From assembly GCA_034401795.1 (NCBI GenBank), contig CM067370.1:60738369-60802368 (forward strand): a stretch of DNA of 64,000 nucleotides, written 5' to 3'. The DNA comes from Chaetoderma sp. LZ-2023a. Lineage: Eukaryota > Mollusca > Caudofoveata > Chaetodermatida > Chaetodermatidae. The translations under genes and the position numbers were made by a program. Shown here in pieces: positions 1 to 64,000 of this stretch. Each line of letters starts with the position of its first letter. Position 1 is the stretch's first letter. The notes beneath the pieces are model-generated. The model ran no database searches. It was not told where the DNA came from and saw only the letters and a list, made by a program, of their open reading frames with translations.

Positions 1-539
1 AGCGGAGGGCAAATCATCCGAATAGGCACAAATAGGGAAAACTTCCTCAGATCCCTGATCTCGACTGACCCAGGAATAGAAAGACTAGCGGAAACAGAAG
101 AGCGATAGAACGAAGACACAAAAAAAGACTAAACCAGAGACAATGAATAGAAAACTAGATATTGAGAAAGAAAAAACAGACACAATAGGATATAGATGAC
201 CACAGTGAAGAAGATAAAGAATAAAAAAGGAAAGAATTAGAAGAAAAAGAGGAGAAAAAGATAAGATGAAAAGAAGGGAAACCTAATACATAAAAACAAG
301 ACTATTATAAACAGAAAAACGAAAAGAGAAAGGGAAAGCAAGACAAAAGAGATTCTAACAACCATAGAACAAAAAAGAAAAGAGGAAGAATAGCGCAAAG
401 CAAATTGAGTCAGAGCTAAGGAAATATTATTAGAAGAAGAATCTGAATGATCAGGCAATTCATAACCTTAAGCTCTAAAATAACTCCCGGAAAGAGAGCC
501 AGTAAAAGCTGATAAACTGGAAACGGAATTAGGTATTTA
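1..539. other. A-rich purine-strand sequence, no gene seen
   Basis: AGAAA-type low-complexity sequence with no convincing coding region. Its minus-strand frames read as hydrophobic Phe/Leu/Ser runs, as expected from the complement of a purine-rich strand. The opening 110 bases have an open plus frame that could be the end of something to the left, but I do not recognise it. Confidence 0.5.
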
Positions 540-2060
540 TCCAGAACTAACAGACCCAGACAACACCTCTCAAACCGGAAGTGGAAGCACTACTACCGGA
601 AATAGATAAAACAAAAATCGAACCAGAAACAGTAGTTGGAAGTTAAGCCAGATCTAACAGACCTGCAAATGAACTCCTCATACCAGAAGTAGAAGCACTA
701 CTACCGGAAACAGATACAACGAAACCAGAAGTGGAAGTATGATGCTAGGCAGGATCTAACAGACCCGGAAAAGCACCCCACCTACCGGAAGTAGATACAC
801 ACTCGGAAACGAAAAAACTTGAAACAGAAAATGAAGACAGGAAGCTTTGAGCGGATCTAACAAACACGGAAAGCACCTCTCAAACTTCTAGCATTTTCTC
901 AACACCACTACAATAACTGAAGTGACATAACCGTAACCAGAAATAAATAACGGATGTTTGACCGGATCTAACAGACCCTGACAAGCACCTCTCATACCAG
1001 AAGCAGAAAACACTACTACTACCGGAAACAGAAAAGGGGAAAACCCGGAACCGGAAGTGATAGCAGATGATAGGCCAGATGTAACAGAGCCGGAAAATCG
1101 TCTCTCCTAGCGGAAGCAGATACACTACTACCGGAAACGGAAGAGGAACTGGAACCAGAATTTGAAAACAGAAGCTTGGCCAGATCAAACAGATCCGGAA
1201 AATCATCTCTCCAACCGGAAGCAGATACACCACTACCGGAAACGGAAGCTGAAGCGGAACCGGAAATTGATAACAGATGATTAGCAGGATCTAACAGACC
1301 TGGAAATCATCACTCCCACCGGAAGCAGAGACACTACTACCGGAAGAAAAGCGGAACCGGATACTGAAAACAGATGATAAGCAAGGTCTAACAGACCTGG
1401 AAAATCAACTCTCCAACCGGGAGCAGAACACCTACTACTGGACAAGGAAGAGGAAAGACCGTAACCGGAAATGAATAACTGATGCTAGGCCAGATCTATC
1501 AGATCCGAAAAAAAATAATCTCTCCTACCAGAAGCAGAAACACTACTACCGGAAAACAAGCGGAACGGGAACCAGAAAATGATAACAGATGCTTAGCAGG
1601 ATCTAACAGACCCTGAAATCATCTCTCCTACCGGAAGCAGATACACTACTACCGGGAACGGAAGTGGAAAAGAACCGGAACCGGAAATAGATAACAGACC
1701 CGGAAAAGCACCTCTCATACCAGAAGTTACTACCGGAAATGGATGTAAAAATAAGTGGAGAAATAAAATGAAAACAGCCAGATGAAAAAGAGAGTGAGAC
1801 TCTGAATGTCCAGCCAATCCAAAACAATCACAGAGCTCATATCCGGAGGCCCGGTCAAACCAGCAGCAATACCGGATTTAGAACCCGCTTGCCCGGACAA
1901 GCCAGGAGCAATAACGGGAGCGGACATATTATTTCATCTCTCCTACTGGAAGCAGATACACTACTACCGGGAACAGAAGTGGAAAAAACCAGAACCGGAA
2001 ATAGATAACTGATGCGAGGTCGGATCTAACAGACCCGGAAAAGCACCCCTCATACCGGAA
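540..2060. repeat. degenerate tandem array, unit about 105 bp
   Basis: The phrase GGATCTAACAGACC(C/T)GGAAA recurs near 751, 853, 963, 1077, 1182, 1288, 1385, 1492, 1599 and 2023, with spacings of about 97-114 bp over most of the run. Each unit continues with CTCTC, TACCGGAAGCAGATACACTA, CTACCGGAAACGG and ACCGGAAATAGATAACAGATG blocks. The minus strand gives recurring peptide fragments such as VVVYLLPVGE, but frames change between units, so I read this as non-coding satellite-like DNA or the decayed repeat region of a larger element. CCGGAA is dense here, as it is in the repeat region of the DIRS-like gag at 21.5-22.1 kb; I cannot show that the two are related. Confidence 0.75.
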
Positions 2061-2260
2061 GTTACTACTGGAAACGGATGTAAAAATAAGTGGAGAAATA
2101 AAATGAAAACAGTCAGATGAAAAAGAGAATGAGACTCCAAATGTCCAGCCAAGCCAAAACAATCACAGAGCTCATATCCGGACGCCCGGTCAAACCAGCA
2201 GCAATACCGGATTTAGAACCCGCTTGCCCAGACAAGCCAGGAGCAATAACGTGAGCGGAC
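1620..2260. repeat. 335-bp tandem duplication overlapping the 105-bp array
   Basis: The block 1723-1925 (from GAAGTTAC to GAGCGGAC) recurs at 2058-2260 with few differences, a constant offset of 335 bp. The first copy lacks about 20 bp between the GATAAC and CAGACCCGG blocks that is present in the second. The shared block is open in both directions (plus frame with TITELISGG-like text, minus frame with SGIAAGLTG-like text), so coding sense cannot be decided from the sequence. Confidence 0.8.
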
Positions 2261-2985
2261 AGAAGATCTCTAAACATACTGGCTATATCTGCATGGGATG
2301 AATAATCGATAACTTCCGTCACCGACGCCACTGCATGAGAGTAATGCACCCCTTCAAGACGTATATGGTCTATAGACTGAGACTTACCGGAAGTCTACAA
2401 CAGGCTTTAAGAGAAACCAAAACCTTAGTCAACAAAAGACGTAATTCATGCCTCGTCGTGAAAGACGTGGGATTCCCCCATTAACGAGAACGGCCACAAG
2501 AATTACGACTATCATCTTAATCAGACTAATTCTTTATAAAATTAACAAATACAGAAATCCGTTCATATGATGCTTATATAATAAATGTACTTAATAAGAG
2601 ATCTCTAGATATGGAAATCCGCTCTAAAGAAACCAAACCTCTTTACAAGAGGCTGAGAAACGGATTTGAAAATCTCACTGAAAGACCAAGAATTTACGAA
2701 GATTCGTAAGATTATTATTTTTATGTAGGCACTAAATATTAATAAGCGAGTACTAAGGGTTTTTTATTCTAAAGCATGGTTTTGATTGATGATATTAAAT
2801 AGGCATGAATTGTAATACCTCAAAAACAGGAGTATTTGACACAAAAACTGGTAACTCATAAACCAGAGTTAAAAACTCCCAATAAACCACGATGTATACA
2901 ATAGACATAATTAGGGAGATTAGTGTTTATAATAGTCATGATTCCTGAATCAGAACTCTTAAATATGTAGCTGATCTTCAGCGCA
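2261..2985. other. intergenic, no gene recognised
   Basis: AT-rich sequence with short frames only. The minus frame across about 2340-2260 reads on into the 335-bp repeat, but stops follow upstream. I see no motif, RNA gene or repeat boundary that I can support. Confidence 0.4.
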
Positions 2986-3330
2986 AAGCTGTAAAAACTT
3001 AAGCTGGATAGCAAGCCAACTGTTCTGCTTGCAGAATATTTGAAAAGTGAATCTGTTTCCCATTTGGGATCTATTGCGCATGCGCGGGCATGCTTAGTGA
3101 CAGGCACCACCAAGGAGCGAGTACAGACTGGTGCCAGTCTATACTGAGGTTTATGCTGGGGGTTCCCTCACCAGTAGCCTGGTTAAGGGTATGCATGGTG
3201 ATGATATAGGCATAAGGGAGTATGTAAGCGAGCATAAAATTTTTATTCTGGTAGCTAAATGCAGATATTTGATTTAGCAAGTAGTGATTGAACGGTCAAG
3301 ATGTTTTTGTGGTGTAATAACAATTGTTCT
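2986..3330. repeat. dispersed repeat, copy 1 (related to 13.1-13.45 kb)
   Basis: Two blocks are shared with 13110-13450: GTGAATCTGTTTCC-ATTTGGG followed by GAGTACAGACTGGTGCCAG (here 3047-3140), and TTTAGCAAGTAGTGATTGAA followed by TGTGGTGTAATAACAA (here 3272-3320). The two blocks are in the opposite order in the other copy. A purine-rich GGGGGGGTGGGAGGGGG tract follows at 3337-3353. Confidence 0.65.
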
Positions 3331-3450
3331 TCAAGGGGGGGTGGGAGGGGGAAGGAGGAGAGATACATGTAAATATGAAGGCCACTGTTTATCTTGCACT
3401 GAACTGTCATTACAGCTCTAATTTAGCATATTTTCAATTAAGAACCATAT

Positions 3451-3651
3451 TAACCCTTAGCACTCTGATGTCAATATTCTATCTTTTACTGTGTCATTAA
3501 GAAAGAAGATGGTGTACATTTTAAAATAATTTTGGTGACCGATGTTGCTGTCCTAACATCTTCCACTAAATTTGTTAATAAATTAACCCCAGTTCATCAT
3601 TTTATTCAATTTGAAAAGTTAACGTTTTGACATCGGAGTGGTAAGGGTTGA
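3451..3651. repeat. MITE, TTAACCCTTA ends, copy 1
   Basis: Starts TTAACCCTTAGCACTCTGAT and ends ATCGGAGTGGTAAGGGTT, giving imperfect terminal inverted repeats of about 25 bp, with AT-rich non-coding sequence between them including GATGTTGCTGTC. A second copy lies 120 bp downstream. The TTAA-like boundary suggests a TTAA-targeting superfamily such as piggyBac, but that is an inference. Confidence 0.7.
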
Positions 3652-3770
3652 AATAAAAACAAGAGCTCATTGTGGCGCTCACCTGAACTACCTACATTTG
3701 AACAGAATTGACTCATAAAATTTAGCAAGATTGGAAGGCTACACACTGGGGTTCATCAAGCAGTGTGGTT

Positions 3771-3934
3771 TAACCCTTACCACTCTGATGTCAATATTCT
3801 ATCTTTCTACTGTGTCAAGAGCAAAGAAACTGATGTGCATTTTTCAACAATTTTGGTGGACGATGTTGCTGTCAGTTCATCTTTTAATTTAATTAGAAAA
3901 TTAAAGATTTTGACACCAGAGTGGTAAGGTTTAA
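3771..3934. repeat. MITE, TTAACCCTTA ends, copy 2
   Basis: TAACCCTTACCACTCTGATG at the left and CACCAGAGTGGTAAGGTTTA at the right form the inverted ends. The interior shares TCAATATTCTATCTTT and GACGATGTTGCTGTCA with copy 1 at 3451-3651. Confidence 0.7.
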
Positions 3935-4645
3935 ATTGATGAAGCAATTTAAAAGCAGTGGCTTAGATGATAATGTTGTCAAGCCAGTCACTCCAGTGGT
4001 AAGATTAAAAGAAGAGACCCCAAGGCTGTAATGCTCAGCTGCCTGACACTTAAAGCTCTTGAGCTTACATGTACATGCATGACTTCAACATCTAAATAGC
4101 TGAAAGAATACAAAATGTACCCGCTGAATGTTTATTATTGGTTTTAATATGGAAACAAGAATGTTAATGATGCGCTGCAAAGATGATACCACACACCACA
4201 CCTAAATCTCTCTGTAATATTGTGCAAATTATGAGCCTCTATTTCAATTTCACAACTTAAAAAATTTTATTAATTTATATGGCATGAAATCATCATATGT
4301 TAAGATTTATTTCGTTTTATTACATATAGACACATAATTTAAGCCTATAAAAGAATACAATTTTAACAATTTTATTTTCAAGCATTCTGGTGTGAATATG
4401 CACCTTTAAGCGAAAATAGAAGACATCAGTGCTAACAACAGAAATTGATGACATGCAGTCAAACTTGTAGTAACACACCACCTAAGTGAGAATCAGAAGG
4501 CAGTCTCATGGCAGCTGGTTTCTTGACTGCAGAGGTAGGTTTTGGCCGGCTTGACCATTAGAGGGTTAATAAACGTTCAAATACATTGCTTATTCGGATT
4601 TAGCAAATGAAGAAAATACATGTATTCTAAGGCAGGTGGTCTCAT

Positions 4646-4840
4646 AACCCTTTCATCCATAAATACTAGAAAAATTATATTCTTTATGATATAAAACTTA
4701 TTTTGTTGAATATTTTGAAATTAATTTGACCCGAACCCGTTGTGCCTTAGGCCTTCCAGTCAAATTAATTTCAATATATTCAACTGTTTTACTGTATGGA
4801 TGTCTTGAAAATATAGGGAAGTCATCAGTGAAAGGGTTAA
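4646..4840. repeat. palindromic TTAA-type MITE (family P), copy
   Basis: Left end AACCCTTTCATCCATAAATA, right end TCAGTGAAAGGGTTAA, with an inner palindrome whose arms read TTGAATATTTTGAAATTAAT and its complement around a GCCTTAGGCC-like centre. Other full or partial copies are at 8251-8440, 32044-32260, 33105-33210, 45027-45238 and 51994-52205; inner-palindrome relatives are listed separately. Non-coding. Confidence 0.7.
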
Positions 4841-6559
4841 TACAGGTGGTCTTTATAGCAGGTTCAACTGAGTGTATTCAAAACCACCCATTTAACACAT
4901 GTACATCTGGATGAATGGCCAAGTTAGCAGCAGGGATGGGTATTGCAATACTGGAGTTTATTTAGAAAATAATTTGACTGAGTTATAGCTGCCTTAGGCA
5001 GCAACAACTTTCAATGAATAAAACACATTTCAAAATATTTTAACAGTATATATGTCACAGCACATAATACATATCTTAAATATTTAGGCAGTGGAGGTTA
5101 ATTTAGTTTTTATCTACTCTGGCAATAAAATCTGTCAGGTGATATATGTCAATTGAAGGTGGAAATAAAACTCCAATTACACATTAATTAAACATTTTCC
5201 TCAGCTAGCTAAATATCCAAGATATGTATTGTGTCCTCTGGCATCAATAATGTTGAAAATTTTTTAATTCATTTGACTGAAAGTTGTTGAACTGTCAAAT
5301 TATTTTTAAAATAAAATTTCAACTCCCACTACCCAACACCAAAGAACTGAGCAAACTGATAACTGAGCTGGGCCACTCAGCCTAATGATGCAAAGGATAG
5401 AATGCAGTTCAACCTGCTATAAAGCCCACCTGTACTAAATGTCAATTTTACCTTTTACCCGATAGATTAAGAAATGGCATGGTTGAAATCAGCATAGCCA
5501 AATACCTATACAAAACCAACTTTGACTTCAAAATCCATCAAATAAAAGAATCCAATATGGCCACCAAACACGCTACATTTTGATTGGTCCACGGCAGCCA
5601 TGTTTGTTTACCTATCAAATTCCCTTGACCAAACTTTAATGGCCCTTAGTCCCTAATGATATCCCCAAAATTTCTGCTCAATCCTCTCAGCGATTCTTAA
5701 GACGTTTTCGCAAAAACTAGGCCATCCAAGATGCCCACCAAACCACTTGGCCAATCAATTTCACTTGAACAAAATTGGTTCAGCTCGTGCCCTAGATGAT
5801 ATTTAATGATTTGGATTCAAGCCCCCAAATGGTTTCAGAGATTTTTAAAGAGGTTTCTAAAAATTTGCCAAAATCCAAGATGGCCATTAGCTAAATGGGA
5901 CGATCGGCTTCCTTTGAACAAACTTGGATCTTTATGCCCTATGGATCATTCCTGCCAAATATAATTGAAATTAGGTCAGTGGTTCTTGAGAAGTTGTTTA
6001 AAGAAAAAGCTGAGGATGGAAAGACGACGGACAGACGTTGGACGGTCACCATGGCATAAGCTCACGTGACCTTTCAGGCCAGGTGAGCTAATAAGAAAAT
6101 ATGGCACAATTGTTTATAGATATGCAGTCGGATGCCAGGCGGGGAGTGATCGCTATAGTTTACACATACCGGTAGCTGACTGACAAGTCAATTGAGTTAA
6201 AAATAGTCTTGCTTCGCCTCCAAATAGACATACATGTAAGACAAAAATGTCATGATTTCGGAATGACACATTTAGCTGACTATTACAAGGGTTAGAATGT
6301 TCGAAAATTTGAAGTAATCACTGAGATAACCACATAATCCAAGAAGTTAACCAAACTGTATTGAGGCGAATTGTACGAATTTCCAGGATTTTAAATCATC
6401 CATGGATTGTTTAAAATTCAAATGAAAAGTGAACATTTTGACCGCTGTCAAAAGTTTTATGAAATAAAAAATATTTAATTTAGATGTTCAAAGCTACATG
6501 TATAAGCAATAGCACCTTAAATGTACAAGCTAATGCCATACATGTGTTCTTGAGCTCAC

Positions 6560-6750
6560 CTGAGCAATCTGTATCTGGAATGTTGTGTCTGGATTTCTGA
6601 AATGAGTCTTATAATGCTTGATAGCCTCATCTCTTCTGTTGAATCCATTCCTGCATTTATAGCAGTGCCAGTGAGCACCCTTGAATTTCTTTTCACCCTT
6701 AATAGCTCCCGACAGGTCACAATGTAAACAGCAACGTAACACCTTTAAAC
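6560..6750 (-). CDS. zinc-finger protein, downstream internal exon
   Basis: Probable host-gene exon of 191 bp. On the minus strand it is preceded by a pyrimidine-rich TTTTCTTTACATAG acceptor (just above 6750) and followed by a GTGAGCTC donor (below 6560). The exon begins in phase 1; joined to the exon at 8694-8886 it reads continuously through the junction codon (G|GT). It encodes about 63 residues with a Cys-pair start (CCLHCD), then HWHCYKCRNGFNRRDEA and IKHYKTHF, a good C2H2 finger (C-x2-C ... H-x3-H). The exon ends in phase 0 at IQIAQ. I do not recognise the gene. Exons further downstream should lie below 6560 but I could not identify them among the repeats. Confidence 0.7.
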
Positions 6751-8693
6751 CTATGTAAAGAAAATAAGTATTTATTAATTTGAATCATGAAATCCTCAAT
6801 TTCCAAGCAAGCATACCGATAAGATGTTGAACATTTTGAATCCAAATAGAAAGAAGGCTAATTTAAATTAGTTTGAGCATGTCTAAGGACTTCATCTAAG
6901 GCCAATCAATGTCTAAATACACACATTTTCAGGACTCAAACTATCAATTTACCATATTTGCTATTTCATTCAGGTCTGTATCTATCTGCGTGTCCAGAGC
7001 TGTATCTCAAATAGTACTGATCCATTTTGGTTAAAATTTTAATACAACAAAGGATTTTCAAGACTTTAGCTAGGCCCTGATCCACATTAAATAAAATTCT
7101 GGACATAAGGATATTTAACATGCTGGTTAGATTTGGCTCATATTTTAACACAAGAAAGGGTGTGACAGTACACTAGGATTCCACAAGGGATGATGAGAAA
7201 AATGTGGAAAATACAGTGAAAAAAACCCCGAAAACTTCAAATAAGTTTTTCAATGTGACAAAAATGGGATCTGATGGTCTGCAATCGATGATTGCTTTAT
7301 TCTTAATGTTGCATGATGAAAATGTAACGCTCACTCTTTCACCACTGGAAGTCATCTATGTAATAATCTGTTGAAAATTTGAGATAAACAATTTGGCAAA
7401 AAATGGTTGGCAAGAACATATAGTTGATACCAGTACTAAAATGGCTTTATATTAAGTCCCTTATGAAGACAGCTAAATTTCAGAATGCGATAGAATTTCA
7501 CAATTGTCTACGCTTTTGGCTTAAAGTTCTCCATGCATTCAAATCCACAACTTAAATGACACGATGTATCATTTAAATACCAACTTTGAGGGTGTTGAAA
7601 GCTAAAGGTGACACATTAGTATACTTTAAACCATTTCAAGAAAATTACTTTGCATAACACACTTCTGTCAACTACAGGAATAAGTTACATGTAGGTATGC
7701 TATGATGTCTTGTTCCTAAACTATTATCCATCGACACATCCTGTACATTTAACAGAAGACATATTGTAATCACTTCTGTAAGTCATCCATCCATCTGTCC
7801 ATTCACCTATCTCCACCGAAATCATTTAGCTGAATTAAAGCAAATTAGTTATATGGGTTAACCAAACAATTGCAGATTGTGAGATGACATTTATTAGATT
7901 TGTGATGGCACACTATCGAGTATCGACATTGGATTCTAGTCTGCTTCTGCTATGAATACATTTGCAATGCAATATATACCTCTGGTCATTATAATTAACA
8001 CTATGTATGCTGATTAAGATGACTTACAGCTTTATTCTCTAAGTAGATTTATAACTAGTACACGTACCCATTCGCACAACACTCAATATAAGGAATTTAC
8101 ATTTGCGGCTGCAGTCTTCATCAGAAAAAAATCCATTTAAACAACCAGAAGGCATCGAGTATGTCTGCAATCTATGATTACGTTTGCTCTACCTAAGTTC
8201 GAGCTGGTTTATTAGACAATGTATTACAAGTTAAAAGCGAAACAGAAGCATTAATCCCTTCACCGATGAATTCCCCATATCTCATTTCCAATGCAAACAT
8301 ACAAGAAAACTTGAATATTTTGAAATTAATTTGACTGGCAGCAATGGCTTCCAGTCAAATTAATTTCAAAGTATTCAACAGAATAAGTTTTATATCGTAA
8401 AGAATTTACTTTTTCAAGGATCAGTCACTGAAAGTATTAATGCATTCTTGACTTCAATGTAGTACAATATTCAAACCATCACAATGTGTCAAAACATTAA
8501 CATTTGAATTTATTTGGTTGAAGCTGTTGTTGTCTATTAAAGTCATGTAGACAACCTAAGGCAGCAATGACATTGATGCAGTGAAACCATTCTTAACTGG
8601 TTCCCTGTGCATAATTGTCCTGAAACTGAGATGGTAGGACATCAGGTTTAAAGGGACTAACTACAATAATTAATCTCTAGACATGTGTTATAC
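6751..8693 (-). other. intron of the zinc-finger gene
   Basis: GT...AG intron of 1,943 bp on the minus strand (donor GTATAAC at its high-coordinate end, acceptor TTTACATAG at its low end). It is AT-rich and contains one palindromic MITE (8251-8440). No other gene is seen inside; the short frames present have no recognisable content. Confidence 0.65.
8251..8440. repeat. palindromic TTAA-type MITE (family P), copy
   Basis: TTAATCCCTTCACCGATGAA at the left, CAGTCACTGAAAGTATTAA at the right, and an inner palindrome with arms TTGAATATTTTGAAATTAAT and TTAATTTCAAAGTATTCAA around GCAGCAATGGC. It lies inside the intron of the zinc-finger gene. Confidence 0.7.
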
Positions 8694-8886
8694 CTGCAAA
8701 ATCAATGCCCTTATCAACATGTTTCACTCTATAATGTGCTTTGAGGATGACTATATCTGTGTAGAAGTCAGCACGAATGCAGAATGGGCAGTGCATATGC
8801 ACCGTACGATTTTCACACAGTTGCTCCATGCATGAGGCAGGACTGTAGTGGTCCTCTGTTCCTTTTATTCGCACGCTCGGGTGAGC
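8694..8886 (-). CDS. zinc-finger protein, upstream internal exon
   Basis: 193-bp exon on the minus strand: acceptor CTCTATTGACAG at its start and donor CAG|GTATAAC at its end. With a phase-0 start it is open throughout (64 codons plus one base) and joins the 6560-6750 exon in frame, giving DKGIDFAG|LKVLRCC. It contains MHCPFCIRADF followed by LKAHYRVKH, a C-x2-C ... H-x4-H finger. The splice signals, matching phases and paired zinc-finger motifs together argue for a real spliced gene. The 5' exons, with the start codon, should lie above 8887, where only repeats were recognised. Confidence 0.7.
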
Positions 8887-9719
8887 CTGTCAATAGAGAT
8901 TAACAAATAACAATCTTCAGAATAAACACAAGCAGCCGAAGGGCCTGTGACGTTCTCCTGGACCATTAGCATTTGAACTGTTTGCATTTAAACAGGATCT
9001 TTTCACCCAAGTTTGGTTGAAATTGAGCTGTTGATTAAGCAGTAGTGATTTAAACGCTTCTGGAAAATCTTTGGAAAATCCAAGATGACTGGCAAAAAAA
9101 TTCAACCAATCAAAATTCTCACTAAAATTTTTGAAGTCGATCACCATAGGATCATTCTACACAAGTTTCATTGAAATCGGGCCATTGATTAAGGAAGAAG
9201 TGTTCTAAAGGATTTTTGGAAAATTCAAGATGGCGGCCAGAAAAACTTAATAATCAAAATTCTGTATATAAATTTAGAAGCCTCCTGCCCTAGCGTCCTT
9301 ATAGCCAAGTGTGATTGAAATTGCCCAAGCAGTTAATGACGGGTAGTATTTTAAACAATATCTTGCCATTCTTTTTCGGATGATTCATGATGGCCACTGA
9401 AATACTGGCCAATCAAAATTTTGTACAAAAGATCTGAAACCTAAGCCGTATAAGGGCCTTCCAGCCCAATTAACTTAAACTTAGCCAAGTAGTTAACGAG
9501 TAGCATTTTGACAACTTCTGGCAAGTTTTCGAAAAATCTCAGATTTTTACGCCCCCCCCCATATTTATAAAAAATAGACCCATCAAAATTCTGTATACTT
9601 GTTCTGAAGCCTACCCACATATGGCCCTTCCACACACATTAAGGTAAAAGAGACATTAAGATGAAATCCACCAAGCGGTTAATGAAGAGTAGAGGATTAA
9701 TAACAACATACTGGGTGTG

Positions 9720-10080
9720 TCCGCCTGTGGTGGGCGTGTTGGTCCAGGGAAGAGGCGTCCCTTATCCTGCTAGGTTTGTGCCTATAGGCTCCATTGGGTG
9801 GAGCTGGTGTATCCAATGACATTCTTTCTGTTTTCTCCGTGAGGTGGAGTTTTCATCGTCCGGGTCTGATGAGAGTATCTATGGCGGTTTGATATTGATC
9901 TCAGATGTCCTTGGATTCTGATTTTGAAGGGGCGTAGTTTCTCCTACATACTGTTTCTTTCATTTGTTGCAAGTTAGAAGGTAGACGATGTTCCTCGTCT
10001 GACAGTTGCCTATGATATTGGATCTGTATGTTAGGCCTGTATGTGAGCTGGCCTTCTCAATTTCTGTGCTCTGACGGCCT
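9720..10080 (-). pseudogene. GIY-YIG endonuclease remnant of a Penelope-like element
   Basis: Minus-strand translation gives NCQTRNIVYLLTCNK, an in-frame stop, then KKQYVGETTPLQNQ, and further on RRKQKECHWIHQLHPMEP. The VYLLTC and QYVGET pair with the WIHQL region is the expected layout of the GIY-YIG nuclease that sits at the C-terminus of Penelope-like reverse transcriptases. Two or more in-frame stops show that it is dead. The usual Cys-containing linker is partly preserved (TCNK-stop-KKQY). The assignment rests on motif recognition by eye. Confidence 0.65.
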
Positions 10081-10379
10081 GTGGTCTTGGAGGGTTCACT
10101 GTTGAATAGGTTGCCACTCCTTCGGTTACAGGTGGTGTTAGCCGTGGTGGTTTTATGGTGGCATTCAGGTCTGTTTTAGACCTGGCGACTAGAGTGTCCG
10201 AATCTAATGAGCTTAGACTCAGTGCGGACAGTGGAGGTATTGTGAACGAAATTCCATGAAGTCTGAAAAACAGTGATGACTACACATGATCATTACCCTT
10301 ACAAATAGCCGAAAAATTGTCCTCTAAAAGGAGTATTAACTTGACCTACAGAAATCCTTTGAAATTTGTCACCAAAATG

Positions 10380-10570
10380 ACTTACAACCACCAAAAAAGT
10401 TGCCCAGCTGCCAAAAATGGCTAAACCGGCAAAAAACTTACAACCGGCAAAAAATATCACAACTGCCAAAAAACTTACACAACTGCCAAACAAGGCATAA
10501 CCGGTAAACAGTCACAACCAGTAAAACTTGATCCCAACCGGTAAAATACAGGTCAACCGGTAAAATTGTT
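10380..10570. repeat. degenerate AACCGGTAAAA-type simple repeat
   Basis: About a dozen imperfect units of AACCGG(C/T)AAAA and AACTGCCAAAA with variable spacers, inside the Penelope-like insertion. No coding meaning. Confidence 0.6.
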
Positions 10571-11230
10571 GGAGCACACCGCCAAACCTCCAAACATTTC
10601 AAACAGGAGAACCGGCAATCTGGTTTTTCTCTGCCCATATATGGTCAAGATCGACTCAATCCACAGGCTCACCCAGGAAGGGTATAAAAGGGATGAAAAT
10701 TCCAGTCCAGATCATTCCGACTTTTGGTCTCACATCGCGACCAAGCGTCAGGCTTAATAACCTTCTACAAGTAGCTCATATAGCTGACTACGTTGTTATT
10801 ATCTGTTAATGAAGAGTAGCATTTTGACAATTTCTGTTAAATTTTTCATAAAATCTAAGATTTTCACCCAAAAAATTAGCCAATCAAAATTCTGTATACA
10901 AGTTCTGAAGGCTACCCACATAAGGTCCTTGCAGCCAAATTCGGTTGAAATCTGCAAAGTGGTTAAGGAGGAGTAGCGTTTTAAAGCAAAAGTTGACAAA
11001 CATACGGATGGTCTGCCAGGTGAGCTAAAAACCAGAAAGCTTACATGTACCTCCTGAATGTTTCTATTTTATAATGATGTTACCGAGCAGAAAGGAAATT
11101 TTCTTTACCTTTGCCCATCATTATTCATTGACATGATTGAGTGGCGAAACAAATGACTGAGAGCACCTTCTTGACTGTATAAGCAATAAATATGCTTGCA
11201 ATGCAGCCATGAAGCTTGTCTATTTAATAC

Positions 11231-12905
11231 AAGAGGCCCAAGGGGCCTGTAATCGCTCACCTGGACCAATGCATTTCAGCTAGAATGGTCATTAACAATA
11301 AATAGAAATCTAATGAGTTGAGCAGACTTGTAACAAGAAAACTGAGGCATTGTTTCTTATATACCAACTTCTCTTGAACAAACTTTAATGGCCCTTAGTC
11401 ATCAATGTCATATCTCCAAAATTTCGGCCCAATCCGTTCAGTGGCTCTGGAGACGAAGTTGCTTTCATGAAAATCAGGCCATTCAAGATGGCCATCCAAA
11501 GATTTGGCAAATCAAGTTCCCTTGAACAGGCCTGGGGTCAGTTACATTAAAACGTAACTAGTTACAGTTACATTGCACTATGTCAGTTACAGCTACAGTT
11601 ACATTTGTTGAGCAATGTAACTAGTTACATATCAGTTACTTTGCATAATGTAACTAAAGTTACATTTCAGTTACATTAGTTACTTTGACTGATAATTATT
11701 ATGAAGGACTATGTGAACATCAATGTCATCATAAAAAGTGCAATGTAGTCAACCAAACTGAGATATATAGTAAAAACAAAATACCACTATAACACTGATA
11801 TAATATACTGACAGAACTGAATCCATTTCAGATATAAAATATAAAACCTGCTGAAAATTCTTTAATAAATCTGACTGGATTTCGTTGCTGCCCTATGCAA
11901 TAACAAATTTCAATAAACTTGTTTCCAAAATAATAAGACACTAGTTTAATTCCACAGCCTTCATAGATGTACATATATATTTCTTCCTCTAACCCTTTCA
12001 ACCCAGACATGCCATATAACAAACGTTAATCTTATTGTAAGAAATAATTGGTTCAATGTTTTGAAACTAATTTGACTGCAAGCTTTGCTACCATAGGTAT
12101 CAAAATCTTTCAGTGAAATTAGTTTCAAAGTGTTCAACAGTCAAAAGATTTCCTTAGAGCATTGACTTTCTATGACAAGATAATTCGCCATCTACCATGG
12201 GGCAATATAACAGTTTCCAGTGAAATTAGCTTCCAAATGTCCATCAGCTTTGATGTTTGCTTAATTTCAAATAGGAATTTAAATATTTTGAAAATAATTT
12301 AATACTTTCATTAGTTGCAATGGCAAACTGATTCCAATCATATAATCTGCTGAGTTCAATATACATTGAAATTTCAGTTACTGTAACTAAAAAAATTCTT
12401 CACTTACAAGTTAATTCAGTTACATGAAAAATGTAATTAAGTTACAGTCAGTTACAGTTACAAGTTATAGTTACCCCAGCCCTGCCCTTGAACAAACTTA
12501 GTTCCGCCCGTGCCCTAACTGATATTTTATGAGTTTTGAATCAATCGCTCAAACAGATTCGGCGAAGATTTTTAAACACATTTCTAAAATTCAACCAAAA
12601 TCCAAGATGGCCACCAACCAAATTGGCTGATCGGCTTTGTTTGAACAAACATGGACCTCTATGCCCTAAGAATGCTTCCTGCCAAATATACTTGAAATCA
12701 CTCCAGTGGTTCTCGAGAAGACAGTTTAAATTTCCCATTGCTTTAGTATTTAGTATAGGAGTTTTTGGTAAGATGGCTGCCAAACCATTTATCCGACAGT
12801 TTCATCTGAAAGATCAGAGTGCAGCAGCCTCCCTCTTTCGTAATATTACGATTTTAACCAAAATAGCTGAAGACCATTTACCAAGCACATCCCGCCATTT
12901 TCGTT
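11231..12905. repeat. mollusc-type dispersed repeat, copy 3 (split by a hAT-type MITE)
   Basis: Opens CAAGAGGCCCAAGGGGCCTG and continues CGCTCACCTGGACC. It is interrupted at 11527-12484 by a MITE and resumes with CTTGAACAAACTTAGTTCC, CCAAGATGGCCACC and CAAAATAGCTGAAGACCATT. The plus-strand frame of 123 codons at 12536-12907 and its minus-strand partner lie wholly in this repeat and are not genes. Confidence 0.7.
11527..12484. mobile_element. hAT-type non-autonomous transposon with perfect 8-bp target duplication
   Basis: CCCTTGAA flanks the element on both sides (11519-11526 and 12485-12492). The ends are CAGGCCTGGGG...GTTAC and, as complement, CAGGGCTGGGGTAACTATAA, followed inward on both sides by many GTTACAGTTAC/GTAACTAGTTAC units that act as subterminal repeats. 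The 958-bp interior has no transposase. A further MITE (family P-like, with TTTGAAACTAATTTGACTG arms near 12058-12140) is nested inside. The 8-bp duplication and CAG...CTG ends fit the hAT superfamily. Confidence 0.85.
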
Positions 12906-13109
12906 AAGTCTGTAAGAAATGTTGAGAGTTTATTTTGGTTTTTATTTATCTCTAAGTTCAAGTTTTCGTTATTTGATAATCACAGTGTGATTGATTTAAA
13001 TGCACTATTATGTTATGTTATTAACATTTGGATAAGATTGGTTTGATTTTTATCCTTGTTTGTTGATTCTCAAATCGCCTCCCACCTAATGTTTTAAGTG
13101 GGGCACTGA
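12906..13109. other. short AT-rich spacer
   Basis: No gene or repeat boundary recognised between the copy-3 repeat and the dispersed repeat that follows. Confidence 0.4.
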
Positions 13110-13450
13110 CCAAATCTACGGGTTTAGCAAGTAGTGATTGAACGGTAATGGATCTTTCTGTGGTGTAATAACAACCCCCCACAGACCCCCCCCCCCTTGC
13201 GGGTTGGTCTGTTGTTTTATTAACCACTATAAAAACATACTTACCATTCAATCACTACAATCCGGCCTCAGCCACCCCGCATGGAATTGATTTGAGAATT
13301 TGCCTATAATATTTGGCACTTAAATTCAGAAAAGTGAATCTGTTTCCTATTTGGGCTCCAGTGGCATGCGCAAGCGCGCTTAGTAACAGGCGTCGCTATG
13401 GAGTGAGTACAGACTGGTGCCAGTAGCCTGGTTGAGGGTCCATATTTATA
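13110..13450. repeat. dispersed repeat, copy 2 (related to 3.0-3.3 kb)
   Basis: Contains TTTAGCAAGTAGTGATTGAA (13124) and a matching inverted block ACCATTCAATCACTACA (13235-13251) that bracket a C-rich ACCCCCCCCCCCTTGCGGG-like centre. GTGAATCTGTTTCCTATTTG and GAGTACAGACTGGTGCCAG follow, as in the copy at 3.0-3.3 kb. The inverted pair suggests a MITE-like unit of about 130 bp at 13124-13251. Confidence 0.6.
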
Positions 13451-13599
13451 GGAATAGGTATGGGGAATTAATTTAAGCAAATTTCGCACTAACCCTCTGA
13501 ACTGAGCTCGGTTGACTATAGTTGACTAGCTAGTTAACTATTTGAAGTTCGACTGGGAATCTAGTTAGTTATAGCTAACTATTTTTAGGAGTCGAACTT

Positions 13600-14060
13600 G
13601 ACCCTAGTATCCTTCCAGCCAAGTCTGGTTGAAATTGCCCAAGTAATAAAATTAATGAGTAGCGTTTTAAATGATTTCCCGCTATTTTCCCGGAAAATTC
13701 AAGATTAGCGCCGAAAAAATATATCAATCAAAAATTTGGAAAATCCAAGATGGCCACCAGAAATATTGACCAATTAAAATTCTCGTTAGAAGTGTTGAAG
13801 CCTACCAGCATAGAATTAGTCCACCCAAGTTTCGTTGAAGTCAACTATATTGGAGTAGAGTTTTAAGTTTCTAGAAAATTTCCGGAAAATCAAAGATGGT
13901 CACCAGAAAGATGGACCCATCCAAATTCTAAATAGAAGTTCTGGAGCCCACCACCATAGGATTATTCCAGCCAAATAATTGAGGAGATGCGATTTCACGG
14001 ACGGACAATGGACAGCCGCCATGGCATAAGCTCACTTGCTCCTTTGGGCCAAGTGAGCTA
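13600..14060. repeat. mollusc-type dispersed repeat, copy 4 (3' part)
   Basis: Carries the CCAAGTCTGGTTGAAATTGC, CCAAGATGGCCACC and CATGGCATAAGCTCACTTGC blocks and ends GGGCCAAGTGAGCTA. It lacks the 5' opening. Another 5'-type fragment starts immediately after (about 14080) and breaks off near 14153, at a CAGGGTTGG...GGGAAATA block of unknown origin. Confidence 0.65.
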
Positions 14061-14607
14061 ACAAGAACACTGTGGCCATATTTCCATACATATCAACTTC
14101 CCTTGAACAAATTTTAATTTCCCGTAGGCCCTCATCATATATCCCAAATTTTCAGGGTTGGAAATTGCCTGGGAAATATTAGTATTTCCCAGTGTAATGG
14201 GAAATACCAGGAAATACTGGGAAATACTCAGATACATGTATCAGGTGGCAAGTTTATATATTTAATCTCATGGTTGTATATCATGCTTAGGAAAACAATG
14301 ACAAGCATTAGTAAATATCATCTAGTCACATACATGTATGCATAGGTTGTAAACCTATGCATAGGGAGTATAGTCTTCTAACTGCTGAAGCAACACTACA
14401 TCATACAAAACTGAACATCCAATGAAATATCATTATAATTTTGAGGTATGACTGGATATTTGATGGTAAATCAACATCTATAGATCTGTTTGGAGCTCAG
14501 TAGATCTATACAATTACCTACCCAATAATAAAACGCTTTGACTACTCTCAGAACATACAATGTAAACTTACTCCTGAGGTCTTTACCTATTGTTGTGTAC
14601 TCGCTTA

Positions 14608-14845
14608 AACCTTTAGCACTCAAGTCGGTGAAAAATGGCTTCTGCAGTGGCTTTGATAAATGTCCATTTGCAGATCAAGAAGACTATCTTTGAAAATGTA
14701 CCATTGGAATGACTGACTTTGTAACTGAGCCAGTCACTCCAGTAGTAAATTTTCAAAAATAGCCTTCTTTTGATCTGCAAATAGATATTTTCTATGAGAT
14801 AATTCAAATTTGGTTGAACAAATTTGAGTGTTACGGATGGTAAAT
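14608..14845. repeat. MITE (family Q), copy
   Basis: Left end AAACCTTTAGCACTCAAGTC; interior with GAGCCAGTCACTCCAGTAGT and the pair CATTTGCAGATCAAGAAGAC ... TCTTTTGATCTGCAAATAG as an inner inverted repeat. Related copies are at 31559-31787, 32604-32826, 46310-46760 and 49585-49820. Confidence 0.6.
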
Positions 14846-15625
14846 AACTAATTCACTCTCTGGGATGTCATTATATCTATGTTAGTGCTGTGATGCTTGA
14901 ATACATTTCATTCTGAAGTTGCAGAAATGTTACAGTTGTAATTGTTATTTAAACCTGAAATCCACAGAATATGTTGAAAATAATGTGAAAGTTTGTGTTT
15001 TCAATCAGTCATATCGTAGCATGTAATAATATAAATACTAAGTAGTACATAATATTAGTATATAATCGTATATAACAGAATGAAATGTGTTGTCACCTCA
15101 AGCAGTTAATCCCCAATTAGACACCTTTGCTGTTGTTCCATTGTGAAGCAATATCACACCTGTATATGAGCTGAGCCCTGAGTCTGGGACTCAGTTACAG
15201 TAGCTCAGAGCATTTACATAAAAATCCATGGCTAACTAAATAAACAATAACTGTAGATACCTGTACATGTACCAGCATAGTTTGGTAATCTAAGCTTAGA
15301 TCTCTATTTTAAATCAATAATCTGATAGGCTGAGAATTCAAGGCAGTATAATGGATTTGTATTGTATGTCACAATATGTTGTATCTCAGTTTAAGTAAAC
15401 CATTCATGACATGAAAGTTTCTTAATATTTTGAAACTATTTTACTGGAAGTTGTTGTTGCAGCCTATACTGAAAATGGTTTCTAAAGATTCCACCAAAAT
15501 TGCTTGTGCAATAAATAGTAGGTGTTGTATAGATATGTAAAGTTGAAAAGGTTATAGATGTGCTATGATGTGCCTATGTTGCCTATTTGATCTCACATGT
15601 CAACCTGTATTAGATGTGGGCTTCT
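14846..15625. other. intergenic AT-rich sequence, no gene seen
   Basis: Short frames only. A fragment of the palindromic family (TTTTGAAACTATTTTACTGG near 15431) is present. Nothing else is recognisable up to the broken end of the DIRS-like element. Confidence 0.4.
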
Positions 15626-15628
15626 ATG

Positions 15629-16621
15629 TTAGCCCCTTTGATCAATATATCTAAGATGGGCGAGGGTAGTAGAAAGACCCCGGACATCATGAGATTTAAC
15701 CCCTACTATCTGCCTATCGCCGGGAGACGCAAGATCATAGCATGTAATAATAGTCTCGGTTATCCATTTCACAATAGGCTTAAGGGAAGCCGTACTGTTA
15801 ATAGAAGGAGCATAAGTGACCCAGAGATTTTTATTGTCCGGACGTTTAAAAGCGGTTCGGGTTTTATAAATCTTTAACGCCCTGACTGGACACCAGACCT
15901 CATCACCTGGTGAAAAAGAAGACAATTTTCTAAGAACAATGGGTTCTGCCGGATGACGAAGAGTTTGTGTTTTGGAAAGAAACTCCCTTCTGGGGTAGAG
16001 AGTAAGACAATTCCCAGAGTCACAAAAGCGGTCACTTTCCGTTGAAAGAGCGTGAAGATCCGAACGACGATGGGCAGAGGCAGCGGCCACCAGAAAAATC
16101 GTCTTGAAAGTAAGAAACTTAAGACAAACAGATCCTAGGGGTTCAAAGTGTTTGCTGTTAAGGACTTGTAAGACCAGAGACAAATTCCAGGAAGGAAGAG
16201 GAGCTTTGGCCACTGGACGAATGTTGGACATGCCTCTAACAAAATTGTTATGAGTAGAAACATCCGCTGGAGAGGTGTTAGAAATAGAATGGACAGACTG
16301 AGCTAGTGCGAAACTATAGCCTCTAACCGTGTAGGCGGACAGGTGTAACGTGTCAAATAAGTAAGTAAAAAAGTCTAACACCTCTGATAAAGATGCTGAA
16401 TCTGGCAAGATATTGTGGTCTGCACACAATTGATTAAAAATCTTAACTCGACCTCTGTAGACGTTCCTAGTGGCTGGCCTCCTGGATTGGGCAAGGATCT
16501 CTTGTGATCTAGAAGAAAAGCTTCTCAAAGAAACTGGACATTTGATATCTTCCACACGCAGAGGTTGAACAGACTGGGGTTTGGGTGGAGACAACGACCT
16601 CTGAGTTGAGAGCATACGCAT
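15629..16621 (-). pseudogene. tyrosine recombinase of DIRS-like element A, 3'-truncated
   Basis: 330 codons. N-terminal SAM-like/core-binding part with RRPATRNVYRGRVKIFN; then the catalytic part with SAHRRSDLHAL (first catalytic Arg) and KSHDVRGLSTTLA (the His-x2-Arg box). After ATTLAHL-like text the frame runs into seven unrelated residues and stops. The C-terminal Trp/His and the nucleophilic Tyr expected about 30 residues later are missing, so the enzyme is inactive. Close relatives in DIRS elements run about 30-40 residues further. Compare element B (35171-35425), which retains that end. Confidence 0.85.
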
Positions 16622-16794
16622 GCAGACCGATCCATGGTTGGATTAGAGTATCCACCGCCAGGGCTGCCTCCTCTGGAAAGGGAGACATGTAAGTGGAAAG
16701 CTGGGTATTGAAAGAGGTTGCAAACAGGTCTATCAAGGGAAAGCCTAGCAGGAGGACAAAAATCTGGCAACCTCTCTCTTCAGTTGCCACTCTG

Positions 16795-17190
16795 TGTGCG
16801 CGAATTTGTTTGGTCTAGACAGTTGATCAGCAATGAAGTTCAGATGGCCGGGGATATGAGCTGCTGAGAGGGAAATGTTGTGATCTCGGCACCACATCAG
16901 AAGGCGAAAGGACCTGGCACACAGATGGGGATTTGTTACCTCCCTGGCGGTTGAGATAAGACACTACCATTGTGTTGTCTGATCAAATAAGAATGTGCTG
17001 ATTCACAAGATGAACCCAAGAATGGAGGGCTTTTGAAACAGCTAAAAGTTCCAGAAGATTGATATGAAGACGAGAATCTTGATGTGACCAAAAACCTGAA
17101 AGACGACGGGAGTCCCAAAGAGCTCACCATCCGTCTAGAGAGGCATCGATGAAAATAGTTGCCGATGGAAGAGGTTTCCGAAGAGGGACT
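16795..17190 (-). pseudogene. RNase H domain of DIRS-like element A, decayed
   Basis: Minus strand: ATIFIDASLDGW (first catalytic Asp, near 17130-17160) starts the domain. It continues after frameshifts and stops to NPHLCARSFRLLMWCRDHNI and AAHIPGHLNFIADQLSR near 16940-16800, the conserved end of retroelement RNase H. The central part, which should carry the Glu and second Asp, is scrambled. It follows the RT on the same strand as expected. Confidence 0.75.
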
Positions 17191-17409
17191 CCTACCGAGA
17201 GACAATCAGAGTCTAGCCAAAATGTAAGAAATTCCAGGAGAGGAGGATGAATCGGAATCAGTTGATACAGAGGATCCCTTGATTGGCGACAAAGGAGCAT
17301 GAGAAAGAGTTGGAGAGGCGGTCTCACGGCTGCCGCCCAAGGAATAACTCTTTCGACCGACAGCATGAGACCAAGGACTCTCAGACAAAAGCGAGCCGAT
17401 ACCACCTTT

Positions 17410-18105
17410 TCATTGACAAGAATCGAAACCGCAAACGGGAGAGCTTCCAGCAAGGAAATGGTAGGGAATATTTTCCCTTGGACTAGCTCGAATCGAACTC
17501 CGAGATGATTGAAAAGTTGAGAAGGAGAGGCTGGATTTCTCTAGATTGATGATCCAGCCCAAGTCAGTGGTTAGGGGAATGATGTAAACTAACTGCTGGT
17601 TGAGAGTTGATGAAGAAAGGATGCCACCAGACACTATTTGAGTAAATAGAAAGGGGGCAATCATAAGGCCGAAGGGAAGAGCACGAAACTGCCACACCTT
17701 GTCTCTGTAGGCAAAACGAAGATACGGCCGGAAGGATGGGTGCATTGGAATATGGAAGTAAGCGTGCTTCAGGTCGATTGAGCAGGTCCACATACCGATA
17801 TCTAGGGATGCAATCACCGACTGGATGGCTTCCATTTTGAATGAAGGCGTCAATATGACCTTGCTGAGTGTTTTGAGATTGATGATGGGGTGCCATCCCC
17901 CAGATTTCTTTGTGACTAGAAACACGGTGGAATAATACCCTGGATTGGTTGACCAATCCAGGACCTCCTCTATTGCCGACTGTTGAACTAACGATCGAAA
18001 CTCCTCTTCCAAGGTTGCTAATTTGGAGGCATCTTTGGAGACTAACCGCCTCGTAGGACGGAAATAATCCACTGATTGTCCCGAGACAGGGGGGGGCCAC
18101 TTATG
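17410..18105 (-). pseudogene. reverse transcriptase of DIRS-like element A, internal deletion
   Basis: About 220 codons: LVTKKSGGWHPIINLKTLSK, then MWTCSIDLKHAYFHIPMHP (first catalytic Asp in SIDLKHAYFHI), LPFGLMIAPFLFTQIV, then directly PLTTDLGWIINLEKSSL. The YxDD active-site block that should lie between the LPFGL and LGWI motifs has been deleted. Codons below about 17500 drift out of the RT frame. It overlaps the gag end, as is usual in DIRS elements. Confidence 0.85.
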
Positions 18106-19373
18106 CTAGAAATGACTCAGACAGGCCCCTACAGGAATGGAGGGATGAGAACATAGAAGACCCACCGGCAGAGGAGGAGAACGGGGTGGCGAGACCGGAC
18201 CGTCAAAAAGTTGTTGATAAGACTTCTTGAATGAACCACAATGACCTCTGCCTCGAGAAGACGACCCACGATTGGATGATGCGGAAGACCGGCCGGAGGA
18301 AGGCTCATAAGACTGAGGATGAGGATGAGCTTCTACTATTTCATCAAAACGGAACTGGCCATACACTGAAGATGATGATTTCTTCTGAGGCCAAGAAGGA
18401 GATGAAGTCGGAGAACTGGAGGCATCCGAGGCAGACCTACGACTGGAGGGACTCGAGAGACGGGTTCGATTTGAATTAACGAAAGGAAAGGATTGGGAAG
18501 GCTGACTTCTTAGCCGATGAATGATCAGAAGTGCAAAAGGGAATCTCCGAACGACATTTGGATGTGATATTAGGATAATAGCATCAGCTAATGACTTTCG
18601 AGTAGATTCTTTTTGGATTAATGAAGGAGCTGAGGTTCCAAAAAGATCTTGACTGAATGGATGAGCAGACACTAGTTGTTTTTTTAGTTTACGGGATAGA
18701 GATGCAGAAGACAAACTCTTTCCTACGAGTGTGATTAATAAAAGCCAAGGAACGAGCGATTGTATTAAGACGCTCTTGCTGAATCAGCCAAGGACTTATA
18801 AATAGAGGCCGGGACTGGATCGGAACTAGATGAATTAAGGAGCGACTCGGCTAACAGAGATTGGAAATTAGAAAGTTTGAACAAATTCCGAAAAGCCTTT
18901 TCCAAGCTACACAGATCGGACTAAACCAACAACAATGGAAGACGATTGAGGAATCCGAGACCCAATAAGCTCTGAGGTCGGGCCCAAAAAAGTTTGGACT
19001 GAACCAACATTAGCGAAGTCAACCTTGGATAAATGTAACAGTTTGTGGGACCCTGGGGCTACCAAACGAACATGAGAACCAGAAGTCATAGCCTTTGAAT
19101 AAAAATCCAACATATCAATTGATAGTGAATCCATAGGAAGGTGAGGTTGAGATTCTGAAACGACTGGTTGAAACAATGGGGAAGCAAAGGAACGTTGACT
19201 CCCGAACTAATGGAATTTTGCAAGACTGTGAAATGAATTTAAAAAATTCATACCAATCGGAATTTGAGGCCCTGAAAAGAAGATATTGAGAATTAGATGA
19301 GGAACCATCTTAAATAAAAGGGGATGAAACGGAAAATGAATCCTCCGGACAAGGATCAGAATATGTATCGTGG

Positions 19374-20437
19374 TAGGGCTGCGCGGTTTGGCTTACAGCC
19401 ATATCGGTTTCGATATGACTTTTCATATCGGTTTTAACCGAATATCGGTTTTATGGACATGAAACAAAAAATTTAAATGATAAAGATTAGCACGAAAACA
19501 GAACATATTTTTACGCCCTGATACATTCGTAACGTTTTGCGCCTTTAAAGCTTAATATACCTTATAATATCCATCATCGCGGGAGTGAAATTATTAATTA
19601 GACCGCCTAAATATTACGCACAGTTAAATGAACATCGTTTATTTTGTCAAAATTAATCATAAATCAGCAAAACAGGTTGCGAAAAGACGTAAATCATGTG
19701 ATTGTAATTAATTATGATGTAATTATCTCCCTTTCTTCTTTCATTTCCAATTCGGCCCGAGGACGAAATCATGCCTTGAAGAAAATATTAACTGTAATAT
19801 TGCGAACGCGAATTTCATAAGTTAATATGATATTGTGTATAGAAGATAACGTTTTAAAAACGGTTTGAGTAATAATTTTATTTAAAATTATATCCTAGTC
19901 AGCAAAATGTATTCAGCATTATATTTATTGGCGAGATTTTTATGCATTCGGGCGATTTAGTTTTGGGACGACCTTGCATTATGTTAATTTGTGGTGACAT
20001 AAATAATATGGATGCCGTTGTTTAGAAAGGTTTCCCCGATACAAATTTCAATGACAAATTCCAGCGTTAGTATTGTGTTTTATATTGCAAATTTATCTGA
20101 GACTCCCAGAGAAAAGACGAGTGGATATTTATTTAATTAATTCGCTGCTTGATTTCTCTCGGCGTACAGCGAGTTACATGGAGTTACACAATATGCGCAA
20201 TTGGGGCCACGTTCAATTATTAGTTGCCCCGAACATAGCTTAATGGAAAGTATGGCCATTATTATTCATTACGATTTTCATGCTCATTAGTATCTTTTAT
20301 TTTTAACAATCCTGATACGAAAAACCGAAAATATGTTCATATTCGGTTTTTCGATATTTATTTTTTATAATCGGTTATGAAACCATCAGTGCAGGATATC
20401 GGTTTTAAATATGGTATCGGTATATCGCGCAGCCCTA
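19374..20437. mobile_element. hAT-type MITE nested in DIRS element A
   Basis: Ends TAGGGCTGCGCGGTTTGG and, as complement, TAGGGCTGCGCGATATACC. Just inside are several ATATCGGTTTT/AACCGATAT units in both orientations. The flanks are TATCGTGG (19366-19373) and TATCGTGA (20438-20445), an 8-bp target duplication with one mismatch. It is 1,064 bp long and AT-rich with no transposase. Its removal restores the gag reading frame of the host element. Confidence 0.85.
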
Positions 20438-20657
20438 TATCGTGATCATCAAGAAGTGATTCATTGTCAAAAGAAATATTATCGGAAGGATAAGGAGATG
20501 GAGTGGGAATGGAATTCGCTGGATCAGGAATCGGAGGTGTTTCTGAGATTGAAGTAACTGGAACAGTTGAGCCTTGATGAGGAAAGAAAACACTTGAAGG
20601 TAATAAAGCTAGCAAAGATTTTCTAGCTGAAATAAAGGGATTGAACGAATCATGATT

Positions 20658-21044
20658 AGGGTTCGTACACCTTTCTGTGTGAAATTCCATGACTTTTCCA
20701 TGACCAAAATTAACAAATTCCATGACTTCCAGAGATAAATATCTAGTAGATTTGTGTTTATGATGTAGCTACATAAATTACGATCTATGTTGTTCTGTAA
20801 ATGTCTGAATATTGCGTCTTGCAACAACCAAGCCAGCTTTGTTTTGGTACGCTCTTGCCATAATTTTTATTGTATAGGGGTGATGGTGGTAATTTATGCC
20901 AACATATTTCCTTTATTTTTCATGATTAGCATTTTCCATGACTTTTCCATGACCTATGATGAAAAATGCTGATTTTCCATGACATTCCAGGGCTGGAATT
21001 TAAATTCTCAAATTCCATGACATTCCAGGACCCATACGAACCCC
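20658..21044. mobile_element. hAT-type MITE (387 bp) nested in DIRS element A
   Basis: Left end AGGGTTCGTACACCTTTCTG; right end, as complement, GGGGTTCGTATGGGTCCTGG. Both ends run into TTCCATGACTTTTCCATGAC-type units. Flanks TCATGATT and GCATGATG agree at six of eight positions. It interrupts the gag frame between IIM and NHDSF text. Ends of this type are familiar from hAT MITEs. Confidence 0.75.
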
Positions 21045-21529
21045 GCATGATGATAGAAAATGTTAACCTGAGACAGAAATTCATAAGGGCGATTTCACGA
21101 ATAATATCGTCCTTAGCAACTTCAGAGGCCAACAAGTCATGATCAGAAACAGAACCAGAAATATCAGAAAATAAACGGACTGAAGAAACTGGGTTTGCAA
21201 AACTTACCCTTCTTGAACGTTGTGGCTGATGAGAAAACTGCGGGTTAGATAAACCAGACTGGTGAAAATTTAAATATTTGAAGTATGAATAGGCAGAGAT
21301 CTAGAGTCCACAGTGGAGGTTACCGTTGACTGTGATTGAATGCCATATATTGCCAAAGACAACTTTGTAGTCAAACACGAACTTGGAAGAGAAGTGGGTG
21401 ATGGACCATTGCAAACACCAACTGGAGGTTGTGATTGACTAGAGGACTGCAAGAAATGACTGGCAAGTGATACCGAGTCAAATGATTGAGAAGGCCAGAC
21501 AGAGGTAGAGTTCATTTGATTGCTAGTAT

Positions 21530-22084
21530 TCACCAGGAAACTGTACCTAGGTGCTGAATGATTTGAATGGCTGGAATCAAAAAACCTGAAAATCCTGCTA
21601 GACTTTGATAAAACTGAAGATCAGAAGCAGAAGACTGAAAACCGTTAGTTCTAAAACCGGAAATTAACAGACCAGATGTCCCGAAACCAGGAGGACATGA
21701 ACCGGACGTACTGCAACCAGAAGGCTGAAAAACTGAAGTCTGAGAACCGGAATATGAGTGACTGGAAGTACCCAAACCGGAAGACCGCATACCGGAAGTA
21801 CTAAAAACGGAAGGGTGATAACCGGATGTCTGAAACCCAGAAGACGAAAATCGTGAATCGGAAATGGAAGATCCGGAAAATTTATGACCGGAGGTCCTCG
21901 CACCGGAAGGAGGTTCACCGTAAGTAGATGAACCAGAAAAATGATCGGAAAAACGAGAACCGGAAGTGTCCAAACCGGAAACTGCCGACCCTGAAGTACC
22001 AGATGTGGTACTAGCCTGGCTGAAAGTACCTGAGCCGGAAAGTCCCAAACCGGAAGTAGTTAATGAAACACCGGAAGAAGCCAA
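21530..22084 (-). repeat. in-frame Ser/Gly-rich degenerate repeat within DIRS A gag
   Basis: About 184 codons built from loose 6-10-residue units of the kind GFGTSGLLISGFRT, corresponding on DNA to repeated AACCGGAAG steps every roughly 24-30 bp. It is probably a low-complexity disordered linker of the gag-like protein. The unit is variable, so the repeat is old. Confidence 0.7.
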
Positions 22085-23320
22085 ACCGGAAGACGAAAGC
22101 GAGGTGACAGGTGTAATCCGGTAATTGACACCTTTAAAGGAAATAATGCTGGAACTGGAATCAGACCCTTTCTTATAGGCATCGGCTCACCTCCGGGCCC
22201 AGTACTAAGACCAGATTTTATACCGGATGAAACAACTGCGGAAAATGAGGTACTAGGATGAAAATCTGGAAAACCCAAAGGAGATTCTACAAGTCCCAAG
22301 CCCGCAGAGGACACAAAATCGGACGAACGGTCTTGAGAAAAATAAGGAGAATAAGAGGAAAGTTTCTGACTCAGAAAATACAAAAATTGACCAGCATGCC
22401 AAGGCTGAAATTCTGCATGAGAATTTAGCTTCGAAAGATCTGGTCGAGAAAAATGCCGAGACGAAAAACGCGGAGCGGTATGACAAGCGGAATGATGAAG
22501 CTGGATTTCTGCAAATGCATAAGGATCACTCAGACCCACAGAAACCATAGGTGGACATGGCGCCTTAGAAGGATTTTGCAGATCGGACAGATCCACCTTC
22601 TCTTCGGTCCACCCTGCTCTCTTATCTGAGATCCTAGTGGTCACACCAGAGGATAAGGTTGACTCTGTGACCTTCTTATACCCATTGGAGTCAACCCTGC
22701 CTACCACCTCTGGTGTGCCGAGAGAGTGGGCTATAGTTGATGAACCGGTCAGCTCCTCCTCTTCTTTCTTCGGCGAATCCTCCTCATCTGTAGACGCCAG
22801 TACAACAATGCACGAAACTTTCCTCTGTTTTGATAAACACTTATGCGGATTAAGTGCACGATCTGTCAAGGGAATCGGCTGGGAAGAAAACCTAGTTTTT
22901 CTTTTGCACGTGCCTGCAGAAGACCCCGAGCCCTCGTCAGTCGACCCGCCAGAAGGAGATAAACTCTCCTTATGAGAGGGCCTCTGATGAGGGACCAGGG
23001 CCTTCAGCGAGGCCAGCTATAATTTGATTATTCTAGGAGACTTAGCCACCGGACTGTAAACCAGAGCTGTTAAAGCTATTTGGTCAGAGGAAGGCCCCCC
23101 CCCACCTGCCACTTGGTTGTTAGGGATTCTAGTAGTGGAATCAATTGGAGCGGGAGGGGGGAATCAGAGCCCCAAAGAGACCAAAGGGAGTCATTGCATG
23201 TTTCGAACTGGAATGGTGGCCATCCCGCACAAACCGAGCACTTGTTAGATCTCGAACATGTACTGCATAACACGCAGGGATGTTGACGGTATAAGACAGT
23301 GCTTCCTGTCACAATCTTTG

Positions 23321-23695
23321 TTTGAACAGCGCACCACCGGGTTGTACACCTGTTTAGAGGCAGCCTAAAACAGTAAAAAAAGGCTGTTAAGTCATTTGAC
23401 TAAAGGCCATATATTAAAAACAAACCATGCAACAAATGGACTCATCCGTGAAGCTTGAGAAAGCCTATGCGAATGAAGATAATCTGAAAATTCCTGAAGG
23501 AGTGATCTCCATAAATAAGGGCCGTAATAAGAAGCCAATTTTAAAAACAAAACGGACAGAGCCGAAAGGCTAGATAGGGCCATGACGTATTGTCGAAATT
23601 ATTTATGTATATCCAGGATAGAAACAACCCCATAGAGGAATAGGGCCTTCATATAAGCCAATTATTAATAAAAACGGACTCAGCCATAGGCTTGG
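23321..23695. other. 5' flank of DIRS element A with a short direct repeat
   Basis: AAGCCAATTTTAAAAACAAA...ACGGACAGAGCCGAAAGGCT and AAGCCAATTATTAATAAAAA...CGGACTCAGCCATAGGCT form two copies about 125 bp apart (23533 and 23655). This may be the 5' untranslated or terminal region of element A, but no matching 3' terminus survives to prove it. Confidence 0.45.
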
Positions 23696-23734
23696 TATGT
23701 ATGTATGTATGTATGTATGTATGTATGTATGTAT
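23696..23734. repeat. (ATGT)n microsatellite at the SINE tail
   Basis: About nine GTAT units directly abutting the 3' end of the tRNA-derived SINE that follows. Confidence 0.9.
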
Positions 23735-23919
23735 TTTTATTTTATTGACGCACTGGCAACGTGCGGCTTCAATTTCCATGTGCTAACTTAGCCGACAGTG
23801 CTGCACCCGTTAGTTTAATTTGTTGATCACCATCTCCCGGTCGGGGGATCGAACCGTCATCCTGCAACTCCGCATAGCATCAGCAACCAGGCATCTTTCC
23901 ACTGGACCACCGCACCAAG
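23735..23919 (-). mobile_element. tRNA-derived SINE
   Basis: The minus-strand head (23919-23840) looks like a tRNA: GTGCGGTGGTCCAGTGGAAA with an A-box-like TGGTCCAGTGG, then GGTTCGATCCCCCGACC as the B box. The body ends with CGTTGCCAGTGCGTCAATAA and AATAAAATAAAAATACATAC, running into the (TACA)n microsatellite. It has no acceptor stem pairing and sits in a repeat, so it is a SINE rather than a tRNA gene. Confidence 0.75.
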
Positions 23920-24067
23920 ACTAAAAGTCAAGGATTGGCCGACCAGTTTTCACATGTCTGATATACTGACACACTGACGATTCATATGGGACTATCTGTG
24001 GATGCATCTGTCACAATCAATCCTAGGCTTTTACGCCTATTGTACTCTGACTCCAGCACGGCTCTGG

Positions 24068-24134
24068 CAGTATATGTATTTTTATTTTATTGACGCACTG
24101 GCAATGTATGTATTTTTATTTTATTGACGCACTG
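24068..24134 (-). repeat. two extra copies of the SINE 3' tail
   Basis: TATGTATTTTTATTTTATTG followed by ACGCACTGGCAA occurs at about 24073 and again at about 24105, identical to the tail at 23730-23760. The second copy is followed directly by another long (TATG)n run. Confidence 0.8.
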
Positions 24135-24221
24135 GCAATGTATGTATGTATGTATGTATGTATGTATGTATGTATGTATGTATGTATGTATGTATGTATG
24201 TATGTATGTATGTATGTATGC
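24135..24221. repeat. (TATG)n microsatellite
   Basis: About 21 tandem TATG units between the SINE-tail duplicates and the 3' end of the L2-type LINE. It gives a meaningless YVCM-type frame. Confidence 0.95.
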
Positions 24222-24648
24222 ATTTATATAGCACCAATTCCAGAATTAACTGCCCAAAGGCGCTTTACAAAAGTTAAAGCTAATTTAAAATAGTGAAATA
24301 TGCTTTTTGGAACAAATGGGTTTTTAGAAGTTTTGAAAGCCTCAACATTGTTGCTGTTTTGAATGTTGGATGGAAGGTCGTTCTAAAGTTTTGGTCCAGC
24401 TATGGAGAAAGCACGCTCTCCAATGACAAGATTGGAATTGGGTACTACGCAGAGTAGCTGTTCACTCGATCTTAGTGCTCTCGGTGCTATTCGTCTAGTT
24501 ATGAGTGATGATAAATACGGTGGGGCTAAGTCATGTAGGCATTTGAACACGAAAAGTGCGACCTTAAATTCGATTCGTTGTTCCGCTGGCAGCCAGTGTA
24601 GCTCTTTGAGTACTGGTCGAATGTGTTCATGCACTTTTGTTCTGGTTA

Positions 24649-26374
24649 TTACCGGGCTGCCGTATTTTGTGCTCGTTGGAGACGTTGTAACTGCGATGAT
24701 GATATGCCTGTGAGAAGAGAATTGCAATTGTCCAGCCTTGATGTAATGGTTGCGTGGACGAGGGTATTGACTGCATTATAGTCTAGCAATTTCCTAATTT
24801 TACCGATGTTGCGAGTGTTCAGAAATATAGATTTACAGATCGACGTCACATGGCTTTCCATAGACATAGTATTGTCAAAGACTACGCCAATATTTCTCGC
24901 ATTAACACTAAAAGGAATGTTGGCGCCACCGATATGAACCGATTCAAATTCTATTTTTGGTCTCAAGTGACGGGAAGCGATCATAATTATTTCTGTCTTT
25001 TTCTCGTTGAGTTGCAAAAGGTTGTTTAACATCCAAAGTTTCACATCGCGAATACAGTCCTCCAGTATTTCCCGGGCATTCAATTGGTTGGGTGTGTGAA
25101 AAGCTAGATACAGCTGAGTATCATCGGCGTAGAAGTGATAGCTCATTCCACGTGCATCTAGAAGTCGTCCCAGTGGTGCCATGTAGATAGTGAATAATAT
25201 AGGCCCGAGCACAGACCCCTGCAGCACACCAGAGAGCAACTCATACTGAGATGACCTAGCTTCATTTAATGTGATTGTTTGATAGCGACATGTTAAATAG
25301 GATTTGAACCAACTCAGTGATGTACCAGATATGCCCAGTTCTGCTAGTCGTGATAGCATAGTTGTATGATCTATCGTATCGAAGGCTGCAGATAGGTCTA
25401 GGAGTGTTGATAGCACACACATACGATTGTCCATAGAACATAATATATCGTTCTGCATGCGTAGTAAAGCCGTCTCTGTGCTATGAAGCTTGCGGTAGGC
25501 ACTTTGGTACAACTCACGTAGGTTATTTACTTCTAGGTGATTCTGAAGTCGTTCTGCAATCACTTTTTCTAACAGTTTTGATAGATATGTTAGATTCGAT
25601 ACCGGTCAGTAGTTGTTCAGAAGGTTAGAGTCCAGAGATGGTTTTTTGAGCAGTGGTATCACGTTTGCTGATTTAAAGATAGTAGGCACAGAGCCACTCT
25701 CCATGGACATATTTATCATATTTGTAATGACTGGTGCAAGGTCGGCGATACAGTCTTTAACCAAGTGTGTGGGTATTGGGTCTAGAATACAGGACATTTG
25801 TGGTGATTTCCTGATTAGTGTTGACACCTCACTGATGGAAGCTGGTCGAAACTCTATCAGAGGACATTCTGATACTGGTACATCGTTCAGAATCTGTACT
25901 GAATAATCTGGATGTCTCAAAATGTTTGCACGAATGAGTTCGATTTTTTCAGTGAAAAACTGTCCAAAATTGCCACCTAGCTCAACTGAATTGCTGTGCT
26001 GTGGTAAGGTATTTCGTCCTTTATCTTTGTGAAGGAGCCTGTTGAAAACGGAGAACAGTTTTTTCTGGTCTGCTTTGTGTTCGGACACTAATGTTGAGTA
26101 GTAATCCTGCTTTGCTACAGTTATCATTTTGTTAACCACTTTACACTGATCAGCATATAACTGTAAATGAACGTGTAGATTCGTTTTGCGTGCAAGGCGT
26201 TCGTATTTTCGTGAGTCGTTTTGCTTCCTTTATCTCACTGTTGAACCATGGTGAATGTGGACGAACAACGATTGTTTTATGGTTTAGGGGAGCATATTTA
26301 TCAAGAATGGCTCGTAGTTCATTGTCGTACTGGTTCACGAGTTTGGACATGTTCTCAGATGGATTCGTGCACAT
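24649..26374 (-). pseudogene. reverse transcriptase part of the L2/CR1-like ORF2
   Basis: Pieces 26374-26150, 26139-25606 and 25563-24649 in shifted frames. Motifs: SPQMSCILDPIPTHLVKDC (RT palm start), LLDLSAAFDTIDH (catalytic Asp), SGVLQGSVLGPILFTIYM, YHFYADDTQLYL (YADD active site), LLQLNEKKTEIIMI and IGVVFDNTMSMESHV. The frameshift at about 25605 splits the LLNNY|RPVS block. The 24383-24727 frame continues the thumb and C-terminus (ELHWLPAEQRIEFKVALFVF). Confidence 0.85.
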
Positions 26375-27639
26375 ACTACTTGCACGTCGTCTGATCTGAT
26401 TGATTCAATGGGAAGTGAACGAAGTCGCCTATAAGTAATCGTTTTTCGTGGCAGAGCAGGTTTTGGAAGAGAAACGTCGAATGTTATAAATGCATGATGA
26501 GACGCGATTGCGCCTGCATCAAGATCAACATTACTGACGACAGATTCATCTGCTCGTGTTATAATTAAGTCCAGTAGATGTCCTTTACTATGGGTGGCAT
26601 GTTTCACATGTTGTATAAGACCTGATGTTTCTAATAAAGCCCGCTTAATTGATGCACTATGATCGTCTGCAATTTCCATGTGTACGTTAAAATCACCGAG
26701 TAACAGTAAATTTCCGGTACTGAAAGTATATCAGTCAAGTAGGGAAGACACTTCTTGGAAGAATTCTGACGAGGGTGGGTTATGTTTTCCAGGTGGCGGC
26801 CGATATATTGTTATGAGTCTTAATAGGACTGAGTTATGCATAAACTCGCATTCAAGACAGTCAAATGTGTGATGTGATGGCGATTTTATTACTTTAAGAT
26901 CGAACGCCTCTTTATATAACACAGCGACTCCACCCCCTCTTCTCCCATGTCTGGGGTTGTGCTTTAGCTGGTACCCGGTGGGTGTGAGGTCACCTATTGT
27001 TATATTATCACACTCAGTCTTGAGCCAAGTCTCTGTTATTGCAACAATATCAAGGTCCCTTTCAAGTATATAGTCCACAATACTAACAGTTTTATTGCAC
27101 ACTGATCTAGCGTTCAATAATCCACCCCTGCACATGTCAGCTGGGCGAGGTTCTGTAGGTACATGGGTTAAGTCAATAGGGTTTGGTACGATGGATACTT
27201 GAATCAGATTGGCAGTACATATGCCTTGTCCAGATTTACACTTTGGTCTGCTCTTAAGTGATGTTATTAAAGTAGGTATTGTTCGCTGTCTTTTTCTGCC
27301 GGCTCGACACCCACGTCTTGTAGGGTTAATAATACCGTATTTGTGAAGACAGTTCAACACGCTGATATCCAATTTGTTCGAATATCTGTGATTGTATTGT
27401 GAAAGCCGTATTGCTTTCAGGTCCGACACCGAGTATTTAATCATTGTTGTTAGTAAACAGTTCACTATACTTATCCTACTACCTGAGCAGTGCTCACTAC
27501 CTTGCTGAACTACTAATGGCCGCCTATACTCTGGTTCTATTCTAACCACGTTGAAATTTAAATCACTAACGATAGGTAACTTCCACAGAATAATCAATAA
27601 CTGATATAAGAAGCACAATTTATATTTACTTAGAAACAT
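26335..27639 (-). pseudogene. apurinic-type endonuclease part of the L2/CR1-like ORF2
   Basis: Two in-frame pieces (27639-26731 and 26730-26335) separated by a single TGA. Key motifs: LLNARSVCNKTVSIVDYI (Asn of the active site), DIVAITETWL (catalytic Glu), RRGGGVAVLYK, RLITIYRPP, LLLLGDFNVH (Asp/Asn pair) and, near the end, IASHHAFITFDV (the Ser-Asp-His-like box, changed to SHH). The endonuclease layout is complete, so decay is modest. Beyond 26400 the frame is lost. Confidence 0.8.
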
Positions 27640-28180
27640 TTTGACTCAAAAAATACTTCAAAAACTTGACGGCAAACATAAAAAATTTGATAAAACGTTG
27701 GAACAGAAAATTGCATGCTGCCATTGATTTGGCGCTACGCTTTTATGGTAAGGCCGTAGAGCATGGTTTAAATATTCTCATATTACCGGGATATTATTAA
27801 ATCCCCTTGTTGATAACTTGACTCACGAAAACCGGTATCTTACTATACCACGTAAGCAAGAAATAACAAAAACCCACATATCTTTGCAGGTTTCTCCTTG
27901 GAACCATGCATGTTCTGTAGAAAATCCAATATATTTGAGGTGATCTGCTGAATCTCTGATATTTTGTAGATTTTAATCCTGCACAATTTTATGATCACCA
28001 TAGATACTCACGGAAAAATAAATATGAAGTTTGTGCGCAACGCATTGATCATGTCCCCTGGCCAGACCGGGTTTGTATGAAACGCAGATTTTATGGTTTG
28101 AGCGGTAATTGATAGGAGGGTGGAAGCTCAAATCAAGAGAATTTAGAAGAGGATGAAGTTACGTGAGGGCGGCAGAGTCA
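27640..28180. other. spacer 5' of the LINE, no gene seen
   Basis: It may include the 5' untranslated region of the LINE, but I find no ORF1-type frame. AT-rich, with no repeat recognised. Confidence 0.4.
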
Positions 28181-28199
28181 ACTGAAGTTTTTCCGGATG

Positions 28200-28945
28200 T
28201 AATAAATACCAGGATCTATATAGCAAATAATATTAGCGGTAACGTATCTTAGGGGTAGGTATAACTCCATGAAAAACTGACGAAAATGTCTGAAACACGA
28301 ACTTGCTCTGTAACTCCTTATACTAAATCGATGTACCGATTTTCCCTCAAATATATCGAAGGGGTGCGAAAAAGTGCAAAAAGCTGATATTTCTCGTCGA
28401 AAGGGGGGCATAACTCCATCAAAAATTGACATATACACCTGAAACGCGAACCTGGTCTGTAACTTCTCATAACAAAGCAATGTAACAATTCTCAGTAGAA
28501 TATCTTGAAAGAATGTGAAAATGTGCAGAAAACTAATATTTTTGGTATTTCATAAGACGAAAGGGGGCATAACTCCATCGAAAATTGACGAAAATGTGTG
28601 AAACTCGAACTTGCTCTGTAACTTCTTATACTAAAGCGACGTACCGATTTTCCCTTAAATATCTTGAAGGAGTGCGAAAAAAGTGCCAAAAGCTGATATT
28701 TTTTGTATTTTGTAAGTCGAAAATGGCACAACTCCATCAAAAACGGACGCACACGCCTGAAACTCGAACTTGGTCTGTAACTTCTCATAACAAAGCAATG
28801 TACCAATTCTCAGTTGAATACCTTGAAGGACTGTGAAAAAAGTGCGGAAAGACAACTGCGACAGACAGACAGACAGACAGACAGAGTGCAAACCTATAGT
28901 CCCCCACCCCCACGGTTTTACCGGTAGGGTACTAATAATGCTAAA
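28200..28945. repeat. mollusc-type repeat: four about 150-bp units plus CAGA tail and ACCGGTA terminus
   Basis: Units with CATAACTCCAT-x-AAAAATTGAC, CTGAAACTCGAACTTG-type text, TCTGTAACTTCTTATA and TTGAAGG-GTGCGAAAAAGTG recur around 28258, 28400, 28565 and 28730. They end in GACAACTGCGACAGACAGAC, a (CAGA)n run (28863-28885), GAGTGCAAACCTATAGTCCC and a GGTTTTACCGGTAGGGTACT-AATAA close. It is non-coding; the similar frames on both strands reflect the repeats. Confidence 0.75.
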
Positions 28946-29200
28946 AGAAGTTGGCATGCCTCCAGATCAAGACAGTAAGTTAACATGTTAATTAGTGAGA
29001 AGTGTTCCGATGAACACTCTGAGTACAATCAGATTGGAAGGCACCGTTACCTTGGGAGGCAATGGCTTCCATCACCATGCCCAGAATGCCCAACAGGACA
29101 CCTCAGCTCACTCTGGAAGCATGCGAAGTCATTCCAGAGCTGTTCCGTGTAACGGCCATGGTGGTGGTGGTGGTGGTTAGTGGTGTGGTTTCTAGTAGTT
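28946..29200. other. unassigned sequence with a GGTGGT run
   Basis: A plus-strand frame of 61 codons ends in a Gly run made by GGTGGTGGT repeats at about 29159-29178. I see no homology or gene structure that I can support. Confidence 0.3.
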
Positions 29201-29354
29201 GTCAATAATTATGTTCTTGATGAATTTTTTGGATGATTTTAATGTGAGAATTTGTGTGCGTATGTCTGTATCTATATTATTCAATAATTGTATTGCTTGG
29301 TAGGATGGTGTTCATGTAGCTGCCTCTGTTCGGTGGTATGTGACGTGTAGGTTG

Positions 29355-30300
29355 CTACTTGTTCTTGTGTTGTGCGTATGTATGTCTGCATTTATTGAAA
29401 AAAGATTGGATAGAGGTAGGCTGCCATTGTGGTAGTCCTTTAGAATTGCGTATAATTGAACCCTTCCAATGTCTTCCGAGTTTTAGGATTTTGTTTCTTT
29501 TGAAGGTATCTTGTCCCCATGCTGTTTGCGAAAATGGTTTGATAGATTGCTTTTGTAGTGATTTTAGTTTTAGTTTAGTTTGATATGTATTGCTCCAGAT
29601 AGCATTGCAGTAGGTTATGTGTGGACGTATCAATGTGTTATATAGAATTTTTAAGATATGAGATGGAAGATATGACTTGAGTCTGCGCATGATAGCAATA
29701 TTCCTTGCTACCTTGGATGTGATTATCTCTATGTGCTTCTCCCAGGTTAAATGTTTGTCCAAATAGACTCCTAGGAATTTAACATACTCAGCCTCCTCTA
29801 TTTCTTGATTGTCTATGTAAAGTTTTGGGAGAGCAGCTTCTTCTGGTTGGCTAGATCTTGTGAATAGTATAAAGTTAGTTTAGTTAACATTTAGAGATAA
29901 ATTATTAATTTTGAACCAATTTATAATTTTTCCCATTTCATTATTCACATTTTTGTATAGAGTATTTATATCCTTATGTCCACCAAAAACATTGGTATCA
30001 TCTGCAAATAGTATTAATGAAAGTTGGTTAATGGCATTGCGTAAATCATTCATGTATATAGTAAGAACACCAGGAGTCCAAGGATTGAACCCTGAGGTAG
30101 AACGTAAACTAATTTTTTGTTTCCTGAAATAGCACCATTAAATTGAACATATTGAATCCTGTCAGTCATATAATTTTGAATCCAATCCAAAACGATGCCT
30201 CTTATACCGTAATGTGATAATTTTTTCAATAAGATTTCAGTCAATAGTGTTGAATGCTTTAGAAAGATCCAGGAACACACCGAGTGTATGTTCTTTATTT
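29355..30300 (-). pseudogene. second LINE reverse transcriptase relic
   Basis: Minus strand: 30280-30050 has KHSTLLTEILLKKLSHYGIR, IQYVQFNGAISG and LPQGSILGLLVFLLY (RT palm). The FADDTNVF active-site block is at about 30005-29980 in another frame. 29762-29355 has DKHLTWEKHIEIITSKVARN and LYNTLIRPHITYCNAIWSN (thumb/C-terminus). It differs from the L2-type element at 24-27 kb, and its FADDT motif and tail fit the Jockey/CR1 group of LINEs. At least three frameshifts; no endonuclease found upstream. Confidence 0.75.
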
Positions 30301-30659
30301 TCCAAGGACTAAGATATTTTTTCTATCATATCCACAATGGCAAGCATAGTAGTGTTTTTCTCTGAAACAATACTGAGATTTGTAGATAATTGAATATCTA
30401 TTATACGTCATGCATATTCATAACCCAGCAGGTCGCATGTCCTCTAAGGTTTTCCAATAGATCTAGGTTGAATAACAAAACACATTGTGTTATTTTCACC
30501 GCATTTTACCATCTGCTAAATGGTTTATTAATCGCTGCCGCTGGCGAAAAATGGTGTTATAGCAATAATATAAAGTGTAGTTAAAGATCGTGAGTCAAAA
30601 GATTGTCATCTAAAGAACTTATTAGTACGAAAACTGGTGTCAAATGACCCAAATTCAAA

Positions 30660-31480
30660 ATGGCTCCAAAAGATGCGAAAGACAAGAAAACTCGTCAAAA
30701 AAGGTCAGTAACTGAGCTGGAAGCTAAGTCGGTGAGTGAACTGGGACACGATTCAGATAGTGAAAGTGAAACAACATTGCAAACTGACGTCAAAGATGTT
30801 CTATTTAACACAATGTTCAATGACAAGCATTTTATGTCACAGTAAATAGAAACAATTGCCACGAATATAACTGACCGACTTGCAAAAACTCCCGAAGCAC
30901 TGCTGTCAATTCTTAAGACAGCAGGTGTGGTGGAAGAAATAAAGCAAGATGTGTATAGTGGTATCACCATGGATATTAAATCCACAAAAGATGGCATAGA
31001 TAACATGAAACTGGAACTCCAATCACTACGACAGGTTAATGAGCATCTAGCCCTGGAGCTAGATACCTAACAATAGTACACCCACAGAACATGTTTGTTG
31101 CTACATGGCATCCCAGAAAAAGTGAATGAGAGCAACGATGAGCTTGTTATACAGTCAATGAAAAGCTTCATGCCCATGGTGTTAAGCTAAAAAGCACAGA
31201 CATCTGCAGAAAGTCTCACACAGGCTACAAACGCACGTCATCGCTCATTACATACAACAAACGAAATGAAATCTTCATCGGTAAAAAGTTTCTAAAGAAC
31301 AGTGGTATCACTTTAACAGAATGCCTGAGCCCAGCAAGGTTCCAACTACTAAATGATGTTGAACGACATCAATCCGTTGAAAATGCTTGGACAATTGATT
31401 GGAAAGTGACATGCCTACTCAGATCTGGTAGAAAAATACCAATCATGTCACCAAATGATCTATCCAAATGCCAACAATAG
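30660..31480 (+). pseudogene. LINE ORF1-like protein relic (coiled coil plus RRM-like)
   Basis: Starts MAPKDAKDKKTRQKRS (basic), then an acidic Ser/Glu stretch and, after a TAA at 30843, IETIATNITDRLAKTPEALL ... MDIKSTKDGIDNMKLELQSL (heptad-like coiled coil). It continues past more stops to LLHGIPEKVNESNDELVIQS and, one frame over, STDICRKSHTGYKRT ... EIFIGKKFLKNSGITL, ending SPNDLSKCQQ. The coiled coil followed by an HGIPE-type RRM-like half is the layout of ORF1 proteins of several LINE groups. It lies head to head with the RT relic at 29.4-30.3 kb, so the two are not one simple element. Confidence 0.6.
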
Positions 31481-33215
31481 TTTTTCTGTTACACAATATC
31501 ATGATTATGTATTTCCAAATGTGTACAAATAGTATGTATAGATGCATATTCATTTATTTAACCCTATAATGACTAATCTGGTCAAGAAAATCAAAATATT
31601 CTGAATGCCCTTTTGCAAGCCAAGAGAAGATTATTTTTCAGGGTTTACCACTGGAATGAAGGGCTGGGCTATCGAGCCAGTCACTCCAGTGTTAAAATTT
31701 CAAAGATGGCATTATCTTGGTTTGGAAAAAAAATTGAAGTTCCTCAAGGCCACTGCAGAGGCGGGCCTGCCGTGAAAGGGTTAAATATACATAATATTCT
31801 AATCTTTCATATTATTATCATACAGATGATGATAACACTTGTATCCACTTAGAATAGTTGGCAAATTGTGACACCGGGCAAATACACGGTAATATATAGT
31901 ACACAAACCACTATATGTTATCTGTTGTCTGTCTGCTTTGGTAAGTGGTGTTATACTTGCTAAATGTTGTCCAAATGTAAATTTATCTGTCCTACCGATT
32001 ACCTAAGTATGTGAAGTAACAATAATGTTTATATGCCTGAAACCGTTACCCAACACTTTCACCGATGAACTCCCCATATATATCATTTTCAACATCACCA
32101 CTTTGGAAAACTGTTGAATATTTTCGGTTAAATTTGTCTGGAAGCTGTTGCTGTCTTAGGCAGCAATGGTTCCAAGTCAAGTTGATTTCAAAAGACACCA
32201 GTATACGTTCGATATCACAAAGATTGTACTTTTTCTGGAACTTCTCAATGAAAGGGTTTAGCTGTTCTAGCTTCAATGACTTAAATGATTGCTACCTGAA
32301 TATCCATAAATGAAGTTACGGTCCCAATGACTATTTGCTTGTCCAACCCGTGATTTGGATACTCATCACTCTCCGAAGACACATGTCACCTGGCCTTACC
32401 TTCGCTCATATCTGCCCATGACCTAACTGGCATAACGTATGGTTATATAAATGCTCACCGCTACCCATATATGTCACTCGCTTTACTTGTGATCTATCAA
32501 ACTCCAACAATAGATATTCTCTTACTGTCAGACAATATCACGACTTTGTGTTTCCAAGTGTGTATAAATACTGTAGTATGTACAGATGCATATATATTTA
32601 TTTAACCCTATAATGGCTAATCTGGTCAAGAAAATCAAATTATCCTCAATGCCCTTTTGCAAGCCAAGATAAGATTATTTTTTCAGGGTTTACCACTTGA
32701 ATGAAGGGCTCAGTTATCGAGTCAGTCATTCCAGTGTTAAAAAATATTTTTAATAACATTTTCTTGGTTTGGAAAAAATGGTATTTCCTCAAGGCCACTG
32801 CAGAGGCTGGCCTGCTGTGAAAGGGTTAAATGTATATAATATTCTAATCTTTCATATTATTATTTTACAGATGATGATAACACTTGAATCCATTTAGAAC
32901 AGTTGGCAAATTGTGACACCAGGCAAATTTTCAACACATTAATATATAGTACACAAACCACTGTGTGTTATCTGTTGTCCGTCTGCTTTGGTAAGTAGTG
33001 TGGAACATACTGTTAAATTGTATGTGCTAAATGTAGTCCAAATGTCTATTTGTCTGTCCTCCTGATTACCTAAGTACGTGAAGTAATAATAATGTCCATA
33101 AGCCTGAAACAGTTACCCAATACTTTCACCGATGAACTCCCCATATATCGCATTTTCAACATCACCATCCGTGAAAGCAGTTTAATATTGTGGGTTGAAA
33201 TTGTCTGAAAGCGGC
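31455..33215. repeat. tandem duplication, offset about 1,040 bp
   Basis: GATCTATCCAAATGCCAACA (31457) and GATCTATCAAACTCCAACAA (32491) start two copies that stay alignable through CACAATATCA-GA-TTTGT, the TTTATTTAACCCTATAATG-type MITE, TATAGTACACAAACCACT and ACTTTCACCGATGAACTCCC (32055 and 33125). The second copy diverges after about 33210, where the GGCTCCCACC array begins. Each copy contains a family Q MITE and a family P MITE (the second family P copy is cut short). The duplication includes the very end of the ORF1-like relic. Confidence 0.8.
31559..31787. repeat. MITE (family Q), copy
   Basis: TTAACCCTATAATGACTAAT at the left and CCGTGAAAGGGTTAA at the right, with an interior containing GAGCCAGTCACTCCAGTGTT. 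It reappears in the duplicated copy at 32604-32826. Confidence 0.7.
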
Positions 33216-33475
33216 TGCAACAGTCGGCTCCCACCACCTCGTGGTCCACTTCCCTCCTGTAGCCGCCGAACCGTGGCTCCCACTGATATAAAACAGTCTA
33301 CAACAGTCAGCTCCCACCACCTCATGGCCCACCTCCCTCCTATAGCCGCCGATCCGCGGCTCCCACCGACTAAAACAGTCTAACAAGTTGGCCTCCTGTA
33401 GTTGCCTCTGTTCTGACAGCACACCTCCCTCCTGTAGCCGCGGATCATGGATCAGTCGCTCCCACCACGTTCTGT
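33215..33475. repeat. tandem array, unit about 85 bp (GGCTCCCACCACC)
   Basis: GTCGGCTCCCACCACCTCGT (33222), GTCAGCTCCCACCACCTCAT (33307) and degraded third and fourth units with CCTCCCTCCTGTAGCCGC. It is GC-rich against an AT-rich background. The minus-strand 86-codon frame merely reflects the repeat. Confidence 0.75.
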
Positions 33476-33781
33476 TCTATAACACTCATTTTATAACTAC
33501 TTTATCTAACATCTTTACACTCAATACACAATTACATCCTCACAACACAAGAACAAGAAATAACCTGCAGTCAACACACTACCAAAGAAAAGCAGCACAA
33601 CAAAAACCTTCATACAAAGCATTTATGGAATAATACAGAAACAAGCACACACACAGACATCATAAGGCTACAGTCTTTTAAGCAGAGTATCAAAAAGAAG
33701 ATTATAGAAAACTACTAGAATCTGAAAAACACTCACCATCATGGCATGCTATTCTCATACTTGCACCCAGTCACCAGAAGA

Positions 33782-33782
<1 letters not shown>
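33476..33782. other. AC-rich non-coding sequence
   Basis: ACACAAGAACAAG-type low-complexity sequence before the AAT microsatellite; no gene seen. Confidence 0.4.

Positions 33783-33842
<60 letters not shown>
33783..33842. repeat. (AAT)n microsatellite
   Basis: About 20 AAT units; in one frame they read as poly-Asn. Confidence 0.95.
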
Positions 33843-34329
33843 TCTGTCTTAATGGTAACCACCAAACCAAAAAAAAAGAAGAAAATTTTAATACTTCGTC
33901 AATGATAATACGAATATGTAATATAGAATTATTAACTTAAGCAAGATAAGCACACATCCCTCATGTTTGTCCCTGTAAATATATATATAAATATATGTCT
34001 ATTAACTGTCAGACTGCTGCAAGCCACCGGACAATAATTTCAATTGGCAATGACTCTGGATTGGCTGAGTATTCAAAGTTTCGCACATCCCGGCATCTTG
34101 AGATCGGTGCCATTAAAGAGGGGGCAAACGTACTACATGTAAAGAGGAAATTAGCTCCTCCAAAAATGGCATCGCTCCCAGGGTATTATGGGAAATTTGA
34201 TTGTGATAACGTCATTGCGATTCTATGAATTTTGGAAACAGTTTGACTAAGTTGTTGGTGTCTTAGCCACCAACAACTTTCGGTCAAATTATTTCAGAGG
34301 TACTCAGCATACCCTGAGTTAAACCCCAT

Positions 34330-34690
34330 GGAATGAAGGAAATTTCAATTTCCCTTTCTCCGAGATCTAACAATACTCACCATTCTATTACTTCTGACAC
34401 AAGCTGTCTTGGATAGCTGGCCCTAGGACTCTAGACGTAGTAAGCTTTACTAGCTCCGGAACTGGGTACTCGGCTCCCAATAGCCGAGTACCCGTTTGCC
34501 ATGAAGCTCATATTGTTTGCATAGCCACCAAACAAGAGATACCCATGGCGTGCCTCCATGGGGCTGGGAGGCAGGGTCCGTAATAGAATGGTGAGTATTG
34601 TTAGATCTCGGAGAAAGGGAAATTGAGATTTCGTTCATTCTCCTTCGATCAATACTCACCATTCTATTACTTCTGATATACACCAGATTT
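34330..34690. repeat. inverted-repeat cluster at the 3' side of DIRS element B
   Basis: A block of about 72 bp (34330-34402: GGAAATTTCAATTTCC, CTTTCTCCGAGATCTAACAA, TACTCACCATTCTATTACTT) recurs inverted at about 34570-34640. A third, direct, partial copy (CAATACTCACCATTCTATTA) is at 34651-34678. Between the arms is a perfect 12-bp hairpin, GGGTACTCGGCT-CCCAAT-AGCCGAGTACCC (34464-34493). Such mixed inverted and direct repeats are expected at DIRS termini, and it lies downstream of the recombinase of element B, but the other end of B was not found to match. Confidence 0.6.
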
Positions 34691-35170
34691 AGACAGTAAC
34701 CTGGTGGGAAGGGGCAAGCTATCAATTGCTACTTTCGCCCCTTGGAGAAAGAGCTTAGACTTAAACTTGACAAATGGAGACCTAAAAGGACCATCATGTT
34801 AAAGGGACCGAATCACATTCGCATCACTGCCCCACCCCCACTTCCCTCCTAAGAAAGGGAGAGAACTCACGAACATGCATCTCGCCTGAAAACACAAATA
34901 TGCTAAGAAGGTTAACTGCTCTTTGCATATATTAGCCTGGGAATGAGCATGAATATATAAGATGAATAGATATGATATATACACATAATACAAAACCTCT
35001 CAATCTTGAATTACCTCATGATATTTGGATTCCAGACGTGGAGCCTTCAACCAATCACTCGTCCGGCCATCAGTGACACAATCTAGTTGACATCCTCTCA
35101 CTTGACCATGTCTGCTTTCTAATTCTTGCTTACAAATGCCAAAATGGAGAATTGCAGTGTGGTCATTTAA

Positions 35171-35940
35171 CTATCGTTTCAAAACAGCTGAAGCGAGTGG
35201 ATTGGCGGAGTCTGACACATCCCTCATATAGTAATCCGTGAAAGAGGACTCACAGTGCCATTGTGCAACAGCCATGATGTCCTCTAACGGAACACCATTG
35301 TAAAGGGCGGTCGAGGCGGCTATTCCTCTAAGGTCGTGTGCCCTTGCGCATTGCACCTGGTGCCTAGTCGCAATCTTATGGGTAGTCTGAATACATTCGA
35401 CTACCCAACGAGAGATAGAATCCATGGATGCGGCGCCATATGGCTTCTTATGGCAGATTCACAATGTCTATCATTAGACCGTAACGAGTCTGTCCATCTT
35501 TTGTACTTAGTACTGGCACTGGCATCACGATCAAACCTAGTTAGTTTCGGTATAATGATCAGTTTGCCGGGATATTTCAAAGATTGATTCTTTGACATAA
35601 ACTCTTCTCTTGGCAGTAGACGCAGACCCTCTCCAGAGACAATAAATCGGTCTCTCTCTGCGGAAAGTGCATGGATATCACTGCGCCTTCTAGCTGAGGA
35701 AGCTGTCAATAGAAAAACCGCCTTTAGAGTCAAACGCTTTAGACTAGCCGAACGCAACGGTTCGAAAGGGTGCTTCGCCAGTACATTAAGAACTAAAGAT
35801 AGACTCCAGGCTGGAATGACTACCGGTTGTCTCGGTCGGAGATTGCTCATTCCCTTCACCATCACATTTAACTGGGCCACCTCTGGACTATCCCTGTTGG
35901 CTAGACAAGGGACAAATGATGCCAAAGCTGACTTGTATCC
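35171..35940 (-). pseudogene. tyrosine recombinase of DIRS element B, catalytic part
   Basis: Frames 35925-35401 and 35425-35171, one frameshift apart. Core-binding text KSALASFVPCL and VKGMSNLRP, then SSARRRSDIHALSAE (first catalytic Arg), RAHDLRGIAAS (His-x2-Arg), AVAQWHCESSFTDYY (Trp, and the nucleophilic Tyr pair). All catalytic boxes survive. Just upstream, at about 35962, is a TAG and an apparent deletion between GKG and IAGYK. The N-terminal piece lies on the other side of element 1 (41264-41330: TTSEDFTRQAADFIAAVRR). Confidence 0.85.
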
Positions 35941-36018
35941 AGCAATACCCTTTCCTTCACACTAGTCTGCAAATTTGTTAACATTGTTGTTATATGACTT
36001 GAAGGTTGACATCCTTCT

Positions 36019-36919
36019 GGGTCATTCCATATAAGGACCAAAATTTTTGAAATCCGTCAAGTCATAGTTTCAGATTTCCTTCAAACTTTGTCAGAGTAAG
36101 CATATGTATGTATTAACAGGAAATTCCAAGTATTATAGTGAAAGGTTAAATACTTTTTGAAAACTGGCCTATCCAATACCCCCTGCCTAAAATTGACAAA
36201 AATTTGTAACAAAATTTCTATGTTTGAGGCTTCATATCTCACCGACTACAGTGCTCACAATACTAGGTATTTTTATTTTAACAGTCTGGTCACCATAGTT
36301 CGAGAAAATCACAAGCATTTTGTGCTGACCTGTTTTAGGCATGTATTAGGGGTCGTCAAAAATGCCAAAAAGTGTGATTTTTCATATTTTAATCCAAATT
36401 TGGTGATGCCGTAAAATGTATTTGTATTTGGTTTACACAAATGATTTCTATCCTGTTAACTAGAGCTACTGCTACTTTAGTGATATTTATTACCTAATGG
36501 CAAGATATGCTCCGCAAAAATTTTGTGGGAGCCATACCCCCACCCCTGTTCACCAAAATGGGGTGACTTCATAACATGTTTTTTCAAAATAACCCCTTTC
36601 AATTTTTTAAATATTTTGGTGAATGTTATATATATGGTCAATGGTTACAGGGCCAAAAGGTTCACTCTTACATTTGTTTCCTTTTAGAGCTATGGCAAAT
36701 ACAAAATCTGATATTTTTTCAAAAACTTGTATGATATTCGATTTTGGGAGGTTAATAATTTTAAAAGTATACACTCTAGAAGTATGAAACAAGAGATGTA
36801 GCGCGTTTCCCTGCCTTATTAAAAGAAACAACCAGCATTTCCCTTTTACAAAATAGATAAACATGGATTTTAGAGATGTCAAAACCTTACTTTGTTAAAA
36901 TTTGACATTTTTGTGGGTA
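36019..36919. repeat. left terminal inverted repeat of element 1
   Basis: Aligns by eye, with substitutions and small gaps, to the complement of 40375-41263: GGGTCATTCC; TTTCCTTCAAACTTT-TCAG; GAGCATATG-type text; TTTGAGGC-TCATATCTCA; CACCCC-TTCAC-AAA; CATTTGTTCCCTTTTGGAG-like text; and TTTTAACAAAGT-type sequence at the inner end, ATTTGACATTTTT (36899-36911). The 85-codon plus frame here mirrors the 77-codon minus frame in the right repeat and is a by-product. Confidence 0.75.
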
Positions 36920-36951
36920 AACTACAAGTCATTATTCAACAACATTTTCAA

Positions 36952-37060
36952 TGGGAATAACATATTGCCTGGAGAATATTTAAAAAACAATTTGACTATA
37001 AGTTGTTGCTGACTTAGCCATCAATAATTTTCAGTCAAATCATTTTCAAAATATACACCA
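36952..37060. repeat. inner palindrome of family P inside element 1
   Basis: GAATATTTAAAAAACAATTTGACTATAAG-type left arm (shown here in part: ACAATTTGACTATAAG) and a TTTTCAGTCAAATCATTTTC right arm around GCTGACTTAGCCATC. It lies just inside the left terminal repeat of element 1. Confidence 0.55.
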
Positions 37061-37496
37061 GGTACAGTAAGCTGGTCGAGCTGCAACAGCTCATCACTCA
37101 GTCCTGAGTTATCCAGTGTTAATAAAGACTGAGAGATTTCATATCTAGAGAAAATAACTCAACCTTCAGAGCTTTGTATATAATTAGGTCAATTGCTGTA
37201 ATAGACATAGGTAGTGAGGTGATATTGATTAGTCACATGGTCTCAGTTTTTCTCAGAGATCTGCATGCAAGTATTGCTACCAACAAGAGTTCAGTCAAGC
37301 ATTTTAAGTGATCAAGATTAGGCAGCATGACCAGTGAAAGTGTTTAATAATTACTGCTTTGAAACATTGACATTGTTGCTGATACACAAATGTTTAGATA
37401 TTTACTTTAGAAATTTAATAATTCACTATACATTTTAATGATAAATTAGGCCTTTTAATTTGAAAAGTGTAAACTTTGACTAGGACACGTTGCACA

Positions 37497-40017
37497 ATGG
37501 CTGAATTACCAGAGACATTTTGTTCAGTTGGACGTCTCACTAATGATAAATGTCATAAGTTTACGGATAAATGCTCTGTAAATGATGTTGTACAATTGAC
37601 GGCTACAGATAAAACACTTGTTGCAATGAGAAGTGGCCAGAGTGAGGATAGTTTAGAAACAGTGTGCTGTTGCCACAAGAAACACTATCTGCATATATTC
37701 CCGATGATGAAGCAGAACACTTCATGTTGTGATCCCCTAAAAGTTCACAAAAAGCTTATTAAAAAGGGACTAGTTAATATAGATCAAGAAATTGTGGCAT
37801 TAATACAGTCGAAAACTAGAGAGAAAACAACCTGGCCAAAAGATTTGCCATCATTGTTTGCAGAAAATTAATAACCTGACAGATTGTAGTGACAGTGAAC
37901 CGGAATCAATGGCCATAGCAGATACTTTGTACAGTAATGCTGAATGCCTCAACTCTAGTTTCTCAGCAGTTGGAGTTTCTCCCCTAAAGAGTGTCCATTC
38001 AGAAAGGAAAGTATCATATGGTAAACGAAAAATCAAACAAATGGCAGAAGCAACAACAAGTCACATGGCATCCCACCTAGGTTTTCCACCTAATAAATTA
38101 GTTGCTGACACTTCACAAACTGAATGTACATGTGATTCTAAGTTAGATGTGGACTACTTGGTATCGAACATGAATGAAAAACTGTCTGTGTCATCATGAA
38201 ATCAAAAGATACAAGTATTGACTATTACACCTAAATCATGGTCGATAGATAAAACTGTTCAGGTTTTTCAAGCATGTGGTGTTACGCGTTATATGGTGAA
38301 ACAAGCCAGACAACTTGCGCAGAATGATGGAATACTCGCTGATCGTGAAACCTTTAAAAGAAATAAGCTTGATCAGCATACACTAGATAGTGTTAATAAC
38401 TACTACCAAGATGATACTGTATCTAGACTATTACCCGGGAAAAATGATTTTGTTACTATAAGAATTTGTGGTACCAAAGAACATAAGCAAAAACGGCTAA
38501 TCCTGACAAATTTGAAGGAAGTACATGCTAATTTCAAAACAGAAACTGGACTTGGTTTCTCTAAATTTGTTGGGTTAAGACCCAAATGGTGTGTAACTGT
38601 TTCTTCTAGCGGCAGCCACAATGTTTGTGTATGCGAAAAATACCAAAATGTAAAGTTTATGGTGGATGTTATCTCTGAAGACTATCATAACCTAATTGAC
38701 AAATCTGTATGTGACAGTAGTTCTAGAAATTGCATGCTGCAACGATGTGAAAAGTGTCCAGGAACTGCATTTCTCAAAACTTACTTAGAGCAAGACCTTT
38801 ACGAGCACATGGATGAGGATGACATCATTAAATTCAATGAATGGGTATCCACAGACCGAATTGAAATCATGCGCCGAGAAGTATCAGTTGAAGATTTTAT
38901 TTCTATATTATGTCAACGGATCCAAGAATTAACACCACATTCCTTCATAGCGAAATCTCAAAGTGAATTCTTGAAAGCGTGCAAACATGATTTAGATGAC
39001 ACTACTGCCATTGTTGTTCTCGACTTTGCTGAAAATTACAGCATTATTGTGCGAGATTGTGTACAGGGATTTTATTGGAACAATTCTCAAGTCACGATAC
39101 ATCCTTTGGCATTTTATGTTAAGGCTTATGGAAAGTTGAATGAAGAAAATGTATGCTTCATCTCTGAGTGTCTGAAACACGAAACAAATACTGTGTACTG
39201 TTTTCAGGAGATTTTTACAAGATATTTGAAGGAAAAGTATCCCAATATTCATATAATTAAATACTTTAGTGATGGGTGTGCAGGACAATACAAGAACTTC
39301 AAAAACTTTATTAATGTCTGCCATCATTATTCAGATTTTGATATTAAGGCAGAATGGCATTTCTTTGCTACCAGCCATGGTAAAGGTGTTTGCGACGGTA
39401 TCGGTGGCACAGTGAAGCGCTTAGCCGCAAGGGCTAGTCTGCAAACAGCGCTTATACAAAATGCTAGTGAATTGTATGAATTCAGCCAACAGAACATAAG
39501 CAAGATCAAGTTCTTCTTAGTTAGTAAAGATGAGATCCAGACCCATCATACAATGTTGGAAGAGCGGTATCTCCTTGCCAAAACAGTGCAAGGAACCAGG
39601 TCATTCCATTCGTTTGTTCCAAATGACACTAACTCTATCACAGTAAAGCGAATTTCAACTGATGATGTTTCATACACTCGGTCATTTTCTAACACACAAC
39701 CTGGTATGTCATCAGAGATTCAGAATTTAAATATCCCTATGGAACTGTCTTTGAGTGACTATGTTGGTGCATTGTATGACAAAAATTGGTGGTTTGGCAT
39801 AGTGTTAGAAATTAGTCTAGAAAATGAGGACTGTCTCATTTCGTTTATGAAGCCGCATGGACCAGCTCGATCCTTTAGTTGGGCAAGGCGCACAGACCAG
39901 TGCTGGGTTCCTTTTTGTGACATTCTAAGTAAGGTGTCAACACCATTGACAGCAACTGGCCGGCAGTACACTTTTCCACAAACTGATATCGACTTTATAA
40001 ATGGACTATTTAAATAA
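37497..40017 (+). pseudogene. transposase of element 1 (about 840 codons; one frameshift, one in-frame TGA)
   Basis: Start ATG at 37497 (MAELPETFC). The N-terminus has a Cys/His cluster (VCCCHKKHYLHIF, TSCCDPL). A frameshift near 37865 moves to the frame of DCSDSEPES; a TGA at 38197-38199 is the only stop before 599 open codons (38218-40017). Numbered from 38218: HTH-like CGVTRYMVKQARQL (about 20-33); GFSKFVGLRPKW and SHNVCVCEKYQNVKF; RCEKCPG zinc-knuckle-like motif; VLDFAENY with D269; FSDGCAGQYKN with D352; HFFATSHGKGVCDGIGGTVK with H387 and D393; then a C-terminal YDKNWWFGIVLEIS module (about 520-560) resembling a Tudor/SH3 barrel. D269, D352 and D393 are my candidates for the acidic triad. 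The long intact frame suggests recent activity. The reading frame could be a domesticated gene, but it sits exactly between terminal repeats. Confidence 0.8.
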
Positions 40018-40374
40018 TTTGGAGGAGCGGTATATGCTGGATCATGTACCGTATCATCAATTATTGCTGAGGTATGTAGTATTATGTACTATCTCTTAAC
40101 ACTTTTATATTATATCATGTGTATTAACCAATGCCTGTCTCAGTTTATTAAATAATTCCATGAAATGGGTGACATTTAGGCATACTTTAGTATGAGAGAT
40201 TACACATATTGGCCTGGTCGCAGTGTGTCAAAATTGTCTATAAATGGCCATAGAAGTCCATGTAGCTGTACTAATATGACCATAATATACCATTCAATGT
40301 CCACCTATGATGAAAAAGTATCTAAAATGCTAAAGTGGAGATATTTTAAACTTTTTAAAACAAATTAGATTGTC
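40018..40374. other. 3' untranslated part of element 1
   Basis: AT-rich sequence between the transposase stop and the right terminal repeat. No further frame and no clear polyadenylation signal beyond AT-rich text. Confidence 0.5.
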
Positions 40375-41263
40375 GCGAAAAATGTCAAATTTTAACATAG
40401 TCAGGTCTTTGGGTCTAGAAAATCGATGTTTATGTATTATATAACCAGGGAATGCTGATTGGTTCTTCTAATATAGCAGGAGAACTGGTTGTATCACTTG
40501 TTTCATGCCTCTAGGCCCTATAATTTTAAAATTATTAACCCCCAAAAATGGAATATCGTACAAGTTTTACAAAAATATCACATTTCTAATATGCCATAGC
40601 TCCAAAAGGGAACAAATGTAAGAGTGCAACTTTTAACCATGTAACTATTGACTATATATCTACCATTCACCAAAATAAAATAAAAATTGAAAGGGGTTAT
40701 TTTGACTTAATAGGCGATGAAGTTGGCCCTCTTTTGTGAAAGGGGTGGTGCATTGGGCCCCCACAATTTTTTGATGAGCAAACCTTGCTGTTAGTCAGTA
40801 AATATTACTAAGCTAATATTAGCTCTAGTGAACTGGGTAGAAATCATTTAGTTACAGCAACTATAATATACATTTTACTGTATCACCAAATTTTGTTGAA
40901 ACAGGAAAATTAGCTGTTTTTAACGTTTTTGGTGACCCCTAAAACACACCAAAAACAAGTCAACACATATTGCTTGTTATTTTCCTCAAGTATGCTGACC
41001 AGAGCATTAGAATGAAAAGATCTAGTATTGTAAACAGCATATTGGATGAGATATGATGTCTCAAACATTGGATCTGTGCTTGAAACTTTTGTCAATTTTA
41101 GCATAGGGGTCTTTGAGAGGGCATTTTTCAAAAAGTATTTCACATATCAGTTAAAAAATTGTCATGCTCAACTAAAACATCCATATGCTCACACTGAGAA
41201 AGTTTGAAGGAAATCCGTGACAATGAGTTGACGGGCATTGGTCCATCTTATACGGAATGACCC
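40375..41263. repeat. right terminal inverted repeat of element 1
   Basis: Complement of 36019-36919. It begins at AAAAATGTCAAATTTTAACA (about 40379) and ends TACGGAATGACCC at 41263, followed directly by the TTCT duplication. Confidence 0.75.
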
Positions 41264-41266
41264 TTC

Positions 41267-41794
41267 TCACAGCTGCGATGAAATCAGCAGCTTGTCGTGT
41301 AAAATCTTCCGACGTGGTACATTGTTTGATAACATCCACACAGTCAATTTGAACATTTCGGGACACTCGTGTAGGAAGCGTCCCTTGGCCTGGGAGATTA
41401 TGTTCGGAATCTCGGGTAACTGCACTGGATTGTCCACCAGCAGATCTAGAAGATCCGTGAACCACGACCTGCTGGGCCAAAATGGCGCTACTAGCAAGAC
41501 CAGGCATGGTTCCTCTGTGATCTTCACCAATATCTTCAGCAGAAGAATGGTGGGTGGGTACGCGTAAGCATGCATCCCTCTCCAGCTTATCGTCAGAGCG
41601 TCTGTATCGACAGCATTTGCATCTGGAATCGGCGAGACATAAGTCATGATTTGAGCATTTTCCTTTGTGGCGAACAAGTCCACGTTGGGTTTGCCCCAAT
41701 GCTCGAAGATCCTGTGAAGAACTGGAGAGTTGAGAGACCATTCTGTTGGCAGAATCCTCTGTCTGCGAGACAAAGCATCAGCCAGAATGTTCAA
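41267..41794 (-). pseudogene. RNase H end and connector of DIRS element B
   Basis: NILADALSRRQ (end of RNase H), VDLFATKENAQIMTYVSP, SWRGMHAYAYPP, LVAPFWPSRSWFTDLL. This conserved block follows RNase H in DIRS-type polyproteins. The recombinase then starts in the next frame (TTSEDFTRQAADFIAAVRR), overlapping the end of this one. Confidence 0.75.
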
Positions 41795-41815
41795 TCGCCC
41801 AGGAATGTTAGCTGC

Positions 41816-42268
41816 TTACACTACTGAGTAATTCCTGCACCATTCAATCAAGTGCCACACTTTCATACATAGTGTGGGTGACTTGGTCCCGCCTTGGCGA
41901 TTTATGTATGATACTACTGTCGAGTTGTCCAACCGTATCAATATCGCCTTGCCCCTGACTTTTGGAAGAAACTTTTCCAACGCCAGTTCCACTGCCATCA
42001 TTTCCAACAGATTGATATGCAGCTGGCTCTCCTGGAGAGTCCATGTGCCCGAGACCTGGTGTTCTCCCAGGCAGGCCCCCCCCCCCAACCCCTCCAGCGA
42101 TGCATCCGTGTACACGGACAGCTGGGGGTGGGGTAGGTGCAGCGAAACTCCTACTAGGAGATTCTGACGCTTTTTCCACCAAACAAGATGCGACATTAAC
42201 GGCTCAAAAACTGACACCAGCTTTGACAGGGGTTCTGTTCTCTGTTTCCACAGAGACATCAGATACAA
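41816..42268 (-). pseudogene. RNase H of DIRS element B
   Basis: 150 codons with LSVYTDASLEGLGGGACLG (first Asp), LHINLLEMMAVELALEKF (Glu), ILIRLDNSTVVSYINRQG (second Asp) and KVWHLIEWCRN. All catalytic positions are present. It connects in frame-shifted fashion to the RT upstream and the NILADALSR block downstream. Confidence 0.85.
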
Positions 42269-42269
42269 C

Positions 42270-43325
42270 TGGATAGGTCTTCACATCAGAGCAGCGTACG
42301 GGATTACCTGCTCCATGGAGACCATCATGCCCAGCATCTGAAGAAACCGCCTCGCCTGAATGTGGTTTCCCAATCAAAAACTCTTGAGGATGGCTAACAG
42401 AGACACCACTCTGGGCTCTGATGGGTAAACCCTGCCCTCCTCGAGATTGAATCGCATCCCCAAATAAACGAAATGTTGAGTGGGTGTCAATTCGGATTTC
42501 TCCTTGTTGACTATCCAGCCTAGATCTGAAAGTAACTTCAGAGTCAGAGCAGTAGCCACCTCTAACTTGGCTGGCGTGTCTGTCTTGATACGCCAATCGT
42601 CTATGTAGGTGTGAAGCGCCACGTTCTCTTCTGAGAAACGCTGTCACCGCAAGGACCACTCTGGTGAAAACCTGTGGAGCTGTTGACAAGCCGAACGGGA
42701 GGACTACAAACTCCCATACCTGATTCTGAAACGCGAATCTCAGAAACCTGTGACAACTCCTGTTTATTGGAATGTGGATATAGGCATCTTTCAGATCGAT
42801 CGATACACACCACATACCCTTCCTCAATCCTGCCATTACCAACCTCGGTGTTTCCATCTGAAACCGAGGCATATGGATAAACCAATTCAATGGCCTGAGA
42901 TTGAGAACGGGTCTCCACACACCCCCCCCCCCCCCGTGCTCTTGGGAACAAGGAACATGTTTGAATAGAAGCCTGGAATGTTCTGGTTTGCTGGTTTTAT
43001 TGCTCCCTTCAGAAGCAAACCTGACACTTCCTTTTGAATGGCTTCTAACTTGTCTGGCTCTCTTGGTACGGGAGTCCAGACTGGTGCCAAAGACAGATTT
43101 TGTGGCGGAAAATCCCACCACTCCGGCATGTATCCCTGGGGTAACCATCCTAGGACAAGACTGTCTGACATCACACCTCGCCACGCCTCTACGAAACGCA
43201 TGAGCCTTCCACCCACTATAGACGTATTGACACCTAATGCGGGTGTCTGGCTCGCAATCCGCACCGACCCCCCTCTTGACGAGAGAGAACCATTTTGGTC
43301 TTGGCTTGACCAGTCTAACTGGCAC
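42270..43325 (-). pseudogene. reverse transcriptase of DIRS element B
   Basis: RT motifs spread over frames: GFYSNMFLVPKSTGG (about 42990), VWRPVLNLRPLNWFI, MWCVSIDLKDAYIHIPI (first Asp), VVLPFGLSTAPQVFTRVVL, then in a shifted frame ALHTYIDDWRIKT (YIDD active site, about 42610), LSDLGWIVNKEKSELTPTQH and LGMRFNLEEGRVYPS. Upstream (about 43230-43100), GGRLMRFVEAWRGVMSD and VLGWLPQGYMPEW form the conserved DIRS RT lead-in. At least two frameshifts, one in a C/G homopolymer near 42918-42934. Confidence 0.85.
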
Positions 43326-43329
43326 CGCT

Positions 43330-45008
43330 GTTCCTGTTGCACAGGTGCGGTCCAGGCAGATGCGAAGGGAGCCCTCGCACCGTCAGGTACGATCCACTCC
43401 CTTCTTAATGCCCTTTGAGGACTTACCCTTCCCCTTCCCGCCTCTCGGGCGGTCGGTGGCAACATTTGGGTGGGTAGGCGCCTCCACAACCTTCTTCGCC
43501 GGAGGCGGCTGCGAAGACCTAGTAGAAACAGAAGCAGCACTAGGCTTGGCTTTCGCCTTGCTTTTATGCTTCTTAGAATGGTGTCCGGTTAGCAGCTTGG
43601 CTACAGCCCCTAGTGCATGTGCCTGTCACACTAGTTCCAGCTGCAGATTCATCGCTAACCGATTCTGCGAGATGCTGGCAGTGTCTTCTAAGATGGCCCA
43701 CGCTTGGCCACTAGAGATGCTAGGGCCAGTAGGGGGCATCCCAAGAAGACGCTCCCTAACAGCCATAGCCGGACGCATATGGTCAAGACCATCTGCCTCC
43801 TAGACTTTGCCACTCGCGCCTGCACCTTTGCCAATGCATCCATAGACAGCACCAGGCCATCATTCACGCATGATAGCACCACAGGTGGCACAGGGTGGCC
43901 TGCCCCCGCTTCAGCCCACACCGACTGAAGAAGGCGATAAGAATGATTGACAGCACTCATTGCTGCCCTCTCCCCTCATCGCATAGGGACAGGACTTCAT
44001 CATGGTGCACCTGGGACTTGTCCACCAGCGCCGGGGCGGGGCCACCTGCTCCAGCACTCTGGACTCCCAGCGATCCTCCTCAGTGAATGCTGGGACAACA
44101 CCATATCTGTCGTATTCCACACAGGGTATACGGCACCTTGCCCGCACCTCCCTGTTCAAATAGCATCCAACAACTCCATAAACCGTGGATCCAGTCCAAC
44201 AGACTTGATCTGGGCTACGGGCAAAATCCTCGTCCTAATCGATACCACCGATGGACGAGGGGCAACCACAGACGGGTCCACCCTGGCTAGCCAAACCAGT
44301 CTGTCTCCGATGATGACACTCCCGTGAACACATCACCCATTGACGTGCTCAAGGGCCTCCCAGCAACGGCCTCCCGGCTAGGAGCCACTGCTGATACGCC
44401 AGGAACTCTGGTACCGTACGGTTCCACCGCCACCCCATAGAAAACACCAGTCCATGGAGTAGGTCCACCCGTAACGGTTGAGGAACCGTGGCCAAGCACG
44501 GGCGCCAACGGCACCCCATGCCTGGACCAGGCGAGATAGGTGTATACCACACCTGGCCAGCCACACCCATCACAGTGTCGATTGGCGGCAAACCAACCAT
44601 CACTGAACCGGTGCCCGGTACCGGAGTGGCCTCAACCACGGGCGGAGCCGCTGTCCTGGCTTGCGCCAAGCCAGACAGATGGAGGACGGTTCCGTCCATG
44701 ATGGAATCAACCTCCATGCTCTCCACCCACTGCATCCCATGCCTGACGGACCGACCACCGCTGCTGGACCACCCGGAGTTGGCCCCAGAGAGACAGAACC
44801 CATCAGGCCGGAGGCCGACAGGACTGCCAGGGAGCCATACGAGATGGCTCCCTCGGTGGCCAGTCCAGAGACTACCCTGCAACTTTCGGTAGCAGGGACG
44901 ACACCAGCATGGGAAGGACGCTATGCACGAAGCAGAAGAAGAGGAAGTCACTGTTACTATATGCATAAAGTAAATAAGCTTAACTAACTTTGAATATATG
45001 TTGATCAT
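43330..45008 (-). pseudogene. gag-like ORF1 of DIRS element B
   Basis: Minus frames: 45008-44349 (Pro/Gly/Val-rich, VESMEVDSIMDGTVLHLSGL), 44159-43911 (ARCRIPCVEYDRYG), 43960-43688 (NHSYRLLQSVWAEAGAGHP, VLSMDALAKVQARV) and 43540-43400 (basic, Ser/Lys-rich gag end). The same protein, from MEVDS through the VEYD-YG block to NHSYRLLQSAWTEAGA, is encoded on the plus strand at 59.9-60.95 kb (fragment C), so the family is present twice. Frames shift several times; not functional. Confidence 0.75.
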
Positions 45009-45026
45009 GTTTAGTTGTGTATTTAG

Positions 45027-45238
45027 TTAACCATTTCATCAACAAATCCTAGAAAAAGTATATTCTTTATGATATAAAACTTATTCTGTTGAACATTCTG
45101 AAATTAATTTGACTGGAAGCCATTGCTGCCTAAGGTAGCAATAACTGCCAGTCAAATTAATTTCAAAATATTCAATAGTTTTCTTGGATGGTAGCATTGA
45201 AAATGAGACATGGGGAATTCAGCGGGATAAATGGTTAA
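45027..45238. repeat. palindromic TTAA-type MITE (family P), best-preserved copy
   Basis: TTAACCATTTCATCAACAAA at the left and GCGGGATAAATGGTTAA at the right, so TTAA is at both ends. The inner palindrome arms GAAATTAATTTGACTGGAAG and its complement flank TGCTGCCTAAGGTAGCA. About 212 bp, non-coding. Confidence 0.8.
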
Positions 45239-46300
45239 TGAATAGCTACATGCCCTTAAGGGTTAAAGCATATAGATGTCTATGATTCATTACCTACATG
45301 TACCTGCAACAATGGATACAATTTACCTGCTCCCAAAAATATTGGAATATTTATATTTCTGCATAAGACTGGACTTATCGTAAAATTTATTGAATTTTCA
45401 TAGTTTTATTATTTTCCTAGCTTTATTTTGGTGTGCTTAGCAAAAACATAGTAAAAGAAACCCTAACCTTCACCATGAAAGATATTCTCTACATTTACCT
45501 ACCTCAATTGCTAGGGTCATGTGATTGGGTTACTATTTTATTGGGCCTCAAGACATGGTACCAACTGCTATTGCATAAATTATGTGTATGTACCGGTAGT
45601 TAAAATAACTGAGAACCAACCATGTAGCCTCACATCCACTTCAAATTCTGCATTAACAATCTACATTTAATAACAAAATTATTTAAATAATTATATCATT
45701 TAATATATGGGTGACTGATGAGATATGCTTGATAAAATAGATAGTATAGAAAGAACAATCAACGTTTAACTCAGCTTATGCAAGCAATGCAAGTTCTACA
45801 AAATGTTTTAGCATTTGATAATCAGATATGTGCATCTGCAAGTGCCATGCCATAAATTGGTTCAAATAAATTAGGTACTGTAGCATTGCCAGTGTTGAAT
45901 CACTCACACCATATTAAAACATTGCTGAACATATGGCCCCCACATCTGCCCAAGCATAGAAACCAATTTGTCGTTTAAATAGGAGTGGAGTATACCTGTG
46001 GTGTATGAGTATCTAGCCATGTACTATTCACTCAGGAATTACAGAAAATTAGATATGGGGAAGCAAGTTCCTGATAGACAAAGGTGTAACTCTGCCCACA
46101 CAGGGAGATCTATAGGCTCTAGATAGCAGATTCAATTTAACAATGACCAGGACTGGTGGTAATTGGAAGATATACTAATTCAGTTACCACATTGGATAAA
46201 TTGGTAAATTTTTAGGAATTGGAATTGCTAATTGAAATTACTTTGCCCCAAGAATGACTAATTCCCAATTTCTTCTCAACCATTTTATAATTTTATCAAC
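45239..46300. other. intergenic AT-rich sequence, no gene seen
   Basis: Only short frames. A GGTAATTGG/CCAATTACC-type loose inverted pattern at 46150-46270 may be the remains of another MITE, but ends cannot be set. Confidence 0.35.
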
Positions 46301-46309
46301 AGTTTTGTC

Positions 46310-46760
46310 TCCTAACATAGTATAACATGTAATATGACAAAGTGAGTAGGTTTCGACCCTTTAAAGGGCAAATGTCCAAAACCAGCATTTGTATTAATCT
46401 TGAGATGCCTGGCTCCATAATCAAGCCAGCCATTTCAGTTGTAAATTTTAAAAATTGCCTTCTTTTGATCTCCAATGTGTAAATGTACATTTTGTGTGAA
46501 CATTTTTTTAATTTTCTTAATGAAATTTGACCATTAATGGGGAAATTGTCATCATTGCCAAAAATTGCTTGTGTAGTTGTGTAGTGGTATGTGTTGAAAG
46601 ATGTCCATTTGCAAGCCAAGGGAAGATTACTTTTTGAAAAATGAAATGGCTGGCTTTGTTACTGGGGCAGTAAAATAAAGCAAAGTAAAAAAATCTTCGT
46701 TTGACCTACAAATGGCCATTTACTAAGCAAAAATTCAAATATCATTTACCAATCCTCACC
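46310..46760. repeat. family Q MITE-related sequence, apparently two partial copies
   Basis: CCAGCCATTTCAGTTGTAAATTTT-like text (shown in part: CAGCCATTTCAGTTGTA) with TTCTTTTGATCTCCAATG, then CATTTGCAAGCCAAGGGAAG and AATCTTCGTTTGACCTACAA. These blocks occur in the other Q copies. The 107-codon minus frame here is not a convincing protein. Confidence 0.5.
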
Positions 46761-47540
46761 ATTGAAGGGATAATGCTGAACAGATAGCCATAGAGCCAGT
46801 TCCCACAGCACCTGGCCCATAGCATATGGCCTCACCATGTTCACTCAGTAAATTTCAGATGTTTTTCCAATTGAATATTAAAATATACTGTCCTGATCTG
46901 AGTATGACTGTATTTAGTATTATTTTATTTACTTACTATTAATCATTCTCAAGGTTGCTGCCAGGAAAAGAAGTTGTCTTAACAACCACCCTCCCTCTAC
47001 CCCTCCACACAACATCTAAAACATTTAAGGGTCTAATGCTCCCTACCCCACCCTCTGTTTCTGTCACTAACCCCACAAAACACAGAATTTGTGAAAATAA
47101 GACTCTTAAGTCTGGAGAGTTTAATAATAAATTCACCAACATGGCATGGTGGATTTAAGATTCTATTATGGGGTGTATCCAACCTAGCAGTCATGGTCTG
47201 GGTGGAGTTCCCAATGGTGGTGGGGGTAGGGAGGGGTGTCATGCCCCTTCCCCTATAATAATCGGAAAACGAAATGCTCTGAGTAGTTTCCTGCATATTG
47301 ATTAATTAACTCATAATCAAATTGAAATTAATCATTGTTTATTTACTGGGATGCGGGTTGGAATTAATGGAGCTCACCACCACCACCCTCCACCAACCAC
47401 GACCCTAAGGGTGGGGAGGGTGTGCAAAGCCAACCTAAATATGGGGGGTTACCTCACACAGACAAACATGTACACGTCTACGCCCACCCCTCTCTCTCTC
47501 TCTTCGCCTATGCACACACGGATAATCATTATGACAGTAG
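46761..47540. other. no gene seen; C-rich low-complexity patches
   Basis: CCACCCTCCCTCTACCCCTC (46987) and CACCACCACCACCCTCCACC-type runs (47372) with ordinary AT-rich sequence between. The several 60-130-codon frames are composition artefacts. Confidence 0.4.
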
Positions 47541-47542
47541 GG

Positions 47543-47544
<2 letters not shown>

Positions 47545-47614
<70 letters not shown>

Positions 47615-47625
47615 CATATATATAA
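47545..47625. repeat. (TA)n microsatellite
   Basis: About 33 TA units followed by CATACATATATATAA. It interrupts or abuts the degraded 3' end of the Tigger-like element and produces spurious YIYIYI frames. Confidence 0.95.
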
Positions 47626-47727
47626 TCTTGGCCGCATTCGTAAACATCTATCGGGAAGCCGCTTGTATTGGTACCATAGCCCACCAGGATACACATGCAC
47701 TGATGGTGTGGGGGCGTTTCTGACATA

Positions 47728-48188
47728 TCATTGCGGTAGTATTTTGTAGACCTTGCATGCGAGCTCGCAAACCTGGTATCGCGTTATCTTGAGGCCAACT
47801 TGTTTGCGCATTAGTGTGTGACACTCTAGATTATAACGTTGTTGAAAGGGTCCAAAGCAACCAACATCAAGTGGCTGTAAAAGGTGGCTCGAATGAGGTA
47901 GCAAAACAAAAAGGATGATGTTGTGTTCTTTTGCCCATTCTATGAGGTCGATAGTCACATGACTTGTATGGCCATCATACAGAATTAGCAATGGATCTGT
48001 TGCATCATTTCTTTGGATGAATTTCATGAAATGTTCTTTCAGATATTGCTCAAATATTGCTGTGTTTGATCACCCAGAGTCACTGACAACGCCCACTGCA
48101 CCAGTTGTCAAACCAGCCATCAAGTCCATGTTCATTCGCTTCCCGGGAAAGATGAAATAAGGTGGAATTTGACTTCCAATAGCATTAC
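47728..48188 (-). pseudogene. Tigger-like transposase, C-terminal half of the DDD catalytic domain
   Basis: NAIGSQIPPYFIFPGKRMN, DLMAGLTTGAVGVVSDSG then a TGA, SNTAIFEQYLKEHFMKFI, LLILYDGHTSHV (second catalytic Asp) and HLLQPLDVGCFGPFQQRY (third Asp). It ends at ACKVYKILPQ, short of the usual C-terminus. The single in-frame TGA is at about 48078. Confidence 0.85.
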
Positions 48189-49438
48189 CGCTGGGCAATT
48201 CCACATGAGAGGCCTTTTTAGAAAAATTGATATATCTAGCCATTATCCTGAAGCTTACTGTTTCAGTAGAGAAGTATGCACTGAATATGAATCTGAAAAC
48301 AGATTTTAGATATATTAATAAGTTTTACTGTAAATTAATTTTGAATTTAGGGATATGTTAGCTTTATAAGAGATATTTTGTTGCAAATTCTTAACTTCTG
48401 CTAAGAAATCATTACTCATGCCATTACTTCAGACATTTTAATTGAATTTTTACCTTTAGATATGCCCAAAAAGAAAGATTATAAGTATTTGTAAAATTTT
48501 GTTTTATATTGGTGTACAAATCTCATCCATTTTTAGTAATTCCGTTACCAAAATAGTTGCAACAGTTGAGTTCCTGACCTCAATTAGGCGTCAACTATTC
48601 TGATATTGTGGATTCTCTGATTTCATCATATTACTAATCAAGATTTATAAACATTTTTGTAATGTTTTGTCAGTTTTTGGAGAAAACACAGTAACAGAAT
48701 TACATTGGTACTGGAATTACACCGTACCGGAAATACAGCAAATTGATTTAAAGCTGTATATAGATGGATATGATGTTGTTTCTATTGATTCAATGATTGG
48801 CCACAGACCTGTGGCAGCGTTTAAGTCAAAGAATTACTTATTCATTATTCATCACATGTAATTAATTTGCCTTATAAAAGGGAAGCAAAACAAAAACAAA
48901 AATTAATTAAAAAATTAATTTAAAAAAAAATTAATAAAAAAAAGATTTTGCAGTTACTCAGAAGAGTTGTAAGCACATGTCTCACACCAAGATTTGAATC
49001 CGGAAACATCCAAGTAATTGGTGAGTATTCAAAGTATCTACTAATAATTCATGACAGTTATATATGGAGATATGTTCTAACTACTTCCAAGATTTTCCCA
49101 GATGTCATTTAAAGAAGAAAAGATGATAAATACAGATGGAGCTCAATTGTTTTTAACAATCTACATATATATGTCCATTCTGTGCATTAACTTTGTGGAT
49201 ATGAATAATCAAATGATATAATCAAAAGAATGGATAGACCATGACCAAAGTTGCAGAATCCTAGTCTATGCATACAACCTTTAACATGTGTTAAAATGTT
49301 AGAGAAAAATCGGACCAGTCTTTGCCAAGATATCCATAGATAAATCTGATCCAGGTTTTAACCCTGATCTTGACCAAAATCGGAAATCCTAGGTTATGGC
49401 ATCAATCTCTCAGATTGCGTTAAGCAAATCGGACTAGA

Positions 49439-49522
49439 AATTTTGAAAAAAAGCCCAGGCAGACAAACTGACCCTATTATGTAATAGGGTCAGCTTGTCT
49501 GCCTGGGCTTTTTTTCGAAATT
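49439..49522. repeat. 84-bp near-perfect palindrome (42-bp arms, no loop)
   Basis: AATTTTGAAAAAAAGCCCAG-GCAGACAAACTGACCCTATTA meets its complement with only two mismatches in the arms plus one at the centre. So compact and well conserved a palindrome in otherwise decayed DNA suggests a young mini-insert or a gene-conversion product. Confidence 0.9.
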
Positions 49523-49584
49523 GTACAATAACCTCTCCAACCACCCCCAGTGGGGCAAAGGTAATATTATAACCATAGGTACTT

Positions 49585-49820
49585 TAACCCTTTAATGGAT
49601 GAACTTCATCAAGAAACATTGTATTTTCACATTCTAAATGACTGCTTGTAGACAAAGAGATATTTTTTTTAACTCACTAACTGGTTTGACTGTGTATGTG
49701 ATCGAGCCAGTCAATCCAGTTGTAAGTTTTCAGAAATAATCTTTTCATATTCTGTAAATGGACACTTGTCAGGATCACTGCAGAACCATTTTGTCTGATG
49801 TGACTTATTAAAGGGATAAA
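49585..49820. repeat. MITE (family Q), copy within element 2
   Basis: TTTAACCCTTTAATGGATGA at the left, GACTTATTAAAGGGATAAA at the right, with interior GAGCCAGTCAATCCAGTTGT. Confidence 0.65.
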
Positions 49821-49889
49821 ATACTTAGTAGGTTTCATCCTATATGCATCTTACATGGCTTATGACTAACTCCTCTTTTTGCAGAGAAA

Positions 49890-51963
49890 ATGCCCCTTAG
49901 TGCAAAGGAGAAGATGAAACGTTATTGTGCAAAATTGAAAGAAAATCCTGAGCGAGCTAAACTGGTTAAAGAGAGACTGTATTAGAAAGTCTGTGAAAAA
50001 ATCAAGTACGACTGTTGGAGAGAAAGAAGTTGAGAGGGACAAGAATAGAAAGCGTGTTGCCCAGCACCGTAAAAAGATGAAGCAAGTAAAGCACGAAAAA
50101 GCAGGCTCTCCTCATAAGTCAGTTGCTGGTCAAATTCAAGCGGGTAATCTGGTAGCCTACCCGTATCTGTCCCCACAGATTTTAGGGAGAGCAAAGAAGA
50201 AAGTGTGTGCTGTGTTACCTAGATCACCAAGAAAAAGAACTGCGTTGATTGCATCTCTTGCTTCAGATGTTGGACTCAGATTGAGCTCTGGAAAAAAGAC
50301 CAACGGGAATCGTGGGATGGATGATGGCACGCAGAAACAAATTGTTGAATTCTATCTTGCCACTTCATGGATGTGTCCTGGACAGAAAGACAGAGTGATA
50401 GTGCGAAAACCTGGCATGAAAAAGCAAATACTTCAAAGACATTACATGTTAAGAACACTTAAAGAAGCCCATGCCATGTTCCTGGATAAAAATCCAACAG
50501 CCTCTGTGTCATTCTCTAAGTTCGCTGAGCTCAGACCTCCACAAGTGCATTTACAGTGTAGTGTACCTCATAATTCCTGTCTATGTATTTACTATGAAAA
50601 TATTCGCCTTCTCTTTCAATCTTTGAATAAAAGTGGGTTGCCACTGCCAACTAGTTTCCGTGATTTCATAGCACTGATTGTGTGTAACCAGGAAAACGAG
50701 GAATGTATGTCTGGTAAATGTGATAATTGCCCAGGCATCAGTGTGCTATCTCCATCAGAAGACTTGTCTACTCAGATCATTGAATGGAAACAGTGGGTTT
50801 TTAATCCCAAAACCACCAAGGATGTGTTTCATGGAACTGTTGGTGAATGTTTCAATAAGTTAGTCGAGAAAACACCATACTTTCTTACCCATACACATGT
50901 TAAAAGAATCCAGTCATTCGAATTTGAACAGACCTGTATGTTGTCATACAGGTGGACTTCGCAGAAAATTTCACCACTAAAATGCAGAATGAAATTCACT
51001 CAGCGTATTGGGCCTACGGTCAAGTTACACTTTTTTACTGTGTGTGCCTGGGAGAAAGGAGTTCATTCATTGGTGATTGTTTCAGACTATCTGCACCATG
51101 ACAAATATGCTGTTAACACTTTTCTGAGAGCGCTTTTCAAGTGGTTGGATGAGAAAATCTGTCCCTACTCACAAATTGTTATGTTCTCTGATGGTCCCTC
51201 AAGCCAGTTCAAGCAGCGCTTTCTTTTGAACAGTCTTACATTCCTGGAATGAAACATCGTGTGGAACTTCTTTGCAACAAGCCATGGGAAGGGTCCTGTT
51301 GACGGCATCGGTGGTACAACAAAGCGAATGGTCTCAACTGAAATCATGAGCGGTGTTGCCATGTCACCACTTCCATGCAGTTTGCTGAAGTTGCAACAAG
51401 AAAGTGTCCAAATACCAAGATACTTCATATCGCAAAGGAAGATGTAGAGAGTATGATTACGCATCTTGACAACGATTCTGAAGGTATATTACCAATTTCA
51501 AATACCAAACATGTGCATCATGTTACAGTGGTCCGGCCTTACGTGATCAACCTCAAATACCATGCCAGATCCATGGACACTTCAAGACACTGCTTTCAAG
51601 GTATCGATAATGATGAGGGTGTAGTCCTAGGATTCGATGGTGTCAATGAACTTGAGGATCCATGTGATGATATTGACAGTATTTCAGAAGAATATAAGCC
51701 AGAAGAGTTGTGCTGGAAGTGGGTGTCAATTCGCTACTCGCAGGATAAGAATGCAAAACTATTTGTTGGCCAAGTGTTAGCTGCAGAAAGCGACAGAGTA
51801 ACCATCAAAGTCCTAAAAAACTGTGTTTGACAAATTTGTTTGGCCAGAAACCGATGACATTGGATGATACTCTGAGCTATAAGCGTAATGTCATTAAGAT
51901 CCTTCCTGAGCCGCAGATGGACAGGCGATCCAGAATTACATTCCCAGTACAGCTTGACTAAAT
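49890..51963 (+). pseudogene. transposase of element 2 (decayed, same family as element 1)
   Basis: ATG at 49890 (MPLSAKEKMKRYCAKLKENP) follows TCCTCTTTTTGCAG, a plausible intron acceptor. A TAG and frameshift at about 49985 lead into 419 codons (49993-51252): a basic region (VEREDKNRKR-type, QHRKKMKQ), FSKFAELRPPQV, HNSCLCIYYENIRLLF, KCDNCPGIS and MFSDGPSSQFKQR. The VDFAENF motif is at 50952-50972 in another frame, between a shift at about 50930 and one in a T-run at about 51035. After TGA 51250-51252 the same frame continues WNFFATSHGKGPVDGIGGTT. A shift near 51365 leads to 51375-51830 with WKWVSIRYSQDKNAKLFVGQ (Tudor/SH3-like), and the end DRRSRITFPVQLD stops at 51961. Five or more lesions. 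Confidence 0.8.
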
Positions 51964-51993
51964 AAACGAGCTCCTGTCAATGGGATTTTAAGA

Positions 51994-52205
51994 GCGTAAC
52001 CCATTCACGATGAATTCCCCAGATATATCCCAATTTCAAGGCAACCATAGGAAAGATGTTGAATATGGAAATTAATATCACCCAGAAACTGTTGCAGTTT
52101 TACTAGGCACATATGGTTTCCAATCATATAAATTTGAAAATAGTCCACATAATATATGATTTACGTCATAAAGAAATTTGCTTTAGCTAGCAAGGATTTG
52201 TTACG
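51994..52205. repeat. palindromic MITE (family P), diverged copy
   Basis: AACCCATTCACGATGAATTC at the left and an inner arm ATGTTGAATATGGAAATTAA; the right half is more decayed. Confidence 0.6.
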
Positions 52206-52764
52206 TTTTACAGTTTATTATTGATAGTTAAATGTGTTCAAATGGTTCAGTAATTAGTTAAACTGGTCAGGTATGTTCATGGTATTAATTCTATTACAGA
52301 AATGTGTATTTTTCAAGACTAAATTCAGACAACGTAATTCCGTTACTTTTTTCGTAATTCCGTTACCACTGCCTTTCCAAGAAAATTAGAAAACATTGAA
52401 AATGTTGAAAAGTTTTTACAAAAATCATCATTGCCATTATTAAGTTAACACATGTAGGCATTTAAAAGTGGAGCAACCTATGGTCTAGGTACTGTATTTT
52501 TCATAGAAATTCAATTCAAAGTTTAGTTAAATAAAGTTCATGTTTTTCTGACGTAATTCCGTTACCACTGCTTCTTCACTCACCCACACTCCCATATATG
52601 TGTTTCCTCTCATTCAATATTTTTCAATGGTGGGTGATTATCGGGGGGGGGGGCATTTAAAATGATCACTCACTGGCCATTCTTTAGGACTACTTGGGAA
52701 TAAACCAAAATATGTCAAGTTTTTCTCTGAATTGTAATTCCGTTACCGTGGAGTTACCCCGCTA

Positions 52765-53400
52765 CCAATAATCGTGATTGTATTTGATTTTCCACAAGTG
52801 ATTGCCTGGGATTTCATATAGCGGCTGCACACAACATGTGGTGGTGTATGATCAATGGTGATCCCCTTCTCATCAATATTGTAGATATGTTCTGGCTTGT
52901 CATGGAGTTGATATTTTCTCATGATGTTATCTAACTCAGACATGTAATTGTTGATGGCATGGGAAGTAGCCGATCTTGCCCTGCAGAATTCAAGTCCCTG
53001 TGCTTTTTTCACCTGTAGCTCTGGCCCATCTACGCATGAAATTGTAAAACCAGCTCTTATGTAATGTATCATCAAATTGACGCTTACCTAACCGTATGGC
53101 ATACTTTGTAACTAGTTTTAACACCTCTGACATACTATATCCATAGCCGACTTTAGCTAAAAGTAACAAGTGTTTTGCTAACTTTTCTTCTTCTTCTAAC
53201 GAAAATAATGGTGCTAACAACATCAACTGATATTTTACCACGAGTACGATCTCGCAATGTCATTACAGGTACGCCAAAGAATCTAGCAGCCTTACATACA
53301 GAAATTTTATCTTCTTTGACTGCTTTATACGCATTTGTTAATGCCGATGGTGAATATGTTTTCCTGTAGCCTTGATGGCACTTTCTTGGATTGTTCTGAA
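52765..53400 (-). pseudogene. Tigger-like transposase, N-terminal DNA-binding region and start of the catalytic domain
   Basis: From about 53395: SPSALTNAYKAVKEDKISVC and AARFFGVPVMTLRDRTRGK (psq-type helix-turn-helix). After a frameshift come LFSLEEEEKLAKHLLLLAK and YAIRLGKRQFDDTLHKSWFY (CENP-B-type HTH), then EHIYNIDEKGITIDHTPPHV (first catalytic Asp) and ITIIGSG, where element 2 begins. At least two frameshifts. Confidence 0.85.
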
Positions 53401-56160
53401 AGGTAATAGAAATAGCTCCATCTAACTTAACATTCTTAAGAAGGAGGAAACGTTAAAGATTTTGGACACTTACTTTCAAATAGATATGACAATGTTAAAT
53501 ACAATTTTTCTAACTCATGTGAACTAAACTACTTATTTAAAGATGTTGTGAGCACTAGATACGCGATCGCTCTGATTAACTTGACAATCATAATACAGAT
53601 TCTCCTTTACTAGAAGAACAAAATGCTTTTTAAATTTTTGTAATCGGCCCAGCCAAAGCTGAGATAAGCATATAGCAACCACCTTGACAACCAAACATTT
53701 TTAGCTATCGCGCTAGAGTTGTGACGTCACACCAGGATGACGCCAATTCCTATTAGTCTAGATTATTATCTCGGGGAGCATAGCTAGATTCTCTACTGCT
53801 GCGCGTATTAGGCACCTATTCTTTGACAATTCATTGTTCACACTGGGACACTACATTGTTCGAGATGCACAAAGGTTCAATAATATCAAAGTTGATATTT
53901 TTGTTGACTTAAAGGACAGACCTCATGGTCATGGTGCCTGACATCACAATTCTAACATATAAGCCTGTTAGAGGTGACGGTAACATCGGATTTCGTGTAC
54001 GGTAATTAGGCTATATTTAATCAAACCCACCCACACACTTCTTGGAATACAATTCTACAAATGCATATATATCTTATCTTTCTGGATTGACTGCAGAGAT
54101 TTTGCATAGATGATAGGCATGCATGTACACAACTTTTTAAATGATAGTTAAGTAGGCCTACACCGCTCAGTGCACGTACAATCACAATTTACCATTGTGT
54201 AGGCTTATGAATAAATTTATGATTGCAATATAGCAGTTACTCCAGCTATGTGTTTAAAGTTACCTAAAATGTCGGGTAAATATAAATCTAATCTAAACTA
54301 ATCTATTTGCTTATAGTCTACATTGACATATTTTTGACAGTACACGGTTTGTTTACAATTTAGGCAGCGGTCGAGGTGCGTAGCGAGGCTTTCACTGCCG
54401 TCCGCACGTTTATAATATAACTTAAATAACATATACTGTTGAATATTTTGAACATAATTGGGTTGGATTTCAACCCAAATTGTGTTCAAAATATTCAACA
54501 TAACGTTTCTTGTATCATGTTCATATGGTTCTAACTAACATATTTGTGTTTTTGATTTGGAAGCATTAAACTTATTTATGAGCTGCACTGTAAGTAAAGA
54601 TGATACGCTAGCGACCTCTGCACATCTGTCAGTTCACCTACCTATTTAAAATTTTTTCATCCGCTACAGTTTTGCTTTTTCATAACATTGAAATATGAGT
54701 GTATGCTACTTCCATACATGAAGAAGTTGGTTTGAAAACGATATAGTTCATATGGTTGTCACAGGCGTGACGCCACCACCCCCACACCAACGTATGTGTT
54801 GACCCGTACATGCCTCTACATTATTATTACACAAACACATTGCCAAAAGCTTATAGGTAAACAATTACATTCTAATTAGTAATCACAGGAAATTTCACAT
54901 AGGACACACTGACACACTTATTGTACATTCGTAATCTTCAGAAAAAGTTGTAGCTGCACTCTGTAGCCTATACATCTAGATATGAATAATAGTACAATTA
55001 TAGCCATCGTCAACCTCTACCACCCACCTCGATCATCACGCTTACCCAGTCCTTTCAATAATGGTAATGGATCCGCAATTAGGCCTACTAGACTACAGAG
55101 TATTTGTCACATGCATTGAAATATTGCCGATTTTCACTACTGCCCATTGTTTACCGTAGTTATAGGCCTATTATTATGCGAATATAGCTATCCATGAAAC
55201 CATTAAAAATGAGTAAATATTAAATAGATTTTTAAAAATCATGATTTTTTATTTCTTGATTTCTTGAAGTCTTAGCTTCAAGCTGACATAATTTATATTA
55301 TAGTAGGTGAAGTCTATCCTGTTAAACGCACGTTTTAAAATATGTTACCTTTGTACTACAGACAGAGAAATATTGACCCAGCTCACAGCGCCGTTCCCGG
55401 TGTGACGTCACATCGAGTGGTGATGTGATTCAGATTGAGGCGTCATATAATCTCGTTATTTGGGCTGCCTAACATATTTTTCTCTCTCCAAAGTGACGCT
55501 GTTGTGTTTAAATAGTGTTGTAGACCATAAAATTAATTAAAACTCGTTATCGACCGCAAGTCCTCACAAGACCCTTAAATAAAGTATATCTCACCATCTA
55601 GATAAAACAATTTACATTTTTTATATCAGATAAATATATTGCACTCAGATTATCCATTCGGCCCCAAAAATTTTTTCTTACTATCAGTTAATAGCTTTTA
55701 TTTCATTGATGCATTTAAATTCGGACAAATATTATTATTTTTAAAAACTTTTGTTTTCAAATGGTCCACTAATTTTATATAGCAATCCGGAACCTTCCCA
55801 AGTACATTTGGAAAGTCAGAGCACCATCTGGCAATACGGATATTTTAGTACAAATGTCAACAAATCAGATGCCAAACTTAGATCGCGAATCTTTGCTCAT
55901 TCGGCTGGTAAATAAGGTTATTTAAGCCAGGTAGAAAAAAGTATTAAAATATTTGGTGTTTTTTATGACTGGGATTGCAAAACATAGCATTATTTACGTT
56001 TCACGAGCATTTTCGTGGTAATTCTTCAAGTGATGTAAAAATGTCAACAAAACTCTGATGTCTTCTTAGATACGAGTCACATGCTGTGACATCATAATAA
56101 ATACGTCATAATAGCAAATCAACGAAATTCGAGACCGACGAAATTAGAAGACTAGACTAC
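53401..56160. other. intergenic AT-rich sequence, no gene seen
   Basis: Contains one inner palindrome of 65 bp at 54438-54503 (GTTGAATATTTTGAACATAA and complement around GGGTTGGATTTCAACCC), a relative of family P. Otherwise there are only short frames. CCCACCACCCC-type patches near 54770 are low complexity. Confidence 0.45.
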
Positions 56161-56162
56161 TG

Positions 56163-58146
56163 TATGGTCGAGTTGCTTAAATTCGTGAGTACCGAAATTC
56201 GTGAATTTGTTTTTATCGCTCTCGTTCTATGATGTAACGTGGCATGGAACGCATCTACACAGTAGCCACTTTTTGATTGACAGTTCTGAACCTTTTGACA
56301 GTTTTGAGCAAAATGCGGTCAAAACAAGAAACTTTTCATACAATTACTGATGGTAGTGATAAAAATTGCAAGATTCCTTAATGCACTTTCTTAGATTACT
56401 TACTTGCGCTTATTTAGCACCTAAACTGAGCAATTTTCACAATCCGAAGTTACCACCTGCTTTGGTTACATTTTCCCGCCACGTCGGATTAGACTGATTG
56501 ACGGTAGCACGTCTAAATTTTAATGGAGAGGCTCTAGAGGAAGGGGTGGGTGCTTATCAATGATTTACCAAAATGTCAAAACTAACATAAAGTGCACATG
56601 TGGTTTTGTTAACGATAGAAATTTTCTTATTCTTCCCTTTATGCCTGCTGAACATGTTTTAAAGACCCTAACGTTAGTTCATTTCTTCAGCTCATTAATA
56701 TTTATGAATTTTATGTGACGTCACTACCTAACGAAAGCAGCATCCATTTGGGGGTTTTTCTTCTCTTCAAATGTATAAACTGCTTTTATAGTTTATACAT
56801 TCATTTGTAGGACTAATGTATGGGTTAAAACGGGAAAAATTAGCAGTTGAAACATTCAACAAACCAATACCTTGATATTTAAGGATTTACAAGCATGTAC
56901 CAGACAGCTGAAGATGCATAATCACCAATTCACGAAATTCGGTACCGCTATTTCACACATAACCTGGCGAGGTGGGTCAGTTCAAATGCTTGGAATATGT
57001 TTAAAAATTAAAGTTTTGTGCTGAAACTTTTGCATTTGTATTCGGAAGTGTTATTTTACATTGTGTTAAATTTGTGCGCAGATCTGTTTAAGAGTTTTCT
57101 TTCACGAGTGCATTGCTTGCTTAGATTCACGAACTTCGGTACCCATAGTATATAGTCGAGTTGCTTAAATTCGTGAGTACTGAAATTCGTGAATTTGTTT
57201 TTATCGCTCTCGTTCTAGGATGTAACATTGCATGGAACGCATCTACACAGTAGCCACTTTTTGATTGACAGTTCTGAACCTTTTGACAAAGTTTTGAGCA
57301 AAATACGGTCAAAACAAGAAACTTTTCATACAATTACTGATGGTAGTGATAACAATTGCGAGATTCCTTATTAATGCACTTTCTTAGATTACTTACTTGC
57401 GCTTATTTAGCACCTAAAATGAGCAATTTTCACAATCCAAAGTCACCACCTGCTTTGATTACATTTTTCCTGCTCGTCAGATTAGACTGATTGACAGTAG
57501 CACGTCAAAATTTTATTGGAGAGGCTCTAGAGGAAGGGGTGGGTGCTTATCAATGATTTACCAAAATGTCAAAATTAACATAAAGTGCACACATGGTTTT
57601 TTTAACGATAGAAATTTTTTTATTCTTCCCTTTATGCCTGCTGAACATGTTTTAACGACCCTAACGTTAGGTCATTTCTTCAGCTCAATAATATTTATAA
57701 ATTTCATGTGACATCACTACCTAACGAAAGCGGCATCCATTTGGGGTTTTTTCTTCTCTTCAAATGTATCAACTGCTTTAATAGTTTATACATTCATTTG
57801 TAGGACTAATTTATGGGTTAAAACGGGGAAAATTAGCAGTTGAAACATTCAACAAACCAATACCGTGATATTTAAGGATTTACAAGCATGTACCAGACAG
57901 CTGAAGATGCATAATCACCAATTCACGAAATTCGGTACCGCTATTTCACACATAACCTGGTGAGGTGGGTCAGTTCAAATGCTTGGAATTTGTTTTAAGA
58001 TTAAAATTTTATGCTGAAATTTTTGCATTTGTATTCGGAAGTGTTATTTTACATTGTGTTAAATTTTTGCGCAGATCTGTTTAAGAGTTTTCTTTCACGA
58101 GTGCATTACTTGCTTAGATTCACGAACTTCGGTACCCATAGTATAC
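56163..58146. repeat. head-to-tail dimer of a 988-993-bp element with inverted ends
   Basis: GTCGAGTTGCTTAAATTCGT at 56167 recurs at 57155; the copies run in parallel to ACGAACTTCGGTACCCATAG at 57129 and 58122. About 95% identical by eye. Each unit starts with TACCGAAATTCGTGAATTTG and ends with the near-complement GATTCACGAACTTCGGTACC, so three inverted-repeat blocks punctuate two bodies. Another internal CACGAAATTCGGTACCGC lies near 56935 and 57923. No coding region; the 68- and 92-codon frames lie in the same repeat. Confidence 0.85.
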
Positions 58147-59440
58147 ATCATGATCATACATGGTATCATGTTTATGTTACTTTTATTTATTCAGTATTGT
58201 TATGTCCTATATTGTTGTTATATGTTTATGTAGGGGTTGACTGCCACATAGGCCATGACTTTTGTGGACTACCTGTTGTGAAACTGTAAATGCATATTCT
58301 ATAGTATATCAAAATAAATAATCTTGAACTTGAACTTGTCTTGTGTGTTCCTTTAATCACGGAATTACAACGCAAGTTAAACAAAAATAAATTTTACAAA
58401 TATTTTAATACAGGAAAATTAAAATCACATCGCTTATGTCTTACCAGAAACATTTTGTTGAAAATTCCAATATCTTGAGGAAAGATGTCTCGGTTAAATA
58501 TTGTAAATATTAAGAATCCTCAGTGTAGGAAAATGAATTGTGAAAAACGCTCTGACGTCATCGAATTTGTGGAGAACGACCCCAAAACGCGGAACGTCTG
58601 AACTACAGAACGGTCAAATACGACCGCGGATAGGGCCGCTCACATTGGGCCACAATCTAAAAATCAATTTTTAGCCAAATTGGGGCATATGAGAACGCAG
58701 AAATGTCAGTTAGGATCACCTCCTGTAAGCCCCAGCGCCGATCAAGCAGTATGAAATGTTTTAGGTGTATTCCCAGGACGAAATTCACGGTTTTAGCACT
58801 AACTCGGTTTTACATCCTAGATTGTGGTCATGGCTGGGCAGGTGACATCACACCCTTTCGTCGAGATTATTTCGTCATAAAATCCTTCTTAAGTCACACA
58901 TCTCTTTCATTAGCTGCTGCGTTCTTGAGTAGTTGCAGTAACTTAATGAATTTTAGCTAGGTTTGTTGAGGTTAATGTCCGTGCAGTTTTTTAATTGGCT
59001 ATGGAAAATTCTTGATTAAATGTAGCACTGTGACTCTACCATGATTTACAGATGACTTACAGCAATATACTTAATTCACTTAATTTATCTGGTTTTATTT
59101 CTTGTGTCTTCTTCTTCTTCTTTTCGATCGCTGGTATCACACTTGGAGAGCCGTTCTCAAGATGTCAATACTTAGCTAGCTTAGCTGACTGTCTGTCATT
59201 CGTTTCAAAGTTAATTTATTAAAATTATTCGTAACTGTAACAAGGATGGTTATCGACATGGTTTTCTGGTTTGAGGATAATTTTTATGGGTGTATTTATG
59301 GCATTAATGTTCTGTCACCTGTTATAGCGATCTTTTGTTTGCGTTAGCATGTTACGGGTGCTAGAGGTCTGATCAATTAATTTTGTTATTCAATTATTTT
59401 GAAAATTATTTTTCTGCCTTCCATTCATATTTGACTGGCT
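58147..59440. other. no gene recognised; possible 5' region of DIRS fragment C
   Basis: TATCAAAATAAATAATCTTG followed by AACTTGAACTTG at 58310-58337 looks like the 3' tail of a retroposed repeat. From about 58520 the sequence is less AT-rich (ACGACCCCAAAACGCGGAAC) and may be the upstream part of fragment C. A TTATTCTTACCTTGCAG acceptor-like stretch ends at 59471. Confidence 0.4.
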
Positions 59441-59446
59441 TGCTTA

Positions 59447-61330
59447 TTGAATCCTTATTCTTACCTTGCAGACTCGGCCAGCCCCTTCCTGCCATCTTGT
59501 GTTGAATGCCATAAGTTTGTGGAACCAATACACAAGGACCATGTCTGTTTTAAGTGTACTAAGTGTAACATTGAGAATAGGTGTTCGATATGTTCAGGGT
59601 GGTCAGAGGAATTCTTTGTCTTATTTTACACAGAATGATTCGGCTGGGTCTGACGCAGTGTCAGCCAGTGCAAAATTAAATTGGCAACCACCTGTTTTGG
59701 CTCAGGTTGGTGGTTTCCGTCCTCAGATAGAGGGAGAGATGTCGGCACCCTCAGCGTGGTTTGAACCTGCTATGTAAGGGTACTTTTCATACCGTCCTTC
59801 TCACAGTGGTGTCAGCGCTCATCTCGAAGACTGGGGTGCAGTCTCTTCCCATATATGGGATGGACCCTATCCGAGGACAGGGTCCTGGTCTGGCCATCAG
59901 GGTTACCATCTCGTATGCCATTCACCATGACATCTCCAGTGCTTCCTCATCCAGCAGCCACTGGAGAAGTGTATGGAGGTTGATTCTGTCCCTGACAGGA
60001 CCGGCCTCTGTCTGTCTATGCTGGCGCAAGCCGTGATGGACGCTACCCCTCCCCCAAAGTCCATGGCGGAGGAAGCATTGGTACCGAGCATGCATCCCAT
60101 GACGGTTGGCTTGCCAACAGCCATGGCAGCTGGTGCTGCTGGCCAGCCATAGTTTATACCTACCACACCTGGGCCAGTGGTTAGACATGGGGTGCTGATG
60201 GCATCCATGTCCGGCACTGGGGACGGAACCATCATGGGTCTGCATGGTCTTCCATGCGGGCTGTCACCATGGAATGGACTGATTCATGGGGTGGCGGTGG
60301 AACCACGCAGTACCAATGCCTATGGTTTTCCAACAGTGGCCCCTTGCTAGGAGGCTATTGTTGGTAGGCCTGTAAGTACATCAATGGTTGATGTATTTAC
60401 AGGAGTGTCAACGTCAGAGATGGACTGGGTCAATGCCTTGGCAACCACCTCTGAGGAGGATGCTCCCTGTCCATCAGTGGCAGCCATATTGACAGGGGTC
60501 TTGCCCGCAGCCCGTGGCCCGGGTCCAGAGCATTGGCTTGGACCCGAAGTTTAGAGAGTTACTGGATGCAACTAATGCTAAGCAGTTCTCAACTAAAGGC
60601 CAACTCCATGCGACCTCTATGGAGGTGCAGGCAAGATGTTGGATTCCTAATGTGGAGTACGACAACTACGGCTCTGTACCTACGGTCATGGAGAATGATC
60701 GGTGGGTGTTGGGTGTCCTAGGTACTGGAGTTGGTGGCCCAGCACAGATGCTAGTGAACAAGGGCCAGGCCTCTGCAGAGGAAGTCCTACCATTATGTGA
60801 TGAGGATGTGAGGGTGGCTATGAATGCTGTCAACCACTCCTATCGCCTACTTCAGTCAGCATGGACTGAAGCAGGGGCAGACCACCCGGTACAATCAGCG
60901 GTGGTATCGCGCATCAATGATGGCCTTTTGCTGTCAATGGATGCAGTTGGCTGAGTGCAAGCAAGAGTGACTAAGTCACGGAGGCAGATGGTCATAGACC
61001 ATATATGTCGGCTGTGACCGTCAGGGACAGGCTACTTGAAACCTCCCTGAACAGACCCAGGATTTGGTAGGCAAGCTCGGGCCATTTTAGAGGACTCGGT
61101 CAAGATTGCACAAAACTGACTGGCAGTGAATATGCAGCTAGACGTAGTGCGCCAAGCGCACACACTAGGGGCTGCAAGCAAGCTGCCAGTGAGCGCATCT
61201 CCTGTGTCCAAAGAAAACTGGCCTCCAGGGCTGGTGGAACAATCACGTTCCAGTGGGCTCATGCAGCCATTGCTGCAAAAATTGAACACTACCATATCGT
61301 CCTGGCTGTTCGTGTCCCGGTGTGTCTAGC
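59447..61330 (+). pseudogene. DIRS-like fragment C: gag-like ORF1 only, plus strand
   Basis: 59447-59638: a Cys module SCVECHKFVEPIHKDHVCFK and CTKCNIENRCSICSGW, possibly preceded by a splice acceptor at 59471. After frameshifts (59905-60330) come MEVDS, SMHPMTVGLPTAMAAG and GVAVEPRSTNAYGFPTV. 60514-60954 has ARCWIPNVEYDNYGSVPTV and NHSYRLLQSAWTEAGADHP, then LLLSMDAVG. It matches the gag of element B point by point. No RT, RNase H or recombinase follows, so this is a 3'-truncated copy. Confidence 0.75.
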
Positions 61331-61480
61331 CATCATTTCCAAGGTAGAAACAACGGTGCCAGCACACAAATTTACTTACTTGATTTTAGTAACAAACAAT
61401 TTTTGTATGCTTGACACTTATGAATGGTGTATGTAAAAATGAGAGTGGTCTAGTCATATATAGATGGTATTGTGAAAGGT
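61331..61480. other. spacer after DIRS fragment C
   Basis: No gene or repeat recognised. Confidence 0.4.
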
Positions 61481-62231
61481 ACTCCCGTGGGGGAAAGCTC
61501 CAGTCAGGGCACATCGGTTGGTTTAATATAAACTATATCTGCCCCCGGCTGGCCAAAACCCATTGGTTTTGTAAGAGGAAAGTGCCTCGCGTGGGCCGCC
61601 ATCACAGGAAAATGCCTACAATGCCATAGCGGAGGAAAAGAAAGATAGGAGAGAGAGAGAGAGAAGTTGTCCTGCATAAGATGTAAGGGGAAAATGGGGA
61701 ACTCATACCAAACGGTACCAATAATGACTGAATCTTTACCGTTTGCTTGAGAGGAAATATACGATGGTGCAGTACCATGCTCTGCCTGGAGGGCGGTCAA
61801 GGGAGGAAAACGACTGACCATCACAATGATGGGGAAGAATGGGGAACCAATACCTCTTTATGCCAAGGATGACTATGCCCTTGCCATTTGATTGAGAGGA
61901 AATTTTTGATGGTACCACACAGTGGCGCCTTGTAAAAAGGCAACAAGTGGGAAGTTAAGTATAAAAATGTGAAAAAGGGGGTTGATGTAATCTCACCATT
62001 TGCGTGCAAACATTAGAGAGACATCCCACGGGAATGACAAATGAGGAGGAAAATTATGTTGGTCATCCTGCCCGAGGCAGGGAACACAAAATTTTGCGAG
62101 AGAAAAACGCCTCACACGGCCCTCCGTCAAAAAAAAAAATGCCTTTAACGCCGAAGCGGAGGAGGAGAGTAGTAAAAAGGGCCGCCCTCCTATCCTACAA
62201 AGAGAGAGAAAAATTATCATGTGTATTTTAG
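61481..62231. repeat. direct repeats: about 526-bp and about 145-bp periodicities
   Basis: AAGAGGAAAGTGCCTCGCGT...GGCCGCC...ATAGCGGAGGAAAAG, an AGAGAGAGAG run and a following block (61577-61680) recur diverged at 62099-62230 (GAGAGAAAAACGCCTCACAC, GAAGCGGAGGAGGAGAG, AAAGAGAGAGAAAAATTATC). Between them, GAATGGGGAACCAATACCTC/AAATGGGGAACTCATACC and TTGAGAGGAAAT-T-CGATGGT blocks occur twice (about 61690 and 61835). No coding region. Confidence 0.65.
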
Positions 62232-62870
62232 TCAGTCTCACTGTGTAATTTCGTTGGAACTTTTTGTTAATTTTTGGAAACATGCATTTTGTGCAAAGTA
62301 TTTATCATGACAATTCTAAAAAAACCAATGTTTCCATTTTTTCTGACAGGTTCGAAGTCATTTAGAGGTCAGTAAAGGTCAGTTGTGACGTGATATACGG
62401 TTTCTTGCTACGTGAGCTTTAAATACGGATTAAATAAAGGCATGCTGCATATAAAATTAAAGCTTACTAAAATGCATTGTAAAAAAACCTATTGATTTCT
62501 TATTCATCGCGGAAGTTACGCCATAGCGTAAAATTGTGACCGTGTGGCCACGTTTAGCGTTTAGTCAGTCTCAGTATCGGATTTCAGGGGAACTTTCTAT
62601 TAATTTTTGGGAAACACATTTTTGTCAAGTATTTATCAAGAAAGTTCTGAAAAAAGATCTTTTAGTTTTTCTGAGTAGGCTCAATGTCATTTAGAGGTGA
62701 ATAAAGGTCGGCTGTAATGGCATATACATTTTCCCATGAGAGCTTTAATTGCCAATCAAACCATGTTGCTTATCCAATTAAAGCTTTTTTGAAATTACGT
62801 CATGGCACAAAATCCTCACTGTGTTAGCATTCCATATCAAAGTTAAGTGGCATCCACCTTTAATTAAATG
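62232..62870. repeat. two diverged copies of an about 333-bp direct repeat
   Basis: GTCAGTCTCACTGTG...TTTCGTTGGAACTTTTTGTT, ATTTATCA-GA, TCATTTAGAGGTCAGTAAAG, GAGCTTTAA and AAAGCTTACT-AAAT at 62231-62480 reappear at 62564-62810 with substitutions (TCATTTAGAGGTGAATAAAG, AAAGCTTTTTTGAAATTACG). It precedes the relic at the right edge; intron, UTR or independent repeat cannot be decided. Confidence 0.7.
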
Positions 62871-62875
62871 TCTCT

Positions 62876-62897
62876 ATCATCATCATCATCATCATCA
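62876..62897. repeat. (ATC)n microsatellite
   Basis: About seven ATC units. Confidence 0.9.
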
Positions 62898-63034
62898 CTT
62901 AAGCTGCATGCCTCAGGCTCTTCATTTTCACAGTCAGAGCACAAACAAAGTTCTGTGCATGGCAGTCCTTTTTATGTACATGCATACATGGTAGATGCAC
63001 AATTTGTCTTTTTTGCAGGAACACTTACCAAGTT

Positions 63035-63890
63035 CTAAAACTGCAGATGATGCTGGCAATAATTGTTAGTTACTGGAACTAGATCGCCATTTGTTTTCTT
63101 CCACCCATTAGCACATTGATCTAAATGCACCTGTATTGGGAGACTGGCCTGCCACCAAATAGAAGCCTGTAAATGTGCCCTCAGTATATGCTCATACAAT
63201 GTTGCATCTGTTGGTGGTAACCAGTCGCTTTCTGCAGAAAATTTGCAGAATAAATACCAACGTAAAGGTTTCAGATCTTGCAGTACAACACCAGTGGGGC
63301 AATATGCCTGACAAACAAAAGTGGAAAGTACTTCCACAGTCTCATCATTAAGATCATCTACTTTACTCATATCTTTGAATGCCTCTATTACTTTTTCATC
63401 CGCTTTGCAAAACAACTTAGACCACAGTGTCTTGCTCTTACCAGAAAACCTTCCCGTTGTGTCGCGGCCAGTGAATGCATGAAATCCCATGAGAGATTCT
63501 GCTACATCAGACCCTAGAGCATCAATTAAAGGTTTAATCTGTATTTTGCCGGATACCATAGAAATTGAGACGTTTGAACCATCTCAGAATAATGACCTAT
63601 CACTAGAATTAGTACATCAATATCTCGTGAGAAAATATAGAGTTCTTCAGCGTGTGGTGTTAGTTCACTTGCATGTAATGCATGCCATATCATAAGTGTA
63701 TCTGCCTCTTCATGGTTATTTAATTCCAAAACGCCTTCAACCTTGCTGGAAAAGGTTTTTCCCGCTGCTGATACATAGAACATCTTCCCCTGTTCCCTGA
63801 AATGAGTCAAACACTTGTCAGAGAGATAAACTGTAAGGTCTTGTTTGTTTTTCCTGATGAAAGAATCATTTGCATGCTGGTGTTGGAAAT
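63035..63890 (-). pseudogene. GFHAFTG-motif protein (PIN/FEN1-like family common in invertebrate repeats), partial
   Basis: Minus strand from about 63890: DSFIRKNKQDLTVYLSDKCL, KMFYVSAAGKTFSSKVEGV, NNHEEADTLMIWHAL (acidic HEEAD) and IFSRDIDVLILVIGHY (acidic D-x-D). A frameshift near 63560 leads to VSGKIQIKPLIDALGSDVAE and LMGFHAFTGRDTTGRFSGKS, then WSKLFCKADEKVIEAFKDM, and the frame ends ATLYEHILRAHLQASIWWQA ... NYCQHHLQF. The two acidic motifs and GFHAFTG-D are the hallmarks of this uncharacterised family, probably nuclease-like. The N-terminus may lie beyond the window edge or past a boundary near 63900. Confidence 0.75.
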
Positions 63891-64000
63891 ATTTGTACTA
63901 TCGGTGATGGTATAGGCAATTGCTGACCTTCCTTTCCCTCGTTTTTTGCGTGTAGTGGCCTATAGGAAATCAGGCTTGTAGCAGTTAAAGACCAGGTGTA

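Follow-up and report, generated by a model that had tools for sequence, protein, structure and literature searches.

The Sola superfamily of DNA transposons, including its Sola2 group, reportedly goes back to Bao et al. 2009. Sola2 elements start with GRG, and TTAA is used by Sola3 and Kolobok. According to PMC10741241, Sola elements are characterized by a DDD transposase, 4-bp target site duplications, a size of 2–9 kb and inverted repeats of 11–1124 bp. PMC3627910 describes Sola2 elements with 4-bp duplications; in the amoebozoans D. fasciculatum and P. pallidum, the Sola2 families have AT-rich duplications (AWWT; ATAT, AAAT, ATTT) and inverted repeats of 12–21 bp. Sola3 is treated as part of the Sola superfamily (PMC4455052), and piggyBac is listed as a user of TTAA (PMC5199201). 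As a bivalve study lists 14 curated Sola2 transposons (PMC10294476), this group appears to be common enough in animals.

We analyzed a 64-kb stretch of DNA (the window), which almost certainly carries a complete cut-and-paste DNA transposon of a family designated F1. The element and its boundaries are as follows.

36019..41263, plus strand: complete DNA transposon of family F1, 5,245 bp, recognized by inverted termini, 4-bp duplication and 18 further end-to-end copies in the host genome
36015..36018, no strand: left target site duplication TTCT, read from the sequence
41264..41267, no strand: right target site duplication TTCT, read from the sequence
36019..36912, plus strand: left terminal inverted repeat, ~894 bp, matching the right arm in reverse complement at ~75% identity
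40378..41263, minus strand: right terminal inverted repeat, ~886 bp, from the arm alignment

The first-pass annotation had reported inward-reading GGGTCATTCC at both ends with TTCT on either side, and both statements were borne out: GGGTCATTCC matches the window exactly twice, at 36019 (+) and 41263 (-), facing inward, and TTCT occupies the four positions next to each end. Two matches were obtained in 0 of 100 shuffles, ruling out a chance origin of the termini. Words resembling GGGTCATTCCAT with at most two mismatches occur five times in the window, both ends included, versus 6.2 expected, which is chance level. The inverted arms correspond to element positions 1–894 and 4360–5245 and share ~75% identity over ~890 bp each; far shorter arms had been given initially.

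Scoring of 4-bp duplications in genomic copies had been proposed as a check, and in the host genome of 2.44 Gb an exact 4-bp duplication flanks 17 of the 19 full-length F1 copies scored. All 17 sequences are different, a longer duplication is found in none of the 19 copies, and two copies show no duplication of any kind. The scored set comprises the window copy and those 18 of 20 fetched copies whose alignment ran unbroken from one end to the other; L009 and L024 gave no such alignment and were left out. The 4.8-kb sequences L001–L008, of which L001 corresponds to the window copy, do not include both of the ends and were not scored. GGG forms the start of all 19 copies, which diverge by 1.0% on average (0.65–1.3%), and 35 of the best 73 scored copies, as counted from the match table, have a stop-free reading frame of 846 aa or more. 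F1 represents a recently multiplied, recently active family. The pN/pS ratio among copies, 0.555, carries no weight as evidence because the copies were chosen by protein similarity. A twofold-symmetric target preference is suggested, but only suggested, by the 17 sites, whose level of symmetry was reached in 36 of 2000 column shuffles.

An empty site can be reconstructed from the flanks, which belong to an interrupted gene.

35401..36014, minus strand: left-hand portion of the disrupted DIRS-like gene, recognized by frames, junction codons and empty-site matches; the other part lies within the frame 41172-41741

Read by eye on the minus strand, a single AGAA (TTCT) fits in frame between ...GCT GTG and AGA AGG ATG TCA... 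(AAVRR|MSTFKSYNNN). Joining the flanks without the element yielded a junction that was matched at 40 of 40 scored places of the genome, with query and genome of equal length at 39 of these and the remaining one a base shorter. The gene is presumably a DIRS recombinase, a label taken from the first-pass annotation; a Pfam search of the frame 35404-35925 returned no match. Of the earlier claim that deletion of the element restores DIRS recombinase codons, the restored frame and the empty site stand. The host gene itself is decayed, since its frame reaches a TAG 18 codons on, counting from the AGA of the junction.

The coding region of the element comprises the following features, numbered according to the protein of the intact copy L022.

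37497..40017, plus strand: broken transposase gene, 842 aa in L022; compared with L022, 2 bp are deleted from a GA run, 6 bp are missing in frame and one stop is present
38218..40017, plus strand: longest open part of the transposase gene, 599 aa, a reading frame holding the three aspartate motifs
39022..39024, plus strand: first conserved aspartate codon, DFAENY, D512, invariant in the 31 of 32 rows with a letter (31/31)
39271..39273, plus strand: second conserved aspartate codon, YFSDG, D595, invariant in the 31 of 32 rows with a letter (31/31)
39394..39396, plus strand: third conserved aspartate codon, HGKGVCDGIGG, D636, invariant in 32/32 rows

The single 599-residue coding region noted at first is thus a real frame with the reported motifs, but covers just the 3' portion of the gene, which is open throughout in L022:2878-5403 and encodes 842 aa there. 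For the core alignment of 32 rows, 20 loci were hand-picked from the match table for variety; L022 duplicates the reference row and was removed, and L035, almost identical to L034, was not included. The three aspartates follow a D-82-D-40-D spacing. E515, D523 and D616 are likewise invariant, and no invariant glutamate was found downstream of E515 in the examined stretch of this alignment. Judging by their conservation and order, D512, D595 and D636 may form a DDD catalytic pattern.

Two relative families, F3 and F4, have the GGGTCATTCCAT ends in common, exhibit 38–44% protein identity and also make 4-bp duplications; in a third relative family the right end matches. F3 measures ~3.05 kb, the arms of its copy L034 consisting of blocks of 273 + 29 nt, and its duplications are GGCT, AGCT and ACAT (3/3 loci). 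F4 has a length of ~4.8 kb and arms of ~730 bp, and is flanked by TACT and ATAT (2/2 loci), the latter being uninformative as the locus sits inside an AT repeat. A Cys/His-rich N-terminal module is present in F1 and F4 and absent from the F3 copy L034, whereas all three families possess the C-terminal module FM-x-P-x-G-x-A-x2-FSWP. The 17/19 F1 copies and two further families bear out the initial proposal of a cut-and-paste lineage whose 4-bp duplications are not TTAA.

How does F1 relate to the described superfamilies? Sola had been among the candidates named at the outset. The first-pass annotation saw no fit to any lineage with 4-bp duplications, which we revise: the DDD pattern, the 4-bp duplications, the size and the long inverted repeats match Sola as described in PMC10741241, and F1, F3 and F4 all lie in its size and repeat range. 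At the level of conservation, the DDD trait is represented by the invariant D512, D595 and D636, and the duplication trait by 17/19 copies of F1, 3/3 of F3 and 2/2 of F4 (one uninformative). Going by published descriptions, F1 and its relatives resemble Sola2 in 4-bp duplications, DDD pattern, an element of 3–5 kb and terminal inverted repeats. The GGG start of F1 would in addition fit the GRG of Sola2. Sola1 ends differ from those of F1. By the superfamily statement, Sola1 would share 4-bp duplications and DDD (PMC10741241). The amoebozoan Sola2 families differ from F1 in their AWWT duplications, to which 1 of 17 (AATT) conforms in F1, and in repeats of 12–21 bp as compared to arms of ~890 bp; because of the former we do not file F1 with them. 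Sola3, piggyBac and Kolobok are DNA transposons as well, but as TTAA users they are ruled out, TTAA accounting for 0 of 17 F1 duplications. Since its anatomy fits described Sola transposons, F1 looks like a good new addition to Sola and not like an element of a new kind, and on published descriptions we consider it likely that it is a Sola transposon or a very near relative of that superfamily, most probably in the Sola2 group.

Database searches could be read differently, namely as pointing to an undescribed DDD cut-and-paste superfamily outside Sola1-3, with GGGTCATTCCAT ends and 4-bp duplications, whose proteins would combine the Cys/His-rich N-terminal module, an RNase H-like DDD core bearing HGK-x2-CDG-x-GG and the C-terminal module, and which would have split into at least 11 core clusters within this genome. 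We regard this as unlikely, in its short as in its full form. In its favor, searches of Pfam, NCBIfam, PHROGs and PDB sequences gave no convincing match, with no transposase hit in PDB, and to this extent the earlier phrase "known only as uncharacterized" holds. The intact protein had no Pfam match at E up to 10. The three A1 members hit six Pfam families, one member each (best 0.016, DUF7717), and ten PHROGs families, again one member each (best 0.015), all of which we treat as chance. The match of residues 274-347 to PDB entry 3by6 (E 0.0033), a predicted transcriptional regulator, is either chance or a faint helix-turn-helix hint, 3uf5 (E 0.025) was treated as chance, and a 12-row profile had no matches in PDB. 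With the motif patterns used, no relative was found in viral or prokaryote genome contigs. A text search of a paper library located DFAENY, FATSHGK and HGKGPCD in none of its papers and SHGKG in 12 whose titles concern other subjects; no Sola reference sequence turned up when that literature was searched for Sola termini or motif strings. However, Sola is not known to have a Pfam model, so that absence from Pfam says little. Moreover, the superfamily-level Sola features that were tested are present, and Sola2 is common enough in animals, judging by the 14 curated bivalve elements (PMC10294476).

Ginger, CMC/Chapaev or Academ, i.e. other superfamilies with 3–4-bp duplications, are quite improbable. 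Some of these superfamilies do have 4-bp duplications, for which the first-pass annotation had named them, but CMC/Chapaev elements terminate in CAC and Ginger elements in TG, as opposed to GGG in F1. No integrase or other transposase domain was detected by Pfam, the Ginger-type integrase (rve) being without match in the window frames and the intact protein alike. Academ produces a 3-bp duplication (PMC5199201), while a 3-bp match was seen in 0 of 19 F1 copies. That the F1 copy is a passenger moved by an unrelated system, its ORF not being its transposase, is hardly credible even though the window copy is frame-shifted, as the same protein type resides inside the same ends in families only 38–44% identical in protein and many copies retain the complete reading frame.

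For F1 as a probable Sola element, we propose that intact copies would make the 842-aa transposase, whose Cys/His-rich, putatively zinc-binding N-terminal region and helix-turn-helix-like stretch may recognize the GGGTCATTCCAT ends together with sites further inside the arms. Through D512, D595 and D636, the predicted RNase H-like core would coordinate two metal ions; it would excise the element and join it to the two strands of the target at positions staggered by 4 bp, and gap repair would then yield the duplication. Being unable to encode the full protein in one frame, the window copy would depend on protein from intact copies.

F1 is a base-exact, young family of its transposon type, with 19 copies ~1% apart and full-length open frames in 35 of the best 73. 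Should its protein prove to be non-Sola, an abundant transposon superfamily would still be unnamed. To our knowledge, no structure of a Sola-type transposon has been solved, and with the intact F1 copies a cell assay can put the DDD chemistry of Sola-type elements directly to the test.

The F1 transposon of the window (36019-41263, plus strand, 5,245 bp) has the ends that the first-pass annotation had assigned to it, correct to the single base: the window contains two instances of the 10-mer GGGTCATTCC, one at 36019-36028 (plus) and one at 41254-41263 (minus), a number reached in none of 100 shuffles, and TTCT is present on either side of the element. The arms are related (element positions 1-894 versus 4360-5245, ~75% identity), and the structural description of the transposon is upheld. 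While whole copies differ by ~1%, the two arms (36019-36912 and 40378-41263) are ~25% different, so conversion is not making them alike; for contrast, the arms of the relative family F4 (~730 bp) are ~95% alike.

Insertion with a 4-bp duplication was demonstrated directly, because the joined flanks match empty places in the genome and the frame of the interrupted gene passes through a single AGAA. For the empty-site query, 150 bases of each flank were joined with a single TTCT (junction at base 150) and searched in the genome, which yielded 3,211 candidates. The 40 that were scored align with the query from base 75 to base 299 or 300, spanning the junction, at 93-94% identity; query and genome stretch are of the same length at 39 of these places, the genome being 1 base shorter at C15:99550527. 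Left of base 75 the query matches 39 further pieces ending ~81 bp farther out, and therefore the window flank lacks ~81 bp relative to other copies. This absence, near 35943-35946 and some 70 bp from the junction, is a difference separate from the transposon insertion. The minus-strand frame continues through the single AGAA and reaches TAG 18 codons on, counting from AGA (by eye), bearing out the earlier claim that removal of the element restores the codons of the gene.

This gene had been named a DIRS recombinase. A neighboring frame encodes a reverse transcriptase (Pfam RVT_1, E 8.4e-08), which agrees with the name, whereas a Pfam search with the recombinase frame gave no match; we take 35401-43540 (minus strand) to be a DIRS-like retrotransposon interrupted by the transposon. 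Directly right of the F1 copy in L022, which has an intact transposase, minus-strand reverse transcriptase-like and recombinase-like frames (L022:6579-8521, by eye) look like a further DIRS element, so at least 2 of 19 copies seem to lie next to or in DIRS elements. Further features were recorded in the window, of which the inverted repeat is perhaps a short non-autonomous element.

Other features of the window.
17413-18072, minus strand: retrotransposon piece, reverse transcriptase frame
24652-25563, minus strand: retrotransposon piece, reverse transcriptase frame
26734-27639, minus strand: retrotransposon piece, weak endonuclease frame slightly below the Pfam cut-off
34331-34640: small inverted repeat, two 61-nt arms separated by 188 nt and complementary at 97%
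965-1698 and 28398-28845: minisatellite-like tandem arrays, units of ~105 bp and ~159 bp

The 599-aa frame, searched as protein against the 2.44-Gb genome that contains the window, had 3,043 first-look candidates, the best 73 of which were scored and showed 97-100% identity over the full query; by our own count, 35 of these 73 have an open frame of at least 846 aa without stop. Eighteen of 20 fetched copies align with the window element end to end, and together with the window copy 19 were scored. The proposed check on 4-bp duplications thereby turned out positive: 17 of the 19 carry an exact 4-bp duplication, no two of them the same, and none a longer match. The remaining two, L011 and L025, may have lost theirs through recombination or mutation. 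Mean divergence among the 19 copies is 1.0% (range 0.65-1.3%) and therefore the burst is recent; copies were picked by protein similarity, which biases the sample to young, intact ones. In L022 the frame is open from ATG for 842 codons. Compared with it, the window copy is 2 bp shorter in a GA run, lacks 6 bp in frame and has one stop; the 2-bp absence is common to L013, L017, L020 and the window copy (4/19), perhaps because the run is prone to slippage or because these copies form a subfamily.

The protein core was aligned in 32 rows, comprising the L022-type core and 31 loci picked for variety. D512, D595 and D636 (L022 numbering) are invariant in every row with a letter, and the same holds for E515, D523 and D616. 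No invariant glutamate follows E515 within the stretch examined, hence the DDD reading. Read from the sequence, a hydrophobic strand leads into DFAEN (D512), two strand-like stretches and a helix-like stretch, followed by a strand, SDG (D595) and a helix-like stretch, and finally by strand EWHFFATS, HGKG-x-CDG (D636) and a helix-like stretch. This order would correspond to an RNase H-like transposase core in which the last helix carries the third acidic residue. The N-terminal 130 residues of F1 and F4 have Cys/His pairs in common (VC-x2-HKK, CCDP-x2-VH, PGQK-x-C-x2-C; by eye), which are probably zinc-binding. This region is missing from L034 (F3), whose frame begins at the arm's inner end. 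C-terminal FM-x-P-x-G-x-A-x2-FSWP is common to F1, F3 and F4 and kept only in part in the F2 copy L030.

Relative families reside in the same genome. A typed-probe search returned 2,216 candidates, and 150 stretches were scored, F1 copies included; the 32 core rows form 11 clusters at 80% identity, with representatives 42-76% alike. F3 (L033, L034, L035; 38-39% identity to the intact protein) comprises elements of ~3.05 kb with ends GGGTCATTCCAT or GGGTCATTCCAG and duplications ACAT, GGCT and AGCT. Short repeated TTGACCTTG-type words near the inner ends of its arms (L034:428-461 and L034:2777-2809), mirrored in both arms, are possibly inner transposase binding sites. F4 (L039, L040; 44% identity, 860-aa frame) has ends GGGTCATTCCATCTCAAATCA, with one base changed at the L040 left end and one at the L039 right end, and duplications TACT and ATAT, the latter within an AT repeat. 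In F2 (L030 type, 46% identity), the right-end word GAATGACCC is found in L030, L032 and L036 of 7 loci searched, and a GGGTCATTC in L029 falls within the match rather than at a terminus. Under the Repbase rule for transposase-less elements, given in PMC4455052 as equal duplication length and positions 1-11 alike allowing one mismatch, F1, F3 and F4 would be one group.

Sola2 elements generally start with GRG. The first-pass annotation had left the transposase type unassigned, which was too cautious, as DDD pattern, 4-bp rule and long arms fit published Sola traits. Compared by description, all four traits named in PMC10741241 fit: a DDD transposase, 4-bp duplications, a size of mostly 2-9 kb and inverted repeats of 11 to 1124 bp. 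Unlike the Sola2 families of two amoebozoans, for which PMC3627910 gives AT-rich duplications of 4 bp together with inverted repeats of 12-21 bp, F1 has neither an AT-rich duplication preference nor short repeats. In bivalves, 14 curated Sola2 transposons are reported in PMC10294476. No convincing match came from Pfam, NCBIfam, PHROGs or PDB, and the motif patterns applied brought up no relatives among viral or prokaryote contigs; we therefore file the element as Sola-like, most likely Sola2. That it works like a Sola element, as these are described in the literature, we hold with high confidence; that it is one, most likely of Sola2, is probable. Taken together, the transposon is real, base-exact and recently active, and, provided that a sequence comparison with Sola holds, ordinary in kind.
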